Below, piece after piece: positions 1 to 64,000 of a DNA stretch of 64,000 nucleotides. The notes under the pieces are model-generated. The model saw only the letters and a list, made by a program, of their open reading frames with translations. It was not told where the DNA came from and searched no databases. Source of the DNA: Marinobacter alexandrii (GTDB lineage Bacteria; Bacteroidota; Bacteroidia; Cytophagales; Cyclobacteriaceae). Positions within the stretch are counted from its first letter, which is position 1, and each line of letters opens with the position of its first letter. Position numbers and translations under genes: made by a program. The stretch is from NCBI GenBank assembly GCA_039984955.1, contig JBDWTN010000007.1, positions 1,310,501 through 1,374,500 of the forward strand, in the 5' to 3' direction.

Positions 1-1243
1 TGGCAAGTCGAACTACTTCTTTTTCTATCTGAACAAAGTTCATTGACTCAGCATTTCTAATGACTGGAACCACAAGTCCTTTAGGAGCAGAGACTGCAAT
101 AGAGATGTCACAGTACTCACTAAAAACCATTTCATTTCCATCAATCTGGCCATTGACCGCTGGCCATTCTTGAAGAGCCACGCATACTGCTTTTGTAAAG
201 AAAGACATGAACCCTAGTCCTACTTCGTTCTTCTCTTTAAATTCCTCTTTGAACTTCTTGCGAAGGTCCATGATTGGCTTCATATTCACCTCATTGAATG
301 TGGTAAGCATGGCCGTATCATTCTTTACAGAGACCAACCTTCGAGCTACCGTCTTTCTAAGTGAAGACATTTTTTCCTTGCGCTGCTCCCTGCTTACTCC
401 ACCACCGAACGTTGGAGCTTCAAATTGTGGTTTGGATGGTTTATCATCGGAAGCTTTGGAAGAAGGGCCTTCTTGCCTCGCTTTCTCAGCATTCATGGCA
501 TCCTCCTTCGTTATCCGTCCATCTTTTCCTGTTCCTTTTATATCAGAAGCAGCAATTCCTTTTTCATCTAGTATTTTTGCTGCTGCTGGAGATGCATGAC
601 CGGTAGCATATGTTTGATTCTCAGAGTTGGAGCTGGAAGAAGAACCAGATGCCGACGATGTATCTGTAGATGTATCCGAAGAAGGCAACCCTCCTTTCAT
701 TACTTCAATCTTGCAGATTAGGGCTCCAATTTCGAGCGTATCTCCTTCTTGAGCAACGATTTGTAATTTGCCCTGTGCTTCAGCGGTCAGGTCAAACGTA
801 GCTTTATCTGATTCTATCTCTGCAATTACCTCATCTAGTTCTACAAAATCACCATCTGATTTTGCCCAGTTAGAAATAGTTACTTCTGTTATTGATTCGC
901 CAACAGCTGGAACTTTCATTTCCAAAATTTCTCCCGTAGTGGTAGCTTCATCAGAGGAACTCGCAGATTCAGAATTACTTGATGGACTGTCTGTTGGTTT
1001 GCTGTTGGCATCAGGCTCAATTGCGCAAAGAACAGCCCCTATTTCTAGCGTGTCCCCTTCTTGAGCTTTGATACTTAATTTACCAGCAGCCTCGGCCGTT
1101 ACTTCAAATGTGGCTTTATCTGATTCCAATTCACAAATGACTTCATCCATCTCAACAATGTCTCCGTCATTTTTAGTCCAGGATGCTACGGTTACTTCAG
1201 TGATTGATTCACCTACCGCAGGTACTTTCATTTCAAGACTCAT
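1..1243 (-). CDS. sucB: 2-oxoglutarate dehydrogenase E2, dihydrolipoyl succinyltransferase (partial, 3' end outside window)
   Basis: E2 core of the 2-oxoglutarate dehydrogenase complex; it carries succinyl groups on lipoyl-lysine to CoA in the TCA cycle. Translating the minus strand from the ATG at 1243-1241 gives about 414 residues before the window ends. Two tandem lipoyl domains are visible (about 1-77 and 108-182), each with the ESDKATF lipoylation motif (K43 and K147). A Ser/Thr-rich linker follows, then an E3-binding domain (about 217-252, ASPAAAKILDEKGI) and the start of the catalytic acyltransferase domain. The HxxxDG active site would lie beyond the edge. Many E2o proteins have one lipoyl domain; here the two are nearly identical. 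It lies 50 nt downstream of sucA, so the two are probably co-transcribed. Pyruvate E2 is possible from this part alone, but the sucA partner argues for E2o. Confidence 0.93.
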   Translation of the reverse strand, partial: MSLEMKVPAVGESITEVTVASWTKNDGDIVEMDEVICELESDKATFEVTAEAAGKLSIKAQEGDTLEIGAVLCAIEPDANSKPTDSPSSNSESASSSDEATTTGEILEMKVPAVGESITEVTISNWAKSDGDFVELDEVIAEIESDKATFDLTAEAQGKLQIVAQEGDTLEIGALICKIEVMKGGLPSSDTSTDTSSASGSSSSSNSENQTYATGHASPAAAKILDEKGIAASDIKGTGKDGRITKEDAMNAEKARQEGPSSKASDDKPSKPQFEAPTFGGGVSREQRKEKMSSLRKTVARRLVSVKNDTAMLTTFNEVNMKPIMDLRKKFKEEFKEKNEVGLGFMSFFTKAVCVALQEWPAVNGQIDGNEMVFSEYCDISIAVSAPKGLVVPVIRNAESMNFVQIEKEVVRLA

Positions 1244-1293
1244 TTTCTTCTTGTTTAATATTGTTGTATTTCTTCTAGACCTTAAATGCCTAA

Positions 1294-4014
1294 CTAAATT
1301 TCAAATGCTTGCTTTACCAGATCCGCTTGTTCTTGTTTATGCACTTTAGCAAATCCAGTAGCCGGTGATGCACTAACTTTTCTTCCAATAACCTCAAAAT
1401 TCATCTCTATCCTTGTTTTAATAAAACTCCATGCACCCATGTTCTTTGACTCTTCTTGTACCCAAACTAATTTCGGATTATTGTACTTCTTTAGAATGGC
1501 ATCAATTTGTTTTTGTGGCCAAGGATAGATTTGCTCTACTCGCACAATGGCAACATGCTTAATCTTCTTTTTCTTTTGCTCATCCAGCAAGTCGAAATAG
1601 ATTTTCCCAGAGCAGAAGAGCACTTTCTTCACATCCTTATTTGTGACATAAGAATCTCCAATTACTTCCTGAAACTTACCTGAAGTAAAATCCTTCAATG
1701 GAGAAGCCACTCCTGGATGTCTCAACAAAGATTTAGGAGAAAACACAACAGCAGGTTTTCGAAACTCCCAGGAAACTTGTCTTCTCATCAAATGAAAAAT
1801 ATTAGCTGAAGTGGTCAGATTAGCAATCACAATGTTCTCATTCGCACACATTTGAAGGAATCTCTCCATTCTTGCACTCGAATGTTCCGGGCCTTGACCT
1901 TCATATCCATGAGGCAACAGCATAACCAGTCCATTCATTCTCTGCCACTTACTTTCTGCACTCGCAATGAATTGATCAATCATTATTTGAGCTCCATTGG
2001 CAAAATCTCCAAACTGAGCCTCCCAAATGACCAGAGCATTTGGTGTGGCCATAGCATAACCATACTCATAACCCAGTACCCCGTATTCTGAAAGCAGGGA
2101 ATTATAAATTCTTAATGGTTCCTGATCATCCTGAATATGATTCAGACCACAGTATGGTTCATTAGTACTTGAATCAAAGAAGTAAGCATGTCTATGAGAA
2201 AACGTTCCTCTTTTCACATCCTGCCCAGACATGCGGACCATTTTACCTTCTGCCAAAAGTGAACCATAAGCAAGTAATTCTGCATCTGCCCATCCAAGTT
2301 CTTTCTTTTCAAAGAAGTTAGTTTTTCGGTCTTTCAGTAGTTTTTCAATCTGACGAAGAGGTTTAAATCCTTTTGGCACCTCAGAAATAGCCTTGGCTAC
2401 CTTCTCAACTACATCTTGACTAATACTCGTGTTTGGGGACTTATCGAAATCCTTAGCTTCAGATCTTCTTAAGTGATCCCACTCCTCCTCGATTTTTTGA
2501 GGTTTATATGGAAGAGGGTTTTCCTTAATATCGTTGAGCCTGTCTTGAAGCTTATTCTTGAATTCCTTCTCCAATTTTTTTACCTCAGAATCACTTAAAT
2601 CTCCTCGCTCAGTAAGCTTCTTTACATAGACTTCTCTCGGATTCGGGTGCTTACCAATTGCATTATACAATTTTGGCTGAGTGAATTTGGGCTCATCGCT
2701 CTCATTGTGGCCATGCCTTCTGTAGCAAAGCATATCAATAAAGATATCTTTGTTGAATTTCTGACGATATTCTACTGCAAGGTTAGCGCAGAATTGAACA
2801 GCTTCTGCATCATCTCCATTAACATGGAGAATCGGGGCATCCACTATTTTGGCTAAGTCAGTACAATAAATACTAGATCTAGCATCTTCAAAATCCGTAG
2901 TAAATCCTACCTGATTGTTGATCACAAAATGAATTGTTCCTCCTGTTTTGTATCCTTCCAGCAAAGACATTTGTATACATTCATAAACAATACCTTGTCC
3001 TGCAACAGCAGCATCTCCATGAATAATTATTGGAATTGCCTTACCCATATCCCCTCTGTATTCATCATCGATCTGCGCTCGACTATACCCAAGTACAACA
3101 GGTCCAACGGCTTCTAAATGGGATGGATTAGGTGCTAGTTTGACGTACACTTTTTTTCCGGTAGCTGTTTCAAGATGTGAAGCATAGCCCAAGTGATATT
3201 TCACATCACCATCTCCCATGGTCAAATCAACTTCTTGATTTCCTTCAAACTCGCTGAATATCTCTTCATAAGTTTTCCCCATGATGTTGGCCAATACATT
3301 CAACCTTCCTCTATGAGCCATTCCTATTACAATCTCCTCTGTCCCCAGCTCTGCCCCTTTACTGATGATTTTATCCAAAGCCGGAATCATATTCTCCCCT
3401 CCTTCGAGGGAAAACCTTTTCTGGCCCAAAAATTTTGTGTGCAGAAAATTTTCAAAACCGCTTGCTTCATTAAGCTTTGAAAGAATTTGTTGTTTCTCCT
3501 CTTTGGAAGGACTTACATCTACTCCTTCAGATTCAATCTTGTTCTTTAACCATTCGCTAATATTAGAATCTCTAATATGGTTGTATTCAAATCCTATATG
3601 ATCAGCATAAACCTTCTTCAGTTTATCAAGAATTTTTCTGAGGGACGCTTTACCCAATCCAACTTCACTCCCAACCTCAAATTCTGTATCCAGATCTTTT
3701 TCAGACAAGTCAAAATCTGATAACTCTAATTTGGCTGTATGTGGACGTCTATCTCTAACTGGGTTAGTTTTTGCAACTAAATGAGCCCAGGAGCGGTAGT
3801 TGTAGATAAGGTTTCTAACAGCAGTTTCTTTGGGAGTAGCTAAACCAGGCTCTATTCCCTCTTCACCATACTTTTCCTGAGCAAATTCAAAACCTTCGAA
3901 AAACTTCTTCCAAGACTCATCTATACTTTCAGGATTATTTTTGTAAGCTGAAAATAGCTCATCTAAATAGTTGCCGTGAGCATTGGCAATGTAGGAATAC
4001 TTATCCATGTTCAT
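1294..4014 (-). CDS. sucA: 2-oxoglutarate dehydrogenase E1 component
   Basis: Thiamine-diphosphate-dependent E1 subunit that decarboxylates 2-oxoglutarate and passes the succinyl group to SucB. At 906 residues it has the usual family length. An N-terminal 2-OGDH domain (about 1-45, YIANAHGNYLDELFSAYKNN) is followed by the ThDP-binding region (HGDAAVAGQGIVYE; NGDDAEAV and later YRRHGHNE) and a C-terminal transketolase-like half (GLNHIQDDQEP, HGYEGQGPEHSSAR). The start could be either of two close ATGs (MNMDKYSY); the first is used here. A minus-strand TAAATTTG element lies 14-21 nt upstream. It leads the sucA-sucB operon. Confidence 0.97.
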   Translation of the reverse strand: MNMDKYSYIANAHGNYLDELFSAYKNNPESIDESWKKFFEGFEFAQEKYGEEGIEPGLATPKETAVRNLIYNYRSWAHLVAKTNPVRDRRPHTAKLELSDFDLSEKDLDTEFEVGSEVGLGKASLRKILDKLKKVYADHIGFEYNHIRDSNISEWLKNKIESEGVDVSPSKEEKQQILSKLNEASGFENFLHTKFLGQKRFSLEGGENMIPALDKIISKGAELGTEEIVIGMAHRGRLNVLANIMGKTYEEIFSEFEGNQEVDLTMGDGDVKYHLGYASHLETATGKKVYVKLAPNPSHLEAVGPVVLGYSRAQIDDEYRGDMGKAIPIIIHGDAAVAGQGIVYECIQMSLLEGYKTGGTIHFVINNQVGFTTDFEDARSSIYCTDLAKIVDAPILHVNGDDAEAVQFCANLAVEYRQKFNKDIFIDMLCYRRHGHNESDEPKFTQPKLYNAIGKHPNPREVYVKKLTERGDLSDSEVKKLEKEFKNKLQDRLNDIKENPLPYKPQKIEEEWDHLRRSEAKDFDKSPNTSISQDVVEKVAKAISEVPKGFKPLRQIEKLLKDRKTNFFEKKELGWADAELLAYGSLLAEGKMVRMSGQDVKRGTFSHRHAYFFDSSTNEPYCGLNHIQDDQEPLRIYNSLLSEYGVLGYEYGYAMATPNALVIWEAQFGDFANGAQIMIDQFIASAESKWQRMNGLVMLLPHGYEGQGPEHSSARMERFLQMCANENIVIANLTTSANIFHLMRRQVSWEFRKPAVVFSPKSLLRHPGVASPLKDFTSGKFQEVIGDSYVTNKDVKKVLFCSGKIYFDLLDEQKKKKIKHVAIVRVEQIYPWPQKQIDAILKKYNNPKLVWVQEESKNMGAWSFIKTRIEMNFEVIGRKVSASPATGFAKVHKQEQADLVKQAFEI

Positions 4015-4027
4015 ATTGTTGGTAAAA

Positions 4028-4035
4028 CAAATTTA
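4028..4035 (-). promoter_or_regulatory. -7 element (TAAATTTG) for sucA
   Basis: Reads TAAATTTG on the minus strand, a match to the Bacteroidota -7 consensus TAnnTTTG, 14 nt before the sucA ATG. No clear -33 TTG was seen, and the leader would be very short. Confidence 0.35.
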
Positions 4036-4156
4036 GAGCTAATAATGATTCTTTAAAAATTGTAAAATCGGGTAAGCAAATATTTTATTTTAACAACACT
4101 CATGACTCTCTTTCTACCTATCTAGTTCGATTCATATTTTTTTCACTAAAAACCAT

Positions 4157-4164
4157 TACATTTG
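4157..4164 (+). promoter_or_regulatory. -7 element (TACATTTG) for rpsP operon
   Basis: TACATTTG matches the Bacteroidota consensus TAnnTTTG and lies about 50 nt before rpsP. The following GC..CCATTTTT stretch resembles leaders of other ribosomal protein genes in this window. The -33 box is weak. Confidence 0.5.
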
Positions 4165-4215
4165 CGCTCCATTTTTAAAACTTTTGATGGACGAGTTCCA
4201 TAAACAAAAAGAATT

Positions 4216-4962
4216 ATGCCAGTAAAAATTAGACTAGCGCGTCGAGGACGCAAAAAACAAGCCATGTACGATGTAGTAGTGGCAGACAGTAGAGCACCAC
4301 GAGATGGCCGCTTTATTGAAAAGATTGGTACTTACAATCCAAATACCGACCCAGCATCCATAAGCATGGATGATTCAAAAGCATTTGATTGGGTAATGAA
4401 AGGAGCACAGCCAACAGATACTGTTAGAGCTATGCTTTCTTACCGTGGTATTATGATTAAGAAACACCTACAAGTTGGTGTAAATAAAGGAGCAATCACT
4501 CAAGAAGAAGCCGATAAGAAGCTTGATGCCTGGATGTCAGATAAAGAATCTAAAATCCAAGGAAAAGTAGATCAGCTAAGTAAGGCGAAGGCTGATAAGA
4601 AAAAAGCTGCTTTAGATGCTGAAACCAAAGTGAAAGAAGCAAGAGCTGATGCACTTAAGAAAAGAGCGCAAGAAGCTGAAGCTGCTCTGGTTGAGGAAAT
4701 CAAAGAAGGCGGTTCTGAAGGAAGTGAAGATGTAGAAGAAGATGTTGCTGAAGTCGAAGAAGCTCAAGCTGCAGAAGCGCAGAAAGAAGCTCCTGTGAAA
4801 GCAGAAACACCTACGGAAGAAGTGAAAGAGGAACCTAAGGCCGAAGCACCAGCGGAGGTTAAGGAAGAAGCACCAGCAGCAGAGGTGAAAGAAGAGCCGA
4901 AAGCTGAAGCTAAGGAAGAAGCTCCTGCTGAGGAAGCTAAAGAAGACAAGAAAGAAGGGTAA
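4216..4962 (+). CDS. rpsP: 30S ribosomal protein S16 with long acidic C-terminal tail
   Basis: Small-subunit protein that helps assemble and stabilise the 30S body. Residues 1 to about 85 are a normal S16 domain ([20 protein letters not shown]). Residues about 85-165 form a charged, probably helical extension of a kind seen in Bacteroidota S16. Residues about 165-248 are a low-complexity Ala/Glu/Lys/Pro tail made of degenerate [11 protein letters not shown]-like repeats. E. coli S16 is about 82 residues, so this protein is three times longer. It heads rpsP-rimM-trmD, with only 6 nt between its stop and rimM. The core assignment is certain; the function of the tail is unknown. Confidence 0.96.
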
Positions 4963-4968
4963 TCTGCC

Positions 4969-5490
4969 ATGCAGCAGAAAGATTGCTACCAACTTGGGGA
5001 AGTAATCAAGACCCATGGTCTTAAGGGTGAAGTAAACATTTTTTTGGATGTAGATTTCCCAAATGAATATCAGAAATTGGAATCAGTTTTTCTTGAACAG
5101 CAAGGAAAGCTGATTCCTTTTTTTATTGATACAATTCAGATAAATAATGGAAAGGCTTTAGTCAAATTTGAAGATGTTGATTCTTTGGATGAAGGAAAAT
5201 CTCTTATCAAGTCTAAACTCTTTCTCCCACTTTCCTCCTTACCAGTATTGAATGACCACCAATATTACTTCCATGAATTGGTTGATTGCGAAGTTTACGA
5301 ATCTTCTACCCTCATTGGAATTGTAAAGAATGTAATTGACCTCAATGGCAATCAGTTGCTATCAGTAGACATGAAGGGATCCGAAGTGTTGATTCCCCTT
5401 AAGGATGAAATTCTAATTGAAGTTGATGTTTCATCAAAAAAAATTGATGTAGACTTACCAGAAGGTCTATTAGATATATATAATGAGTAA
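4969..5490 (+). CDS. rimM: 16S rRNA processing protein RimM
   Basis: Maturation factor for the 30S head that binds S19 and helps process 16S rRNA. The 173 residues fit the family. The N-terminal domain starts YQLGEVIKTHGLKGEV, the classic RimM opening (G-x-I-x-x-x-H-G-L-x-G-E-V). The C-terminal PRC-barrel part carries the HELVDCEVY and VLIPLKDEILIEVD segments. It lies 6 nt after rpsP and 9 nt before trmD, the common rpsP-rimM-trmD order. rplS, often the fourth member, is displaced to 10326. Confidence 0.95.
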   Translation: MQQKDCYQLGEVIKTHGLKGEVNIFLDVDFPNEYQKLESVFLEQQGKLIPFFIDTIQINNGKALVKFEDVDSLDEGKSLIKSKLFLPLSSLPVLNDHQYYFHELVDCEVYESSTLIGIVKNVIDLNGNQLLSVDMKGSEVLIPLKDEILIEVDVSSKKIDVDLPEGLLDIYNE

Positions 5491-5499
5491 CTTGATATC

Positions 5500-6174
5500 G
5501 TGCGGATAGATATAATCACCTGTCTTCCTGATCTTTTTGAAGGACCATTAACACAAAGTATTGTGAAGAGATCCATGGATAAGGGACTTGTTGAACTCGA
5601 TATCCATAACCTTCGCGACTACTCTGAGGATAAACATCTGAATGTAGATGACTATGCATTTGGAGGTGGGGCTGGCATGGTGCTTAGAGTTGAGCCTATC
5701 GATATGTGCATCTCGACATTAAAATCGAAGAGAACATACGATGAGGTCATCTACTTAACCCCTGATGGAGAAACCTACAATCAGTCCATCGCTAATCAGC
5801 TTTCTTTGAAACAAAACTTTATCTTTCTCTGTGGCCATTATAAGGGAGTAGATCAGCGAGTTCGAGACCATTTGGTGACTCGGGAGATTAGTATTGGAGA
5901 TTATGTACTTTCAGGTGGGGAACTTGCCGCCATGGTTTTAGCCGATTCTTTAATTAGACTGGTTCCGGGAGTCTTAAATGACGAGACGTCTGCCCTTTCT
6001 GATTCTTTTCAAGACAATCTATTAGCCCCTCCGGTGTACACACGTCCAGCAGAATATAAAGGATGGAAGGTTCCAGACATACTTACTTCAGGGCATGAAG
6101 CCAAAATAGAGGAATGGCGAAGCAATCAAGCATTAAAAAGGACTGAAGAAAGACGTCCTGATCTTTTAGATTAA
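5500..6174 (+). CDS. trmD: tRNA (guanine-N1)-methyltransferase TrmD
   Basis: Methylates G37 of tRNAs that read CNN and related codons, using S-adenosylmethionine, which prevents +1 frameshifting. The 224 residues match the family. It has [17 protein letters not shown] at the N-terminus, [11 protein letters not shown], the trefoil-knot SAM-binding segment ([31 protein letters not shown]) and the C-terminal [14 protein letters not shown] motif. The start is GTG at 5500; no ATG fits the conserved N-terminus. It is the last gene of the operon and is followed by a strong hairpin terminator. Confidence 0.96.
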
Positions 6175-6183
6175 ATCCAACTT

Positions 6184-6207
6184 AAAATACCCCTAGATGG
6201 GTATTTT
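6184..6207 (+). terminator. Intrinsic terminator after trmD
   Basis: A 9-bp perfect stem (AAAATACCC / GGGTATTTT) with a 6-nt loop, 10 nt after the trmD stop. It argues against an upstream ATG at 6197 as the start of the next gene, since that ATG lies inside the stem. Confidence 0.8.
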
Positions 6208-6253
6208 AATTAGCCTTAAGAGTCCGTGTATTTGTATTCAAACAAATACTACC

Positions 6254-7195
6254 ATGAAGACTCTTTATCATTCAATCAAATTTTTTAGTGCCATTATCTG
6301 TATTTCCACGCTTCTATTCATAACCAGTTGTGGTAGTGATGGCGACAGTCCTGCTGAACCCGATGATGCAAATGCCTACCTTAATGAAAACATCATTCTT
6401 CCTGCAGGAAGTTTTACTGTCAGTGTAGATCAGATTACAGAAACAAATGATGTTACCATTCAAAGCAACCCATCAGGATCCACCATGCAAGTGGTTGGAG
6501 GACAACAAATCAATGTCAGCATTCCATTCACTTCTCAAAATAGCAATGTCACACATGCTGGAATACGATTCGGTGATAGAGGAGACATCATCATGATTCC
6601 TATTCCTGGCGCTAATGGAAATTCCAGTGGAACCTTAGATTTTGCATTTGCTATTCCTCCAGACATTTGCGAAAATTTGAACGACATCTGCCATGATATC
6701 AGATGCTACGAATTTGCAGTGACTTCAGATGGAACTGGCAACTCATTTCAAGCATCTCGTTCAAACATCAATCAACTAGCATCTGCTTGTGGAGGTTGTG
6801 ATGAACCACAATGCGTAGCATTGTTAGGTCCCGGATGTGGAGCTGCTGGTGGAGATGGGGACCCACGATTTAATCTAACCTGGGATAATGGCAATGTCGA
6901 TCTAGACCTTATGGTTCGTGATCCCAACGGAGACCTACTTGGATTCGAAGGTTCGGGAACATCACCTTCAGGAGGTGTATGGGATATCGACTGCACAGGT
7001 TCATGCACAGATGAGAACATTACCTGGATTAATGGAGGACCTAGCGGTACTTATAGCTACTATGTAAACTACTTCGGAGGAACTGGCTCGGCAAACTGGA
7101 CAATTCGGGTTTTCGATGGTGGCAGAATCGTCGGAAGCCAATCAGGATCTTTATCTTCTGAAGGAGATTCGCAGACATATTCTTACTCCAGGTAA
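6254..7195 (+). CDS. Lipoprotein with a YfaP/DUF2135-like C-terminal domain
   Basis: About 313 residues from the ATG at 6254; an upstream in-frame ATG at 6197 lies inside the trmD terminator and is rejected. A signal peptide ends in the lipobox FITSC, so it is probably anchored in the outer membrane. The middle (about 40-190) is unrecognised. The C-terminal ~110 residues (DLDLMVRDPNG, a GGVWDIDC segment, ITWINGGPSGTYSYYVNYFGG, IRVFDGG) resemble the YfaP/DUF2135 beta-sandwich family. Cys-rich segments (CENLNDICHDIRC, CGGCDEPQC) suggest disulfides. Function is unknown. It appears to be a single-gene unit between two hairpins. Confidence 0.8.
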   Translation: MKTLYHSIKFFSAIICISTLLFITSCGSDGDSPAEPDDANAYLNENIILPAGSFTVSVDQITETNDVTIQSNPSGSTMQVVGGQQINVSIPFTSQNSNVTHAGIRFGDRGDIIMIPIPGANGNSSGTLDFAFAIPPDICENLNDICHDIRCYEFAVTSDGTGNSFQASRSNINQLASACGGCDEPQCVALLGPGCGAAGGDGDPRFNLTWDNGNVDLDLMVRDPNGDLLGFEGSGTSPSGGVWDIDCTGSCTDENITWINGGPSGTYSYYVNYFGGTGSANWTIRVFDGGRIVGSQSGSLSSEGDSQTYSYSR

Positions 7196-7210
7196 CGATC
7201 TTAGGAAATT

Positions 7211-7245
7211 GAGGCGGCTTTTAATCCAAAGCTGCTTCTCTTCTT
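7211..7245 (+). terminator. Probable intrinsic terminator
   Basis: Stem GCGGCTTT (7214-7221) pairs with AAAGCTGC (7228-7235) with one G-U pair, followed by a pyrimidine-rich tract, 16 nt after the lipoprotein stop. A weaker copy of the trmD hairpin motif (TACCCCTAGATAGGTA) follows at 7253-7268. Confidence 0.5.
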
Positions 7246-7374
7246 TAGCAATTACCCCTAGATAGGTATTTTCCTTTCTATTATATCATAGGATATTTAT
7301 TGAAAATTTAAAATGACACAAAAGCATTTTCGAGTACTTTTAACTTAATCAAGTAACTAACCAAAATCTTCAAA

Positions 7375-7998
7375 ATGAAAACATTAAAAAAGCTTCATCT
7401 GAGTGTGGTAGTCTGTATTTTTCTTTTTGCCTGCACTGATGATCGTCCTGCAAACAACCTAGACGATTCAACCCATAACCACGAAGGTTATGATCATAAT
7501 ATGGAAGGAATAGAAGATAATTTTCCTTTTGTAGCTCCAACACATGTAAAATCTGGAAACAAAATATTAGATGCATTTGCTGTCAAATTTGTATTAGGAT
7601 CTTACAAAACCAAGCTTTGGTACATTTATGTCTATAATGATGACACTACTGAATTAGCAATTGGATACAAAATCAGCAATACTATACCTCCTGATGTTGA
7701 AGGTTATTCCTGGAAAGAATTAGTTGAGCAAAGAAATGAAAAACAAATCATTAGAAGTAAAAGACATAGAAATCAATTTATGAGCAAAAGAAGGCGAATC
7801 GTTAGTCAAGTCATTATTGTTCCTTCCAGAAAAGATGGAAACCAATATTCTATTGATGATTTATATGTACACCTTTTTACAGATAAGAATAAAATTTCTC
7901 CAGAAGAATACTTTAACATGAATTATAAACTTGAGATAGAATCAAAAACTCTTCACAAAGGCACCATACATTTCCCTGGTCTGGGTGGAGGAGGTTAA
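7375..7998 (+). CDS. Small lipoprotein upstream of a two-component system
   Basis: 207 residues with a signal peptide ending in the lipobox LFAC, followed by acidic TDD. A His-rich stretch (THNHEGYDHNMEG, about 32-44) comes next. The remainder (VAPTHVKSGNKILDAFAVKFVLGSYKTKLWYIYVYND) is not a family I recognise. The C-terminus ends in Gly residues (FPGLGGGG). Its stop abuts the next start with no gap (7998/7999), so it is translationally coupled to the histidine kinase and may be a sensory partner or target of that system. That role is inference. Confidence 0.75.
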   Translation: MKTLKKLHLSVVVCIFLFACTDDRPANNLDDSTHNHEGYDHNMEGIEDNFPFVAPTHVKSGNKILDAFAVKFVLGSYKTKLWYIYVYNDDTTELAIGYKISNTIPPDVEGYSWKELVEQRNEKQIIRSKRHRNQFMSKRRRIVSQVIIVPSRKDGNQYSIDDLYVHLFTDKNKISPEEYFNMNYKLEIESKTLHKGTIHFPGLGGGG

Positions 7999-9609
7999 AT
8001 GAAACATTTAATTATCCTATTAATTATAAGTTCTAATTTTTGTTTTGCTCAGACGGTTGTTTTAGAATCTAAAATTGATCAAGCTCAACAACTTGCTGAT
8101 AGTGGACAATATGAGTCTACTATCAGCCTTCTTCATGAAATACTTCCTAACGCTCAAAGTCAAAATTCTGAATACCTGATTAGAATTTATATGCTTCTAG
8201 CAAAATCACATAGTTATACAGGAATACTAGACTATGGCTTAAGATACTATAAACTAGCACTGGAGGAGGCGAATGAAAATAACCAGTTGAAAACACAAGG
8301 TCAGTCTCTTTTGGGAATTGGATCTGTCTACTTCGCAATGGATAGTGTTATTAAAGCTAAGACGTATTTCGAGCAATCTTTGCCAATCCTAGAAGAACTT
8401 AAAGACACACTTAACCTAGCTTATATCAATAGTAATATTGCTCTCTTTAATTCTGATATGGGTAACCATGAAGAGGCGAATAAGAAGTTTACCAAAGCAA
8501 TTCTATATTTCAAACTTCTTGAAGATTGGCATGGGATAGCATCCACTAACTATAACATGGGCATAAACGAATCAAGAAGGGGTGACCTAAATAAAGCCAT
8601 CGATCAGTTCCAGAAATGCTATGACATAAGTCAGAAGCATAGTCTAATTGAAGATGGTGCAAAAGCCATTCGAAGAATTGCAATTGAATATTTTAAGCAA
8701 GAAAATTATGAGAAAGCATCATTATACTTTCTGAAATTTGATACCCTTGGGCATGATGTCTTTCATCAAGATTCAAAAGAGATAATTTTAGAATTCGAGA
8801 CAGAGTTTAAGACAGCTAAACTTGAAAGAGATAGTGCTCGAAAACAAACAAAAATTCAGTTTCTATATTTTGTTTCTGGCTTCATTCTTCTAATCTCATT
8901 GTCAGGTTATTTCATTCTTGATCAAAGAAGAAGGCGAATAAAAAGTTCTTCAAACCAAAAGATAAATGACCTCCTCCAGCAACAAGAAACGCAAACAACA
9001 CACGCACTTTTGGAGGGCCAAGATAAAGAACGGAAAAGAGTTGCTGCTGAATTGCATGATAGCCTTGGGAGTATCTTAGTTACGTTAAATATGTATGCCG
9101 ACACTCTCATTACTAAAGATTCAAAAGAAATGAAAAGCATTGCGCTGAAAATCAGTGAGACAGCTCAATTGGCAAATGAAGAAACACGAAAAATTTCTCA
9201 TAGTTTAGATTCTGGAATGCTAAAGCACTTTGGGCTTGAAGCTGCAATCAATCAACTCTCAGAGGCTGTAAGTACAGCAAAACAAATAAAGTTTGACTCA
9301 AGTATTCAGCTTCAATCAGCACTCTCTACTGACATGAGTCTCGAGATTTATAGAGTTATTCAAGAGTTAGTAAATAACTCACTCAAACATTCACAATGTT
9401 CTAGAATCAGACTTGAATTAACCTCAATAAAAGACAGCTTGAATTTAATTTATGAAGATAATGGGGTTGGTTTCAAGAAAGAAGAAGTCATTCGAGGAAT
9501 GGGGTTGAAAAATATTGAAAATAGAGTAGATAAGTTAAATGGAGAGCTCACTATTGACTCTTCACCTAATCATGGCAGCACCTGTATCATTGAAATCTTT
9601 TCATCATGA
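7999..9609 (+). CDS. TPR-containing sensor histidine kinase (HisKA_3 / NarX-like)
   Basis: 536 residues. A signal peptide (1-18, ending SNFCFAQ) leads a periplasmic region of TPR-like repeats (about 25-250). One membrane helix follows (about 287-307). A coiled coil leads into a HisKA_3 dimerisation domain with RVAAELHDSLGS (phospho-acceptor H353) and a HATPase_c domain (ELVNNSLKHS, YEDNGVGF, GMGLKNIENRV). This layout, a TPR sensor in the periplasm with a NarX/DesK-type kinase, is common in Bacteroidota. It is coupled to the response regulator by a 4-nt overlap. The signal sensed is unknown. Confidence 0.92.
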   Translation: MKHLIILLIISSNFCFAQTVVLESKIDQAQQLADSGQYESTISLLHEILPNAQSQNSEYLIRIYMLLAKSHSYTGILDYGLRYYKLALEEANENNQLKTQGQSLLGIGSVYFAMDSVIKAKTYFEQSLPILEELKDTLNLAYINSNIALFNSDMGNHEEANKKFTKAILYFKLLEDWHGIASTNYNMGINESRRGDLNKAIDQFQKCYDISQKHSLIEDGAKAIRRIAIEYFKQENYEKASLYFLKFDTLGHDVFHQDSKEIILEFETEFKTAKLERDSARKQTKIQFLYFVSGFILLISLSGYFILDQRRRRIKSSSNQKINDLLQQQETQTTHALLEGQDKERKRVAAELHDSLGSILVTLNMYADTLITKDSKEMKSIALKISETAQLANEETRKISHSLDSGMLKHFGLEAAINQLSEAVSTAKQIKFDSSIQLQSALSTDMSLEIYRVIQELVNNSLKHSQCSRIRLELTSIKDSLNLIYEDNGVGFKKEEVIRGMGLKNIENRVDKLNGELTIDSSPNHGSTCIIEIFSS

Positions 9610-10223
9610 GTTCAATTAAAATTTTAATAGCGGATGATCATCAAATTGTTTTAGATGGTCTAAAGATGGTACTAGGCTCACACGAAGATTTTGAAGTTGT
9701 TGGTGAAGCATCGAATGGAATAGAAGTGCTTGATTTTTTAGTAAAGAACAGAGCTGACATTGTAGTTCTAGACATTAACATGCCAGAAATGGACGGCATC
9801 AAATGTGCGAAAAAAATAAAAGCCACCTACCCCAAAATCAAAGTCATCATTTTAACTATGTACGCACAAAAATCCTTCGTAGAGGAAATTGTAAAAATCG
9901 GTATTGATGGATGCTTACTTAAAAACAATACAGGCAAAGAACTTTCAGAAGCTATTACAAGAGTACATAGTGGAATGTCATACTATGATCAAATTCAAAC
10001 ATTCAATAAGGATGATAAAAATCAAAAAGAGTTACCGTTAAGCGAGAGAGAAATAGAAATAATCAGAAAATTAGCTGACGGGTTAACGAGTTCACAAATA
10101 TCAAATACCCTTTTCATCTCTGAACATACGGTAAAAACGCATCGAAAAAACATTCTCAAAAAACTAGATTTGCATAGCAGTTCCGAGCTCATCCAGTACG
10201 CACTTAATAAAGGGATTATTTGA
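9606..10223 (+). CDS. NarL/FixJ-family response regulator
   Basis: 205 residues. The receiver domain (1 to about 120) has the acidic pair at the end of strand 1 (LIADDH), phospho-acceptor D56 in VVLDINMP, and a lysine near 104 (LLKNN). The C-terminal LuxR-type HTH (about 140-205: LSEREIEIIRKLADGLTSSQI, HTVKTHRKNIL) binds DNA. It overlaps the kinase gene by 4 nt (ATGA), so the pair is cognate. Targets are unknown; the lipoprotein at the operon head is a possible one. Confidence 0.95.
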   Translation: MSSIKILIADDHQIVLDGLKMVLGSHEDFEVVGEASNGIEVLDFLVKNRADIVVLDINMPEMDGIKCAKKIKATYPKIKVIILTMYAQKSFVEEIVKIGIDGCLLKNNTGKELSEAITRVHSGMSYYDQIQTFNKDDKNQKELPLSEREIEIIRKLADGLTSSQISNTLFISEHTVKTHRKNILKKLDLHSSSELIQYALNKGII

Positions 10224-10280
10224 TAAGCGTATTCAATATTTATTTTTGAATATTATGTCTCAAATTATTCCGGTTATTTC

Positions 10281-10288
10281 TATATTTG
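10281..10288 (+). promoter_or_regulatory. -7 element (TATATTTG) for rplS
   Basis: TATATTTG fits TAnnTTTG, 38 nt before rplS, and is followed by a GCACTCCTTTTTT leader like those of other ribosomal protein genes here. No convincing -33 box was seen. Confidence 0.5.
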
Positions 10289-10325
10289 CACTCCTTTTTT
10301 AAAACACTCAGTAAAGAGTACAGAA

Positions 10326-10688
10326 ATGAGCGCAGAATTATTGAAAGTAGTAGCAGAAGAATATAAAGACATTAAATCTCAATATCCTTCATTTGGACCC
10401 GGTGATACAATCAATGTACACTACAAAATTAAAGAAGGTAATAAAGAGCGTGTTCAGCAGTTCCAAGGAACTGTGATGTCTATCAATAACAAAAACACTA
10501 ACGGTGAGACTTTTATTGTAAGAAAAGTCTCAGGTGATATTGCTGTAGAAAGAATTTTTCCAATTCTAACTCCAAATATTGATAAAATTGAAGTTCTTAG
10601 AAGAGGAAGAGTGCGAAGAGCAAAACTTTACTACCTCAGAGGACGAAAAGGAAAAGCTGCTCGAATCAAGGAAAAGCTTTCAAGATAA
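10326..10688 (+). CDS. rplS: 50S ribosomal protein L19
   Basis: Large-subunit protein at the 30S-50S interface. The 120 residues match the family: [26 protein letters not shown] at the N-terminal half, then [22 protein letters not shown] and the basic C-terminus [27 protein letters not shown]. It is detached from rpsP-rimM-trmD and has its own promoter element and terminator. Confidence 0.97.
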
Positions 10689-10695
10689 AAAATTC

Positions 10696-10728
10696 AATCC
10701 CGACGATACTGTCGGGATTTTTTTTGCT
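10696..10728 (+). terminator. Intrinsic terminator after rplS
   Basis: 9-bp perfect stem AATCCCGAC / GTCGGGATT, loop GATACT, then a run of T, starting 8 nt after the stop codon. Confidence 0.9.
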
Positions 10729-10754
10729 CTTTATCCTCTTAACTTAGCTTTCAA

Positions 10755-11528
10755 ATGGAGCTGATTTTTTCAAAATATCAGGGAACAGGAAATGACTTCA
10801 TCCTTATAGATGACAGACAAAAGAAATTTCCACTGTCAAGCATTGATCTAGTCCAACAACTCTGCGATCGCCGCTTCGGCATAGGTGCAGATGGCCTTAT
10901 TCTAATTCAGGAGCATTCTGAATTAGATTATAAAATGATTTATTTCAATTCGGATGGTACTCAAAGTTTATGTGGTAATGGATCCAGGTGCGGTTTTGCT
11001 TTTGCGCGCTCATTGAAAATAGTCGCTGACCATGCAACGTTCGAAACCACAGATGGAATTCACAAAATAAAACTTGAGGATGGAAAAATACATTTTCAAC
11101 TGTTTGATGTTAGTGGTTTGGAAAAGATAGCTCAGGATGAATGGTATGTTAACACTGGATCCCCACACCATATTGTCATATCAGAATCAGTAGAAAATCA
11201 TGATGTAGTATCAGAGGGGCGAACTATTCGAAACCAACCTACTTATTCCAGCCAAAATGGCACAAATGTGAATTTCGCACAGCTTTTGCAGGATAAGGTG
11301 AAAATTAGAACATATGAGAGGGGTGTAGAAAATGAAACATTAAGTTGCGGAACCGGAGCTACGGCAGTGGGGATTTTAGCTGGAAGGCTTGGGTTCAAAA
11401 GTCCAGTAGAAATTCAAACAATGGGAGGCGAATTAAATATTTCTTTCAAACAGGAAGGAGATACATTTACCGATATTTGGCTTGCAGGTCCTGCAGAAAA
11501 GGTGTTTGAAGGAAGTGTAACAATCTGA
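10755..11528 (+). CDS. dapF: Diaminopimelate epimerase
   Basis: Interconverts LL- and meso-diaminopimelate in the lysine/peptidoglycan pathway. The 257 residues fit the family. Two catalytic cysteines are visible in their usual motifs: SLCGNGSRCGFAFA (N-terminal half) and ETLSCGTGATAVG (C-terminal half). The opening FSKYQGTGNDFILIDDR is typical. It lies just after the rplS terminator and has its own transcription unit or shares one with secA 102 nt downstream. Confidence 0.96.
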   Translation: MELIFSKYQGTGNDFILIDDRQKKFPLSSIDLVQQLCDRRFGIGADGLILIQEHSELDYKMIYFNSDGTQSLCGNGSRCGFAFARSLKIVADHATFETTDGIHKIKLEDGKIHFQLFDVSGLEKIAQDEWYVNTGSPHHIVISESVENHDVVSEGRTIRNQPTYSSQNGTNVNFAQLLQDKVKIRTYERGVENETLSCGTGATAVGILAGRLGFKSPVEIQTMGGELNISFKQEGDTFTDIWLAGPAEKVFEGSVTI

Positions 11529-11630
11529 TCACTCTTACATTAATCCATTATAACTTTAAGGCCTTATAGGCTAAATTTTAAAACCAGACGGCTAAACGTA
11601 AAACAAGAGGCCTCCAAATAAAATTTCTCA

Positions 11631-14600
11631 ATGCTAAACTCGATTACGAAGGGATTTGCCAAAGTATTTGGCACGAAAACAGAGAAGGATCTAAAAGAGC
11701 TTACCCCATATGTAGGCCTTATCAATACTGAATATGATAAACTTAAAAACATTTCTGATGATGAGCTTCGAGGAAAAACAACAGAATTAAAAGGAATCAT
11801 TAAGGATCACCTCAAGAACATCGATGATCAAATTGAAACGCTACATAAACAAGTAGAAGCTGATGTTTCATTGGATGTCCATCAAAAGGAAGATATTTTC
11901 AGTCAGATAGATAAACTTGAAAGTGATCGGGACGAAGAATTAGAAAAAGTTCTTCTCAATATCTTACCAGTAGGATTTGCAGTAGTTAGAGAGACTGCCA
12001 GACGATTTGCAGAAAACGAAAAAATTGTTGTTCAAGCTACCCAATACGATAAAGAATTAGCTGCTAAGAAAACCAATGTAGAAATCAATGGAGAGACAGC
12101 AACATGGAAAAATAAATGGCTTGCTGCAGGAAATGAGGTAGTTTGGAATATGGTTCACTACGACGTTCAACTTATTGGGGGGGTCGTTTTGCATCAAGGA
12201 AAAATTGCGGAGATGCAAACTGGTGAAGGTAAAACCTTAGTAGCTACGCTTCCTGCGTATCTAAATGCGTTGGCCGAACGTGGAGTACATATTGTAACAG
12301 TAAATGACTACTTAGCTAGAAGAGATGCCGAATGGAATGCTCCTATCTTCGAATTCCACGGTCTAAGAATTGATTGCATTGACAATCATCAACCAAATTC
12401 TCCTGAAAGGAGAAATGCTTATTCAGCAGACATTACTTACGGAACCAATAATGAGTTTGGGTTTGATTATTTGAGAGACAACATGTCTAGAAGTCCAGAA
12501 GAGCTTGTTCAAAAGAAACACCATTACGCTATGGTGGATGAAGTTGACTCAGTGTTAATAGATGACGCTCGAACACCCCTCATAATATCTGGACCTATTC
12601 CAAAAGGAGATGAGCATGAATTCTATGATTTAAAACCTAGAATCCAACGGCTAGTAGATGCTCAAAGGAAGTTAGTTAGTGATTACTTGAATGAAGCTAA
12701 AAAATTAATGAAGGAAGGAAAAGAAGCAGAGGCTGGACTCCCTCTTTTCAGAGCTTTCAGAGGACTCCCTAAGAGTAAGCCTATCATTAAATTCATGAGT
12801 GAGACTGGAATCAAACAAATTCTTCAAAAGACTGAAAATATTTATTTGGCTGACAACCAGAAAAAAATGCCAGAGGCAGATGAACCTCTTTTCTTCACAA
12901 TAGATGAGAAAATTAATAGCATTGATTTAACTGAAAAAGGCATTGATTTGATAACTGGAGAAGGCGAAGACACTAATTTCTTCATCCTTCCTGATATTGG
13001 AGACGAAATTGCCCGATTAGAAAAAGACGAAGAGGTCTCTGAAACTGACAAGCTTCAAAAGAAAGAAACAATCATCCGAGATTATAATATAAAAGGTCAA
13101 CGTATTCACTCAGTAAATCAACTCCTAAAGGCTTACTGTATGTATGAAAAAGATACAGAATATGTTGTCATGGATGATAAAGTTAAAATTGTCGATGAGC
13201 AGACTGGCCGTATCATGGAAGGAAGAAGATATTCTGATGGTTTGCATCAGGCTATTGAAGCCAAAGAAAATGTGAAGGTGGAAGATGCAACCCAAACCTA
13301 TGCAACGGTTACACTTCAGAATTACTTCAGGATGTATCACAAACTGGCAGGTATGACTGGAACAGCTGAAACGGAAGCTGGAGAATTTTGGGATATCTAT
13401 GAATTAGATGTGGCTGTCATTCCTACTAACCGTCCCATATCTAGAAAAGATGTAAATGATAAGGTTTATAAAACCATTAGGGAGAAATTCAATGCTGTAG
13501 CAGAAGAAGTTGTTGAATTGACACAAGCAGGAAGACCGGTACTCGTCGGTACGACTTCAGTAGAAATTTCAGAGCTACTCAGCAGAATGTTGCAAATGCG
13601 AAACATTAAGCATCAGGTCTTAAATGCAAAGCAACATGCTAAGGAAGCAGATGTAGTAGCTGAAGCTGGGAAACCAGGTGCAGTTACAATTGCCACAAAC
13701 ATGGCCGGTCGAGGTACTGATATTAAACTTACTGATGAAGTAAAAACGGCAGGAGGCTTGGCCATCATTGGTACGGAAAGACACGAATCCAGACGAGTGG
13801 ACAGACAATTAAGAGGTCGGTCCGGACGACAAGGAGATCCTGGATCTTCGCAATTCTATGTTTCATTAGAAGACAACCTAATGAGGCTTTTCATGTCTGA
13901 CAGGGTAGCCAAAATCATGGATAGATTAGGCCTACAAGAAGGAGAAGTCATCCAACATTCTATGATTACTAAATCTATTGAGCGAGCACAACGCAAGGTT
14001 GAAGAAAACAACTTTGCTATCAGGAAAAACCTTCTTGAGTATGACGATGTAATGAATAGTCAGCGTGAGGTTATATACAAGAGGAGGAGAAACGCACTAT
14101 ATGGAGAGCGTTTAGAGTTGGATATTCTAAACATGCTTTTGGAAACTTGTGAGGACATCATTTTCACAGCAAAAGGTCAGAACGATCTTGACAGTTTAAA
14201 GCTAAATGCAATCTCGATCCTTGGTCTTGATTTCAATATTTCTCAAGAAGAGCTTGAAAAAACTGATGAAAGTTCCCTTTCTGAAAAACTCTATGAAGAA
14301 GCGCTCAAAAATTATCATCAAAAAAATCAACATATTAAGGACAAGGCGCTTCCTATATTAAAACAGCTTAAATTGACACGAGGTGCTACATTAGAAAATG
14401 TTCTGGTTCCCTTCACTGATGGAAAAAAACAAATAGGTACATCTGTCAACCTAGATAAAGCAGTTGAAACCGAAGCGAAGGAAGTAATTCTGGAAATGGA
14501 GAAAATGATTGCTTTAGCAACCATAGATCTTTTATGGAAAGAGCATCTGCGTGATATGGATGACCTTCGTCAGAGTGTAAGAAATGCACAATACGAACAA

Positions 14601-14984
14601 AAGGATCCCCTATTGATTTATAAGTTTGAAGGCTTTGAAATGTTCAAGCGATTTATTGGCAAGGTCAATGAAGAAACTATTTCATTTCTTATGAAATCTG
14701 AAATTCCTGTAGAGCAAGCGGATGACGTTCAGGCCGCTCAAAAACAACGAACAAGTAGAGATTATCAGGAGCAGAAAGAAGAAAGCAGGTCGGCTCTCGC
14801 AGGCCCTCAGGGTGGAAATAGACCCCCTGTCCAACAACAGACGCAACCAGTCCAATCCCAGAAGATTGCTAGCAGAAACCAACGTGTGAATGTCCAGTAT
14901 GCAGATGGATCTGTAAAAAAAGATGTAAAATACAAAACAGTGGAGGACGATATTAAAAACAATAAATGCGTTTTAATCGACTAA
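11631..14984 (+). CDS. secA: Preprotein translocase ATPase SecA
   Basis: Motor ATPase that pushes unfolded preproteins through SecYEG. At 1117 residues it is longer than E. coli SecA (901), with an insertion in the N-terminal region (about 60-110) and a long segment around 350-490, as is common in Bacteroidota. Walker A is MQTGEGKT (195-202), Walker B region is MVDEVDSVLIDDARTP, and helicase motifs include NMAGRGTDI and QLRGRSGRQGD. The C-terminal zinc-binding CxCxSG motif of many SecAs is absent; the protein ends with a Gln-rich linker and a basic segment (VNVQYADGS to NNKCVLID). Its 3' end overlaps the next gene by 19 nt. Confidence 0.97.
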   Translation: MLNSITKGFAKVFGTKTEKDLKELTPYVGLINTEYDKLKNISDDELRGKTTELKGIIKDHLKNIDDQIETLHKQVEADVSLDVHQKEDIFSQIDKLESDRDEELEKVLLNILPVGFAVVRETARRFAENEKIVVQATQYDKELAAKKTNVEINGETATWKNKWLAAGNEVVWNMVHYDVQLIGGVVLHQGKIAEMQTGEGKTLVATLPAYLNALAERGVHIVTVNDYLARRDAEWNAPIFEFHGLRIDCIDNHQPNSPERRNAYSADITYGTNNEFGFDYLRDNMSRSPEELVQKKHHYAMVDEVDSVLIDDARTPLIISGPIPKGDEHEFYDLKPRIQRLVDAQRKLVSDYLNEAKKLMKEGKEAEAGLPLFRAFRGLPKSKPIIKFMSETGIKQILQKTENIYLADNQKKMPEADEPLFFTIDEKINSIDLTEKGIDLITGEGEDTNFFILPDIGDEIARLEKDEEVSETDKLQKKETIIRDYNIKGQRIHSVNQLLKAYCMYEKDTEYVVMDDKVKIVDEQTGRIMEGRRYSDGLHQAIEAKENVKVEDATQTYATVTLQNYFRMYHKLAGMTGTAETEAGEFWDIYELDVAVIPTNRPISRKDVNDKVYKTIREKFNAVAEEVVELTQAGRPVLVGTTSVEISELLSRMLQMRNIKHQVLNAKQHAKEADVVAEAGKPGAVTIATNMAGRGTDIKLTDEVKTAGGLAIIGTERHESRRVDRQLRGRSGRQGDPGSSQFYVSLEDNLMRLFMSDRVAKIMDRLGLQEGEVIQHSMITKSIERAQRKVEENNFAIRKNLLEYDDVMNSQREVIYKRRRNALYGERLELDILNMLLETCEDIIFTAKGQNDLDSLKLNAISILGLDFNISQEELEKTDESSLSEKLYEEALKNYHQKNQHIKDKALPILKQLKLTRGATLENVLVPFTDGKKQIGTSVNLDKAVETEAKEVILEMEKMIALATIDLLWKEHLRDMDDLRQSVRNAQYEQKDPLLIYKFEGFEMFKRFIGKVNEETISFLMKSEIPVEQADDVQAAQKQRTSRDYQEQKEESRSALAGPQGGNRPPVQQQTQPVQSQKIASRNQRVNVQYADGSVKKDVKYKTVEDDIKNNKCVLID

Positions 14985-15463
14985 TCATATTAATCACTCT
15001 TGTAGCTTGCAAGGCTACCACTCCTACATCATCTTCGGGTTCATACTCAGAAGACTTGAGTGTTCATAGACCGGCAATAGAGTCTAATGAAAAACCATTA
15101 GAGAAATCTGAACAAGAAATCAAAACTGAACCATACGCGCCTTTAACAGGTCATATCAGACAGGAACTAGATAGCATAGCAAAAGTTGCATATTCTCTGA
15201 ATAAGGAAGGAAGATATGTTGATGGCTTTGTTATTCAAGTCTATTCAGGAAATGACAGGAACGAAGCAAATCGTACGCGATCCAAAATGTATGAATTGTT
15301 CGCTGACCTTCAACCTAAAATTTCTTATCATCAACCAAATTTTAGAGTTAAAGCCGGGCGCTTTACGAATCGTCTAAGAGCCAATCGAATCCATCAAGAA
15401 GTAAAAGAAGAATTTCCTCGAGCACTGCTAATTCCTGAAAGATTTTTTCTTAAATATGAATGA
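14966..15463 (+). CDS. SPOR-domain lipoprotein
   Basis: 165 residues. A short signal peptide ends in the lipobox LVAC (Cys15), so it is probably outer-membrane anchored. A low-complexity linker (about 16-80) leads to a C-terminal SPOR-like domain (about 92-165: GFVIQVYSGNDRNEANRTRSK, FRVKAGRFTNRLRANRI). SPOR domains bind denuded glycan strands of septal peptidoglycan. The start lies inside secA (19-nt overlap) and the stop overlaps the M20 hydrolase start by 8 nt, so the three genes are probably one operon. Confidence 0.85.
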   Translation: MRFNRLIILITLVACKATTPTSSSGSYSEDLSVHRPAIESNEKPLEKSEQEIKTEPYAPLTGHIRQELDSIAKVAYSLNKEGRYVDGFVIQVYSGNDRNEANRTRSKMYELFADLQPKISYHQPNFRVKAGRFTNRLRANRIHQEVKEEFPRALLIPERFFLKYE

Positions 15464-16646
15464 CCTCATTCAAAAAATAAAATCGCTTTCAACATCGTAT
15501 TTTGAGGAAATTCTTGAAATTAGAAGACATATTCATTCAAATCCAGAATTGTCATTCCAAGAATACAACACTGCTGATTTCATTGAATCAAAACTCAAAG
15601 AATTTGGCATCACAAATGCAAAAAGAATAGCAGATACTGGAGTTACTTTTTGCCTAGAAGGCAAAGAAAAAGGCAAAACTGTTGCACTTCGTGCTGATAT
15701 TGATGCACTTCCCATTACCGAGGCTAACGATGTAGCTTACAAGTCCCAGAATCAAGGCGTTATGCATGCATGCGGTCATGATGTTCACACTTCAAATCTT
15801 TTGGGTGTGGCAAAAATTCTATCACAACTTACAAACGAATTTAGCGGTACTGTTAAATTTATTTTCCAACCAGGAGAAGAAAAATCGCCGGGTGGTGCTT
15901 CGATATTGATAAAAGAAGGAATACTTAAAAATCCATCTCCTGAAAAAATACTTGGTCAACATGTCATGCCTCTTATTCCAGAGGGAAAAGTAGGATTTAG
16001 AATTGGCAAGTATATGGCTAGTGCCGATGAAGTGTATCTCACTGTGAAAGGTAAGGGAGGACATGCAGCTATGCCAGAAGCTTTTGTCGATCCTATAGCA
16101 ATAGCGAGTCAAATCATCGTTGCATTGCAGCAAATTGTTAGTAGAATGGCAAATCCCAAAATTCCTTCTGTTCTTTCATTTGGGAAAATTTCAGGAGGCA
16201 ATGTGAATAACGTTATTCCTGAAGAAGTTAAAATCGATGGCACTTTCAGGACATTTGATGAAGAATGGAGAAAGGAGGCACTACAGAAAATCAAGGAAAT
16301 AGCATCTTCGATAGCATCCTCAATGGGAGCTTCTTGTGATGTCAACATTGCGTCTGGATATCCATTTTTGGTCAATGATGAACTTTATACGCTCAAAAAT
16401 ATTGCCGCAGCTAAAGCTTACATGGGAGAGGAAAATGTTGTGGAATTAGACTTGTGGATGGCGGCTGAAGATTTTGCTTTTTATACGCATGAAGTTCCTG
16501 GCTGCTTTTACCGCTTAGGTACCCGAAATGAAAAAGAAGGAATTACCTCAGGAGTCCACACCCCCACATTCAATATAGATGAAAATGCATTAAAAACAGG
16601 AATGGGCTTGATGGCCTATTTAGCTATTCATGAGTTAAATAGCTAG
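15456..16646 (+). CDS. M20 family amidohydrolase (N-acyl-L-amino-acid / hippurate hydrolase type)
   Basis: 396 residues, the usual length. Metal ligands are visible: HACGHDVHTSN (first His/Asp region), FQPGEEKSPGGA (Glu pair) and LGQHVMP. The dimerisation lid carries GKGGHAAMPEAFVDPI, and the C-terminus has AAEDFAFYTHEVPGCFYRLG. The family hydrolyses N-acyl amino acids; the true substrate cannot be read from sequence. The start overlaps the SPOR lipoprotein by 8 nt. It converges on the porin gene with a 1-nt gap. Confidence 0.92.
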   Translation: MNDLIQKIKSLSTSYFEEILEIRRHIHSNPELSFQEYNTADFIESKLKEFGITNAKRIADTGVTFCLEGKEKGKTVALRADIDALPITEANDVAYKSQNQGVMHACGHDVHTSNLLGVAKILSQLTNEFSGTVKFIFQPGEEKSPGGASILIKEGILKNPSPEKILGQHVMPLIPEGKVGFRIGKYMASADEVYLTVKGKGGHAAMPEAFVDPIAIASQIIVALQQIVSRMANPKIPSVLSFGKISGGNVNNVIPEEVKIDGTFRTFDEEWRKEALQKIKEIASSIASSMGASCDVNIASGYPFLVNDELYTLKNIAAAKAYMGEENVVELDLWMAAEDFAFYTHEVPGCFYRLGTRNEKEGITSGVHTPTFNIDENALKTGMGLMAYLAIHELNS

Positions 16647-16647
16647 T

Positions 16648-17811
16648 CTATAAAGCAATTTCTGTTTGAAATCTGAATACTAGATATTCCGTGGTTTGGC
16701 CAGGAAATGTCTGATAGCTGATGTCGCTTTGAAATTTTAAGTCATGGCCAGATATATACCTAGAGATACCCAATGTGTACTCTTTTTGATCCGCAAAAAC
16801 GGTTTGAACAGCATCAGCATCTATGTTGGTAAATCTTCCAGCAATCTCCCAATTAGACGAAAATAGATAACCTGCTTGAAATACAAAACCTGTTCCTGTC
16901 CCATAGATTCCAGTATTGTCATTGGAACTTCGTTTCACGAATTCAGACATTGCTGATATTCCATTGTATTTAAACATCATATCTGCAATGAAAGACTTAA
17001 GATCACTTGATGTATACTCACCCACACTATCAACTAAAAAACCACCGAGATTTCCTCTAGAGCGAGATGCTTTTATATTTAAATCACCGGTTATACCTAT
17101 TGATAACTTTGGAGATGATTCTCTTTTTAAATCTGATCCAAAATAATCTCCCTTACCTGTAAAGCTCCCCATCGGAAGAAACTCTAGCCTTCCTGTGAGC
17201 TGGTGGCCTCCTCCAGGATTTCTATCAATCACATTCCGGCCCTGCCCCATAGAAATTGCAAGCATCTGCTTGAATTTATCGTTAGAACTCTTATGCCGCA
17301 ATTGGACTCCAACATCACGATCAAGGTTATATCTGGAATTCACCAAACTCCGATCTACGAATTGTAGGTCTTGAGAGGAGATAACTCGTTCTCTATTTCC
17401 AGGTAATTTTGTTTGTCCGTACCAAACCTGCCAATTATTCGTAAACTTCCATTTCACAACAGCATCCAAAACTATATTAGCGGTATTTCCAAACTCATCC
17501 GCATGTCCACTTCTTTGGTCTCTATTAGATATCGCGAGTTCAAGTTTGTAAACGATACTTGGATCTATGGCCCACCCATCGAATTTTAGTCGCATTCTTC
17601 TCACAAGAAGCGCATCTTCATAATCGTCCGTGTCAAGGTTGTACCTTCCATCATATAGTGTTTGGAATCTGAACCCGAACTTCATAGCAAAGGTTGAGTC
17701 CTTAGCAACTAGATTCAGTCTTTTACCCCAAGAACTTGAAACAGCTTCCTGAGCTTGAATATGAATAAGTATACAGGTTGAAAAAAGTAGTGTAGAGTAG
17801 ATTTTTTTCAT
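16648..17811 (-). CDS. Phosphate-selective porin O/P family outer-membrane protein
   Basis: 387 residues with a Sec signal peptide (1-20, ending IHIQAQ). The body alternates polar and hydrophobic residues as in a beta-barrel and ends in a short strand (VFRFQTEIAL). The segment FAMKFGFRFQTLYDGRYN to RRMRLKFDGWAIDPSIVYKLELAISNRDQ matches OprO/OprP-type porins. It is divergent from a pair of Na/phosphate symporters, and together they make an uptake route: porin across the outer membrane, symporters across the inner. Anion specificity is inferred from family and context. Confidence 0.85.
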   Translation of the reverse strand: MKKIYSTLLFSTCILIHIQAQEAVSSSWGKRLNLVAKDSTFAMKFGFRFQTLYDGRYNLDTDDYEDALLVRRMRLKFDGWAIDPSIVYKLELAISNRDQRSGHADEFGNTANIVLDAVVKWKFTNNWQVWYGQTKLPGNRERVISSQDLQFVDRSLVNSRYNLDRDVGVQLRHKSSNDKFKQMLAISMGQGRNVIDRNPGGGHQLTGRLEFLPMGSFTGKGDYFGSDLKRESSPKLSIGITGDLNIKASRSRGNLGGFLVDSVGEYTSSDLKSFIADMMFKYNGISAMSEFVKRSSNDNTGIYGTGTGFVFQAGYLFSSNWEIAGRFTNIDADAVQTVFADQKEYTLGISRYISGHDLKFQSDISYQTFPGQTTEYLVFRFQTEIAL

Positions 17812-18010
17812 ACCAGCATTTTCTATAACTCACAATGTTAACCAAATATTAACTATAGATTAAATAGAATTCTTGTAATGCATGATTAATTAATCGTGTG
17901 ATATTTTAATCGCCTGATTATCAAAAATATAGATGATCTCATTTATTAAATATTAGCATAATACTGACAACACATTAGTCTTCTACCTTTGCAGCAACAA
18001 TTGAAATACT
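17812..18010. promoter_or_regulatory. Divergent promoter region between porin and phosphate symporter genes
   Basis: This 199-nt AT-rich gap separates the porin from the symporters. A TACCTTTG -7 element (17984-17991) faces the symporter gene 19 nt before its start. A perfect 12-bp palindrome GATTAATTAATC lies at 17884-17895, with further GATTA/TAATC words nearby, and may be an operator. No E. coli-type Pho box was seen. Confidence 0.45.
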
Positions 18011-19729
18011 ATGGAATACGGATTATTTGAACTGCTAAACCTGCTTGGAGCTCTTGGCTTTTTCATTTACGGGATGAAAGTAATGAGTGAGGGGATACAA
18101 AAAGTAGCAGGTGCCAAAATGCGAAGCATCCTTAGTTCGATGACTTCCAATCGATTTAAAGGTGTTTTCACTGGGTTTACCATTACAAGTCTCGTTCAAT
18201 CTTCTTCAGCTACTACAGTGTTGGTCGTAAGCTTCGTAAATGCAGGACTACTGTCGCTCACAGAATCAATTGGAGTCATTATGGGTGCCAACATTGGCAC
18301 AACCATAACCGCATGGCTAATTTCCATTGTTGGATTTAAAGTAAAAATAGCTAGCTACGCACTTCCAATAATTGCTCTGGGTTTTCCATTGATGTTTTTC
18401 AATCGAGATAAGCTGAAATTCTGGGGTGAAGTTTTAGTTGGTTTCGCCCTATTATTCATGGGACTAGCTCTCTTAAAGGATTCAGTTCCAGATCTCAAGG
18501 CAAATCCTGAAATTCTAGAATTTCTTAGTCGATATACCGACTTAGGCTACCTTTCAATTTTACTATTTGTTCTAATAGGCACAGGCCTTACTGTAATTGT
18601 ACAATCTTCGAGTGCTGCAATGGCTCTTACATTGGTAATGGCCAATAATGGATGGATTCCATTTGAACTTGCAGCGGCAATGGTTCTAGGTGAAAACGTT
18701 GGAACAACAATTACTGCAAACCTTGCAGCACTTGTTGGAAATGTTCACGCAAAACGAGCAGCGCTATCGCATTTGATATTTAATATATTTGGTGTTCTTT
18801 GGATTCTAATCTTAATTCGACCAGCATTAAATCTTGTAGATTGGTATTTGGTTTCAAGTGGCTCAAATTCCCCTTTCGCATCTGCAACTAGCATTCCAAT
18901 AGCACTCTCAATATTTCACTCAACGTTTAATATTCTCAATACTTTATTTCTTATATGGTTTGTGAATTTCATTGCAAAAACTGTAACGAAAGCTATTAAG
19001 TCTACTGGAGAGGATGAGTTCTCATTGGAATACATCAGCACGGGTATGATGAACACTTCTGAGCTATCAATTGAAGAAGCTAGAAAAGAGACTGTCCGAA
19101 TGGGTGAAATGACCCAGAAAATGTCCAAACAATTTCAGAATCTAATAATAGAAGATAAGCCTAAAAAACAAAAGAAACTCCTGAAGAAGATTCGAGATTA
19201 TGAAATTATAACTGACCGAATGGAACAAGAAATTGGAGAATATTTGATGAAAGTTTCATCTAATGGTACGTTGAGTAATAGAAGCTCTATTAAAGTAACG
19301 AGCCTTTTAAGTTCCGTTAATGATCTGGAGCGTATAGGAGATATATTTTTCCAGATGTCCCGAGATATTGAGCGAATCCTGAAAAGCGAAAAGAAATTCA
19401 AGAGCAAGCAAGTGAAAAACCTTCAGGACATGATGATGCTCATCGATGAAGCACTCAAAATTATGCATGGAAACCTTGACTCTGTTGAAACAAATAATTC
19501 CTTAGAGCCAGCTATGATTATAGAAGAGAAAATTGATGCCTTGAGAAATGAATTAAGAAAGGATTTAACAAAAGATATCAAAAAGGATAAGTACGATCCG
19601 CAAAGAGATGGCTGGTATAAGGACCTATTTCACCTCTGCGAAAAGGTGGGAGATCATGCCATTAATGTTTCTGAAGCAATGACAGGCGAAAAGGAACGTG
19701 AACTGAAAGAAGAATTGGAATCAGAATGA
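18011..19729 (+). CDS. Na/Pi-cotransporter family protein with C-terminal PhoU-like domain
   Basis: 572 residues. The N-terminal half (about 1-320) is a membrane domain of the NptA/Na-Pi II family with the duplicated signature QSSSATT and QSSSAAM, each followed by GANIGTT and GENVGTT. The C-terminal part (about 340-560) is a soluble helical PhoU-like region (SVNDLERIGDIFFQMSRDIERI, CEKVGDHAINVSEAM). It probably imports phosphate with sodium, with the PhoU part regulating flux. It overlaps the next symporter gene by 4 nt. Confidence 0.92.
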   Translation: MEYGLFELLNLLGALGFFIYGMKVMSEGIQKVAGAKMRSILSSMTSNRFKGVFTGFTITSLVQSSSATTVLVVSFVNAGLLSLTESIGVIMGANIGTTITAWLISIVGFKVKIASYALPIIALGFPLMFFNRDKLKFWGEVLVGFALLFMGLALLKDSVPDLKANPEILEFLSRYTDLGYLSILLFVLIGTGLTVIVQSSSAAMALTLVMANNGWIPFELAAAMVLGENVGTTITANLAALVGNVHAKRAALSHLIFNIFGVLWILILIRPALNLVDWYLVSSGSNSPFASATSIPIALSIFHSTFNILNTLFLIWFVNFIAKTVTKAIKSTGEDEFSLEYISTGMMNTSELSIEEARKETVRMGEMTQKMSKQFQNLIIEDKPKKQKKLLKKIRDYEIITDRMEQEIGEYLMKVSSNGTLSNRSSIKVTSLLSSVNDLERIGDIFFQMSRDIERILKSEKKFKSKQVKNLQDMMMLIDEALKIMHGNLDSVETNNSLEPAMIIEEKIDALRNELRKDLTKDIKKDKYDPQRDGWYKDLFHLCEKVGDHAINVSEAMTGEKERELKEELESE

Positions 19730-20889
19730 TAAGCAACTTACTCTTGTCTCCTGACATGGGAAAACGTAGTTATCAAACCATAATAGTCATTGTCATCTCA
19801 ATTCTAGTATTCTTACTATCAATAGAGTTGATGGGAATCTCCATTGGGGAGTTAACTGGTGGCATGACTGATAGCATCTCCGTAGTAACAGCCAATCCAT
19901 TTATAGGATTGTTTATAGGATTATTATCTACTGCTCTACTTCAAAGTAGCTCTACAACTACTTCAATAACCGTGGCAACAGTGGCTTCTGGAGCAATTAG
20001 TCTTCAAAATGCTATACCAATTGTACTTGGTGCAAATATTGGAACCACCATCACCAGCACAATCATCTCCATGAGCTACATATCTAAGCAGAAAGAGTTT
20101 AGGAAAGCAGTAGCAGCGGGTACATCACATGATTTTTTTAACATTTTAACAGCATTGCTGCTATTCCCATTAGAGGTAAATTATCGGATACTTGAAAAAT
20201 TGAGTGGATATATTTCATCAGGTATTCACATCACAGGAAAGTCTGGAATTGAGCGCTCCTCAGGTTATGGATTTACTTCTATATTCGAAAATTCTACTGA
20301 ATGGATTGTTTCTAAATTGGGACCTATCGTTGCACTTTTGATAGGAATTGCACTTCTCTTTACGTGCATTAAGTTCATATCAAAATGGCTATACAAAATC
20401 CTGATTGGAAGAACCAAGGACCGTTTTGAAAATGTAGTATTCAAAAATAAGTATCGAGCATTTGGCTGGGGACTAATTATAACTTCAATAGCCCAATCAA
20501 GCTCATTAACTACATCACTCATTGTTCCTCTGGTAGCTACTGGGAAAGTAAAAATCAAAAAGGCTTTTCAATTTATCATGGGTGCCAACATTGGTACTAC
20601 AATTACAGCTCTTTTAGCTGCAATTTTTCAATCAGAAGCAGCTATCAGCCTAGCTATTGTACATCTGCTTTTCAATTTAAGTGGAGTAATTCTCTTTTTT
20701 ATAATTCCTTATATGTCCAATTTGCCAATATATCTAGCCAAAAAAATGGGAATAATTACCATGAACATTCGTCTTGTAGGCTTTGCGTATATTCTAATAG
20801 CTTTTTTCCTACTACCTTTTACATTGATATACCTTTCGCAAACAGCTGAAAAAACGTCAGATCCGGTAGAAATAACTATAGAAGATTAG
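19726..20889 (+). CDS. Na/Pi symporter (second copy, no PhoU domain)
   Basis: 387 residues, all membrane domain. It carries the same duplicated signature as its neighbour: QSSSTTTS with GANIGTTITS, and QSSSLTTS with GANIGTTITA. No PhoU region follows, so it may rely on the upstream protein for regulation. Start ATG overlaps the upstream stop (ATGA), showing translational coupling. The two proteins differ in length and sequence, so this is an old rather than recent duplication. Confidence 0.9.
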   Translation: MISNLLLSPDMGKRSYQTIIVIVISILVFLLSIELMGISIGELTGGMTDSISVVTANPFIGLFIGLLSTALLQSSSTTTSITVATVASGAISLQNAIPIVLGANIGTTITSTIISMSYISKQKEFRKAVAAGTSHDFFNILTALLLFPLEVNYRILEKLSGYISSGIHITGKSGIERSSGYGFTSIFENSTEWIVSKLGPIVALLIGIALLFTCIKFISKWLYKILIGRTKDRFENVVFKNKYRAFGWGLIITSIAQSSSLTTSLIVPLVATGKVKIKKAFQFIMGANIGTTITALLAAIFQSEAAISLAIVHLLFNLSGVILFFIIPYMSNLPIYLAKKMGIITMNIRLVGFAYILIAFFLLPFTLIYLSQTAEKTSDPVEITIED

Positions 20890-20911
20890 CTTTGTAATAA
20901 ACATAGCTAGT

Positions 20912-21271
20912 ATGGCATCTTCAACAAGAAAGGTGATTGATAATATCGTTGAGTTTATTGAAATCAAAACCGAACAGATTAAACTTAGGATAATTGCGCG
21001 TATCGCAAGTATGCTCTCTGGAGTAATCGCAATTTCATTCATCGGATTCCTATCTCTTTTCTTTCTCTTCTTTTTGAGCTTTGCAATAGCTGAATTGATA
21101 AATATAGGCCTTGAAAGCACTTACTTAGGATATTTAATTATAGCGGGAGGATATCTACTGGTGATCATAGTTGTCTTCTTTTTAGTTAAATCCAGAAGAC
21201 TTCAAAAGTTGATAGAAAAAGCAATTGTAAAATTAGAAGAGGCAAAATATGAGCAAAAAAGGAACCATTGA
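20912..21271 (+). CDS. Phage-holin-3_6 (DUF1469)-like membrane protein
   Basis: 119 residues. An N-terminal amphipathic helix (about 1-32) is followed by two membrane segments (about 38-65 and 73-92) and a charged C-terminal helix (SRRLQKLIEKAIVKLEEAKYEQ). This is the layout of the holin superfamily III / DUF1469 group, which is common in chromosomes and not a sign of a prophage. It lies 22 nt after the second symporter and overlaps the next gene by 23 nt. Role unknown. Confidence 0.7.
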   Translation: MASSTRKVIDNIVEFIEIKTEQIKLRIIARIASMLSGVIAISFIGFLSLFFLFFLSFAIAELINIGLESTYLGYLIIAGGYLLVIIVVFFLVKSRRLQKLIEKAIVKLEEAKYEQKRNH

Positions 21272-21617
21272 AGATCAAGTAAAATCCCTTTCTGAAAGAG
21301 AAGAAAAATTAAAGCTACAGCTTAGCAGTGACTCGGATGAAATAAAGGATAAAGTAAAGAGCGTCGGGAAAATAGCACTAATCGCCGGCTTGGTGGCGCT
21401 CGCAGGATATTGGATTTTCAATGCTTTTGCCGATGAGGATGAAAAAAAACCAAAAAAGCGTAAGAAAAAGGACAAAGAATCCGGTGGGGTATCTTCGAGA
21501 CTAACAGCTTTGGCTGTTCCTTACTTTGAAAAACTGTTAAGTGGTTTTTTTGATGGAAAGGAAGATGACAGGGATATGATGAGTTCAGAACAAGAAAACA
21601 AAATTGAAGAAAACTAG
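21249..21617 (+). CDS. Small membrane-associated protein, unrecognised
   Basis: 122 residues. The N-terminus is a charged helix (SLSEREEKLKLQLSSDSDEIKDKVK), then one hydrophobic segment (about 37-55, IALIAGLVALAGYWIFNAF), a Lys-rich patch (KKPKKRKKKDKE) and a tail. It overlaps the DUF1469-like gene by 23 nt, and such pairs often occur together, so the two probably act at the envelope. Its last 4 nt overlap the 3' end of the convergent AraC gene. Confidence 0.65.
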   Translation: MSKKGTIEDQVKSLSEREEKLKLQLSSDSDEIKDKVKSVGKIALIAGLVALAGYWIFNAFADEDEKKPKKRKKKDKESGGVSSRLTALAVPYFEKLLSGFFDGKEDDRDMMSSEQENKIEEN

Positions 21618-22528
21618 ACGTTCATTAACGACTCTCTTCTTCTCATTTTACCTGCCGGAATACCAAACATCATCTTAAATCTTCTACAGAAATAGGCGGT
21701 ATCCTTATACCCTACTTCTTTTCCTATGTCTCTGATACTTTTCTTGCTTGTACGTAAAAGGTTTACAGCAGCTTCCATTCGCTGATATTCGATATAATCT
21801 TGAGGATTAATTCCGGTCAACATTTTAAAATACTGTCCTACATAATCTTCAGAGACATTAGCAACGTTTGCTAAAATCTTATTAGATAAGTCCTCGGCTA
21901 GATTCTCCTTAATAAATGTGAATATATCTATCAGACGAGGATCTTTAAAATAGGTGCTGTTCGTGGCAAGTTTTTCCACGAACAAGCTATTGTTAAGAAT
22001 ATATCGAATCAGCTCGATAGTCATATTCTCAGTCAATACTTTTACAATACGGTCTCGCCCAGGCATACTTGCCTTTACTTCATCATTTATTTGTTTGATT
22101 AAACCCGCCAACTTATAGTTTTCCTCAATCTTAAAACATGGAATATCAAGTGATGAGAAAAAATTAACTGAATCGAATGCCTTGGCATCAAAAGCGACAT
22201 AACTGTAGTGTTCATTACTAGTCGAATGCTCGCCAAATGATTTTAGAAACTGATCTTTATTCGTAAGAAAATCATCTTTGGAAAGCACTGTTGGAGATCC
22301 CGAGCCATAGCTCATGGATATCGGCCTACCGCCCGGTATAAAGATTACATCACCCTCAGTCGCAGTTTCTTTATCCTTACCATATTTAATCTCCCCACCG
22401 GTAACCAATAGTAGATAATTCTCTACTTCATAGTTATTATCAATTGTAACAGGCTTCAAAATATTAATATTTTTAGCCTTTACATATCTAATCTCTAAGG
22501 ATTCTATGATCTTGTTGTAGTCTTCCAT
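21614..22528 (-). CDS. AraC-family transcriptional regulator
   Basis: 304 residues. The N-terminal ~150 residues look like a cupin-type sensory domain (LLLVTGGEIKYGKDKETATEGDVIFIPGG). The C-terminal ~100 residues are a double HTH of the AraC type (VANVSEDYVGQYFKMLTGI, then IRDIGKEVGYKDTAYFCRRF and FGIPAGKMR). It lies downstream of the acyl-CoA dehydrogenase gene on the same strand with a 114-nt gap, so it may belong to that unit. Ligand and targets are unknown. Confidence 0.88.
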   Translation of the reverse strand: MEDYNKIIESLEIRYVKAKNINILKPVTIDNNYEVENYLLLVTGGEIKYGKDKETATEGDVIFIPGGRPISMSYGSGSPTVLSKDDFLTNKDQFLKSFGEHSTSNEHYSYVAFDAKAFDSVNFFSSLDIPCFKIEENYKLAGLIKQINDEVKASMPGRDRIVKVLTENMTIELIRYILNNSLFVEKLATNSTYFKDPRLIDIFTFIKENLAEDLSNKILANVANVSEDYVGQYFKMLTGINPQDYIEYQRMEAAVNLLRTSKKSIRDIGKEVGYKDTAYFCRRFKMMFGIPAGKMRRRESLMNV

Positions 22529-22642
22529 TTATAATTAAAGCTGGTTAATCTACCAATAGATAGTAAAATAATAGGACGAATCTAATAATATTCATCCTCA
22601 AAACCTAATAAATGAAAGAAGAGTAGGACTTTGACTATTGAA

Positions 22643-23782
22643 CTATTTTAATAAATTTCTCGAAATAACAATACGCTGTATTTCAGAGGTGCCTTCATAA
22701 ATCTGAGTAATCTTGGCATCTCTCATTAATCGCTCAACATGATACTCTTTCACATACCCATATCCACCATGTATTTGCACAGCTTCCACAGTCTGTTTCA
22801 TCGCTACTTCCGAAGCGAATAGCTTAGCCATAGCTCCTTCCTGAGAGAAGTCCTCACCAGCATCTTTCTTTTGAGCTGCTTTTAAGCAAAGTAATCTTGC
22901 TGCTTCGATTTGTGTCGCCATATCAGCAAGCTTAAACTGTATGGCCTGATGCTTTGAAATTTCGACTCCAAAAGCTTTTCTTTCTTGTGAGTAGTTCAGA
23001 GCTAATTCCATCGCTCCAGATGCTATTCCCAATGCTTGAGAAGCAATACCTATCCTTCCGCCATTCAAAACACTCATGGCGAACGTAAAACCAAAACCAT
23101 CATCACCTATCCTATTAGCTTTAGGAACTTTTACATCTTGAAACATGAGTGAATGCGTATCACTTCCCCTAATACCTAATTTATCTTCCTTTTTGCCTAC
23201 CGTAAACCCTTCCATTCCTTTTTCAACAATAATGGCGTTAATTCCTTTATGCTTCTTTTCAGCATCTGTCTGAGCCATTACTATATAGTAAGAAGCTGAA
23301 TTTCCGTTTGTAATCCAGTTTTTTGTTCCATTCAAAAGATAATGATCTCCTTTATCTTCAGCCGTTGTTCTTTGTGAAGTAGCATCAGATCCTGCTTCTG
23401 GTTCCGATAAACAAAACGCTCCAATTTTCTGTCCGCTCGCCAGAGGCTTCAAATATTTTTCTTTCTGTTCTTCTGTTCCAAATTTTTCAAGCCCCCAACA
23501 CACCAACGAATTATTAACTGACATGCAAACAGAAGTAGAAGCATCCACTTTAGATATTTCTTCCATGGCAAGCACATAGGAAACTGTATCCATTCCACTC
23601 CCTCCATATTTAGGATTAACCATCATACCCATGAAGCCAAGTTCTCCTAATTGTTTTATCTGCTCTGCCGGGAATTGTTGTTTTTCATCTCTTTCTATCA
23701 CTCCCGGTAGAAGTTCTTTTTGAGCAAAATCTCTTGCTGCGTCTCTAACTGCTAATTGTTCCTCAGTAAAATTAAAATTCAT
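22643..23782 (-). CDS. Acyl-CoA dehydrogenase
   Basis: FAD-dependent enzyme of fatty-acid or branched-chain amino-acid beta-oxidation. At 379 residues it has the short-chain/butyryl type length. Motifs seen: MNFNFTEEQLAVRDAARDFA, FCLSEPEAGSDA, NWITNGNSASYYIVMAQT, QEGAMAKLFASEVA and the C-terminal ITQIYEGTSEIQRIVISRNLL, whose first Glu is the usual catalytic base in this subgroup. Chain-length preference cannot be stated from sequence. A minus-strand TATATTTG element lies at 23921-23928. Confidence 0.93.
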   Translation of the reverse strand: MNFNFTEEQLAVRDAARDFAQKELLPGVIERDEKQQFPAEQIKQLGELGFMGMMVNPKYGGSGMDTVSYVLAMEEISKVDASTSVCMSVNNSLVCWGLEKFGTEEQKEKYLKPLASGQKIGAFCLSEPEAGSDATSQRTTAEDKGDHYLLNGTKNWITNGNSASYYIVMAQTDAEKKHKGINAIIVEKGMEGFTVGKKEDKLGIRGSDTHSLMFQDVKVPKANRIGDDGFGFTFAMSVLNGGRIGIASQALGIASGAMELALNYSQERKAFGVEISKHQAIQFKLADMATQIEAARLLCLKAAQKKDAGEDFSQEGAMAKLFASEVAMKQTVEAVQIHGGYGYVKEYHVERLMRDAKITQIYEGTSEIQRIVISRNLLK

Positions 23783-23920
23783 GTGTATGTTAATTTATTT
23801 TCAATGGTCACATCGGTCCGCCGAAACGGGAATTCACATTAACAACATTCATCCTTGGTTAGGTATGCTTGCCACTTATGCTCATTTCATATGTTTCAGG
23901 TTAAAATTTTGAATGGGCCG

Positions 23921-23928
23921 CAAATATA
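23921..23928 (-). promoter_or_regulatory. -7 element (TATATTTG) for acyl-CoA dehydrogenase
   Basis: TATATTTG on the minus strand matches TAnnTTTG, about 138 nt before the dehydrogenase start. No -33 TTG was found at the usual distance. Confidence 0.4.
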
Positions 23929-23993
23929 TTAATTGTTATGCATGCAGAATAACTTCTTTCTAAACACAGTTGTTTGATCAGCCTTAAATTAAC

Positions 23994-24134
23994 ATGAGTT
24001 CTCTCGCCTCAAGAGTTGGGGAGTTAAACCTAATGGGCTATCAAGCTGCGATTAAAAAAGGAAGATCGAACGTTGAAATCAATACATTCAACCCTGTAAT
24101 AAGTCGATTAAACGAATATCATGAAAAAAAATAA
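23994..24134 (+). CDS. Possible 46-residue protein
   Basis: ATG to TAA, translating as MSSLASRVGELNLMGYQAAI then KKGRSNVEINTFNPVISRLN and EYHEKK. Residue use looks coding-like: soluble, balanced charge and no odd codons. No family is recognised. It could be a real small protein or the end of a decayed gene. No promoter or hairpin was found for it. Confidence 0.3.
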   Translation: MSSLASRVGELNLMGYQAAIKKGRSNVEINTFNPVISRLNEYHEKK

Positions 24135-24277
24135 AACACAGCGCTAATATTGGTAGTTCATCTGGCTTGAACAAATTGAATAATTTAAAGAAAAAACTTA
24201 CTTATTTAAACCAATTGATAGACTTTTGTGTCTTAGATACTTGACGTTCAAAAACAAATAGATAATAATAAACAAAA

Positions 24278-25366
24278 ATGAAAAAATTTAAGAACTACTC
24301 ACTGATCGCTCTTCTAGGGTCTTTACTATTTATGTTTAGCTGTGGAGGAGATGAAGAAGAAATCTTCGGAGGAGACCCGGATCCAGATCCCACCTCTGAA
24401 TTTGATGCAAGATTAAACTCTGCCGATACAGACTCACTCTCAGCAGAAGTATTTTTGACTGAAGTAGATGATAATAACATTGATGTTTTCATCACATTCA
24501 GTTCTGATGATGCCACAATGAGAAGACTATATGCAACTGTTGATGAATTTGGTCAAGGAGAAGAAGTATATGAATTTACTTTTAGCGCAGATAAAAAAGC
24601 AGATGGTTCATTAGAACTTGATGGAGCTCAAGGAGAAGGGTTTGCTGTAAACCTTGATATTCCAACAACCGGATTGAACGCAATGGACGGTGAGGATATC
24701 GTTTACAAATTTTGGACGACTACAGGCAAAGGAGATATCAGAGATGTTGAAAAAAGACAAGCGACACCACCTATGACATTAACGATACAGCTTAGTGGTG
24801 ATAATCCTAATGCTCCACTTATTTCGGTCTCGGATGTACAATTGTTTGCTCCAACAGCTGATCTAATGTCAGAAAGTTTTGTTTCTACTGCTGATGGTAT
24901 GGTCTATGAACTAGAAGAATTTGAGTCCTCCGATTTATGGGATATAGGATACACTGCTCAGGGTAATGAACCACAGCTTAGCTCTGCTGCTGGTTCGCCT
25001 CAGATGTTCTTTGATGAAAATCAAGAATTAATTACATTAGAAGAATTGGTAGAAAGCAACTTAACTGAAGAAGAACTTGCTGATTTTGATTTAAATACGG
25101 TGTATTTTGTAGATATCACTGACGATTTTGATTTTGATGGTGCAACTACTACAAGCAGTTTGAGTGCAATCAGCCTTACGCCTACTTCAAGTAATGATCA
25201 AACACTACCTATTCCTATTGATGCTGATGGTGATCTAATTGCCTTCCTTGATCAATATGGTAAAATTGGAGTCATTCGAATAGATGCCTTAGTTGATGTA
25301 AATGGTGACGGAGAATATTTTGATGCAAGTGATTATGTGCAGATTGACATAAAAGTTCAGCGATAA
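24278..25366 (+). CDS. Acidic lipoprotein, unrecognised
   Basis: 362 residues. A signal peptide ends in the lipobox MFSC, followed by GGDEEE, an acidic run like the lipoprotein export signals that send Bacteroidota lipoproteins to the cell surface. The body is rich in Asp, Glu, Ser and Thr with calcium-loop-like segments near the C-terminus (VDVNGDGEYFDASDYVQIDI). No enzyme motif is seen. The last 18 codons and the terminator recur 1.6 kb downstream at 26918-27022. Function unknown. Confidence 0.85.
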   Translation: MKKFKNYSLIALLGSLLFMFSCGGDEEEIFGGDPDPDPTSEFDARLNSADTDSLSAEVFLTEVDDNNIDVFITFSSDDATMRRLYATVDEFGQGEEVYEFTFSADKKADGSLELDGAQGEGFAVNLDIPTTGLNAMDGEDIVYKFWTTTGKGDIRDVEKRQATPPMTLTIQLSGDNPNAPLISVSDVQLFAPTADLMSESFVSTADGMVYELEEFESSDLWDIGYTAQGNEPQLSSAAGSPQMFFDENQELITLEELVESNLTEEELADFDLNTVYFVDITDDFDFDGATTTSSLSAISLTPTSSNDQTLPIPIDADGDLIAFLDQYGKIGVIRIDALVDVNGDGEYFDASDYVQIDIKVQR

Positions 25367-25386
25367 TAGCTAATTAACAGAAATTC

Positions 25387-25413
25387 AAAAGGGAGCGTTC
25401 GCTCCCTTTTTTT
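25387..25413 (+). terminator. Intrinsic terminator after the acidic lipoprotein
   Basis: Stem AAAAGGGAGCG / CGCTCCCTTTT with a 2-nt loop and a T-run, 20 nt after the stop. A homologous terminator recurs at 26993-27022. Confidence 0.85.
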
Positions 25414-25472
25414 GTTTCATGATGTTTCCAATTGAGCTAAATGAAGATTGTCCGAATCATCTTATCATCCGA

Positions 25473-25551
25473 CTAGCGTGGAAGTTACTTCCGTGCTTTT
25501 TCATTCAATGAATCTATTGTTAATCAGCTCTTTTCTCCAGAGCAATCTTGG
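25473..25551 (-). pseudogene. Remnant of a RAYT 3' end with REP hairpin
   Basis: CTAG followed by a GGAAGT-T-ACTTCC hairpin (25473-25496) and then about 55 nt that align with 25867-25945, the end of the RAYT fragment on the minus strand. The minus strand can still be read as ...RKELINNRFIE-stop, against GGKGLINIRFIE-stop in the better copy. This is the tail of a further transposase copy; everything upstream of it is gone. Confidence 0.6.
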
Positions 25552-25559
25552 GTTCATAA

Positions 25560-25590
25560 GACTTCCTATGTTTTCAAAACATAGGAAGTC
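25560..25590. repeat. Perfect 31-nt palindrome
   Basis: 15-bp perfect arms (GACTTCCTATGTTTT and its complement) around a single C. No T-run follows, so it is not a standard terminator. It lies inside the REP island. Confidence 0.8.
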
Positions 25591-25637
25591 TCTTTATAGT
25601 CACAAAACTTCAAAGTAAACCTCATGAGGGGTTTCAA

Positions 25638-25745
25638 TGCTATTAAGCTAAGCGACTTTCTTATTTGTCCTCTCCCTAACCCTCTCCATGAGAGGGATAT
25701 TTTGTTGCTTAACTTAATAGCACTGTGAGGGGGTTAGGGGGAGGT
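25638..25745. repeat. Two interleaved inverted repeats
   Basis: Arm A (GCTATTAAGCTAAGC, from about 25639) pairs with GCTTAACTTAATAGC (about 25708-25723). Arm B (CCTCTCCCTAACCCTC, from about 25667) pairs with GAGGGGGTTAGGGGGAGG (about 25728-25745). The order is A-B-A'-B', so the two stems cannot be nested. The CCCTAACCCTCTCC-type word is a widely spread intergenic repeat. Confidence 0.6.
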
Positions 25746-25791
25746 TTTTATCTTCAAGTAGTTGTGAAACTCAAACACCCCTATAAACCCC

Positions 25792-25816
25792 CTAGCGCAA
25801 GTATCCACTTGTGCTT
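25792..25816 (+). repeat. REP-like hairpin
   Basis: CTAG immediately followed by GCGCAAGT-type stem (CGCAAGT / ACTTGTG) with loop ATCC. Same CTA(G/A)-plus-stem layout as the hairpins next to the RAYT genes. Confidence 0.6.
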
Positions 25817-25866
25817 ATTATTACATAGGATAGCTATGACGTTTATGTAGACTTTTGGCACCCCTC

Positions 25867-25890
25867 CTAGCGCGGAAGTTACTTCCGTGC
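25867..25890 (+). repeat. REP-like hairpin adjoining RAYT fragment
   Basis: CTAG then a stem GCGGAAGT / ACTTCCGTGC with a one-base loop, 3 nt from the stop codon of the minus-strand RAYT fragment. Near-identical to the copy at 25473-25496. Confidence 0.7.
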
Positions 25891-25893
25891 CTT

Positions 25894-26241
25894 TCATTCA
25901 ATGAATCTAATATTAATCAGTCCTTTTCCGCCAGTATAATCTCTGGCGCTACTGTACAGATAATGCTCAGCCTCATCAACTAGTCCCTCGATAACTGGAT
26001 TTTGATGGATATAATCCAGTTTGTGTTGCATAACCTGATTGTCTGCCAATTCTATTGGGTGGTATTCGTTTTGCCAAAAACAATGTTTCTGATGTTTGTT
26101 GCTTTTCTCCGCTAGTTTTCTGAACATCCAAAGCATCCATTCACGTCTGCTTTCTTGCGTATTCTGTTGAATTTGCTTGATCAATGCCACAGAAGTATAT
26201 TTTTTAAAGTCTCTCACAATATTTTCAATGTTTTCTTCTCT
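25894..26241 (-). pseudogene. REP-associated tyrosine transposase (RAYT), C-terminal half only
   Basis: The minus strand reads about 115 residues (from near NIVRDFKKYTSVALI through KHCFWQNEYHPIEL and KLDYIHQNPVIEGLVDEAEHYLYSSARDY to RFIE). This is the second half of a Y1/IS200-like RAYT transposase. The N-terminal half with the HUH motif is missing: a TAG stop (26242-26244) and then another RAYT element replace it. RAYTs are usually single-copy and mobilise REP hairpins; this one cannot be active. A REP hairpin adjoins its 3' end. Confidence 0.8.
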
Positions 26242-26245
26242 CTAA

Positions 26246-26255
26246 CTAAGCGTAG
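26246..26255 (+). repeat. Left inverted repeat / half REP of second RAYT
   Basis: CTAAGCGTAG, the exact inverse of CTACGCTTAG at 26904-26913. It is the first half of the REP hairpin found after the second RAYT; the other half has diverged. The two copies bracket a 668-nt element. Confidence 0.6.
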
Positions 26256-26276
26256 TTTGTGAAATAGAAAAAATCA

Positions 26277-26301
26277 CTAGGCATAGGTTTTAGCTATGCC
26301 T
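26277..26301 (+). repeat. REP-like hairpin upstream of second RAYT
   Basis: CTAG overlapping a perfect 8-bp stem AGGCATAG / CTATGCCT with a 7-nt loop, 44 nt before the RAYT start. Shares the CTAG edge with the other hairpins but has a different stem. Confidence 0.65.
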
Positions 26302-26344
26302 ATCTATCTTGATGCTTTCATAGCAACATACATATATAACAAAA

Positions 26345-26888
26345 ATGTCAGAAAGCTATCAAATCAAAGATCAGGGAGGAACACATTTTCTAACATGTCA
26401 GGTTGTAGGCTGGGTGGATGTTTTTAGTAGAAAAATATACCGAGACATAGTTATTGATAGTTTAAGGTATTGCATGAAGGAAAAAGATTTAGTTGTATAT
26501 GCATATGTTATTATGACAAATCATGTTCATCTAATTGTAAGGTCAAATTCAGAAGCTTTCGGACACAATTAGGGATTTTAAGAGGTTTACATCCAATCAA
26601 ATATTGAAAAGCATTGATGAGAATAATATCGAGAGCAGAAAGGACTGGATGAAAGTCGTATTTTCTTATCATGCAAAATTCAATAAGAGAGTAAAAGACA
26701 AGCAATTTTGGACACATGAAAATCATGCGGTTGAATTGACCTCCAACGAAATGATAGATAGTAAAATGAATTACATTCATGAAAATCCAGTGAGAGCTGG
26801 ATGGGTGGAAAAAGAAGAAGATTATTTGTACAGTAGTGCGAGAAATTATGCAGGTTTGAATGACCTATTAGAAATAGAAATGATATGA
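26345..26888 (+). pseudogene. REP-associated tyrosine transposase (RAYT), frameshifted
   Basis: N-terminal frame (26345-26572): MSESYQIKDQGGTHFLTCQV to VIMTNHVHLIVRSNS, containing the HUH motif HVH. A one-base loss near 26549-26552 breaks the frame; the other frame resumes as QKLSDTIRDFKRFTSNQILKSID and runs to YLYSSARNYAGLNDLLEIEMI. Together they make a normal-length RAYT of about 180 residues. The segment equivalent to EYHPIEL in the neighbouring copy is ENHAVEL here. A REP hairpin starts directly after its stop codon. Confidence 0.85.
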
Positions 26889-26913
26889 AAGCGTAGGTGC
26901 AACCTACGCTTAG
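26889..26913 (-). repeat. REP hairpin directly after second RAYT
   Basis: AAGCGTAGGT-GCA-ACCTACGCTT, a perfect 10-bp stem with a 3-nt loop, followed by AG; on the minus strand it starts CTAAGC. It begins at the base after the RAYT stop codon. Confidence 0.75.
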
Positions 26914-26917
26914 ATGA

Positions 26918-26974
26918 GGTGAATATTTCAGTAATACTGATTATGTACAAATTGACATAAAAGTTCAGCGATAA
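26918..26974 (+). pseudogene. 3' fragment of a paralogous acidic lipoprotein gene
   Basis: Reads GEYFSNTDYVQIDIKVQR-stop, homologous to the last 18 codons of the gene at 24278 (GEYFDASDYVQIDIKVQR-stop). The last ~30 nt are identical, with synonymous changes before that. It starts 5 nt after the REP hairpin and is followed by a matching terminator. It is probably the surviving end of a tandem paralogue. Confidence 0.75.
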
Positions 26975-26992
26975 TAGCTACGTAGTAGAAAT

Positions 26993-27022
26993 AAAAAAAG
27001 GGAGCAAATGCTCCCTTTTTTT
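26993..27022 (+). terminator. Intrinsic terminator of lost lipoprotein paralogue
   Basis: Stem GGGAGC / GCTCCC with loop AAAT, flanked by A-run and T-run; homologous to the terminator at 25387-25413. It may also serve the convergent protease gene. Confidence 0.75.
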
Positions 27023-27041
27023 GTGCTCTTTTTTAAGATTT

Positions 27042-27731
27042 TTAATCCCTCCCTAAGAAGATCATCACATAGTAAAGAAGAGTTGCAAGAGCTCCAAGAG
27101 CTGCTACCAGATAGGTGGATGCTGCCGCATTCAACGCATCCTTTGCCATTGCATGCTCTCTATCGTCCACAATGTTTCGATCTTTTATCCATGCTAGTGC
27201 TCTATTGCTGGCATCATATTCTACCGGTAAGGTTACGAAAGCAAATAAGGTAAAAACACTATAGCAGCCTATGATTACGAGTATTGCCAGATCAAAAGGA
27301 ATGACCTGAGGCAATAGAAACGCTCCAAAGAACATCGCCATAAAGATGATATTGATAATCCTCGCGCTTACATTTTGAACTGGGACCATTGCTGACCTAA
27401 ACTCAAGCCATTTATAAGCTTTAGCGTGCTGAACAGCATGCCCACACTCGTGTGCCGCTACGGCAGCTGCCGCAGCTGAACGTCCATTATAAACATCCGC
27501 GCTAAGATTCACCGTTTTATTTGCTGGATTATAATGATCCGTAAGCTTTCCTTGAACAGATGTAACGCTTACGTCATGAATTCCATTATCTCTCAACATT
27601 AACTCAGCTATTTCACGTCCTGACAAGCCAGAACCTAATGTCACCTGAGAATACTTCTTAAACTTATTTTTCAGTCGAGTGCTAACAGCCCAGCTAGCAA
27701 TCATGAAAACAATAATTATTACTAATATCAT
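27042..27731 (-). CDS. YugP-family zinc metallopeptidase
   Basis: 229 residues. It starts with a membrane segment (ILVIIIVFMIASWAV), has the zinc motif AAHECGHAVQHAKAYKW (HEXXH-like HECGH) near residue 95, and has two or three further membrane helices. This matches the YugP/Zn_peptidase_2 family of membrane-bound proteases of unknown substrate. It is last in a minus-strand group behind the flippase-like gene, with a 108-nt gap. Confidence 0.88.
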   Translation of the reverse strand: MILVIIIVFMIASWAVSTRLKNKFKKYSQVTLGSGLSGREIAELMLRDNGIHDVSVTSVQGKLTDHYNPANKTVNLSADVYNGRSAAAAAVAAHECGHAVQHAKAYKWLEFRSAMVPVQNVSARIINIIFMAMFFGAFLLPQVIPFDLAILVIIGCYSVFTLFAFVTLPVEYDASNRALAWIKDRNIVDDREHAMAKDALNAAASTYLVAALGALATLLYYVMIFLGRD

Positions 27732-27839
27732 ATTATACGTTATTTCAAATGCTATTTATAAATCAACTTTTCAATTATCGAGCATACGATAATTCCAATT
27801 CAAATGTTCCTACCATTTTCAGGCCAACTTCAATATATG

Positions 27840-28826
27840 TCAATTTGTCGTTTTCTTAACGGAAGCTCTACGAATTAAAAAGGAAATTATTATAGCTATT
27901 GTTCCAAATAAGGCTATCGCTACTATTTGTGATGTATGTAATAAAGTCGCAAGAAACACGCCAGTAGTTTCATCAATTGAATAAAGTAGCAGCATTCCTG
28001 CAATCATTCCGTGATAAGTTCCAAAACCACTCTGTACTGGAAGAGATATGGCTATACCTCCAGTAACTAAAAGCATAAAACCTGCTCCAATGCCAAGGTG
28101 GGATGTTTCAGGCAAAGAAAAAACGATGATGTAAGACATGAGAAAATATACAAGCCACAGTATCATAGTTGAAACTAAAAAACCAACGGGCCTCTTAATT
28201 TTTCTCAGGGAAAGAATCCCATTGATAAACCCCTTAATCAATTCTGCGAATTTTCCTTTCAACCGATCTTGTCTTTTGACGAAGACAATCAAAACAGACA
28301 TACCTAAAAGTCCCAAGATGAGGACAATTCCAATCACATAATTTGGAATATTTAAATCTTTGTATGCCTGGTTTAGAAAAGTCATTAGTCTTTCCGATTC
28401 AATAATTAAACTGATAAAAATCAATACTAAAAGCGTAAGCATATCAACCACACGCTCAGCAACCACGCTCCCAATCGCTACAGGCATTGAAACTTTATCA
28501 TTCCTATTTAAAATACCGCATCTCGTTATTTCTCCCAATCGAGGTAGTGCCAAATTTGCCAAATAACCAATCAAAACAGCAAGTGTCGTTCTGGAGGTTT
28601 TTAAATTATACCCTAAGGGCTCTAACAAAATATTCCATCGGTAAGCTCTTGCTACATATGCCACAATGGAAAGGATAATAGAAACAATCACCCAGCTGTA
28701 GTCTACGGATTGCGCTCTTGCCCAAAAATCTACCCAATCAATATTTCTAAATACGAGGTATAATAGTAAGGACGCTAAACCAACGCTTATTGTGACTTTT
28801 AAAATGGATATAAATGTCTTAGACAT
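27840..28826 (-). CDS. Lysylphosphatidylglycerol synthase TM-region / flippase-like (UPF0104) membrane protein
   Basis: 328 residues with about eight membrane segments. Motifs such as FRNIDWVDFWARAQSVDYSW, YRWNILLEPLGYN, LANLALPRLGEITRCGIL and the C-terminal PVQSGFGTYHG region fit the LPG_synthase_TM family. It lacks the aminoacyl-transferase domain of MprF, so it is more likely a lipid flippase-like protein. It lies 4 nt downstream of panD, in the panC-panD unit. Substrate unknown. Confidence 0.8.
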   Translation of the reverse strand: MSKTFISILKVTISVGLASLLLYLVFRNIDWVDFWARAQSVDYSWVIVSIILSIVAYVARAYRWNILLEPLGYNLKTSRTTLAVLIGYLANLALPRLGEITRCGILNRNDKVSMPVAIGSVVAERVVDMLTLLVLIFISLIIESERLMTFLNQAYKDLNIPNYVIGIVLILGLLGMSVLIVFVKRQDRLKGKFAELIKGFINGILSLRKIKRPVGFLVSTMILWLVYFLMSYIIVFSLPETSHLGIGAGFMLLVTGGIAISLPVQSGFGTYHGMIAGMLLLYSIDETTGVFLATLLHTSQIVAIALFGTIAIIISFLIRRASVKKTTN

Positions 28827-28830
28827 TTAA

Positions 28831-29181
28831 TTAAGAAACCAGACGGTTCTTTTCATCGGGAAATATGACAATTGGCTCGTGATTCTTTGCTTCCTGCTGA
28901 TCTAATGAACAATACGAAATAATGATAACAATATCACCTACCTGAGCCTTTCTAGCGGCTGGTCCATTGAGGCAAATCTGCCCTGATCCTCTTGCTCCTT
29001 TGATAACATATGTTTCAAGTCGTTCACCGTTATTGATGTTCACGATCTGAACTTTTTCGTTCTCAATCAGATTCGCCGCTTCCATCAAGTTCTCATCAAT
29101 TGTGATGGAACCCACATAATGAAGCTCAGCTTCTGTGATTTTTACTCTATGAATCTTCGATTTAAGTACCTCTATGTACAT
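28831..29181 (-). CDS. panD: Aspartate 1-decarboxylase
   Basis: Makes beta-alanine for pantothenate from L-aspartate. The 116 residues match the proenzyme. The self-cleavage site Gly24-Ser25 is present (HYVGSITID), giving the pyruvoyl cofactor. The active-site region [29 protein letters not shown] is well conserved. It lies 6 nt downstream of panC, so beta-alanine and pantothenate synthesis are co-expressed. Confidence 0.96.
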
Positions 29182-29187
29182 GCCCTC

Positions 29188-30039
29188 CTATTTGAGCCGC
29201 AAATATAAATTATCAATCAGTCTTATCCCTTCTACATAACCGGCAACACATATTGCAAGTTCATTTAATGATCGATAAGTGCTTACCGTCGATAAATCTG
29301 ACGGGTCTATCGCTTCAAGATATTCCAAATCAAAGCCCTCCGCCTCTTCATACATTTTTTTTGTAGCCTCCAAAAGCTCGTTTAAGTCTTTTCTAGAATC
29401 TATTCCACTTCCCATTTTTGATAGACCTTCATAAATAACCGTAGCATTTTTTAATCCCTGATCAGATAATTGCCTATTTCTTGAAGACATTGCAAGTCCT
29501 GTAGTTTCCCTTACTGTGTCCACACCAACAATTTGACATGCAAAACTTAGATCTTTACACATTCTTCTTATCAGAATAAATTGCTGCAAATCTTTTAATC
29601 CAAAATATGCCTTGGATGGAAGTGTCAAATGAAGCAGTTTACTTACTATAACTCCCACTCCGTCAAAATGATCCGGTCGATATTTTCCTTCGAGTATCTC
29701 AGAAAGATCTCCAAAATCAATCGTTACAATTTGCTTTGATGGATAGAGGTCTTTTTCACTGGGTGCGAAAACCAGATCTACTCCCTTTCCTTCAAGCAAT
29801 CGGACATCCTCTTCTAAAACTCGTGGATATTTTGCTAAATCTTTGGCACTATTAAACTGCAGTGGATTAACAAAAATACTAACGATGGTCCGATCATTTT
29901 CTTCGATCGAACGCTTGACAAGTGCCAGATGACCTTCATGCAAAGCTCCCATTGTAGGCACAAATCCAATGGTTTTGGATTCTTTCTTGTAAGAAGAAAC
30001 AATATCGGAAAGTTCTTTTTTGGCGCTCAGTACGCGCAT
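29188..30039 (-). CDS. panC: Pantothenate synthetase
   Basis: Condenses pantoate with beta-alanine using ATP. The 283 residues match the family. Motifs: VPTMGALHEGHLALVKRS (HIGH-like), FVNPLQFN, YFGLKDLQQFILIRRM and RETTGLAMSSRNRQLS (KMSKS-like). First gene of panC-panD; it diverges from the GT5-like gene across a 113-nt gap. Confidence 0.96.
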   Translation of the reverse strand: MRVLSAKKELSDIVSSYKKESKTIGFVPTMGALHEGHLALVKRSIEENDRTIVSIFVNPLQFNSAKDLAKYPRVLEEDVRLLEGKGVDLVFAPSEKDLYPSKQIVTIDFGDLSEILEGKYRPDHFDGVGVIVSKLLHLTLPSKAYFGLKDLQQFILIRRMCKDLSFACQIVGVDTVRETTGLAMSSRNRQLSDQGLKNATVIYEGLSKMGSGIDSRKDLNELLEATKKMYEEAEGFDLEYLEAIDPSDLSTVSTYRSLNELAICVAGYVEGIRLIDNLYLRLK

Positions 30040-30077
30040 AGCCTAGATCGATTTAATTCGCTAACTTATTGAAAGCG

Positions 30078-30108
30078 TTGATAATAAATCAAAAAAATGG
30101 TAAATTTG
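30078..30108 (+). promoter_or_regulatory. Promoter (-33 TTG, -7 TAAATTTG) of the GT5-like/glmS group
   Basis: TTG at 30078-30080 and TAAATTTG at 30101-30108 are 20 nt apart, the normal Bacteroidota spacing, and about 45 nt before the start codon. The clearest -33/-7 pair in the window. Confidence 0.6.
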
Positions 30109-30152
30109 TGCTCATTTTTAAAGTCCCATCAAGAATTTAATCAAAAGCAAGT

Positions 30153-30962
30153 ATGGAAAACATTAGAATCCTCTATGTGGCAAGCGAGATCAATCCATTT
30201 CTCAAGACCACAGAAGTAGCGGAATTTGTGAGAAGGCTACCCCAAGCTATGCAAGAAAGGGGTATGGAAATTAGGATTTTAGTTCCAAGATTCGGACTTA
30301 TAAACGAGCGAAAAAACCGCTTGCATGAAGTCGTAAGGTTATCAGGAATAAATATTGCCGTTGGTGATGAAGAAAAGCCTCTCGTAATTAAGGTGGCTTC
30401 TATTCCAAATGCAAAACTTCAAGTTTACTTCATTGATAATGAAGATTACTTCTACAGAAAATCAGTCTTTTTTGATAAAGAAGATAACTTCTTTGAAGAC
30501 AATGATGAAAGAGCAATATTCTTCTGTAAAGGCGTTCTAGAAACGGTGAAAAAATTGGGATGGTCTCCTGATATTATTCACTGCAATGATTGGATGACAA
30601 GTTTGATTCCTCTTTATACAAAGACGACTTACAAGAATGACCCTATTTATAAGGACTCTAAGACTGTTTTCACAATTTATAACAATCGTTTTTCACATAA
30701 ATTCGGTTCAGACTTGCTTGAAAAGGTAAAAATGATCGATATTGACGATCAAATGCTGGATCCATTAAAAACCGCAGATTATGATGGTTTTGTGAAGCTT
30801 GGCATGCAATATGCAGATGCAGTAATCAATGCTAAGGAAGAGAACACAGATAGCTTCGAAAAGCTAATCTCTGACTTAGGAGATAAGAAAACGGATACGA
30901 TAGAAAAGGATGAAAATTTTGAGGAGTCTTACTACAATTTATACAATGAACTTATTGGCTAA
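30153..30962 (+). CDS. Glycogen/starch-synthase-like protein, GT5 N-terminal domain only
   Basis: 269 residues resembling only the N-terminal (GT5) half of glycogen synthase: ILYVASEINPFLKTTEVAEFVRRLPQAM, then CNDWMTSLIPLYTKTTY. The GlgA K-x-G-G-L motif is degenerate (KTTEVAE) and the C-terminal GT1 half is absent, so synthase activity is doubtful. This short form next to a DUF4270 gene and glmS recurs in Bacteroidota, which argues against a recent truncation. It overlaps the DUF4270 start by 17 nt. Confidence 0.8.
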   Translation: MENIRILYVASEINPFLKTTEVAEFVRRLPQAMQERGMEIRILVPRFGLINERKNRLHEVVRLSGINIAVGDEEKPLVIKVASIPNAKLQVYFIDNEDYFYRKSVFFDKEDNFFEDNDERAIFFCKGVLETVKKLGWSPDIIHCNDWMTSLIPLYTKTTYKNDPIYKDSKTVFTIYNNRFSHKFGSDLLEKVKMIDIDDQMLDPLKTADYDGFVKLGMQYADAVINAKEENTDSFEKLISDLGDKKTDTIEKDENFEESYYNLYNELIG

Positions 30963-32334
30963 GAAGCTCTCAATTAAGAATATTATAAAACCGGGATTAA
31001 TGATTTTGATCCCGGTTTTTTTAAGCTGTGAAACAAATCAAGATCTTGGAATAAACTATGAGCTTGAATCAAATACTAATGTCAAATTTGTAGAATTTAC
31101 TCTGCCGGCTACCAATATTTTTCTTGATAGTCTCAGGACTGACGGTGAAAATAGAATTCTGGTTGGCACCTTTAATGACCCCTTGACCGGCTCTGTAAAC
31201 GCAGAAGGATATTTTCAATTTTTATACGAAGGAGGGCCTTTTCCAAGAAAAAGACAAACCTCAGGAGAACCAAACCCACCAGACACACTCCAACTAGACT
31301 CAATAATAGTCACATTTGAGTCCAACGCTGTAATCCCTCAAAGCGGATCTTCCTTCCAGGAATTTAAATTAGTAGAACTTCAAGACTCTCTTGAAAGCTC
31401 AGCAGTTTACCTATCAAACCTACAACAAATACCTGCAACAGAAATTGGAACATACTCCAGTACAATCAATACTTTGCTTGACACATTGTATAGAATTAAA
31501 TTAGAAGATGATTACGCTAATTCTTTTTTCGACTTAATAGGTGACATTACTGCAGATTCGACACAGTTGGTAATAACAACTATTTTTCAATCTCTTGGAG
31601 TAATTCCAGGAGCATCCTCAGAGAGTATTGCAGCTTTGGATTTAGCTAGCGACACCTCACGTTTGATTATGTACTCCTCTCCCGCAGACCCTGATGCTGA
31701 AGACACTACATACCTTACAACTTTTAGATTTACAGGTAAAAATTATTCCTACTTAGATAGAGATCGTACAGGTTCAAGTTTTGATGGTATAGTTGAGAAT
31801 GCGAACTTTGATTTAGCCTCTAACCAAACATTAATTGATCCTCTCTCAGGCATTAGTACTGCTTTTTCCATTACTCCACTTGAAGATTTTTTTAGAGAAA
31901 ACGGAAATATCCTTATCAACAATGCCACATTGGCTTTTGAATTTGAAAGTGAAAACGATAGAGATACTCTGGTCAGCTTTATAAACTTTCTCAGAAAAGA
32001 GGACAATAGCATTTTTGGCCCTGCCACAGTCACCAACTCATTTGCGAACATAGTCATGAACGATGCAGGATATCTGAATCTACAGACTGCCCCCGCGATA
32101 GGCACACTAAATGACAGTAAAGAAAATATTCTCATTAGTTCTACCCTTTTCTACCAACAGCTGTATAATCAATTTAATAAAGCCGACAGCTTGGCTTTTC
32201 TTATTCCAACATCAGGTGAGATTAGATCAATCAATGACCTTGTTACAATAAGTGCTATAGATGTCACATTAAATAGGACTATCTTGGCAGAAGACGGCAT
32301 TAAACTCAGGCTGTACTATACAGAGGTGAATTAA
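30946..32334 (+). CDS. DUF4270 family lipoprotein
   Basis: 462 residues from the ATG at 30946; an upstream in-frame ATG at 30910 is less likely. The signal peptide (MNLLAKKLSIKNIIKP to PVFLSC) ends in a lipobox. The body matches the Bacteroidota DUF4270 group (beta-rich, TLQLDSIIVTFES, TTFRFTGKNYSY, IRSINDLVTISAIDVTL). Role unknown; its conserved place before glmS suggests envelope work. The codons for the signal peptide contain a strong terminator-like hairpin (30987-31022). Start overlaps the previous gene by 17 nt. Confidence 0.85.
   Translation: MNLLAKKLSIKNIIKPGLMILIPVFLSCETNQDLGINYELESNTNVKFVEFTLPATNIFLDSLRTDGENRILVGTFNDPLTGSVNAEGYFQFLYEGGPFPRKRQTSGEPNPPDTLQLDSIIVTFESNAVIPQSGSSFQEFKLVELQDSLESSAVYLSNLQQIPATEIGTYSSTINTLLDTLYRIKLEDDYANSFFDLIGDITADSTQLVITTIFQSLGVIPGASSESIAALDLASDTSRLIMYSSPADPDAEDTTYLTTFRFTGKNYSYLDRDRTGSSFDGIVENANFDLASNQTLIDPLSGISTAFSITPLEDFFRENGNILINNATLAFEFESENDRDTLVSFINFLRKEDNSIFGPATVTNSFANIVMNDAGYLNLQTAPAIGTLNDSKENILISSTLFYQQLYNQFNKADSLAFLIPTSGEIRSINDLVTISAIDVTLNRTILAEDGIKLRLYYTEVN
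30987..31022 (+). terminator. Terminator-like hairpin inside the DUF4270 signal-peptide codons
   Basis: 11-bp perfect stem AAAACCGGGAT / ATCCCGGTTTT, 11-nt loop, then continuing T-run (31016-31022). It starts 25 nt after the stop of the GT5-like gene but lies within codons 14-26 of the next gene. Its strength equals the real terminators of the window. Confidence 0.75.
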
Positions 32335-32354
32335 CTTCAAAATAAATTTCAAAA

Positions 32355-34193
32355 ATGTGTGGAATAGTAGGATACCTTGGACCTAAACAAGCTTACCCAA
32401 TCATCATAAGTGGATTACAACGACTTGAATACAGGGGGTATGATAGCACAGGGGTCGCACTGATCAGTCAAGGCGACATTGACGTTCATAAAAAGCAAGG
32501 AAAAGTTCAGGATCTTAAAGACTATACGAAAGAAGAAGCCCTTGATGGAAATATTGGGATAGGTCACACAAGATGGGCAACACATGGAGAACCAAACGAT
32601 GTTAATGCACATCCTCACCTATCCAATAGTGGAGACTTAGCACTCATACATAATGGAATCATTGAGAATTACGGATCTCTTAAAGAGGATTTATCTCAAA
32701 AGGGCTATATTTTCAAAAGCGAAACTGACACAGAAGTCTTTGTCAATTTCATTGAGGATATTAAAAAAAATGAAAAGGTTTCATTAGAGGATGCCCTTAG
32801 GATTGCTCTTTCTAAAGTTATTGGAGCATATGCCATTGCTATCATTTCAAAAGACAACCCCAAAAAATTAATCGCGGCTAGAAAAGGTAGTCCCCTCGTA
32901 ATAGGGCTAGGAAAAGGTGAATTCTTCATAGCGTCTGATGCTACTCCGATCATTGAGCATACGAATGAAGTCATCTATCTAAAGGATGAAGAAATTGCTG
33001 TCATGGAGGGTGATTCCTTCACCATTACTGATTCGAAAGACATACCTCAGACTCCTTATGTACAAACACTTGATTTAGAGCTGGAGGCAATCGAAAAAGG
33101 AGGTTATGAACATTTCATGTTAAAAGAAATTTTCGAACAACCGCGCTCCATAGCTGATTGTATGCGAGGTAGACTTAATGCCGATACGGGAGAGCTGGTA
33201 TTAGGAGGTATTCGAAATTACTCCAACGCCTTAGTAAATGCCGAAAGAATCATCATCGTGGCATGTGGAACTTCATGGCACGCTGGCTTAGTTGCTGAAT
33301 ACCTCATCGAAGACCTGTGCAGAATCCCTGTTGAAGTTGAATATGCTTCAGAATTTCGATATAGAAACCCAGTTATCAAAGAAGGAGATATTCTACTAGC
33401 AATATCTCAATCTGGAGAAACTGCGGACACATTAGCTGCTATAGAGTTAGCCAAAAGTAAGGGTGCAATAGTTTTAGGTGTTGTAAATACTGTAGGATCA
33501 TCTATTTCAAGAATATCTCATGAAGGGGCTTATCTTCATGCTGGCCCTGAGATTGGTGTGGCTTCTACCAAAGCTTTTACTGCCCAGCTTACAGTATTAT
33601 ATATGATTGCCTTAAGAGCAGCAAATCGTAAGGGAACAATAACTGAAAACAAATATCAAGAGCTAATAAGAGAGTTGAGCCTAATTCCTGATAAGGTCGA
33701 AAAAGCTCTCAAATCAAGTGATAAGATTGAAGAGGTTTCTGATTTATTTAAGAATGCAAAAAACTTCTTATATCTAGGTCGAGGATATAATTTCCCTGTC
33801 GCCCTAGAGGGCGCCCTTAAGCTCAAAGAAATTTCATACATCCATGCTGAGGGGTATCCTGCGGCAGAAATGAAGCATGGCCCGATAGCGCTTATTGATG
33901 AAAATATGCCCGTTGTTGTCATTGCTACTCGTGATAGCAGTTACGATAAAATAGTTTCTAATATTCAGGAGGTAAAGGCTCGAAAAGGGATTGTAATTGC
34001 TATTGTAACAGAGGGTGATTCTTTAATTCCTGATATGGCTGATTTCACGATAGAAGTTCCATCGACGCATGAATCTTTAATGCCACTTTTATCAGTTGTT
34101 CCACTTCAATTGCTCAGCTACTATATCGCAGTACTTAGAGGTGCAAATGTGGATCAACCAAGAAATTTGGCAAAATCTGTTACCGTAGAATAA
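32355..34193 (+). CDS. glmS: Glutamine-fructose-6-phosphate aminotransferase (isomerizing)
   Basis: Makes glucosamine-6-phosphate, first step of UDP-GlcNAc synthesis for peptidoglycan and LPS. The 612 residues are the normal length. It starts MCGIVGYLGPK, where Cys2 is the glutaminase nucleophile; RLEYRGYDSTG and HTRWATHGEPNDVNAHPH follow. Two SIS domains carry VACGTSWHAGLVAEY, ISQSGETADT and LGRGYNFPVALEGALKLKEISY. No glmS ribozyme is evident in the 20-nt gap from the DUF4270 gene. It is co-transcribed with ridA. Confidence 0.97.
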   Translation: MCGIVGYLGPKQAYPIIISGLQRLEYRGYDSTGVALISQGDIDVHKKQGKVQDLKDYTKEEALDGNIGIGHTRWATHGEPNDVNAHPHLSNSGDLALIHNGIIENYGSLKEDLSQKGYIFKSETDTEVFVNFIEDIKKNEKVSLEDALRIALSKVIGAYAIAIISKDNPKKLIAARKGSPLVIGLGKGEFFIASDATPIIEHTNEVIYLKDEEIAVMEGDSFTITDSKDIPQTPYVQTLDLELEAIEKGGYEHFMLKEIFEQPRSIADCMRGRLNADTGELVLGGIRNYSNALVNAERIIIVACGTSWHAGLVAEYLIEDLCRIPVEVEYASEFRYRNPVIKEGDILLAISQSGETADTLAAIELAKSKGAIVLGVVNTVGSSISRISHEGAYLHAGPEIGVASTKAFTAQLTVLYMIALRAANRKGTITENKYQELIRELSLIPDKVEKALKSSDKIEEVSDLFKNAKNFLYLGRGYNFPVALEGALKLKEISYIHAEGYPAAEMKHGPIALIDENMPVVVIATRDSSYDKIVSNIQEVKARKGIVIAIVTEGDSLIPDMADFTIEVPSTHESLMPLLSVVPLQLLSYYIAVLRGANVDQPRNLAKSVTVE

Positions 34194-34202
34194 ATTGATA
34201 AT

Positions 34203-34580
34203 ATGAAAGAAATAATTAACTCACCTAAAGCTCCAGCTCCAATTGGGCCATACTCTCAAGCGGTAAAATCAGGAAATACCCTTTACGTATCTGGTCAAAT
34301 TCCAATTGATCAGGAAAGAGATGTGTTAATTGAGGGTTCAATTGAAGATGAGACCGAGCAAGTCATGAAAAACCTTAGTCATATTCTCAAAGAAGCTGGA
34401 TTGACTTTTGAAAATGTTTTAAAGTGCTCAATTTTTGTTTCTAACATGAAAGACTTTGCTCGCATCAACGCTGTATATGGACAATATTTCAAGGAAAACC
34501 CACCTGCTAGAGAAACTGTAGAAGTAAGCGGCCTACCAAAAGGGGTAAATGTTGAAATTTCTTGCATAGCTTCTTTCTAA
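34203..34580 (+). CDS. ridA: RidA family enamine/imine deaminase
   Basis: Hydrolyses reactive 2-aminoacrylate-type enamines formed by PLP enzymes. The 125 residues match. APIGPYSQAVKSGNTLYVSGQ and the C-terminal NPPARETVEVSGLPKGVNVEISCIA include the Arg used for carboxylate binding in active RidA proteins. It lies 9 nt downstream of glmS. Confidence 0.94.
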   Translation: MKEIINSPKAPAPIGPYSQAVKSGNTLYVSGQIPIDQERDVLIEGSIEDETEQVMKNLSHILKEAGLTFENVLKCSIFVSNMKDFARINAVYGQYFKENPPARETVEVSGLPKGVNVEISCIASF

Positions 34581-34619
34581 GAATACTAATGTAATACCAG
34601 CTTTCCATTAGTTGATTTG

Positions 34620-34627
34620 TATTTTTG
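34620..34627 (+). promoter_or_regulatory. -7 element (TATTTTTG) for gltX
   Basis: TATTTTTG matches TAnnTTTG 20 nt before gltX. No clear -33 box. Confidence 0.4.
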
Positions 34628-34646
34628 AGCCCAATCAAAATAACAG

Positions 34647-36176
34647 ATGGAAAACGTTCGTGTAAGATTTGCGCCCAGTCCAACAGGGGGGTTGCATATT
34701 GGTGGTGTAAGGACTGCTTTGTTTAATTACCTATTTGCCAAAAAGAATAATGGCAAATTCATCTTACGTATTGAAGATACTGATCAGTCAAGGTTCGTCG
34801 AAGGTGCAGAAAAATATATTAAGGATACGCTTGATTGGTGTGGAATTTCTCCGGATGAAGGACCTGGCCAAGAGGGAGAATATGGACCTTACCGGCAATC
34901 GGAAAGGAAAGAAGTGTATCAACAATATGCAGAAAAACTTATTGCTGAAGGTAATGCCTACTATGCTTTTGACACTCCAGAGGAGTTGGAGGCTATGCGG
35001 GAGAGATTGAAGGAAGCGCGAGTTGTCAATCCGCAATATGATACAGTCACTAGAACCACAATGAAAAATTCACTTACTCTTCCTGATGAAGAAGTGAAGC
35101 AGAGAATTGAAAACGGTGATCCTTATGTTATTCGAATAAAAATACCTAAAAAAGAAGAGATTCGATTGAATGACATGGTCCGCGGATGGGTAATGGTGCA
35201 TTCAGAGGCTTTAGATGATAAGGTCCTCATGAAATCGGATGGAATGCCTACATATCATTTGGCAAATATTGTAGATGATCACTTGATGAAGATCACACAC
35301 GTTATTAGAGGTGAAGAGTGGCTTCCTTCTGCACCTCTTCATGTGCTTCTTTACCAATTTTTAGGATGGGAAAATGAAATGCCTCAATTTGCTCATTTAC
35401 CACTTATCCTAAAACCAGACGGTAATGGTAAGTTGAGTAAACGTGCAGCAGACAAGGCCGGATTCCCCATATTTCCTCTCAATTGGAATGATACCGAATC
35501 AAATGATATATCAATAGGGTTCAAAGAAATGGGTTTTCTTCCAGAAGCTCTCGTGAATTTTCTTGCATTTCTAGGGTGGAATCCTGGCACTGAGGAAGAG
35601 ATTTTTTCTTTAGCAGAATTAGTCAATGAGTTTTCAGATAAGCGAATAAACAAGGCAGGAACGAAATTTGATTTCGACAAGGCTAAGTGGTACAACCAGC
35701 AGTACATTAAAAAAACTGATTCCAACATATTCGCCAAAGATTTGAAAACATCACTTCAAAGTGAACATGGTATCGATTGCTCAACAAGTATCGCACTTCA
35801 AATAATTGATTTATTGAAAGAACGAGTAACATTCTCAGATGAGTTCGTAGAGCTAGCACTTCCAATTTTTAAAGCCCCGATCAACTACGATGAAAAAGTA
35901 CTTAGTAAAAAATGGAGTGAAGATGTGTCTAAAGCTTTAATGCTGTATGCTGAAGAGTTGATTCAACATGAAAATATAGATGCTGAATCAGCGAAAAATC
36001 TTTTTTGGGAAACCCTTGAAAAAGCTGGATATAAGCCTGGACAATTCATGCAAATGCTTAGGTTAACAATAACGGGCGAAGGGTCTGGTCCAGATCTCAT
36101 GACTATGATTAAAATTATGGGAGGGAAAAAAACTGCAGAGCGAATTAAATCATCCCTTAATACGTTAAATAAATAA
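34647..36176 (+). CDS. gltX: Glutamyl-tRNA synthetase
   Basis: Charges tRNA-Glu. The 509 residues match the family. The HIGH motif is within PSPTGGLHIGGVRTALFNYLF; RIEDTDQSRFVEGAEKYI follows. The KMSKS motif appears as KLSKRAADKAGFPI. The C-terminal anticodon-binding part includes KAGYKPGQFMQMLRLTITGEGSGPDLM. Followed 11 nt later by a 60-residue gene. Confidence 0.97.
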   Translation: MENVRVRFAPSPTGGLHIGGVRTALFNYLFAKKNNGKFILRIEDTDQSRFVEGAEKYIKDTLDWCGISPDEGPGQEGEYGPYRQSERKEVYQQYAEKLIAEGNAYYAFDTPEELEAMRERLKEARVVNPQYDTVTRTTMKNSLTLPDEEVKQRIENGDPYVIRIKIPKKEEIRLNDMVRGWVMVHSEALDDKVLMKSDGMPTYHLANIVDDHLMKITHVIRGEEWLPSAPLHVLLYQFLGWENEMPQFAHLPLILKPDGNGKLSKRAADKAGFPIFPLNWNDTESNDISIGFKEMGFLPEALVNFLAFLGWNPGTEEEIFSLAELVNEFSDKRINKAGTKFDFDKAKWYNQQYIKKTDSNIFAKDLKTSLQSEHGIDCSTSIALQIIDLLKERVTFSDEFVELALPIFKAPINYDEKVLSKKWSEDVSKALMLYAEELIQHENIDAESAKNLFWETLEKAGYKPGQFMQMLRLTITGEGSGPDLMTMIKIMGGKKTAERIKSSLNTLNK

Positions 36177-36186
36177 AATAGGAATT

Positions 36187-36369
36187 ATGAATAAGAAAGG
36201 GAAAGCCCGAGTACATAAGGATTTAGATGGATTGGAGTTGCGTGTTGATTCTTTTGGAGAAATTTCTTCAAATATGCCAATTGATAAGTTGAATAAGTTT
36301 TTAAATAAAAATGTAGAAGACAAAAAACTTAAGAACCGAGAAGATTTGGATAATTTAAAGGAAGACTAG
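36187..36369 (+). CDS. Small conserved-looking protein after gltX
   Basis: 60 residues, highly charged (MNKKGKARVHKDLDGLELRV to DNLKED) and with a central ELRVDSFGEISSNMPIDKLNKFLN segment. Coding character is good, and it lies 11 nt after gltX in the same direction. It resembles small proteins of this type in other Bacteroidota, but I know of no function. Confidence 0.7.
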   Translation: MNKKGKARVHKDLDGLELRVDSFGEISSNMPIDKLNKFLNKNVEDKKLKNREDLDNLKED

Positions 36370-36423
36370 CTCATATTCTTTTGCATAAATCCAATTACGT
36401 AATTTCGCATCAAAAATTGTGAT

Positions 36424-37629
36424 ATGACTAAAATTGGAATAATCAAGGAGGGCAAAGTGCCGATAGACAGACGCGTTCCTCTAACTCCCATTCAGGCCAA
36501 ACAAATCAAAGATAATTTTGATGTAAATCTAGTAGTTCAAACTAGTGACATTCGATGTTTTTCAGATGACGATTATCGCAATGCTGGCCTCCAAATAGTC
36601 GACTCCATAAATGATTGTGACATTATACTGGGTGTCAAAGAAGTGCCTGTAGACACCCTTACTCCAAATAAAACTCACTTTTTCTTTTCACATACCATAA
36701 AAAAACAAGATTATAATCGAGACTTATTGCGCTCGATACTAGACAAAAACATTCGATTAATAGATTGGGAAACTCTTACAAATGAGAATGGCAATAGGAT
36801 TATTGCTTTTGGAAGGTGGGCAGGCATTGTAGGTGCATATAATGGTCTCTGGACATATGGGAAAAGATATAACTTGTTTAGCATCAAAAGAGCTCATGAG
36901 TGTTTCGATTACGAAGACCTAAAAAATGAGTTAAAGAAAATCAATCTCCCAAACATTAAAATAGCTCTAACAGGCGGGGGAAGAGTCACCAAAGGAGCGA
37001 TGGAAGTGTTACTTGGTACTGGTATCACTCAAGTCACACCTCATGAATTTATCACCCAGCGATTTGATGAGCCGGTATTTACGCAACTCAATTCAAGAGA
37101 CTACAATAAGAGAAAAGACGGAAGTGAATTTCATAGAAATGAGTTTTATGCAAATCCAGAATTGTATGAAGGCGATTTTCTGAAATACGCTAAAGTCACT
37201 GACCTGTTAATAGCTTGCGCATTTTGGGATCCCTCTGCACCAGTTCTTTTTCATCGAGAGGATATTATTCGAGATGATTTTGATATTAGAATAATTGCCG
37301 ATATCACTTGTGATATAGAAGGTTCCATTCCATCTACTAAAAAACCTAGTACGATAGACGATCCTATATATGATTATAATCCGAGTGATGATCAGGTAGA
37401 ACAAGCCTTGACAGATGAAGGTAATATAACTGTTATGGCAGTAGATAACTTACCATGTGAGTTGCCAAGAGACGCATCTGAAAGTTTTGGAAATGAATTT
37501 GTCAACAATGTTATTCCTCACCTCCTTGGGAAGGATGAAATGGGGATAATAGCTGGAGCAACGATTGCAAGTGAAGGAAAACTCACTGAAAAATATAGCT
37601 ATCTTCAGGATTACGTTGATGGGAAATAA
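36424..37629 (+). CDS. NAD(P)-dependent saccharopine/alanine-dehydrogenase-like oxidoreductase
   Basis: 401 residues with an AlaDh/PNT N-terminal domain (GIIKEGKVPIDRRVPLTPIQAKQI; DIILGVKEVPVDTLTPNKTHFFFSHTIKKQ) and a Rossmann segment (IKIALTGGGRVTKGAMEVLLGTG). Later motifs include IIADITCDIEGSIPSTKKPSTIDDPIY, which fit the lysine-forming saccharopine dehydrogenase/LKR group better than alanine dehydrogenase. The likely role is lysine metabolism, but the substrate is not certain. Confidence 0.75.
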   Translation: MTKIGIIKEGKVPIDRRVPLTPIQAKQIKDNFDVNLVVQTSDIRCFSDDDYRNAGLQIVDSINDCDIILGVKEVPVDTLTPNKTHFFFSHTIKKQDYNRDLLRSILDKNIRLIDWETLTNENGNRIIAFGRWAGIVGAYNGLWTYGKRYNLFSIKRAHECFDYEDLKNELKKINLPNIKIALTGGGRVTKGAMEVLLGTGITQVTPHEFITQRFDEPVFTQLNSRDYNKRKDGSEFHRNEFYANPELYEGDFLKYAKVTDLLIACAFWDPSAPVLFHREDIIRDDFDIRIIADITCDIEGSIPSTKKPSTIDDPIYDYNPSDDQVEQALTDEGNITVMAVDNLPCELPRDASESFGNEFVNNVIPHLLGKDEMGIIAGATIASEGKLTEKYSYLQDYVDGK

Positions 37630-37657
37630 AAAACCTCCTGAATTATCAGGAGGTTTT
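37630..37657. terminator. Bidirectional terminator hairpin
   Basis: 12-bp perfect stem AAAACCTCCTGA / TCAGGAGGTTTT, loop ATTA. It lies between two convergent genes and has A-run and T-run on either side, so it can end both. Confidence 0.85.
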
Positions 37658-37676
37658 GTCTAGAAGATTTACTCTA

Positions 37677-38765
37677 TTAATCAATTACTGATGGGTCATC
37701 CTCATCTTCGATAAAGAATTCATCTTCGATTCTTTCCAATTCTTGTAATACCGGATCCAGAATTACCTCAAGTTCTTCCTGAGTACCGTCCTCATACTGA
37801 ACATAAGCAACATAGTCTTCAACATCGTCTTCATAAACGAACACAATATCACCAACTTTTGAATTATCAGAGTACAGTGCTAATTTGATGTAATCATTTG
37901 GATCTGCATCATCCTCAATATCCCTCACGTCAACAGAACCGTCTATCTTAAGAGATCGATATTGAACGTTACCTTCAAATAATACAGGTTCTTCTTTTGC
38001 TTCTGATTCAAATGTCACATCTAGATCAACACCTACTATTACATCACCATCCAGCCTAATTGAAGTGACAAGTGCTGTCTCTACGCCAAATGAATCGTTG
38101 AATCCTACAACAATGCTAAAAGGCGAAACAAAAAGATCAATGTCTGCTGTGATAGGGAACCCTTCAGAAGACCAATCAACACTAAGTGACAATTCAATAA
38201 ATGTCTCTCCATCTACCTTTAAATATCCTTCTATTTTAGAAACTTCCTCATATTCATCAGTAAATCCATCTTCCGTATCGGTGATAGTTTCAAATTCTAA
38301 CTCAGAGATTTGCAGTTCAGCATTATTCGTATCCGAGCCTTCAGTAGGAAATTTCACAATGAAGATATCAGATTCTTCTTTATCAAAATCTTCAATTTCT
38401 GGATTCCATTCATACAATCCTTTAATATCATCAAATGAAGTAGGCTCGTCTTCTGAAACTCTTCCCGCAGGTCCATTCACAAAGTATTGCTTTAGAATGC
38501 TAAGTCGACTTTTTGTCCAATCCTTCTGGCTTGTTCTTCCATTTATTACCTCAGTACCATCTAATAAATTAATCAATTCAGAAGCAGCATCCACACCTTT
38601 AGATTCCGTCAGTGATAGTATGTCACTTTCCATGTCACCAACGGTGTTCGAAACTATTGCTTTAGATTCTTCACTAGTAAGGTCTACATTCTTTTCCTCC
38701 TCATCATTTTCACAAGCAGTGAAAACAAACAAGCCTAACATAAGCAAGGGAAATAATTTTTTCAT
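37677..38765 (-). CDS. Acidic lipoprotein, unrecognised
   Basis: 362 residues. Signal peptide MKKLFPLLMLGLFVFTAC with lipobox, then ENDEEEKN, an acidic run like the Bacteroidota surface-export signal. The body is rich in Asp/Glu and beta-strand-forming segments (LEFETITDTEDGF, LSLSVDWSSEG, ADIDLFVSPFSIVV). The C-terminus is very acidic (ERIEDEFFIEDEDDPSVID). Same length as the lipoprotein at 24278 but not evidently related. Downstream of rho but separated by its terminator. Confidence 0.82.
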   Translation of the reverse strand: MKKLFPLLMLGLFVFTACENDEEEKNVDLTSEESKAIVSNTVGDMESDILSLTESKGVDAASELINLLDGTEVINGRTSQKDWTKSRLSILKQYFVNGPAGRVSEDEPTSFDDIKGLYEWNPEIEDFDKEESDIFIVKFPTEGSDTNNAELQISELEFETITDTEDGFTDEYEEVSKIEGYLKVDGETFIELSLSVDWSSEGFPITADIDLFVSPFSIVVGFNDSFGVETALVTSIRLDGDVIVGVDLDVTFESEAKEEPVLFEGNVQYRSLKIDGSVDVRDIEDDADPNDYIKLALYSDNSKVGDIVFVYEDDVEDYVAYVQYEDGTQEELEVILDPVLQELERIEDEFFIEDEDDPSVID

Positions 38766-38823
38766 AGTTATTAGTTTTTACCTTTTTAAAGATTATATGT
38801 AAATATTTAGTGAGGCACATAAA

Positions 38824-38851
38824 AAAAGCCAGACCCCTAAGTCTGGCTTTT
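38824..38851 (-). terminator. Intrinsic terminator after rho
   Basis: 11-bp perfect stem AAAAGCCAGAC / GTCTGGCTTTT, loop of 6; the T-run lies on the minus-strand side, 23 nt beyond the rho stop. Confidence 0.88.
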
Positions 38852-38873
38852 AAATAATTTGTCAAGGAATTTA

Positions 38874-40481
38874 TTATCCATTCATGCTAACAAGAAATTC
38901 ATCATTATTAACAGTGCCTTTCATTTTACTAAGTAAGAATTCCATTGCTTCATTACTATTCATATCGGACATAAACTTGCGAAGAATCCAAACACGTTTC
39001 AATTCTTCAGGATCCATCAATAGGTCCTCACGACGTGTGCCAGATGCAGGAACATCGATAGCAGGATAAACTCGTTTGTTAGATAATTTTCTATCTAATT
39101 GAAGTTCCATATTACCTGTTCCTTTAAATTCTTCAAAGATCACTTCGTCCATTTTCGAGCCAGTCTCGATTAGTGCTGTAGCAATGATGGTTAACGAACC
39201 TCCATTTTCTACATTTCGAGCAGCACCAAAAAATCTCTTAGGCTTGTGAAGAGCGTTTGCATCTACCCCTCCAGAAAGAATCTTACCCGAAGATGGAACG
39301 ACAGTATTGTGAGCTCGTGCTAATCTTGTGATTGAATCTAAAAGAATCACAACATCGTGACCACACTCCACCATACGCTTTGCTTTTTCAAGCACCATAT
39401 TAGACACTTTCACATGCTTATCAGCTTGCTCGTCAAATGTTGAAGCTACTACCTCACCTTTTACTGAACGAGCCATATCTGTTACCTCCTCAGGTCTCTC
39501 ATCAATGAGTAAAACCATTAAATAGCACTCTGGATGATTTTCTGCAATAGCATTAGCTACATTTTTCAAAAGCACAGTTTTACCTGTTTTTGGCTGTGCT
39601 ACAATCATTCCTCTTTGACCTTTTCCTATAGGAGAAAATAAATCTAGAATTCTTGTAGAATAATTATCCGCTTTTGTACTCAAGCTCAATTTTTCTTGCG
39701 GAAATAGGGGTGTCAGATACTCAAAAGCTACTCGATCTCTAACCTCCTCAGTTGTCTTACCATTTACAGTTTCTACTTTCAAAAGAGCGAAATATTTTTC
39801 ACCATCTTTTGGTGGTCGAATTTGACCTTTTACTGTATCACCCGTTTTCAAACCAAAAAGCTTGATCTGTGAAGGAGAAACATAAATATCATCAGGACTA
39901 GCTAAGTAATGGTAGTCACTAGACCTTAAGAATCCGTAACCATCTTGCATAATCTCAAGAACTCCCTCGTTCTCAATTACACCATCAAATTCTTTGATTT
40001 CCTCATTATAAGCCTCTTTCTTTCTCCGTTTTTCCTGACGCTCAGCCTCACGTTCAGCTCTTTGATTATCTCTTTCTTGTCTTTCTTTGTTATCACCCTC
40101 CTTCTTTTCGCCATCGTTCTTCTTGTCATCATGACGCTTGTTACTATCTGGACGCTCCTTTCTTTCCTCTTTTTCTGGCTTGTCGTCTTTCTTACCTGCT
40201 TCAGGTTTATCCTTCTTAGGAGCTTCCTTTTTAGGTGCCTCTTTTCTAGGCGCTCTTGGCTTTTTCTCCGGCTTTTCTTTCGACTCTTCAGCTGGAGCGG
40301 CACCTGAGCCCTCATTCTTTATTTTTTTAATATCGCCTTCTGGCATGCTGGCTTGTTGATCCAGGATAGCGTAGATTAGATCCTGTTTAGCAAGCTTCTT
40401 GTAGTTCTTAATTCCTAGTTTCTCGGCTATCTCTTTCAATTCGGATAGCAGCATTACACTAAGATCATCAAGTGTGTACAT
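38874..40481 (-). CDS. rho: Transcription termination factor Rho with long disordered insert
   Basis: RNA-dependent ATPase hexamer that ends transcription. 535 residues versus about 419 in E. coli. Rho_N domain (about 1-45, [19 protein letters not shown]), then a highly charged Lys/Glu/Asp/Arg-rich low-complexity region (about 50-160), then the RNA-binding CSD ([35 protein letters not shown]) and the ATPase core with P-loop AQPKTGKT (295-302), [19 protein letters not shown] and [17 protein letters not shown]. Such inserts are known in Bacteroidota Rho; in Bacteroides thetaiotaomicron the insert has been reported to drive phase separation. Has its own terminator. Confidence 0.97.
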
Positions 40482-40656
40482 AACTGTGTATAAAAGTGGG
40501 TTTCAAAATTTATTGTAAAATGATTTCTAAGAAATCCTGGTAATTGCTCGTTTGCTTTGTTAAGCTGAAAAACCCGGCTGAGTTTTTCATGGATTGCTCC
40601 GCAATAATAGACTATCCCCTACTATTTCACAAATAGCACTAAAAAAAATACTAAAT

Positions 40657-40689
40657 ATGATTTGAGACCTCTTTTCATCTCAAAATCAT
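40657..40689 (+). promoter_or_regulatory. Inverted repeat in the serS upstream region
   Basis: ATGATTT-GAGA (40657-40667) pairs with TCTC-AAAATCAT (40678-40689), 11 bp with one bulged A and a 10-nt loop. It ends 34 nt before the serS ATG and just before a TTTCTTTG sequence that may be the -7 box. It could be an operator or a leader hairpin. Confidence 0.4.
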
Positions 40690-40722
40690 TTTTCTTTGCC
40701 GGCCAATAAAACTCAATATTCA

Positions 40723-42006
40723 ATGCTTCAAGTTTCAACAATCGAAAAAGAATTTGACAGATGTATAAAGGGCCTCCAAAAGAGAGGGTTGAAAGATTCT
40801 GAAGTACTTTTAAAAGATGCTCTAAAATTGGACGAGAAGCGCAAAAAGCTTCAAGGTGATTTGGATCAAACTCTGCATGAGTCTAACATTCTTGCGAAAG
40901 AAATTGGTCAACTTTTTCAACAAGGGAAAAAAGAAGAAGCAGAAACTATTAAAACAAGAACTTCCGATTTAAAGCAAAAAAGTAAAATGCTTAGCGAGGA
41001 ACTTAATTCAGTTGAAATATCGCTAAACAAGCATCTTTACAATATACCCAACATCCCTCATGAGTCTGTGCCTTCTGGAAAGTCAGATGAGGATAATGTT
41101 ATAATAAAAGTAGCCGATGAAGGTATTCCGAATCTGAGCAAGCATAAAAAGCCTCATTGGGATCTCATAGAAGAATATGATATTGTAGATTTTGAGCTGG
41201 GAAATAAAGTGAGTGGAGCTGGCTTTCCATTCTACAAGAAACAAGGTGCACGCTTAGTAAGGGGTATGATCAACTACTTTCTTGATAAAGCTTCTGAGGC
41301 GGGGTATGAAGAGGTCCAGCCTCCGATTGTTATCAATGAAGCTTCTGGTCTTGGCACTGGACAATTGCCTGACAAAGAGGGGCAGATGTATCATATGGAA
41401 GCAAATGATCTCTATTTGATTCCTACAGCCGAAGTTCCAATTACCAATATGTATCGGGATGTCATCTTGAAAGAAGAAGAATTACCGATAAAACACACAG
41501 GTCACACCCCTTGCTTCAGGAGAGAAGCAGGGTCTTGGGGATCTCATGTTAGAGGCTTGAATAGACTTCATCAATTTGATAAAGTAGAAATTGTTCAAGT
41601 AGTTGATCCTTCTAAATCTTATGACGCCCTGAAGAAAATGGTAGATCATGTAGAAGACTTGATCAAGTCACTAGGACTTCCTTATCGAATTCTTCGGTTG
41701 TGCGCAGGTGATCTTGGTTTTACTTCAGTCCTCACTTATGATTTTGAAGTGTACTCTGCTGCTCAAGAAAAATGGCTGGAAGTAAGTTCCATATCAAATT
41801 TTGAAACTTTTCAGGCTAATCGATTGAAACTTCGAATTAAAAATAAAGATGGCAAAAAAGAGTTAGCTCATACTTTAAATGGAAGTGCTCTTGCTTTGCC
41901 TAGAATTATTGCAGCATTACTGGAGAACAATCAAGCAGAAGATCATATTAAAATTCCTGAGGTGTTGCACTCATATATGGGATTCAAGGAGATTAGAAAA
42001 AACTAA
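40723..42006 (+). CDS. serS: Seryl-tRNA synthetase
   Basis: Charges tRNA-Ser (and tRNA-Sec if present). 427 residues from ATG 40723 (MLQVSTIEKEFDRCIKGLQKRGL, the normal N-terminus); an upstream in-frame TTG at 40696 is rejected. An N-terminal coiled-coil arm (about 25-110) is followed by the class II core with QPPIVINEASGLGTGQLPDKEGQMYHM, FRREAGSWGSHVRGLNRLHQFDKVE (motif 2) and NGSALALPRIIAALLENNQ (motif 3). Confidence 0.96.
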   Translation: MLQVSTIEKEFDRCIKGLQKRGLKDSEVLLKDALKLDEKRKKLQGDLDQTLHESNILAKEIGQLFQQGKKEEAETIKTRTSDLKQKSKMLSEELNSVEISLNKHLYNIPNIPHESVPSGKSDEDNVIIKVADEGIPNLSKHKKPHWDLIEEYDIVDFELGNKVSGAGFPFYKKQGARLVRGMINYFLDKASEAGYEEVQPPIVINEASGLGTGQLPDKEGQMYHMEANDLYLIPTAEVPITNMYRDVILKEEELPIKHTGHTPCFRREAGSWGSHVRGLNRLHQFDKVEIVQVVDPSKSYDALKKMVDHVEDLIKSLGLPYRILRLCAGDLGFTSVLTYDFEVYSAAQEKWLEVSSISNFETFQANRLKLRIKNKDGKKELAHTLNGSALALPRIIAALLENNQAEDHIKIPEVLHSYMGFKEIRKN

Positions 42007-42082
42007 TGACCTCTGATGTAAAGTCTTTCGAAATTTGGTAAATAGATGATTAATTTCATGGCCTATTAAAATTTAAAACGCT

Positions 42083-44221
42083 ATGAAAAATCTTACCTAC
42101 TTGTTGTTGGTTTCTATTCTTTATTCATGTCAACCACAAGAAAAACAAGCTGCAAAGCTTAATTATCCTGAAACTCAAAAAACAGACACAACAGATGTCT
42201 ATTTCGGAAATGAAGTTCCAGATCCATATAGATGGCTTGAGGATGATAACTCTACAGAGACAGCTTCTTGGGTAAGCTCGCAAAATAGTGTAACCAATTC
42301 TTACTTAAGTAACATAGATTTCAGAGATGAAGTAAAATCCAGATTAACGGAATTACAAAACTATGAAAGAATAAGTTCACCTTTTAAACGAGGAGATTAT
42401 TACTATTTTTATAAGAATGATGGCTTACAAAACCAATCTGTAATTTATAGGTTGAAGAATTTTGGTGATGAACCAGAAGTTTTTCTGGACCCCAACAAAT
42501 TCTCAGAGGATGGCACAACTGCTTTGGGTGGTATAAGTTTTTCAAGCGATTACAAATACACAGCTTACAATATATCTGAGGGTGGTTCTGATTGGAGAAC
42601 TGCCTATGTGATGAACACAGAAACCAAAGAAATTTTAAATGATGAAATCAAGTGGATAAAGTTCTCTGGTATGAGTTGGTATGAAGGAGGATTCTTCTAT
42701 CAGGGGTTTGATGAACCGAAAGATGGAGATAAGTTATCTGCAGCAAATCAATACGGTAAGGTTTATTATCACAAAGTAGGTGCAAATCAATCTGATGATA
42801 AGCTTATCTATTCAAATCCAGAAAATCCAGAAAATAGATTCGGAGCTAGTGTTAGTGAAGATGAACGTTTTTTATTCATTTATTCCTCAACAGGAACCAG
42901 TGGGAACGAGTTATATGTAAAAGACCTTTCTGATGCGAGCAGTAGCTTTAATCCAATAGTAACTGGTTTTGATAATGATCATTATATCGTTGATAACGAT
43001 GGAGATGAATTGATTATTCATACAAATTTAAATGCTCCTAATAATCGTATTGTTCGAGTTAATTGTAAGAATCCTACTCCTGAAAATTGGGTAGACATGA
43101 TTCCTGAATCAGAGAATGTGATGAGTGCCAGTATTGCGGGGGGCAATATTTTCACATCATATTTGATAGATGCAAAAACATCGATCAAGCAATATGATTA
43201 TAAAGGGGAGATGATAAGGGAAGTAGAATTGCCTGGCATAGGAACGGCAGGAGGTTTTGGTGCAGCCGCCAGTGACGATGAACTATTCTATAGTTTTACT
43301 TCATTCACTACCCCCTCTTCAGTTTACAGATATAATATAGCCAGTGGTGAATCTGAATTGCATAGAAGACCTGAGATTGATTTCAATCCAGATGAATATG
43401 AAACTAAGCAAATATTTTACAGCAGCAAAGATGGAACTCAAGTTCCCATGTTCATTGTCTACAAGAAAGGCATTGAGTTAAATGGAAAAAATCCTACCCT
43501 GCTTTATTCATATGGAGGATTTAATATTAGTCTAAGACCTTCGTTTAGTACTTCCAGATTAGTATGGCTCGAAAATGGTGGCGTTTTTGCCATGCCTAAC
43601 ATAAGAGGCGGTGGAGAGTATGGAGAGAAATGGCATAAAGCTGGAACGAAACTTCAGAAGATCAATGTATTTGAAGATTTCATTGCTGCCGGAGAATACT
43701 TAATTAATGAAGGTTATACTTCATCAGATTATTTGGCACTTCAAGGTGGATCAAATGGTGGTCTTTTAGTAGGTGCTACTATCAATATGAGACCAGATTT
43801 AGCCAAGGTTGCTTTCCCTATGGTGGGTGTCATGGATATGCTCAGATATCAAAACTTCACCATTGGAAGAGCTTGGTCTGCTGATTATGGAACATCAGAA
43901 GATTCAGAGGAAATGTTTAATTATCTCTACTCGTATTCACCGGTACATAACATCGATCCTGAAGCTACTTACCCAGCAGTAATGGTAACTACTGCAGATC
44001 ATGATGATAGAGTAGTACCAGCACATTCATTCAAATATGCTGCAACTCTTCAGGAAAAAAATAAGGACAACCCTAATCCACTTTTGATTCGAATTGAAAC
44101 CAAAGCAGGTCATGGAGCAGGGATGTCTACCGAAAAGCGTATTGAATTAAGTGCGGACATGTTCTCCTTTGCTTGGTACAGTATGGGAGTTATCCCAGAT
44201 GTAGCCAAGAAAAAAATGTAA
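42083..44221 (+). CDS. Prolyl oligopeptidase (S9A), secreted lipoprotein-type
   Basis: 712 residues. N-terminal signal ending LLVSILYSC (lipobox), so probably envelope-located. A beta-propeller region (about 60-420) follows YPETQKTDTTDVYFGNEVPDPYRWLEDDN. The catalytic domain has GGSNGGLLVGA (nucleophile Ser), TTADHDDRVVPAHSFKYAATLQ (Asp) and KAGHGAGMSTEKRIE (His). The family cleaves short proline-containing peptides after Pro. Confidence 0.93.
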   Translation: MKNLTYLLLVSILYSCQPQEKQAAKLNYPETQKTDTTDVYFGNEVPDPYRWLEDDNSTETASWVSSQNSVTNSYLSNIDFRDEVKSRLTELQNYERISSPFKRGDYYYFYKNDGLQNQSVIYRLKNFGDEPEVFLDPNKFSEDGTTALGGISFSSDYKYTAYNISEGGSDWRTAYVMNTETKEILNDEIKWIKFSGMSWYEGGFFYQGFDEPKDGDKLSAANQYGKVYYHKVGANQSDDKLIYSNPENPENRFGASVSEDERFLFIYSSTGTSGNELYVKDLSDASSSFNPIVTGFDNDHYIVDNDGDELIIHTNLNAPNNRIVRVNCKNPTPENWVDMIPESENVMSASIAGGNIFTSYLIDAKTSIKQYDYKGEMIREVELPGIGTAGGFGAAASDDELFYSFTSFTTPSSVYRYNIASGESELHRRPEIDFNPDEYETKQIFYSSKDGTQVPMFIVYKKGIELNGKNPTLLYSYGGFNISLRPSFSTSRLVWLENGGVFAMPNIRGGGEYGEKWHKAGTKLQKINVFEDFIAAGEYLINEGYTSSDYLALQGGSNGGLLVGATINMRPDLAKVAFPMVGVMDMLRYQNFTIGRAWSADYGTSEDSEEMFNYLYSYSPVHNIDPEATYPAVMVTTADHDDRVVPAHSFKYAATLQEKNKDNPNPLLIRIETKAGHGAGMSTEKRIELSADMFSFAWYSMGVIPDVAKKKM

Positions 44222-44235
44222 AAAATTTAATTATT

Positions 44236-44263
44236 AACCCTTCTTCAACACAGGAGAAGGGTT
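44236..44263 (+). terminator. Hairpin after prolyl oligopeptidase
   Basis: 9-bp stem AACCCTTCT / AGAAGGGTT followed by TAAATTTT, 14 nt after the stop. The weak T-run makes it an average terminator. It also argues that the next gene starts after it, at 44278. Confidence 0.55.
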
Positions 44264-44277
44264 TAAATTTTCTATCT

Positions 44278-44724
44278 ATGACAACTATCCGAAAAGGAGA
44301 AAAAGAAGATCTCCCAAAGGTTTTAGATTTAATAAAAGAGTTAGCAATCTATGAAAAGGCCTTAGATCAGGTAGCAAATACTGTAGATCAGATGTTAGAG
44401 GATGGGTTTGGCTCACAACCAGTTTATGGGTTTATTGTAGCAGAAGAAGACCATCAAATCATAGGGACTTCCATTTATTACTATCGTTACAGCACATGGA
44501 AAGGCAAGCGTCTATACTTGGAGGACTTGGTGGTCACAGAAGCGCGAAGAGGAGATGGAGCAGGCAAACTTCTTTTTGAAGCAACTATAGATATCGCAAA
44601 ACAAACGAAATGTTCTGGTATAATGTGGCAAGTACTCGATTGGAATGAACCAGCAATTAATTTTTACAAAAAATATAATACCAATTTTGAGAAAGAGTGG
44701 CTTAACTGTAACATAGATTTCTAG
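44278..44724 (+). CDS. GNAT family N-acetyltransferase
   Basis: 148 residues from the ATG at 44278; an in-frame start at 44173 would lie inside the previous gene and read through the hairpin. IRKGEKEDLPKVLDLIKELAIYEK at the N-terminus, YLEDLVVTEARRGDGAGKLLFEATIDIA (acetyl-CoA-binding R/Q-x-x-G-x-G/A) and QVLDWNEPAINFYKKYN are typical of the diamine/spermidine-type GNAT group. Substrate not certain. Its 3' end overlaps the convergent DUF4286 gene by 4 nt. Confidence 0.88.
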   Translation: MTTIRKGEKEDLPKVLDLIKELAIYEKALDQVANTVDQMLEDGFGSQPVYGFIVAEEDHQIIGTSIYYYRYSTWKGKRLYLEDLVVTEARRGDGAGKLLFEATIDIAKQTKCSGIMWQVLDWNEPAINFYKKYNTNFEKEWLNCNIDF

Positions 44725-45026
44725 ACTTCTTCCAATACAGTTCTAAAAGCTGCCATTTTTGTACCATAACGTATAATCGACTTCTTTTGAATCTTTGGTG
44801 CTACAGTATTTAAATATGTTTCTAAATGCCCAAGTGTTTCAGCTATATATTGAATTGCATAAGTAGTGCCTGTATCATCTTCCCCCTCCGAAAGCATTTT
44901 CATCATTCGGTACTCTTGAAAGAAGCCTGTTTTCATAACCTCGGGTATATGTGTTTCCTTCATCCAATCAATCCAATCCATTTCAACATCGGAATCAATG
45001 TTAACAGTAACGTTGTATAATATCAT
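44721..45026 (-). CDS. DUF4286 family protein
   Basis: 101 residues, small ferredoxin-like fold protein typical of Bacteroidota (MILYNVTVNIDSDVEMDWIDWMKETHIPEVMKTGFF; ATYAIQ-type strand). Function unknown. It converges on the GNAT gene and diverges from the regulator at 45117. Confidence 0.82.
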   Translation of the reverse strand: MILYNVTVNIDSDVEMDWIDWMKETHIPEVMKTGFFQEYRMMKMLSEGEDDTGTTYAIQYIAETLGHLETYLNTVAPKIQKKSIIRYGTKMAAFRTVLEEV

Positions 45027-45116
45027 ATTTTTTGGTTAGCGTGAGGTTTTAACAAACAGACAAAACGATTATTTTACTAATTAAGATTCAAAACAATCAA
45101 TGCAAAAATAGGTTTC

Positions 45117-46013
45117 ATGACAATGAGCGTCTATTCAATTAAAGATCTTGAGCACCTTTCTGGTATAAAGGCACACACCATTCGAATATGGGAGCAGAGA
45201 TACGATCTATTTTCACCACAGAGGACCGCAACAAATATCAGGTTTTATAATGAACAAGATTTAAAACTTATTTTAAATATAGCATCTCTAAAAAATCATG
45301 GCCACAAAATAAGCAAGATCGTAGCTATGCCTCAAAATCTTCTCGAAGAGGAAGTAAAAAGGGTCGGATTTGGATCTAAATCTTATGAGGATCAAATAAG
45401 CGCATTAACACTTGCTATGATCGACTTAGATGAAGAAGTATTCAATTTCACCTTGGATCAATGCACGGAAAAACTGGGTTTTGAACAAGCAATGATGAAT
45501 ATCATTTATCCTTTTATGCGAAAAATTGGAATTCTCTGGCTGACCAATTCTATTAACCCTGCTCAAGAACATTTTATATCACACCTAGTGCGTCAAAAGC
45601 TAATAGCTGCCACAGACCTTGCAGAGGTAAATAAGAATGGTCCATTGTGCTTACTTTTTCTTCCAGAAGGTGAATTACATGAATTAGGTCTGCTATTTGC
45701 TAATTATTTATTGAGGGCTAAAGGTGCTCGAACAATCTTTTTTGGTCAATCAGTTCCTTTGGATGCATTAGAAGAGGTTTATCACAAATTAAATCCAAAT
45801 TACGTGCTAACAGCTATGACCACAGCTCCAGAGCCTAGTGAGGTTCAGACTTTTGTGAAACGACTTGGAAATAAATTCAAAAATTCAACTGTTTATATAA
45901 CAGGAAGTAAAGTAATCGGTCAATCATTAAAGCTTTCGGATAATGTGCGGGTCATGAACCAATTTGAAGACCTGGCAGAGCTTACACGAGGGGTGAAAGA
46001 GTACTCCAGTTAG
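45117..46013 (+). CDS. MerR-family B12-binding (CarH/LitR-type) light-responsive regulator
   Basis: 298 residues. N-terminal MerR HTH (about 4-75: YSIKDLEHLSGIKAHTIRIWEQRYDLFSPQRTATNIRFY). A helical bundle follows (about 95-170) with W141-x9-E151-H152, the CarH signature for adenosylcobalamin, then a cobalamin-binding fold (about 176-295) with E186-L-H188-E-L-G191, the ExHxxG motif whose His binds cobalt. All four key positions are present. In CarH, dark AdoB12 tetramers repress carotenoid genes and light breaks the Co-C bond. The gene precedes a sigma factor and crtI-crtB-crtZ, fitting that role. Start may also be the ATG at 45123. Confidence 0.88.
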   Translation: MTMSVYSIKDLEHLSGIKAHTIRIWEQRYDLFSPQRTATNIRFYNEQDLKLILNIASLKNHGHKISKIVAMPQNLLEEEVKRVGFGSKSYEDQISALTLAMIDLDEEVFNFTLDQCTEKLGFEQAMMNIIYPFMRKIGILWLTNSINPAQEHFISHLVRQKLIAATDLAEVNKNGPLCLLFLPEGELHELGLLFANYLLRAKGARTIFFGQSVPLDALEEVYHKLNPNYVLTAMTTAPEPSEVQTFVKRLGNKFKNSTVYITGSKVIGQSLKLSDNVRVMNQFEDLAELTRGVKEYSS

Positions 46014-46052
46014 AATACTTAACCGCCCGAATTAGTATCCTTATTTTTATTT

Positions 46053-46127
46053 TGTTTAATCTTTTATTGTAACAGTTAAACATTTTCTTATTAAATTCGT
46101 TTAACCTTTTAAACCAAACCTTAAACA
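46053..46127 (+). promoter_or_regulatory. Candidate regulator-binding cluster before the sigma/crt operon
   Basis: The 116-nt gap carries five GTTTAA/TTAAAC-like words: TGTTTAAT (46053), GTTAAAC (46075), CGTTTAACC (46098), TTTTAAACC (46107) and CCTTAAACA (46119). Two form an inverted pair GTTTAA-N4-TTAAAC (46099-46114). The spacing suggests binding by an oligomeric regulator, with the adjacent CarH-type protein the natural candidate. Confidence 0.45.
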
Positions 46128-46129
46128 AA

Positions 46130-46636
46130 ATGACAGCTTTAGAATTTGGATACAAGATCGAAAACTTAACTAGCTCACTCAAACCTTATGCTTTGAAGTT
46201 GACCAAAGATGGTGAAGAAGCTAACGATTTGCTTCAAGAAACTGTGTTTAAGGCTTACTCAAACAGAGATAAATTTCAAGACGGTACTAACCTCAAAGCA
46301 TGGATGTATACGATCATGCGAAACACTTTTATAACCAACTATCAAAGAATGGTTAGAAGAAACACCTTCATAGATACTACTGAAAACAATCATTTCATTA
46401 ATTCTTCTGGTGCTGTTATAGATAATAATGCAAATGGCAACTTTGTCATGAAAGATATTAACGCATCTATTGATGCATTAAAAGACATGTACAAAATACC
46501 TTTTACCATGTATTTTAGAGGCTTCAAATATCATGAGATAGCTGATAAATTAAATATTCCTATAGGTACTGTGAAAAATAGAATTCATATTGCCCGCAAG
46601 GAATTGAAAAAGGGACTAAAGGTATATGCAAACTAA
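46130..46636 (+). CDS. ECF-type RNA polymerase sigma factor
   Basis: 168 residues. Sigma-70 region 2 (about 15-90: LKPYALKLTKDGEEANDLLQETVFKAYSNRDKFQDGTNLKAWMYTIMRNTFIT) and region 4 (about 115-160: IPFTMYFRGFKYHEIADKLNIPIGTVKNRIHIARKEL). No anti-sigma gene is adjacent. It is directly downstream of the CarH-type regulator and overlaps crtI by 11 nt, so it probably drives or shares the carotenoid operon. Confidence 0.93.
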   Translation: MTALEFGYKIENLTSSLKPYALKLTKDGEEANDLLQETVFKAYSNRDKFQDGTNLKAWMYTIMRNTFITNYQRMVRRNTFIDTTENNHFINSSGAVIDNNANGNFVMKDINASIDALKDMYKIPFTMYFRGFKYHEIADKLNIPIGTVKNRIHIARKELKKGLKVYAN

Positions 46637-48125
46637 AGATTTACGTAGTAGAGTAGTAGTGATAGGGGCCGGATTTTCCGGCCTTTCTTGTTCCTGCCAC
46701 TTGGCAAAGATGGGGTATGAGGTTACGCTTCTAGAAAAAAATGATCAACCAGGAGGTAGAGCCAGAAGCTATTCTGACAAAGGATTTACATGGGATATGG
46801 GACCTTCCTGGTATTGGATGCCTGATGTTTTTGACAAATTCTTCAATTCTTTTGGGAAAAAAGTTGACGAATACTATCAGCTAGATAGGTTAGATCCTTC
46901 CTATCGGATCAAATTTAAAAACGATATAATTGACATCCCCGCAAGCATGCCTGAGCTGGAGAAGTTGTTTGAAGAGATTGAGCCTGGGAGTAGTATTAAG
47001 CTAAGGTCATTCCTAAAGCAAGCAAAATACAAATACGATGTAGGTGTCAAAAAGTTAGTCTACAAGCCAAGTAGATCGCTACTTGAATTTGTAGATCTCA
47101 AACTCCTTCTTGGATTACTTAAAATGGATGTGTTTACCTCCATTTCAAAACATGTGAGAAAACATTTTAAGGATGATCGATTAATTCAATTAATGGAGTT
47201 TCCCATTCTGTTTCTAGGTGCTACAGCAGAAAATACTCCTGCACTTTACAGTTTAATGAACTATGCCGATCTATCTTTAGGAACATGGTATCCCAAAGGT
47301 GGCATGGGCTCTGTAGTGAAGGGCATGGTGAAATTAGCTGAAGAATTAGGAGTTGATATCAAGCTAGAAGAAGAAGTAACTGATTTCTCTTTTAATGGTA
47401 ATGAAGTAGTAAGTGTTAATACGACTTCTGGGTCATACAATTGCGATACAGTAGTAGCTGGTGCAGATTACCATCATATTGATCAATACATTTTACCAGA
47501 GTCTTTTAGGAACTATTCAAAAGAATACTGGAACTCCAGAGTACTCGCCCCATCATCACTACTATTCTACATAGGAGTGGACAAACAGCTTCCACAACTC
47601 CAGCATCATACGCTTTTTTTTGATGAAGATTTCAAACAGCATGCTAGCGAAATTTACGAAAGTCCTCAATGGCCATCAAAACCATTGCTATATGTTTCCG
47701 CTACCTCTAAGACCGATAATACAGTAGCTCCTGTTGGAAAAGAAAATCTCGTAGTTCTAATTCCAGTAGCACCTGACATTGAAGATACCGAAGAAATCAG
47801 AGAGAAGTATTTTGAACTAATTATGGATAAACTTGAAGAGTTTACTTCCGAGAAGATCCGAGATCACATAATCACTAAGCGAAGCTATGCGCACAAAGAT
47901 TTTATAAACGACTACCATTCATTCAAAGGGAACGCTTATGGTCTTGCTAATACATTACTCCAGACTGCCATTCTGAAGCCCTCACTTAAAAACAAGAAAG
48001 TAAAAAACCTTTATTATACAGGTCAGCTAACAGTACCTGGTCCTGGTGTACCTCCATCATTAATCTCAGGAGAAGTAATTGCGAAAGAAATAGGAAAAGA
48101 TTTTCCTATTTTTAAATCCAAATGA
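46626..48125 (+). CDS. crtI: Phytoene desaturase
   Basis: 499 residues. FAD-binding fold at the N-terminus (VVVIGAGFSGLSCSCHLAKMGYEVTLLEKNDQPGGRA), the WDMGPSWYWMPDVFDKFF segment and the C-terminal YYTGQLTVPGPGVPPSLISGEVIA. It converts colourless phytoene stepwise to lycopene (or neurosporene). Overlaps the sigma gene by 11 nt and crtB by 4 nt. Confidence 0.95.
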   Translation: MQTKDLRSRVVVIGAGFSGLSCSCHLAKMGYEVTLLEKNDQPGGRARSYSDKGFTWDMGPSWYWMPDVFDKFFNSFGKKVDEYYQLDRLDPSYRIKFKNDIIDIPASMPELEKLFEEIEPGSSIKLRSFLKQAKYKYDVGVKKLVYKPSRSLLEFVDLKLLLGLLKMDVFTSISKHVRKHFKDDRLIQLMEFPILFLGATAENTPALYSLMNYADLSLGTWYPKGGMGSVVKGMVKLAEELGVDIKLEEEVTDFSFNGNEVVSVNTTSGSYNCDTVVAGADYHHIDQYILPESFRNYSKEYWNSRVLAPSSLLFYIGVDKQLPQLQHHTLFFDEDFKQHASEIYESPQWPSKPLLYVSATSKTDNTVAPVGKENLVVLIPVAPDIEDTEEIREKYFELIMDKLEEFTSEKIRDHIITKRSYAHKDFINDYHSFKGNAYGLANTLLQTAILKPSLKNKKVKNLYYTGQLTVPGPGVPPSLISGEVIAKEIGKDFPIFKSK

Positions 48126-48964
48126 TAGACCTCTATACACAAACAGCTTTCGATTGTAGTAAGTTGATCACAAAAACTTACAGCACTTCCTTTTCATTAG
48201 GCATCCGAACTCTTGCCAAAGAATATCACGAGCCCGTTTATGCGATCTATGGGTTTGTTAGGTATGCCGATGAAATAGTGGATACATTTCATGATCATGA
48301 TAAAAGAGAACTACTAAAAAGATTTAAGGAGGATACTTATAAATCAATAGAAGAGAAAATTAGTTTAAACCCAGTCTTACACTCCTTTCAAGAGGTGGTG
48401 AATCAGTATCAAATAGATCATGATCTTATTGAAGCTTTCTTGATTAGTATGGAGATGGATCTAGAAAAAGTAGATTACATTAATTCTGAGTATGAAAAAT
48501 ATATTTATGGAAGTGCCGAAGTAGTTGGGCTGATGTGCTTAAAAGTATTTTGCCATGGAAACGAAAAAGAGTATCAAGAGCTATTAAAACCAGCTAAATA
48601 TTTAGGATCTGCCTTTCAAAAAGTAAATTTTCTTAGAGATATAAAAAGTGACTTTGATGAGAGAGGGAGGGTCTACTTCCCTGGAATAGACTTTAATCAC
48701 TTCACAAGAGATGAGAAGATACAGATTGAAAAAGATATAAATCAGGAATTTAAAGAAGCACTCAAAGGAATTAAGAAACTACCTCATGGAGCCAGAGCAG
48801 GTGTCTATCTTGCCTATATATATTATACTGTTCTATTTAAGAAAATTACTCGTTTGTCACCAGAAAGAATAAAATCTGAACGGATAAGGGTTCCCAATTT
48901 CAGGAAATTCCTATTACTAATTCGGTGCTATCTATTCCATAAAATCAACTATATAGTAGAGTAA
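48122..48964 (+). CDS. crtB: Phytoene synthase
   Basis: 280 residues. Joins two geranylgeranyl diphosphates to phytoene. Both aspartate-rich motifs are present: RYADEIVDTF (D50, D54) and RDIKSDFDERGRVYFP (D173, D177). Overlaps crtI by 4 nt (ATGA). Confidence 0.95.
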   Translation: MIDLYTQTAFDCSKLITKTYSTSFSLGIRTLAKEYHEPVYAIYGFVRYADEIVDTFHDHDKRELLKRFKEDTYKSIEEKISLNPVLHSFQEVVNQYQIDHDLIEAFLISMEMDLEKVDYINSEYEKYIYGSAEVVGLMCLKVFCHGNEKEYQELLKPAKYLGSAFQKVNFLRDIKSDFDERGRVYFPGIDFNHFTRDEKIQIEKDINQEFKEALKGIKKLPHGARAGVYLAYIYYTVLFKKITRLSPERIKSERIRVPNFRKFLLLIRCYLFHKINYIVE

Positions 48965-48986
48965 ACAACACTAACTTTGAGTTGTT
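48964..48986 (+). promoter_or_regulatory. -7-like element inside an inverted repeat before crtZ
   Basis: TAACTTTG (48972-48979) fits TAnnTTTG, 17 nt before crtZ, and lies between AACAAC (48964-48969) and GTTGTT (48981-48986). No -33 box is visible, so it may be an internal operator or fortuitous. Confidence 0.3.
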
Positions 48987-48995
48987 AAGTTATTA

Positions 48996-49442
48996 ATGGA
49001 AATGGTTTTGAATATATTAATCGCAATTGGCACTTTCTTCTTTATGGAAGGAGTTGCCTGGTTTACTCATAAATACATTATGCATGGATTTTTATGGAGT
49101 TGGCATAAATCGCATCATAAAATCCATCCTTACGTATTAGAACTTAACGATCTATTTGCATTGGTATTCAGCCTTCCTTCCATAGCATGTATTTATATAG
49201 GTTATGGAAGTTCTGAGCTGGATTGGGTAATGTTCATAGGAATCGGAATACTTGGGTATGGAGTCTTCTATTTTATATTCCATGACATTATAGTGCACAG
49301 GCGCATAAAAATCCCTTTCAGGGCTAAGAGTAAGTACATGAAACGAATTATGCGCGCTCACTATGTCCATCACGAAAAACATACAAAAGAGGAAGCTGAA
49401 GCTTTCGGTTTCTTGTATGCACCAAAGAAATACGAGAAATAA
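48996..49442 (+). CDS. crtZ: Beta-carotene hydroxylase (CrtZ-type fatty-acid/sterol hydroxylase)
   Basis: 148 residues with membrane segments and the full set of di-iron His motifs: HKYIMHG, HKSHHKIHP, HDIIVHRR and HYVHHEKH. Adds hydroxyls to beta-ionone rings, giving zeaxanthin from beta-carotene. No lycopene cyclase lies in the window, so that gene must be elsewhere or the enzyme acts on another substrate. Last gene of the crt group. Confidence 0.92.
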   Translation: MEMVLNILIAIGTFFFMEGVAWFTHKYIMHGFLWSWHKSHHKIHPYVLELNDLFALVFSLPSIACIYIGYGSSELDWVMFIGIGILGYGVFYFIFHDIIVHRRIKIPFRAKSKYMKRIMRAHYVHHEKHTKEEAEAFGFLYAPKKYEK

Positions 49443-49451
49443 CGTCATTGC

Positions 49452-49467
49452 ATTATCATTTGATAAT
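49452..49467. repeat. Palindrome ATTATCA-TT-TGATAAT
   Basis: 7-bp perfect arms, 10 nt after the crtZ stop; a similar TTATCA-N5-TGATAA occurs at 50934-50950 before nrdB. No T-run. Confidence 0.4.
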
Positions 49468-49532
49468 TTTATCATTACATTTGGTGATCATTAAGAATCA
49501 GCTTGTTAAACAAACCAAAAAAAGCGAGCTAA

Positions 49533-50027
49533 ATGGCAGATCAGAAAAAAGAAGAAGCTTGGGGACCTATTGAAGGATTCTCTAACTATGAAATTTCCAA
49601 CAGGGGAAAGATTAGGAGTAAAAGCAGAAAAGTATGGCACAAAGGAAGCAAGACACACATGAAGTTGCGTGGAAAATTAATGCGTCAACGTTGGAATAAA
49701 ATTTGCAAATGCTACTTTCTTGACCTAATTGATGACAAGGGTAAACGAAGAACTGTATACCCTCACAAAGAAACAGCCAAAGTATTTGTGAAAAATAAGA
49801 ATCAAGAGAGAAAAATGATTATTCATACGGATAACAATCCCAGGAATAATTACTTCGAAAACTTAGAATGGATGACTCCTTCTGAACATATGAAGTGGCA
49901 ATTTGAAGTGGGTAACAAGAACAACTTCAAAGTTTGGAAGACTAGGAAGAAAAGGTATAAGAATGGTTTTAAACCAGATACAGTACTACCTGGAAGACCT
50001 AAGAAAAGCAACCAAGAAAAGGCATAA
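49533..50027 (+). CDS. Orphan NUMOD4/HNH-type homing-endonuclease-like protein
   Basis: 164 residues. NUMOD4 motif at the start (EEAWGPIEGFSNYEISNRGKIRSKSRK). The middle has MIIHTDNNPRNNYFENLEWMTPSEHMKW, the HNH-type pattern VnHiDgnpxNN...NLeWvTpxeN. The C-terminus is basic (KTRKKRYKNGF). Such freestanding genes resemble phage-type homing endonucleases. Only one His of the metal motif is seen, so activity is uncertain. It has its own terminator and no related neighbours. Confidence 0.82.
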   Translation: MADQKKEEAWGPIEGFSNYEISNRGKIRSKSRKVWHKGSKTHMKLRGKLMRQRWNKICKCYFLDLIDDKGKRRTVYPHKETAKVFVKNKNQERKMIIHTDNNPRNNYFENLEWMTPSEHMKWQFEVGNKNNFKVWKTRKKRYKNGFKPDTVLPGRPKKSNQEKA

Positions 50028-50043
50028 TTCTTTATGCAAAAGC

Positions 50044-50072
50044 AAAGGGGTTCATAGTGAACCCCTTTTTTA
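50044..50072 (+). terminator. Intrinsic terminator after the NUMOD4 gene
   Basis: 11-bp perfect stem AAAGGGGTTCA / TGAACCCCTTT, loop TAG, T-run; 17 nt after the stop. Confidence 0.88.
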
Positions 50073-50166
50073 ATATTCTAACTAACCTAAGTCGGTTACG
50101 CAATACTCTATCTGTCCACCTATATATATAGTAGATGAATGAGTGCTATTTCGGAAGTAAATGGAA

Positions 50167-50427
50167 TTATTCAGCAGATGGTTCTACGCTAACGTAGGAT
50201 CTGTCTTTTTTCCCTTTATGGAATTTTACAACACCATCGGATAAAGCAAATATTGTATGATCTTTTCCAAGACCCACATTTTCTCCTGGATGATGCTTAG
50301 TGCCTCTTTGACGAACAATGATATTTCCGGCTATTGCCTTCTGTCCACCAAAGATTTTCACCCCGAGTCTTTTACTTTCTGACTCTCTTCCATTTCTCGA
50401 ACTACCTACACCTTTCTTGTGTGCCAT
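50167..50427 (-). CDS. rpmA: 50S ribosomal protein L27
   Basis: 86 residues. [29 protein letters not shown] is the conserved N-terminus near the peptidyl-transferase centre; [23 protein letters not shown] follows. Downstream of rplU with 6 nt between. Confidence 0.97.
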
Positions 50428-50433
50428 GAGATT

Positions 50434-50745
50434 TTATCCTTTAATGTCTTCGATCAAAATTTTAGAAAATTGTTGACGGTGACCGTTTTTCACACGGTAC
50501 CCTTTTCTTCTCTTCTTTTTGAACACGATCACTTTATCATCTTTCACATGCTCAAGAATCTTAGCAGAAACTTTGGCTCCTTTCACAGTAGGTGCTCCTA
50601 CCTTCACTTTACCATCATTATCTACTAGTAGTACTTTATCAAAGTCTACTTTGGCACCTTCCTTACCTTCCATTAATGGAGCGTAAAGAAATTTGTCTTT
50701 TTCTGCTTTATATTGCTTCCCAGCAATGTCTACTATCGCGTACAT
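50434..50745 (-). CDS. rplU: 50S ribosomal protein L21
   Basis: 103 residues from the ATG at 50745 (MYAIVDIAGKQYKAEKDKF), the family N-terminus and length; an upstream in-frame start at 50868 would add an unrelated 41 residues and lie beyond the promoter. VFKKKRRKGYRVKNGHRQQFSKILIEDI marks the C-terminus. Confidence 0.96.
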   Translation of the reverse strand: MYAIVDIAGKQYKAEKDKFLYAPLMEGKEGAKVDFDKVLLVDNDGKVKVGAPTVKGAKVSAKILEHVKDDKVIVFKKKRRKGYRVKNGHRQQFSKILIEDIKG

Positions 50746-51161
50746 TTTATCTTCTTTTGAAAAAAGGATTGCAAAGATATCATTTCGAGATGAATATCCA
50801 AATAGTAAGTGTGGATAAAAAGGTGATAAAATATTTTTTATTTTTTTTTCACTTTTTTTCACCCCCATTATAGCGTGCTTTCCTCAAAGTTACGGTTACA
50901 AAATCAGCTGTTAATTAACTAAAATACAACTCGTTATCATCTTTTGATAATATCCAAATCACACCTTCCGCACCCGTAATAACTGCTTGGAATTCCGACG
51001 CTTTTTGAACAAATTTGTAGAGCAAGCCGCCGAGAAAAATAAACCACTCTTAGGGCTGTATCCCTGGACTTAAAAAGTTTTAAAAATGCACACTCATATC
51101 GTGAGCATAGGGATGTTTTATTGTTTATATAAATAGATTAAAACTATTTGAAACAGAAATT
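50746..51161. other. Divergent intergenic region rplU / nrdB
   Basis: 416 nt with no gene. It holds the rplU promoter element (CAAAGATA at 50772-50779), a DnaA-box-like TGTGGATAA (50810-50818) with long A/T runs, a palindrome TTATCA-N5-TGATAA (50934-50950), a GC-richer patch around 51029-51056 (AGCCGCCGAG, AGGG..CCCT) and a small stem CTCA-N5-TGAG (51093-51105). No NrdR box or cobalamin riboswitch was recognised. Confidence 0.5.
50772..50779 (-). promoter_or_regulatory. -7 element (TATCTTTG) for rplU-rpmA
   Basis: TATCTTTG on the minus strand, 27 nt before the rplU ATG; followed by GCAATCCTTTTTT, like the rpsT and rplS leaders. It supports the ATG at 50745. Confidence 0.55.
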
Positions 51162-52154
51162 ATGAGCGAAGTAGCAGCACGTGTTGAAGAACCCATCCTT
51201 AAGGAGAACAAAGATCGATTTGTTCTTTTCCCGATACAGCATAATGATATCTGGGAGTTCTATAAGAAAGCTGAAGCAAGTTTTTGGACTGCAGAAGAGA
51301 TCGATCTCAGTCAAGACCTGAAAGATTGGAGCGATACAATGAATGATGAAGAAAAACATTTCATCAAACATGTACTTGCTTTTTTTGCTGCAAGTGATGG
51401 GATTGTTAATGAAAATCTTGCTGAAAATTTTGTTTCCGAAGTTCAGTATACTGAAGCTAAATTTTTCTACGGATTCCAGATCGCAGTAGAAAATATTCAT
51501 TCAGAAACTTACTCCTTATTAATAGATACCTATGTAAAAGACACGAAGGAGAAAGACTACTTATTCAACGCAATCGAAACAATGGATTGTGTAAAGAAAA
51601 AAGCCAACTGGGCATTACGCTGGATTGATGAAGGATCTTTTGCAGAAAGATTAGTTGCTTTTGCCGCTGTAGAAGGTATTTTCTTTTCTGGAAGTTTTTG
51701 TAGCATTTTCTGGTTAAAGAAAAGAGGCCTAATGCCAGGCTTATCCTTCTCTAATGAGCTTATTTCTAGAGATGAAGGACTTCATTGTGATTTTGCCTGT
51801 TTACTATATAACAGTCACATTAAAAATCAGCTACCCACAGAGACCGTTCAAGAAATTATAAAAGATGCAGTAAACATCGAAAAAGAATTTGTTACAGATG
51901 CACTTCCTGTAAAATTAATAGGCATGAACTCTGACCTGATGTGCCAGTACATAGAGTTTGTTGCAGATAGATTATTAAATGAACTAGGATGTGAGAAAGT
52001 ATATAACTCAACCAACCCCTTTGATTTTATGGAGATGATTTCCCTACAAGGAAAAACAAATTTCTTTGAGAAACGAGTTGGAGAATATCAGAAAGCCGGA
52101 GTAATGGATGGGGATAGTGGAAAATCCAAATTCTCATTAGATGAAGACTTTTAA
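51162..52154 (+). CDS. nrdB: Class Ia ribonucleotide reductase beta subunit
   Basis: Holds the di-iron/tyrosyl radical for deoxyribonucleotide synthesis. 330 residues. D79, E110, H113 and Y117 fit the class Ia motif (E-x-x-H-S-x-x-Y; [12 protein letters not shown]), so the radical Tyr is present. Later metal ligands lie in [13 protein letters not shown] and [15 protein letters not shown]. 36 nt upstream of nrdA. Confidence 0.95.
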
Positions 52155-52190
52155 AAAAATTATGTGTAATCACCTTATCGCGTTAGCCCA

Positions 52191-54599
52191 ATGTTAGTAG
52201 TAAAAAGAGACGGAAGAAGAGAATCTGTAAAGTTTGACAAAATCACAGCTCGAATAGAGAAACTGTGCTATAGTTTAAACGGAGACTATGTAAAACCTGT
52301 AGAAATTGCTAAAAAAGTAATTGATGGATTGTATGATGGAGTTTCAACCATCGAATTAGACAATCTAGCAGCTGAAACAGCCGCTACGATGACCACACGT
52401 CATCCTGATTTCGCAAAGCTTGCTGCTCGTATTTCAATTTCAAATCTTCATAAGGTTACCGAAACTTCATTCTCAAATACCATGAAGAGAATGTATGAGT
52501 ATATCAATCCCAAAACAGGTGCGAATGCTGCTCTTTTGTCTACTGAGGTATACGGCATCATACGAACAAACGCTAAAAAGTTAGATGATGCAATAGATTA
52601 TGGCAGGGATTATAATTACGATTACTTCGGCTATAAAACATTAGAGCGATCATATCTAATGAAGCTTGATGGGAAAATCGTAGAACGACCTCAACACATG
52701 CTCATGAGAGTTTCTGTGGGTATCCATGGAGAAGATATTGATTCTGCCATTCAGACTTATAATTTAATGTCTGAAAAGTGGTTTACTCATGCTACCCCTA
52801 CTCTATTTAATGCAGGAACACCAAAACCTCAACTGTCCTCTTGCTTCCTTCTTTCGATGCAGGATGATAGCATTGATGGTATTTATGATACACTTAAGCA
52901 GTGTGCTAAGATTTCACAATCTGCTGGCGGTATCGGACTTAGCATTCATAATGTAAGATCAACAGGTGCTTACATTAAAGGAACAAACGGTACTTCTAAC
53001 GGAATTGTGCCGATGTTGCGAAACTTTGACATGACCGCACGATACGTAGATCAAGGTGGTGGAAAAAGAAAAGGAAGCTTTGCTATCTATCTAGAACCAT
53101 GGCATGCAGACATTTTCGATTTCCTTGATTTAAGGAAAAATCACGGTAAAGAAGAGATGAGAGCCAGAGACCTTTTCTATGCTCTTTGGATTCCTGATCT
53201 TTTCATGAAACGAGTAGAAGATAATGGTGATTGGACAATCATGTCACCAGACGAATGCCCAGGACTTTATGAAGCTTATGGAGATGAGTTTGAAGCACTC
53301 TATGAAAAGTATGAGCGTGAAGGAAAAGGAAGAAAAACGATAAAAGCACAAGATTTATGGTTTGAAATTCTTGAATCTCAAATTGAGACCGGCACCCCTT
53401 ATATGTTGTATAAAGATGCAGCAAACAAAAAGTCCAATCAGAAAAACTTAGGTACAATACGATCAAGTAATCTTTGTACTGAGATCATGGAGTATACTTC
53501 AAAAGATGAAGTTGCTGTATGTAACCTGGCTTCTATTGCTCTTTCGAGATTCGTAATCGACGGAAAATTCGATCATCAGAAACTGTATGATATCACTAAA
53601 GTGGTAACACGTAACCTCAACAAGGTTATCGATGTGAACTATTATCCTGTACCTGAAGCAAGATATTCTAATATGAAGCACCGACCAATTGGCATTGGTG
53701 TACAAGGTCTTGCAGATACTTTCTTGCTACTTAAGATGGCATTTGAGTCTGAAGAAGCTCAGAAATTGAATAGAGAAATTTTTGAGACTATCTATTTCTC
53801 AGCGATGGAAACATCTATGGAAATAGCAGAAGTAGAAGGAGCATATGAAACTTTCAAAGGTTCTCCAGTATCTAAAGGAGTATTCCAATTTGATATGTGG
53901 GGTGTTACGCCTGATTCTGGAAGATGGGATTGGACAGACCTAAAACAAAAAGTAAAGAAAAATGGCGTAAGAAACTCACTACTTCTTGCACCAATGCCTA
54001 CCGCATCTACTTCACAGATTCTTGGAAACAACGAGTGCTTTGAGCCTTATACTTCTAATCTATATCTAAGAAGAGTGCTTTCAGGTGAATTCATTGTGGC
54101 TAATAAACATCTAATGAGTGAGCTTATTGATCTTGGCTTATGGGATGAGCGAATGATGAATCGCATCAAAGCTGAGAATGGATCTATTCAGAATATCGCT
54201 GAGATTCCAGATGATATCAAAGAGAGATATAAAACAGTATGGGAGATTTCTCAGAAAGCCATCATTGATATGTCTGCCGATAGAGGAGCATATATCTGTC
54301 AAAGCCAGAGCTTGAACATTCATCTGCAAGATGCGAACTTCGGTAAAATGACTTCTATGCACTTCTATGCTTGGAAGAAGGGCTTGAAAACAGGCATGTA
54401 TTACCTGAGAACTAAAGCAGCTACAGATGCAATCAAGTTTACGGTTTCAAAAGAAAAACAAGAACAGCCAAAGGAGGCGGTAGCGACCGTAATACAAGGA
54501 CAACAACAGGTCGCAACAACTCAGGAACAACTTGATCAACAAGCAGCAATGCAATGTTCATTAGATGATCCGGAAGGATGCGAGATGTGCGGCTCTTAA
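52191..54599 (+). CDS. nrdA: Class Ia ribonucleotide reductase alpha subunit
   Basis: 802 residues. N-terminal ATP-cone (about 1-90, [24 protein letters not shown]) for allosteric control. Catalytic barrel with [29 protein letters not shown] and [21 protein letters not shown]. The C-terminus ends CEMCGS, the shuttle cysteine pair for thioredoxin. Has its own terminator. Confidence 0.96.
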
Positions 54600-54624
54600 G
54601 ATAAATAAGTGTAATTCTAACTAT

Positions 54625-54660
54625 AGAAGCCCTGCTCATTTGAGTGGGGCTTCTTTGTTT
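54625..54660 (+). terminator. Intrinsic terminator after nrdA
   Basis: Stem AGAAGCCC-CTCA / TGAG-GGGGCTTCT with one internal mismatch, loop TT, T-rich tract; 26 nt after the stop. Confidence 0.85.
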
Positions 54661-54717
54661 AAAACAATATAATATGTGATAATCATGTTAATTTTATTAT
54701 TAAATCATATATAACTC

Positions 54718-55404
54718 ATGAAAACACTTATCACCATAATTGCCGCATTCATTTCCTTAACCAGCAATGCTCAATGTTCTGACTCGTTCTTTCCCTTTGA
54801 AAAGGATAAAACACTTGAGTATACCGAATTTAACCAAGCAAAAGAATCTCAGGGGACTATTTCTCATCAAGTCACGAGTTCCTCGGAATCACTAGCTATG
54901 GTTAAGACCACCGCTTTTAGTAAAAGTGGTAAAGAATTGGAAAAAGACACCTATGCTATCTCATGCGACAAAGGAGATATCCAGATAGATGTCAATCAAT
55001 ATATTCCTTCACGGATTTGGAAAAAATTCAAAGAAAAGAAAAAAGAGATTGAAGGAAATTTTATCGTGATACCAAAAATCCTGGAAGTGAATCAAAAACT
55101 TCCAGAAGGTAATGTTACAATGACGATGGAAGGGCGACCAAGAATAGAATGGAAAGTGAAGGTCTATATAAAAGATAGACAAGTGAAAGGCAAAGAAGAA
55201 CTTACGACTCCTGCAGGAACATTTGAAACATTTGTAATAGAAGAATCTATTGATATCGGTATTGATTTGAGCTCTTTAAAAGAATACAGCTCCTTCTACC
55301 AAATCACTTGGTATTCAAAAAACAACGGGATTATCAAAAAAGAAAGGTATGGAAGAAAAGAAGGGCCTCTATTGGGTTACTCTCTTTTGACTAAATCAGA
55401 GTAA
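54718..55404 (+). CDS. Secreted protein, TapB/DUF3108-like (copy 1)
   Basis: 228 residues with a Sec signal peptide (1-18, ending SNAQ). The start of the mature part, CSDSFFPFEKDKTLEYTEFN, and TTPAGTFETFVIEESIDIGI, ITWYSKNNGIIKKERY resemble the TapB/DUF3108-type beta-rich group of Bacteroidota. Paralogous to the next gene along its length. Function unknown. Confidence 0.75.
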   Translation: MKTLITIIAAFISLTSNAQCSDSFFPFEKDKTLEYTEFNQAKESQGTISHQVTSSSESLAMVKTTAFSKSGKELEKDTYAISCDKGDIQIDVNQYIPSRIWKKFKEKKKEIEGNFIVIPKILEVNQKLPEGNVTMTMEGRPRIEWKVKVYIKDRQVKGKEELTTPAGTFETFVIEESIDIGIDLSSLKEYSSFYQITWYSKNNGIIKKERYGRKEGPLLGYSLLTKSE

Positions 55405-55531
55405 TCACTAATCAATATTTAAATATCACCCCAGCCCTGTGATAATAAGTAGGACTTTTGCATACTTCAAAAAATCCCATTTTAACTTTATATATTTATG
55501 TAAATTACCGCCACTAGAAATCACACTAATT

Positions 55532-56227
55532 ATGAAAAAGCTATTCTTCTTTGCACTCATTTTTTTTTCAATCGGCGCATATAGTCAATGTAATGACTCC
55601 TTCTTCCCTTTCAATGAAGGAGTGAGCTTTGAACAGACTGCCTATGACAAGAAAGGGAAAGAACAGGGGAAAACAATAAGCTCTATTCTTAAAGTAGATG
55701 GATCTTCAGCTACCGTCAAAAACGTATTCTTTGATAAAAAAGACAAAGAAGTAGCAGATGGAGACTACACTATCATCTGTGAGGGTGATATGATTAAGAT
55801 AGATTTTAATAATTTCATTCCGGATGAAATGCTGAGTCAGTATGGAGATGCTGAGGTAGCTGTAGAAGGAGACTTTATCACTGTTCCAAATGATCTTCAA
55901 CAAGGTCAAACTCTGCCGGACGGGTCAGGAGTAGTAACCATAAAAATGTCAGGTGCAGCTGCTATGAATATTAAAATGAATATCACTATCACCGACAGAA
56001 CAGTTGAAAAAGCTGAAACTTTAACCACGTCAGCAGGATCTTATGAAACATTCAAAATTATACAGAAGACCATTGTGAAAATGAATATAATGGGCATGAA
56101 CAAAACAACTGAATCTTCTTCTGCATCGTGGTTTGCAAAAGAGGTCGGAATGGTTAAAAATGAAAGCTACAATAAGAAAGGGGATCTGGTAGGCTACACT
56201 CTTCTAACTTCATTCAATAAAAACTAG
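55532..56227 (+). CDS. Secreted protein, TapB/DUF3108-like (copy 2)
   Basis: 231 residues from the ATG at 55532 (MKKLFFFALIFFSIGAYSQ signal peptide); an upstream in-frame start at 55439 lacks a signal. Mature part CNDSFFPFNEGVSFEQTAYDKKGKEQGKT, TTSAGSYETFKIIQKT, SASWFAKEVGMVKNESYNKKGDLVGYTLL aligns with copy 1. The 3' end overlaps the convergent acs gene by 4 nt. Confidence 0.8.
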   Translation: MKKLFFFALIFFSIGAYSQCNDSFFPFNEGVSFEQTAYDKKGKEQGKTISSILKVDGSSATVKNVFFDKKDKEVADGDYTIICEGDMIKIDFNNFIPDEMLSQYGDAEVAVEGDFITVPNDLQQGQTLPDGSGVVTIKMSGAAAMNIKMNITITDRTVEKAETLTTSAGSYETFKIIQKTIVKMNIMGMNKTTESSSASWFAKEVGMVKNESYNKKGDLVGYTLLTSFNKN

Positions 56228-58119
56228 CTCACATCTTTCATAATATCTCCTATAACTTCAGGGTTCAGTAAAGTTGAGGTATCGCCAAGGTTAGCAGTAT
56301 CCTTACTTGCTATCTTTCTCAAGATTCTTCGCATGATTTTCCCCGAACGAGTCTTCGGTAACCCTGAAACTAACTGAATCTGATCTGGCTTGGCAATTGG
56401 CCCAATAACCTTATTTACGGTATCTCGAATCTCTCCCTCAATTCCTTGCTCCTCCGCTATGACAAAAGCATAAATCCCCTGCCCCTTTATATCATGAGGA
56501 AAACCAACTACTGCAGATTCTACAACCTTTGGATGTTCGTTAATAGCATTTTCAACTTCTGCCGTACCCATTCGGTGACCTGAAACATTAATTACGTCAT
56601 CCACACGCCCTAGTATTCTTAAATAACCATCATGATCTCTCTTCGCTCCATCTCCTGTAAAATAAAGGTTCTCATACGCTGAAAAATAAGTCTGAAAGCA
56701 CCGTTCATGATCTCCATAAGTCGTTCTCAGCATCGATGGCCAAGGAAATCTTATGCATAGGTTCCCTTCCACATTCTTATCCTCTAACTCATTCCCCTCT
56801 GCGTCCACAATTACCGGTTGGATTCCGGGCAATGGTAATGAAGCATGAGCTGGCTTAGTAGGTGTAATTCCCGCAAGAGCTGAAATCATAATACCACCAG
56901 TTTCTGTTTGCCACCAAGTATCCACCAAAGGGGACTTTCCTTTGCCAATTTGCTCGTGATACCAATGCCATGCTTCTTCATTTATTGGCTCTCCTACTGA
57001 CCCAATCACTCGCAAAGATTCCAGTTTATGTTTCAGAACTGGTTCTAATCCATGCGCTTGAAGTGACCTAATGGCTGTAGGTGCAGTATAAAATTGATTC
57101 ACTTTATGTTTATCACACACTTCCCAAAACCGCCCTGCATCCGGATATGTAGGAACTCCTTCAAACATCACAGTCGTAGCTCCTGCTAGCAAAGGACCAT
57201 ATATAATGTAGGAATGTCCTGTAATCCATCCTACATCAGCAGTACACCAATAAATATCTCCTGGCTTATACTGAAATACATTTAAGAAAGAATAATAGGT
57301 GTAAACCATGTATCCACCACACGTATGAACCACCCCCTTTGGCTTACCGGTAGATCCTGAAGTATATAAAATGAAAAGCAAATCTTCCGAATCCATCTCC
57401 TCGGCTTCATTTTGATCAGACATACCTTGAATAGCATCATGCCACCAAATATCACGGCCAGCTTTCATATACACTTCAGCATTCGTCCGCTGGAAAACGA
57501 TCATTTTCTGAACACAACTACACTTTTCAAGTGCTTCATCTACAACACTCTTGACATCTATTATTTTCGCCCCTCTGTAGTTTCCATCTGCTGTCAATAC
57601 CATCTTAGCTCCACAATCATTAATCCTATCAGCAAGAGCGTTCGAGGAGAACCCTGCAAAAACAACCGAATGAATTGCTCCTATTCTAGCACAAGCCAGC
57701 ATTGCGATAGCAGCTTCTGGGACCATCGGCATATAAATAATTACTCGGTCTCCTTTATCAATACCATTTTCAATCATTGCATTAGAAAACTGACAAACCT
57801 TCCTGTGTAGCTCTTTATAAGTAATTGATTGACAATCCTCATTTGGTTCGTTAGACTCCCATAATATAGCCACTTCATCACCTCTATCTTCTAAGTGCCT
57901 GTCTAATAAGTTTTCCGTAATATTTAATTTCCCATTGATGAACCATTTTATATCTGGTCTTTTAAAATCCCATTCCACTATTTTGTCCCATCTCTTTCTC
58001 CAGAGAAATGAATCAGCTATTTCTGACCAAAAAAATTCTGGATTCTCAATGCTCTGATCATACGTTTTAGTGTATTCACTCAGTGTAGAAATTCGGTGAC
58101 TAGCCGTGAAATCTTTCAT
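56224..58119 (-). CDS. acs: Acetyl-CoA synthetase
   Basis: Activates acetate to acetyl-CoA via acetyl-AMP. 631 residues. LYTSGSTGKPKGVVHT (AMP-binding P-loop), WCTADVGWITGHSYIIYGPLLAGAT, VDTWWQTETGG, YFTGDGAKRDHDGYLRILGRVDDVINVSGHR and the C-terminal PKTRSGKIMRRILRKIA, whose Lys is the usual acetylation site. Converges on the TapB-like gene. Confidence 0.96.
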   Translation of the reverse strand: MKDFTASHRISTLSEYTKTYDQSIENPEFFWSEIADSFLWRKRWDKIVEWDFKRPDIKWFINGKLNITENLLDRHLEDRGDEVAILWESNEPNEDCQSITYKELHRKVCQFSNAMIENGIDKGDRVIIYMPMVPEAAIAMLACARIGAIHSVVFAGFSSNALADRINDCGAKMVLTADGNYRGAKIIDVKSVVDEALEKCSCVQKMIVFQRTNAEVYMKAGRDIWWHDAIQGMSDQNEAEEMDSEDLLFILYTSGSTGKPKGVVHTCGGYMVYTYYSFLNVFQYKPGDIYWCTADVGWITGHSYIIYGPLLAGATTVMFEGVPTYPDAGRFWEVCDKHKVNQFYTAPTAIRSLQAHGLEPVLKHKLESLRVIGSVGEPINEEAWHWYHEQIGKGKSPLVDTWWQTETGGIMISALAGITPTKPAHASLPLPGIQPVIVDAEGNELEDKNVEGNLCIRFPWPSMLRTTYGDHERCFQTYFSAYENLYFTGDGAKRDHDGYLRILGRVDDVINVSGHRMGTAEVENAINEHPKVVESAVVGFPHDIKGQGIYAFVIAEEQGIEGEIRDTVNKVIGPIAKPDQIQLVSGLPKTRSGKIMRRILRKIASKDTANLGDTSTLLNPEVIGDIMKDVS

Positions 58120-58235
58120 ACGATAAATCTAACAAATGCACATCTTTGCACCGCATCATTGAACTAGTGTTATTCATATATAGACATCATAAATTTCAAT
58201 GTGCGAAAAGCTTTTTCTTTTCAAAAGAAAACTCC

Positions 58236-58243
58236 TATCTTTG
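58236..58243 (+). promoter_or_regulatory. -7 element (TATCTTTG) for rpsT
   Basis: TATCTTTG 33 nt before rpsT, followed by GCCGTCCTAAATTTT. It rules out the upstream GTG at 58201 as a start. Confidence 0.55.
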
Positions 58244-58275
58244 CCGTCCTAAATTTTGGAATACAGAAAAGCGTT

Positions 58276-58527
58276 ATGGCAAACCATAAATCAGCACTTA
58301 AAAGAATCAGAAGTAACGAATCGAAAAGACTGAGAAATAGATATCAGCATAAAACGACCCGTACGTTCATAAAAAGACTTAAAGAAACAACTGACAAAAA
58401 AGCTGGTGAAGAGCTTTTGACTCAAGTAATTTCTATGGTAGATAGATTATCTAAGAAAAACATCATCCACAAAAACAAAGCAGGTCATCTTAAGTCACAG
58501 TTGACTAAGCATGTAGCCGGTCTTTAG
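58276..58527 (+). CDS. rpsT: 30S ribosomal protein S20
   Basis: 83 residues. MANHKSALKRIRSNESKRLRNRYQHKTTRTFIKRL and SKKNIIHKNKAGHLKSQLTKHV are typical of this basic helical protein, which binds 16S rRNA early in assembly. Monocistronic with its own promoter element and terminator. Confidence 0.96.
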   Translation: MANHKSALKRIRSNESKRLRNRYQHKTTRTFIKRLKETTDKKAGEELLTQVISMVDRLSKKNIIHKNKAGHLKSQLTKHVAGL

Positions 58528-58550
58528 GCCTAATTAAAGAAATTTTTTTT

Positions 58551-58582
58551 ACCCTGTGTAAGCAATTACGCAGGGTTTTTTA
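58551..58582 (+). terminator. Intrinsic terminator after rpsT
   Basis: Stem ACCCTGTGTAA / TTACGCAGGGT with one G-U pair, 4-nt loop, T-run; 23 nt after the stop. Confidence 0.88.
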
Positions 58583-58595
58583 TTTTACATAGTCA

Positions 58596-59288
58596 ATGAA
58601 AGACAACCGTTTGACTATAAAGAGTTGGGCAGAAGAAGATAGACCTAGAGAAAAGCTACTACTTAAAGGCAAATCAGCTCTTTCTGAAGCAGAACTCATC
58701 GCTATTCTCATTGGATCTGGAAATAAAGACCAAACAGCTGTTGAACTCGCACAACATATTTTAAATCAGTGCGAGAACAATCTATCTTCCTTAGCTCGCT
58801 TATCTGTTAAAGATTTACAGAAATTTAAAGGAATAGGAGGAGCAAAAGCCATATCCATAGTTGCAGCGTTAGAAGTAGGAAGAAGAAGAAAAGAAGTAGA
58901 GCCCTCCAAGCGAGTCAAGATCAAAGCCTCCAAAGATGCCTATAACCTGCTTAAAGGAGATTTAATGGATCTCAATCACGAAGAGTTCTGGTTGATATTA
59001 TTAAAGCGGAACAATGAAGTCATTAAAAAGGAAATGATAAGTCGTGGTGGTGTATCTGGAACGGTCGTAGATGCTAAAATTATTTTCAAACGCGCTCTAG
59101 AAGAGACCGCAAGCGGAATCATTCTAGCTCATAACCATCCAAGTGGAAACCTCAAAGCAAGTACAGAAGATATCAATTTAACAAATCGATTAAAACAAGC
59201 AGGAAATTCATTAGACATTACAGTATTAGACCATCTTATTCTTACAAATGAGGGGTTCTTTAGTTTCGCGGATGAAGGTCAATTATAA
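58596..59288 (+). CDS. radC: RadC family JAB-domain protein
   Basis: 230 residues. N-terminal UPF0758/HhH-type domain (about 1-90, LSEAELIAILIGSG; LQKFKGIGGAKAISIVAALEVGRR), then a JAB1/MPN metalloprotease-like domain with HNHPSGNLKAS and an Asp 10 residues on. Named RadC, but a direct repair role is not established. Confidence 0.93.
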   Translation: MKDNRLTIKSWAEEDRPREKLLLKGKSALSEAELIAILIGSGNKDQTAVELAQHILNQCENNLSSLARLSVKDLQKFKGIGGAKAISIVAALEVGRRRKEVEPSKRVKIKASKDAYNLLKGDLMDLNHEEFWLILLKRNNEVIKKEMISRGGVSGTVVDAKIIFKRALEETASGIILAHNHPSGNLKASTEDINLTNRLKQAGNSLDITVLDHLILTNEGFFSFADEGQL

Positions 59289-59313
59289 GTCCATTGGTTT
59301 TTAAATTTGTGCA

Positions 59314-59907
59314 ATGCGAAAAATCTGGATACTTATTATTCCTGTGGTGTTTATCATTTTCTTTCTAACTCAATCTGGTGGATCATCAGAAGAGTATGTC
59401 AAAGAAATAGACCAGTATTGGGAAGATAAGCACAACTTCTATAGAACTTCTCAGGCAAGCCCTTTCGTTGAAAAGGGAGTGGCGTATAAGGAGGTTCAGT
59501 ACTTCGACCCAAACCCTGACTATAAAATAATAGGTGAGCTTGAGCGATTGAGTAAGCGAGAAACACTTGTACTGGGAAATAGTGATGGTACCACAACGAC
59601 CTACCTAAAATTTGCAAATATTCATTTCAAGTTTAAAGGCCAAAAACATTCCTTGCTACTTCTGAAGGCTCTTGGGTTTGGCAATCAGTACCTTCTTGCT
59701 TTTGGGGATGGAACAAGTGGAGTACTTACGTATGGAGGTGGAAAATATCTGGATGTTTCAGTAGGTAAATCAGATCAAATTGAATTGGATTTCAATAAAT
59801 CTTACAATCCCTATTGTGCCTACTTCGACGATTTCACGTGTCCACTACCACCGATTGAAAATCTATTAGATATTCGAATTGAAGCTGGTGAAAAATATGT
59901 AGAATAA
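59314..59907 (+). CDS. DUF1684 family protein
   Basis: 197 residues, N-terminal membrane anchor or signal (IWILIIPVVFIIFFLTQS), then YVKEIDQYWEDKHNFYRTSQASPF and the C-terminal YNPYCAYFDDFTCPLPPIENLLDIRIEAGEKYV, the signature of DUF1684. Function unknown. A TAAATTTG element lies at 59302-59309, only 4 nt before the ATG. Confidence 0.85.
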   Translation: MRKIWILIIPVVFIIFFLTQSGGSSEEYVKEIDQYWEDKHNFYRTSQASPFVEKGVAYKEVQYFDPNPDYKIIGELERLSKRETLVLGNSDGTTTTYLKFANIHFKFKGQKHSLLLLKALGFGNQYLLAFGDGTSGVLTYGGGKYLDVSVGKSDQIELDFNKSYNPYCAYFDDFTCPLPPIENLLDIRIEAGEKYVE

Positions 59908-60002
59908 TTTTTAGTGCTATCTCAGTAGATAAAAAAGTTATATGAAAAATTATTTTTTATTAATTGAACGTTATATTTAATAACAGCTAAAATTTAAAAA
60001 CT

Positions 60003-60491
60003 ATGAAAAATCTCACTATTGCATTTTTCAGTATAATATTATTATCATTTTGCTCCTGTCAAGAGCAAGATTCAAAAGAACCTATTGTTTTAGATTTATC
60101 AGGTCTCGATTTATCTGGAATGAATTTAAAGTCCCTGTTGATGAAACCGAGAAATTAAAATTCTATCAAGAAGTGCTTAGTGAATTAAGGGGAGCAATCA
60201 AGGAAGATGATGAAATCGACTATTTCACGTTTTCCATTTTCGGTTCAAAATAATGAACAAGCCATTCTAAAGGATATCAACCCAGGAAAATTTGACATTA
60301 GAGCTTCAGATCCTGATCCTTTTGGTAGGTGTCCGGATGGATGGGATTTGGTAGGAATTGGAACAAGTCCAGAAGAAGTGGAAAGTTTAGTTGCCCAAGG
60401 CTTTGATGATGTTGTAGGACTTGGAACCTGTGCACAGGTCCAAGTTGACGTTGGTCTTTTTGGAGTTTCTGTTTGTAGTAGAGACTGCTAA
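60003..60491 (+). pseudogene. Lipoprotein gene with two compensating frameshifts
   Basis: The frame from the ATG at 60003 gives MKNLTIAFFSIILLSFCSCQ (signal and lipobox) and runs to a stop at 60156. The next frame carries the credible middle (EFKVPVDETEKLKFYQEVLS to YFTFSIFGS, ending 60253). From about 60245 the first frame is open again (NNEQAILKDINPGKFDIRAS to VSVCSRDC). A shift near 60120 and an opposite one near 60245 would give one protein of about 160 residues. Either a decayed gene or a local sequence error. No family recognised; the end is Cys-containing. Confidence 0.6.
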
Positions 60492-60557
60492 CTAAAATTA
60501 TGCATTTAGTTAAGTAACCTGTCACGATCAAAGACAGTGATTTAAAGAGATTGAAAT

Positions 60558-60587
60558 TAAAGGGATTCATTGAAGAATCCTTTTTTT
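60558..60587 (+). terminator. Intrinsic terminator after the broken lipoprotein gene
   Basis: Stem AAAGGGATTC / GAATCCTTT with one bulged or mismatched base and a loop ATTGAA, then a T-run. A short stem CTGTC / GACAG precedes it at 60520-60538. Confidence 0.7.
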
Positions 60588-60757
60588 ATGATTCTATCAA
60601 AGCTTGTAGACTAACTTATTAAAGCATAAACACTCACACATTTATATTTATATCCAAACCATTAAAAAAGAAGAAGACTGTTTAAAAAACATTCAGTATA
60701 GTTAGGTTGGCTAATAAATGTTTTCAGGGGAAATCTATCCATACTTGTTAAGACATC

Positions 60758-61858
60758 ATGAATCTGATCAATTTCTACTACATCTTTCTCCTTTTTGGAA
60801 TTAGTCAGGGTCTTTTTCTTGCACTTGCGATCCCTTTCTCTAAGAATACAAATAATCCAGCCAACAAAGTATTGGCAATAATTATTCTGCTTGCTACAAT
60901 TATGCTTGCTGGTAGAATATTATATTCTGCACTCAATGATGAATGGGTGATCCGTCTTGCAGGATTGGTTGACACAACGCTTTTCCTTTTCGGCCCATTG
61001 ATCTATCTCTACATCATTAAGCTTAGCAAGGGAAATTTCATATTTTCCAAATCTCATTACATTCCTGCTTTATTACATCTTATTTATGTGGGAGCTACAT
61101 TTAGTTTTAGTTTATCCGAATTAAATCAATTCTATTTCAATGGCCCTTTGCGCCTGATCATTGCATCTATTGAGGGGCTTGGTCTTGTTTCACTATGCAC
61201 TTATATAGTTCTTTCATTTTTTCATTTAAGAAAAACCACTTCATCCAAGCTTTTTTTTGGATCAAAAAATTCACTAACGACTAAACGATACCTATTCCGT
61301 TTTCTAGGAATATTTTCTGTATTGGCAACTATTTGGTTGTTAAGTTTTACTCTATCTATTTCAGGAATCAATTTATCTTTCATTAGTTACGACATCTTCT
61401 GGATGATTACCCCTGTCATCTTTTATATAGTTGGGTACTTTAGTTTAAGTAGTCCTGAAATTTTGAGGGACTCATTAAAAAAATCCATAGCAAACCGCAA
61501 ACGGCTAAACCCAAACGAAATACAAGAACTAAGAAGTAAACTCAAATTCTTAATTGAAGAAGAACAGGTATACCTCAATTCAGACTTAACCCTAAAAGAC
61601 CTCTCAGAACAATTAAACACATCTTCGAATAACCTGTCGTGGTACCTCAATCATGTCCATCAAAAGTCTTTTTATGATTTCATCAATCAAACTAGAATTA
61701 ATGCTTTTAAAGAAAAAATTGAGAGGAAAGAGCATCAAAAGCACACATTGCTAGCACTGGCTATGGATGTCGGATTTAATTCAAAATCTACTTTTAATAA
61801 AGCATTTAAGTCGCTGATCGGCGATACGCCAAGCGATTATGTAAAGAACCATTCATAA
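60758..61858 (+). CDS. Membrane-anchored AraC-family regulator
   Basis: 366 residues. The N-terminal half (about 1-230) has six or seven membrane helices (MNLINFYYIFLLFGISQGLFL, LFGPLIYLYIIKLS). The C-terminal ~110 residues are an AraC double HTH (LTLKDLSEQLNTSSNNLSWYLN, ALAMDVGFNSKSTFNKAFKSLIGDTPSDYVK). It may sense an envelope or membrane signal and bind DNA directly. Targets unknown. Confidence 0.88.
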   Translation: MNLINFYYIFLLFGISQGLFLALAIPFSKNTNNPANKVLAIIILLATIMLAGRILYSALNDEWVIRLAGLVDTTLFLFGPLIYLYIIKLSKGNFIFSKSHYIPALLHLIYVGATFSFSLSELNQFYFNGPLRLIIASIEGLGLVSLCTYIVLSFFHLRKTTSSKLFFGSKNSLTTKRYLFRFLGIFSVLATIWLLSFTLSISGINLSFISYDIFWMITPVIFYIVGYFSLSSPEILRDSLKKSIANRKRLNPNEIQELRSKLKFLIEEEQVYLNSDLTLKDLSEQLNTSSNNLSWYLNHVHQKSFYDFINQTRINAFKEKIERKEHQKHTLLALAMDVGFNSKSTFNKAFKSLIGDTPSDYVKNHS

Positions 61859-61952
61859 TTTCTCAAATAAGTACGACTGTACCCATTCAGTCGATCAATG
61901 TGACTTGACCCAATAAGTTAGAATCTCAATTTAAACATCAAAATTAAAAGAG

Positions 61953-62459
61953 ATGAAAAATTCTAACATTCAATTTCTAGGCAAATGGCCTGTGTGTATA
62001 ATCGCTTTAACTATCTCCTTCGCATGTTTATCATGCTCCGAAGACTCAGAACCAGAAATCGAAGAGGTTCCAGAAAAAGAGTTTGTCGAACAAACATTCA
62101 CTGGTAGATACATCGGCGGATGGTGGTCTAATGCTTCAAATGGAAGTGTTTATAAAAACTATCCAGCCTCTGCTATCATTAAAGAAACAGAAGACGAGAA
62201 TAAATGGGTCGGTGAGTTTTTCTATACCAGAACACATACGTCTTGTTGTAGCAGCAATCCGAATGACGGGACTATTAGTTTTACCCTAAAAGACGGTATA
62301 ATATCAGATTTTAAGTATGCCGGAACAATTCCTGATTGCAGTAGTGATTTTAGAGGGGAGGGTAAGGTAGAAGACTCTGGAAAAATAATTATTAATCTCA
62401 CTGCTGGACGTGATTGTGAAGGTGATCACACCAATGCGCGTATCGAGCTCTCTAAGTAA
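61953..62459 (+). CDS. Small lipoprotein, unrecognised
   Basis: 168 residues. Signal peptide ending FACLSC, acidic SEDSEPEIEE after the Cys. Mature part with FTGRYIGGWWSNASNG, a CCSSNPNDGTISFTLKDG segment and three further Cys. Predicted beta-rich. No family recognised. Ends 132 nt before pheT. Confidence 0.72.
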   Translation: MKNSNIQFLGKWPVCIIALTISFACLSCSEDSEPEIEEVPEKEFVEQTFTGRYIGGWWSNASNGSVYKNYPASAIIKETEDENKWVGEFFYTRTHTSCCSSNPNDGTISFTLKDGIISDFKYAGTIPDCSSDFRGEGKVEDSGKIIINLTAGRDCEGDHTNARIELSK

Positions 62460-62478
62460 ATCAACAATTCTTCTTATT

Positions 62479-62512
62479 GTCCTTGACACTTATGTGTTGA
62501 GGACTTTTATTT
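62479..62512 (+). terminator. Probable terminator before pheT
   Basis: Stem GTCCTTGACAC / GTGTTGAGGAC (two G-U pairs) with a TTAT loop, then TTTTATTTTC; 20 nt after the lipoprotein stop. Confidence 0.65.
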
Positions 62513-62555
62513 TCAACTTAATCACAAGTTCTTCAAGCCTGCTCAGCAGATTCTT

Positions 62556-62563
62556 TATTTTTG
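62556..62563 (+). promoter_or_regulatory. -7 element (TATTTTTG) for pheT
   Basis: TATTTTTG fits TAnnTTTG 29 nt before the pheT ATG. No -33 box was recognised. Confidence 0.45.
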
Positions 62564-62591
62564 CTTACTTAATTCAGAGATAGAGTAGCGC

Positions 62592-64000
62592 ATGAAGATT
62601 TCGTACAATTGGCTTAAAGAATTCATCGATTTCAAAGAAAGCCCAGAACAACTTGGAGATATTCTTACCCAAACAGGGTTAGAAGTTGAGGGTATTGAAA
62701 AAGTAGAGAAAATTCCCGGAGGACTTGAAGGAATTGTGGTAGGCGAAGTATTAGAATGCGCGCAACATCCCAATGCAGACAAACTCAAGGTAACCAAAGT
62801 TGATATTGGAACAGCAGAACCTTCTGATATTGTTTGCGGAGCTCCTAATGTGTCTAGTGGACAAAAAGTTTTAGTCGCAACAATTAATTCCACCATCCAT
62901 CCGACTCAAGGCGACTCTTTCAAAATCAAGAAAGCTAAAATTAGAGGTGAAGTCTCCGAAGGAATGATCTGTGCAGAAGATGAAGTAGGTCTTGGCACAA
63001 GCCATGACGGCATTATGATTCTAGATACAGACAAACCGAACGGAACTCCCGCTATTGAACTTTTTGAGACCGGAGAAGATCATATTTTCGAAATTGGACT
63101 TACACCTAATCGTGGAGATGCGACTTCACATATGGGAGCTGCTCGCGATTTAAAAGCCCACTTTCAAAAAGAACTTAGGGTGCCTAAGCCAAACTCATTT
63201 GATATTAAGCCAGATAGACCTATCGAGGTGAAAGTGGAAAATAGCGAAAGGTGTCCTAGATTTTCTGGTATTACCATCAGAGGATTACAAGTCAAAGACT
63301 CTCCTGGTTGGCTACAGTGGAAGCTGAGATCTCTTGGTCTTGAACCAATCAATAACATAGTTGATATTACCAACTATGTTCTACATGCTATTGGTCAACC
63401 CATGCATGCATATGACGCTTCTCTTATAAAAAGAGATAAAATAATCGTCAAAACCCTCAAGGAGAAAACGCCATTCACAACACTTGAAGGTAAAGAAAGG
63501 AAGCTCACCAATGAAGACTTAATGGTTTGCAATGGCGAGGAAGAAGGCATGTGTATGGCTGGTGTTTTAGGTGGCTTAAAATCTGGAGTAACTGAAAGTA
63601 CAACGGACATTTTTCTGGAAAGCGCTTACTGGGAAGCTGACGGAATCAGGTCTACAGCTCAAAGGCATACAATTTCTACTGATGCTTCCTTTAGATATGA
63701 AAGAGGCGCTGATCCAGAAATGACAATTCCAGCAATTGAGCTGGCTACTTCGCTAATTCTTGAAATAGCTGGAGGATATGTAGCCTCTGATATTGTAGAC
63801 ATCTATCCAAATCCCATTTTAGAAAAAGAAATTGAGATTACTTTTCAAAACTTTCATTGGTTGATTGGGAAGGAATTAGATCATAATCTGATCATAGAAA
63901 CTCTGAACTGGTTGGATATCAGAACAGAAAGTATTTCTAAGTCGAGCTTCAGGGCAATAGTACCAGCTTACAGAAGTGATGTTACTCGTCCTGCCGATTT
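62592..64000 (+). CDS. pheT: Phenylalanyl-tRNA synthetase beta subunit (partial, 3' end outside window)
   Basis: About 469 residues before the window ends. It starts MKISYNWLKEFIDFKESPEQL. The tRNA-binding EMAP-like domain follows (about 40-150: GLEGIVVGEVLECAQHPNADKLKVTKVDIG, DIVCGAPNV), then the B3/B4 editing region (RFSGITIRGLQVKDSPGWLQWKLRSLGLEPINNIVDITNYVL; GQPMHAYDA) and the B5 part begins (HWLIGKELDH). pheS is not nearby. The last domains, B5 to B8, are cut off. Confidence 0.96.
   Translation, partial: MKISYNWLKEFIDFKESPEQLGDILTQTGLEVEGIEKVEKIPGGLEGIVVGEVLECAQHPNADKLKVTKVDIGTAEPSDIVCGAPNVSSGQKVLVATINSTIHPTQGDSFKIKKAKIRGEVSEGMICAEDEVGLGTSHDGIMILDTDKPNGTPAIELFETGEDHIFEIGLTPNRGDATSHMGAARDLKAHFQKELRVPKPNSFDIKPDRPIEVKVENSERCPRFSGITIRGLQVKDSPGWLQWKLRSLGLEPINNIVDITNYVLHAIGQPMHAYDASLIKRDKIIVKTLKEKTPFTTLEGKERKLTNEDLMVCNGEEEGMCMAGVLGGLKSGVTESTTDIFLESAYWEADGIRSTAQRHTISTDASFRYERGADPEMTIPAIELATSLILEIAGGYVASDIVDIYPNPILEKEIEITFQNFHWLIGKELDHNLIIETLNWLDIRTESISKSSFRAIVPAYRSDVTRPAD

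Follow-up and report, generated by a model that had tools for sequence, protein, structure and literature searches.

We consider it likely that a hairpin within the signal-peptide codons of a DUF4270 lipoprotein gene is the intrinsic terminator of the preceding gene, which encodes a GT5-like protein (GT5), and that it is used as an attenuator inside a GT5-DUF4270-glmS operon. The hairpin was analysed in the window, i.e. the whole 64-kb stretch of DNA under study, and at related loci of the same family, order and class. At the sequence level it is conserved, selected beyond the peptide, accompanied by a T-tract bias, placed behind the promoter signal of the operon and dependent on adjacency to GT5. 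Termination in vivo and a fraction of read-through, be it fixed or regulated, are what we infer from these properties.

Hairpin and gene order in the window

The first gene of the putative operon (30153..30962, + strand) encodes a protein of 269 aa in which Pfam recognizes only the Glyco_transf_5 catalytic domain. This near-universal half-GlgA, present in 195/197 sampled Bacteroidia genomes, matches only residues ~5-232 of the ~480-residue glycogen synthase models and scores far under their cut-offs. Its stop codon (30960-30962) is overlapped by the start of the DUF4270 lipoprotein gene (30946..32334, + strand; PF14092, E 2.3e-11), as the ATG at 30946 lies within the GT5 end. The automatic open reading frame starts at an earlier in-frame ATG, 30910; 30946 fits the offset common in the family, which 87 of 125 distinct family leaders share. 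The signal-peptide codons MNLLAKKLSIKNIIKPGLMILIPVFLS (30946..31026, + strand) precede the lipobox Cys (31027-31029). glmS, identified by its Pfam domains (32355..34193, + strand), follows 20 nt past the DUF4270 stop, the median gap in the family being 18 nt, and is predicted to depend on read-through.

The hairpin starts 25 nt past the GT5 stop, as the sequence-only reading had stated, and consists of the 5' arm AAAACCGGGATTAA (30987..31000, + strand), the loop TGATT (31001-31005) and the 3' arm TTGATCCCGGTTTT (31006..31019, + strand), which together form a stem of 14 pairs, 11 of them perfect. A run of seven T, TTTTTTT (31016..31022, + strand), overlaps the 3' arm, so that a stable stem-loop is directly followed by a T-run, as in an intrinsic terminator; both arms are supported by sequence, fold and a synonymous test, the T-run by sequence and by the T excess in family leaders. 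The RNA 3' end is predicted at ~31020-31023. With the start at 30946, hairpin and T-run correspond to DUF4270 codons 14-26, in agreement with the earlier assignment. The 11-pair stem described there (AAAACCGGGAT / ATCCCGGTTTT) is indeed perfect, but calling it GC-rich was generous, G-C pairs making up only 5 of the 11. The hairpin folds with -24.4 kcal/mol (z -3.9), a stability equalled by 0/200 dinucleotide shuffles, and the leader reaches z -5.3 relative to synonymous recodings of the same peptide. Among 387 crude ORF calls in 464 kb of the window's own genome (400 kb of stretches plus the 64-kb window) it is the strongest terminator-like hairpin embedded at an ORF start. A simple terminator scan missed it because the maximal stem takes in part of the T-run. 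The same scan lists a cluster of terminator-like hairpins at 25387-26302 of the window, with near-identical copies at ~25475 and ~25870 (AGCGTGGAAGTTACTTCCGTGC type). A search of 29900-34300 against Rfam returned no match at E up to 1, and hence neither a riboswitch nor a glmS ribozyme.

A putative operon promoter, read by eye, lies at 30078..30109 (+ strand), with TTG at 30078 and the -7 element TAAATTTG ending at ~30109. Upstream of GT5 the motif TAnnTTTG is present at 125/127 family loci, where a simple letter shuffle, the null used for the promoter motifs of the family loci, gives 13.3; the combination with TTG 17-23 nt upstream occurs before GT5 at 63/127 family loci (expected 1.4). Before DUF4270 and glmS the promoter motif shows a small excess in the family (3 vs 0.4 and 6 vs 0.9 expected, respectively), and a weak internal promoter may exist at either position. 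Strong enrichment of the Bacteroidota-type motif before GT5 only and the short gap between DUF4270 and glmS suggest that these genes form a single operon. Judged by motif and spacing, the hairpin is thus located between genes sharing one upstream promoter, the position expected for an operon-internal attenuator.

In the preferred explanation transcription would begin upstream of GT5, a share of the polymerases would halt at the hairpin, and the remainder would read through to give DUF4270 and glmS mRNA. Since any DUF4270 mRNA made from the GT5 promoter includes the hairpin, read-through would have to occur. The terminator would be written in signal-peptide codons because DUF4270 starts at or near the GT5 stop, and these codons would host both the stem (Gly-Leu/Pro ... 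Ala-Leu/Pro) and the T-run (Phe-Phe-Phe) with their function kept. The hairpin probably sets the output of the lipoprotein gene and of glmS. A transcription stop before DUF4270 and glmS, as proposed in the sequence-only reading, would probably happen some of the time, given a conserved terminator-like hairpin in one apparent operon. Partial termination at a fixed level is a simpler default assumption than regulated read-through.

Selection on the hairpin and its spread across the class

GT5 is present in 144/148 family genomes, whose loci were fetched. Behind the GT5 stop, many genera carry stems that differ in sequence and have arms complementary to each other. In the synonymous test the peptide was kept fixed and the codons were redrawn according to the usage of the same locus, z<-2 counting as a pass. 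By this measure 76/125 distinct family leaders are more stable than their synonymous recodings, comprising 70/87 leaders whose ATG has the conserved offset and 6/38 of the remainder; these and all other locus counts carry no phylogenetic correction, and related species are not independent. In 76 family leaders T after the stem is in excess of the synonymous expectation (378 vs 348.7, z 4.4), which fits the need of a terminator.

Two-sided compensatory changes were found in 9/11 pairs among 31 species and in 13/14 pairs among 11 species when the alignment was grouped by hairpin centre; a gapless alignment anchored on the Cys mixes two registers and yields misleading mismatches. Within the register of the window the count drops to 4/14 pairs, a consequence of the close kinship of its 9 species. 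More weight belongs to the synonymous test, since the rows analysed for compensatory changes were preselected for carrying the hairpin. Conservation of the stem against synonymous codon choice in relatives, the check called for in the sequence-only reading, has therefore been carried out; loss of the pairing in orthologues had been named as refuting, and the hairpin idea survived. The hairpin is under selection beyond the peptide sequence, as judged by these comparisons.

A terminator-like hairpin after GT5 recurs throughout the class at the level of sequence, with a steady place in the operon and a shifting position in the reading frame. With DUF4270 starts and lipoboxes assigned by rule rather than by a trained predictor, it lies inside the signal-peptide codons at 75/128 family, 17/62 order and 22/63 class loci, past the lipobox Cys and still in the ORF at 26 family, 15 order and 2 class loci, and either before the DUF4270 start or across it at 3 family, 2 order and 9 class loci. 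Carriers include Marinoscillum, Roseivirga, Reichenbachiella, Marivirga, Imperialibacter, Cesiribacter and Chryseolinea, among them the cultured Roseivirga thermotolerans, Marinoscillum sp. MHG1-6, Reichenbachiella faecimaris and Chryseolinea lacunae. In the family subgroup lacking the conserved ATG many hairpins are found at ~+91 to +139, past the Cys; in four loci (L081, L082, L091, L099) and their relatives CTG, CAG or CGG replaces this ATG before the GT5 stop. Class-wide, the hairpins in signal-peptide codons have a median z of ~-4, the loci being preselected for a hairpin. The leader-only test gave z<-2 at 18/50 order and 13/55 class loci, a lower rate because many of these loci carry the hairpin at another place or lack it. 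At 56 adjacent loci (20/128 in the family, 36/125 in order and class) no hairpin was detected within 200 nt at thresholds that undercount. Some of these are near misses, such as Fulvivirga imtechensis with a clear stem and a distant T-run, and in L036 and L024 the hairpin looks truly lost.

Dependence on GT5 and alternative explanations

Terminator-like hairpins, counted in 50-nt bins over 190 loci, are densest directly behind the GT5 stop: the first bin holds 0.46 per locus, the two that follow hold ~0.2 each, and bins in other parts of GT5 and DUF4270 hold ~0.02. For the comparison of leaders across groups a single 15-codon definition was used, by which 78/124 GT5-adjacent family DUF4270 leaders, 0/21 relocated DUF4270 leaders and 3/40 other lipoproteins of the window's own genome have z<-2. 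Two of these three lipoproteins were inspected and one has a weak T-tailed, terminator-like hairpin; for the lipoprotein at C7:23085 (z -5.2) the terminator-like reading was dropped, as it has no T-run. In relocated DUF4270 genes the signal peptide persists and the T-tailed hairpin of the leader is lost or at best marginal; 10/19 of them carry their own -7 motif (expected 1.7), as opposed to 17/229 adjacent ones (expected 11.6). Where GT5 has no adjacent DUF4270, the terminator is kept in 16/23 cases, usually starting ~25 nt past the stop. As relocated DUF4270 genes lose the terminator and lone GT5 genes mostly keep it, the hairpin appears to belong to the GT5 3' end and not to the signal peptide. 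Relocation was seen, for instance, in L083/L150, L079/L148 and L096, all of one family genus, in which DUF4270 is located outside the GT5-glmS operon, elsewhere in the genome. The window's own genome contains a second DUF4270 gene (L392, G000:C6:202634-203659) without a leader hairpin.

These controls bear directly on two of the alternative explanations. If a peptide of the GL....IPFFF type together with AT-rich codon bias yielded the hairpin with no selection on the RNA, one would expect T-rich signal-peptide codons and a hairpin compatible with the peptide, as observed; however, synonymous shuffles that keep both peptide and codon usage rarely match the native stability, compensatory changes are two-sided and the control leaders are flat, making such a codon accident very improbable. 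A link to Sec or SRP, with the hairpin sensing translation or export of the signal peptide, would account for its location in signal-peptide codons and had been raised in the sequence-only reading as a tie to Sec status. It is unsupported and in our view close to negligible, as relocated DUF4270 genes retain the signal peptide without the hairpin, only the 3/40 other lipoproteins pass, one of the two inspected being weakly T-tailed, and other lineages place the hairpin behind the Cys or between the two genes. That the main role of the hairpin is not termination but protection of the 3' end of GT5 mRNA, or formation of the 3' end of an sRNA, is unlikely: a stem outliving the rest of the mRNA would be conserved too, and intra-operonic sRNAs have been reported in B. 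thetaiotaomicron (PMC7366714), but the T-run after the stem exceeds the synonymous expectation and processing alone needs none.

A further explanation adds one regulated step to the operon-internal attenuator and is plausible in this sense: a ribosome ending GT5 or starting DUF4270 close behind the polymerase would block the stem, so that DUF4270 and glmS would need translation keeping pace with transcription. The intrinsic terminator of E. coli pyrBI (pyrL) is used in dependence on the closeness of ribosome and polymerase, an advancing ribosome inhibiting termination at the leader hairpin (PMC5021804), and the present hairpin would likewise be reachable by a translating ribosome, lying inside DUF4270 codons. 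Of the hairpins at adjacent loci 157 are embedded, 14 precede the start or extend across it, and 2 are unplaced. Where the ORF overlaps GT5, the embedded hairpin begins at a median distance of 6 nt from the GT5 stop, close enough for a ribosome at the stop to interfere, as opposed to 24.5 nt for terminators of GT5 genes that lack DUF4270; in the window this distance is 25 nt. In L189, L198, L200 and L249, whose ORFs start 66-108 nt past GT5, the hairpin is still in the signal peptide. On the other hand, at ~9 class loci the hairpin lies between GT5 and the DUF4270 start, where translation of the leader could not melt it, and these intergenic placements in the class speak against a need for embedding. 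The position may merely track hydrophobic codons (h-region) able to host a stem, and the distance from hairpin to ATG, 24 nt in both groups, carries little weight, being set in part by how start codons and categories were assigned. A trp-type antiterminator pairing with the 5' arm of the terminator gave no signal at 114 loci (mean duplex z 0.02, 5 below -2). Control by translation is on balance plausible but less likely than not. The same tentative standing applies to its class-wide form, in which a close ribosome would hold the terminator open for the lipoprotein and glmS and the RNA signal would dictate the signal peptide.

Comparison with known attenuators and implications

In pyrL a short leader peptide, with a pause region subject to regulation, precedes the terminator; here the terminator lies behind another gene, within the signal-peptide codons of a full-length gene. 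The proposed likeness is that closeness of the ribosome to RNA polymerase sets terminator use, a dependence that is only plausible in our case. At the E. coli ampC attenuator, which is the frd terminator, one hairpin ends the upstream genes and attenuates the downstream gene, which has its own promoter. The GT5 hairpin would similarly combine upstream terminator and downstream attenuator, but no promoter was detected by motif between GT5 and DUF4270. At the rplL-rpoB attenuator partial read-through determines how much of the downstream genes of an operon is made relative to the upstream ones, as proposed for the operon-internal partial terminator here; that attenuator is intergenic, in contrast to a terminator in coding sequence under dual selection. 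RNA 3' ends inside ORFs are known from E. coli, at least one of them bearing an intrinsic-terminator score (PMC7815308). The predicted RNA end likewise falls within coding sequence, and unlike those individual cases it recurs class-wide at one locus with shifting position. In the literature covered, mostly outside subscription journals, the element is undescribed and DUF4270 is named in one paper, in an expression table.

The locus presents an apparent intrinsic terminator that is selected inside protein-coding codons across a bacterial class; gene callers and terminator predictors which assume that coding sequence is free of terminators would miss it. Read-through would serve glmS, the gene of a cell-wall precursor enzyme, and the gene of DUF4270, a conserved lipoprotein. 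The locus thereby makes testable the coupling of transcription and translation in Bacteroidota, the control of glmS in this group, with no Rfam match in the window's locus and little separate promoter signal, and the limit to which an RNA signal may dictate a signal peptide.
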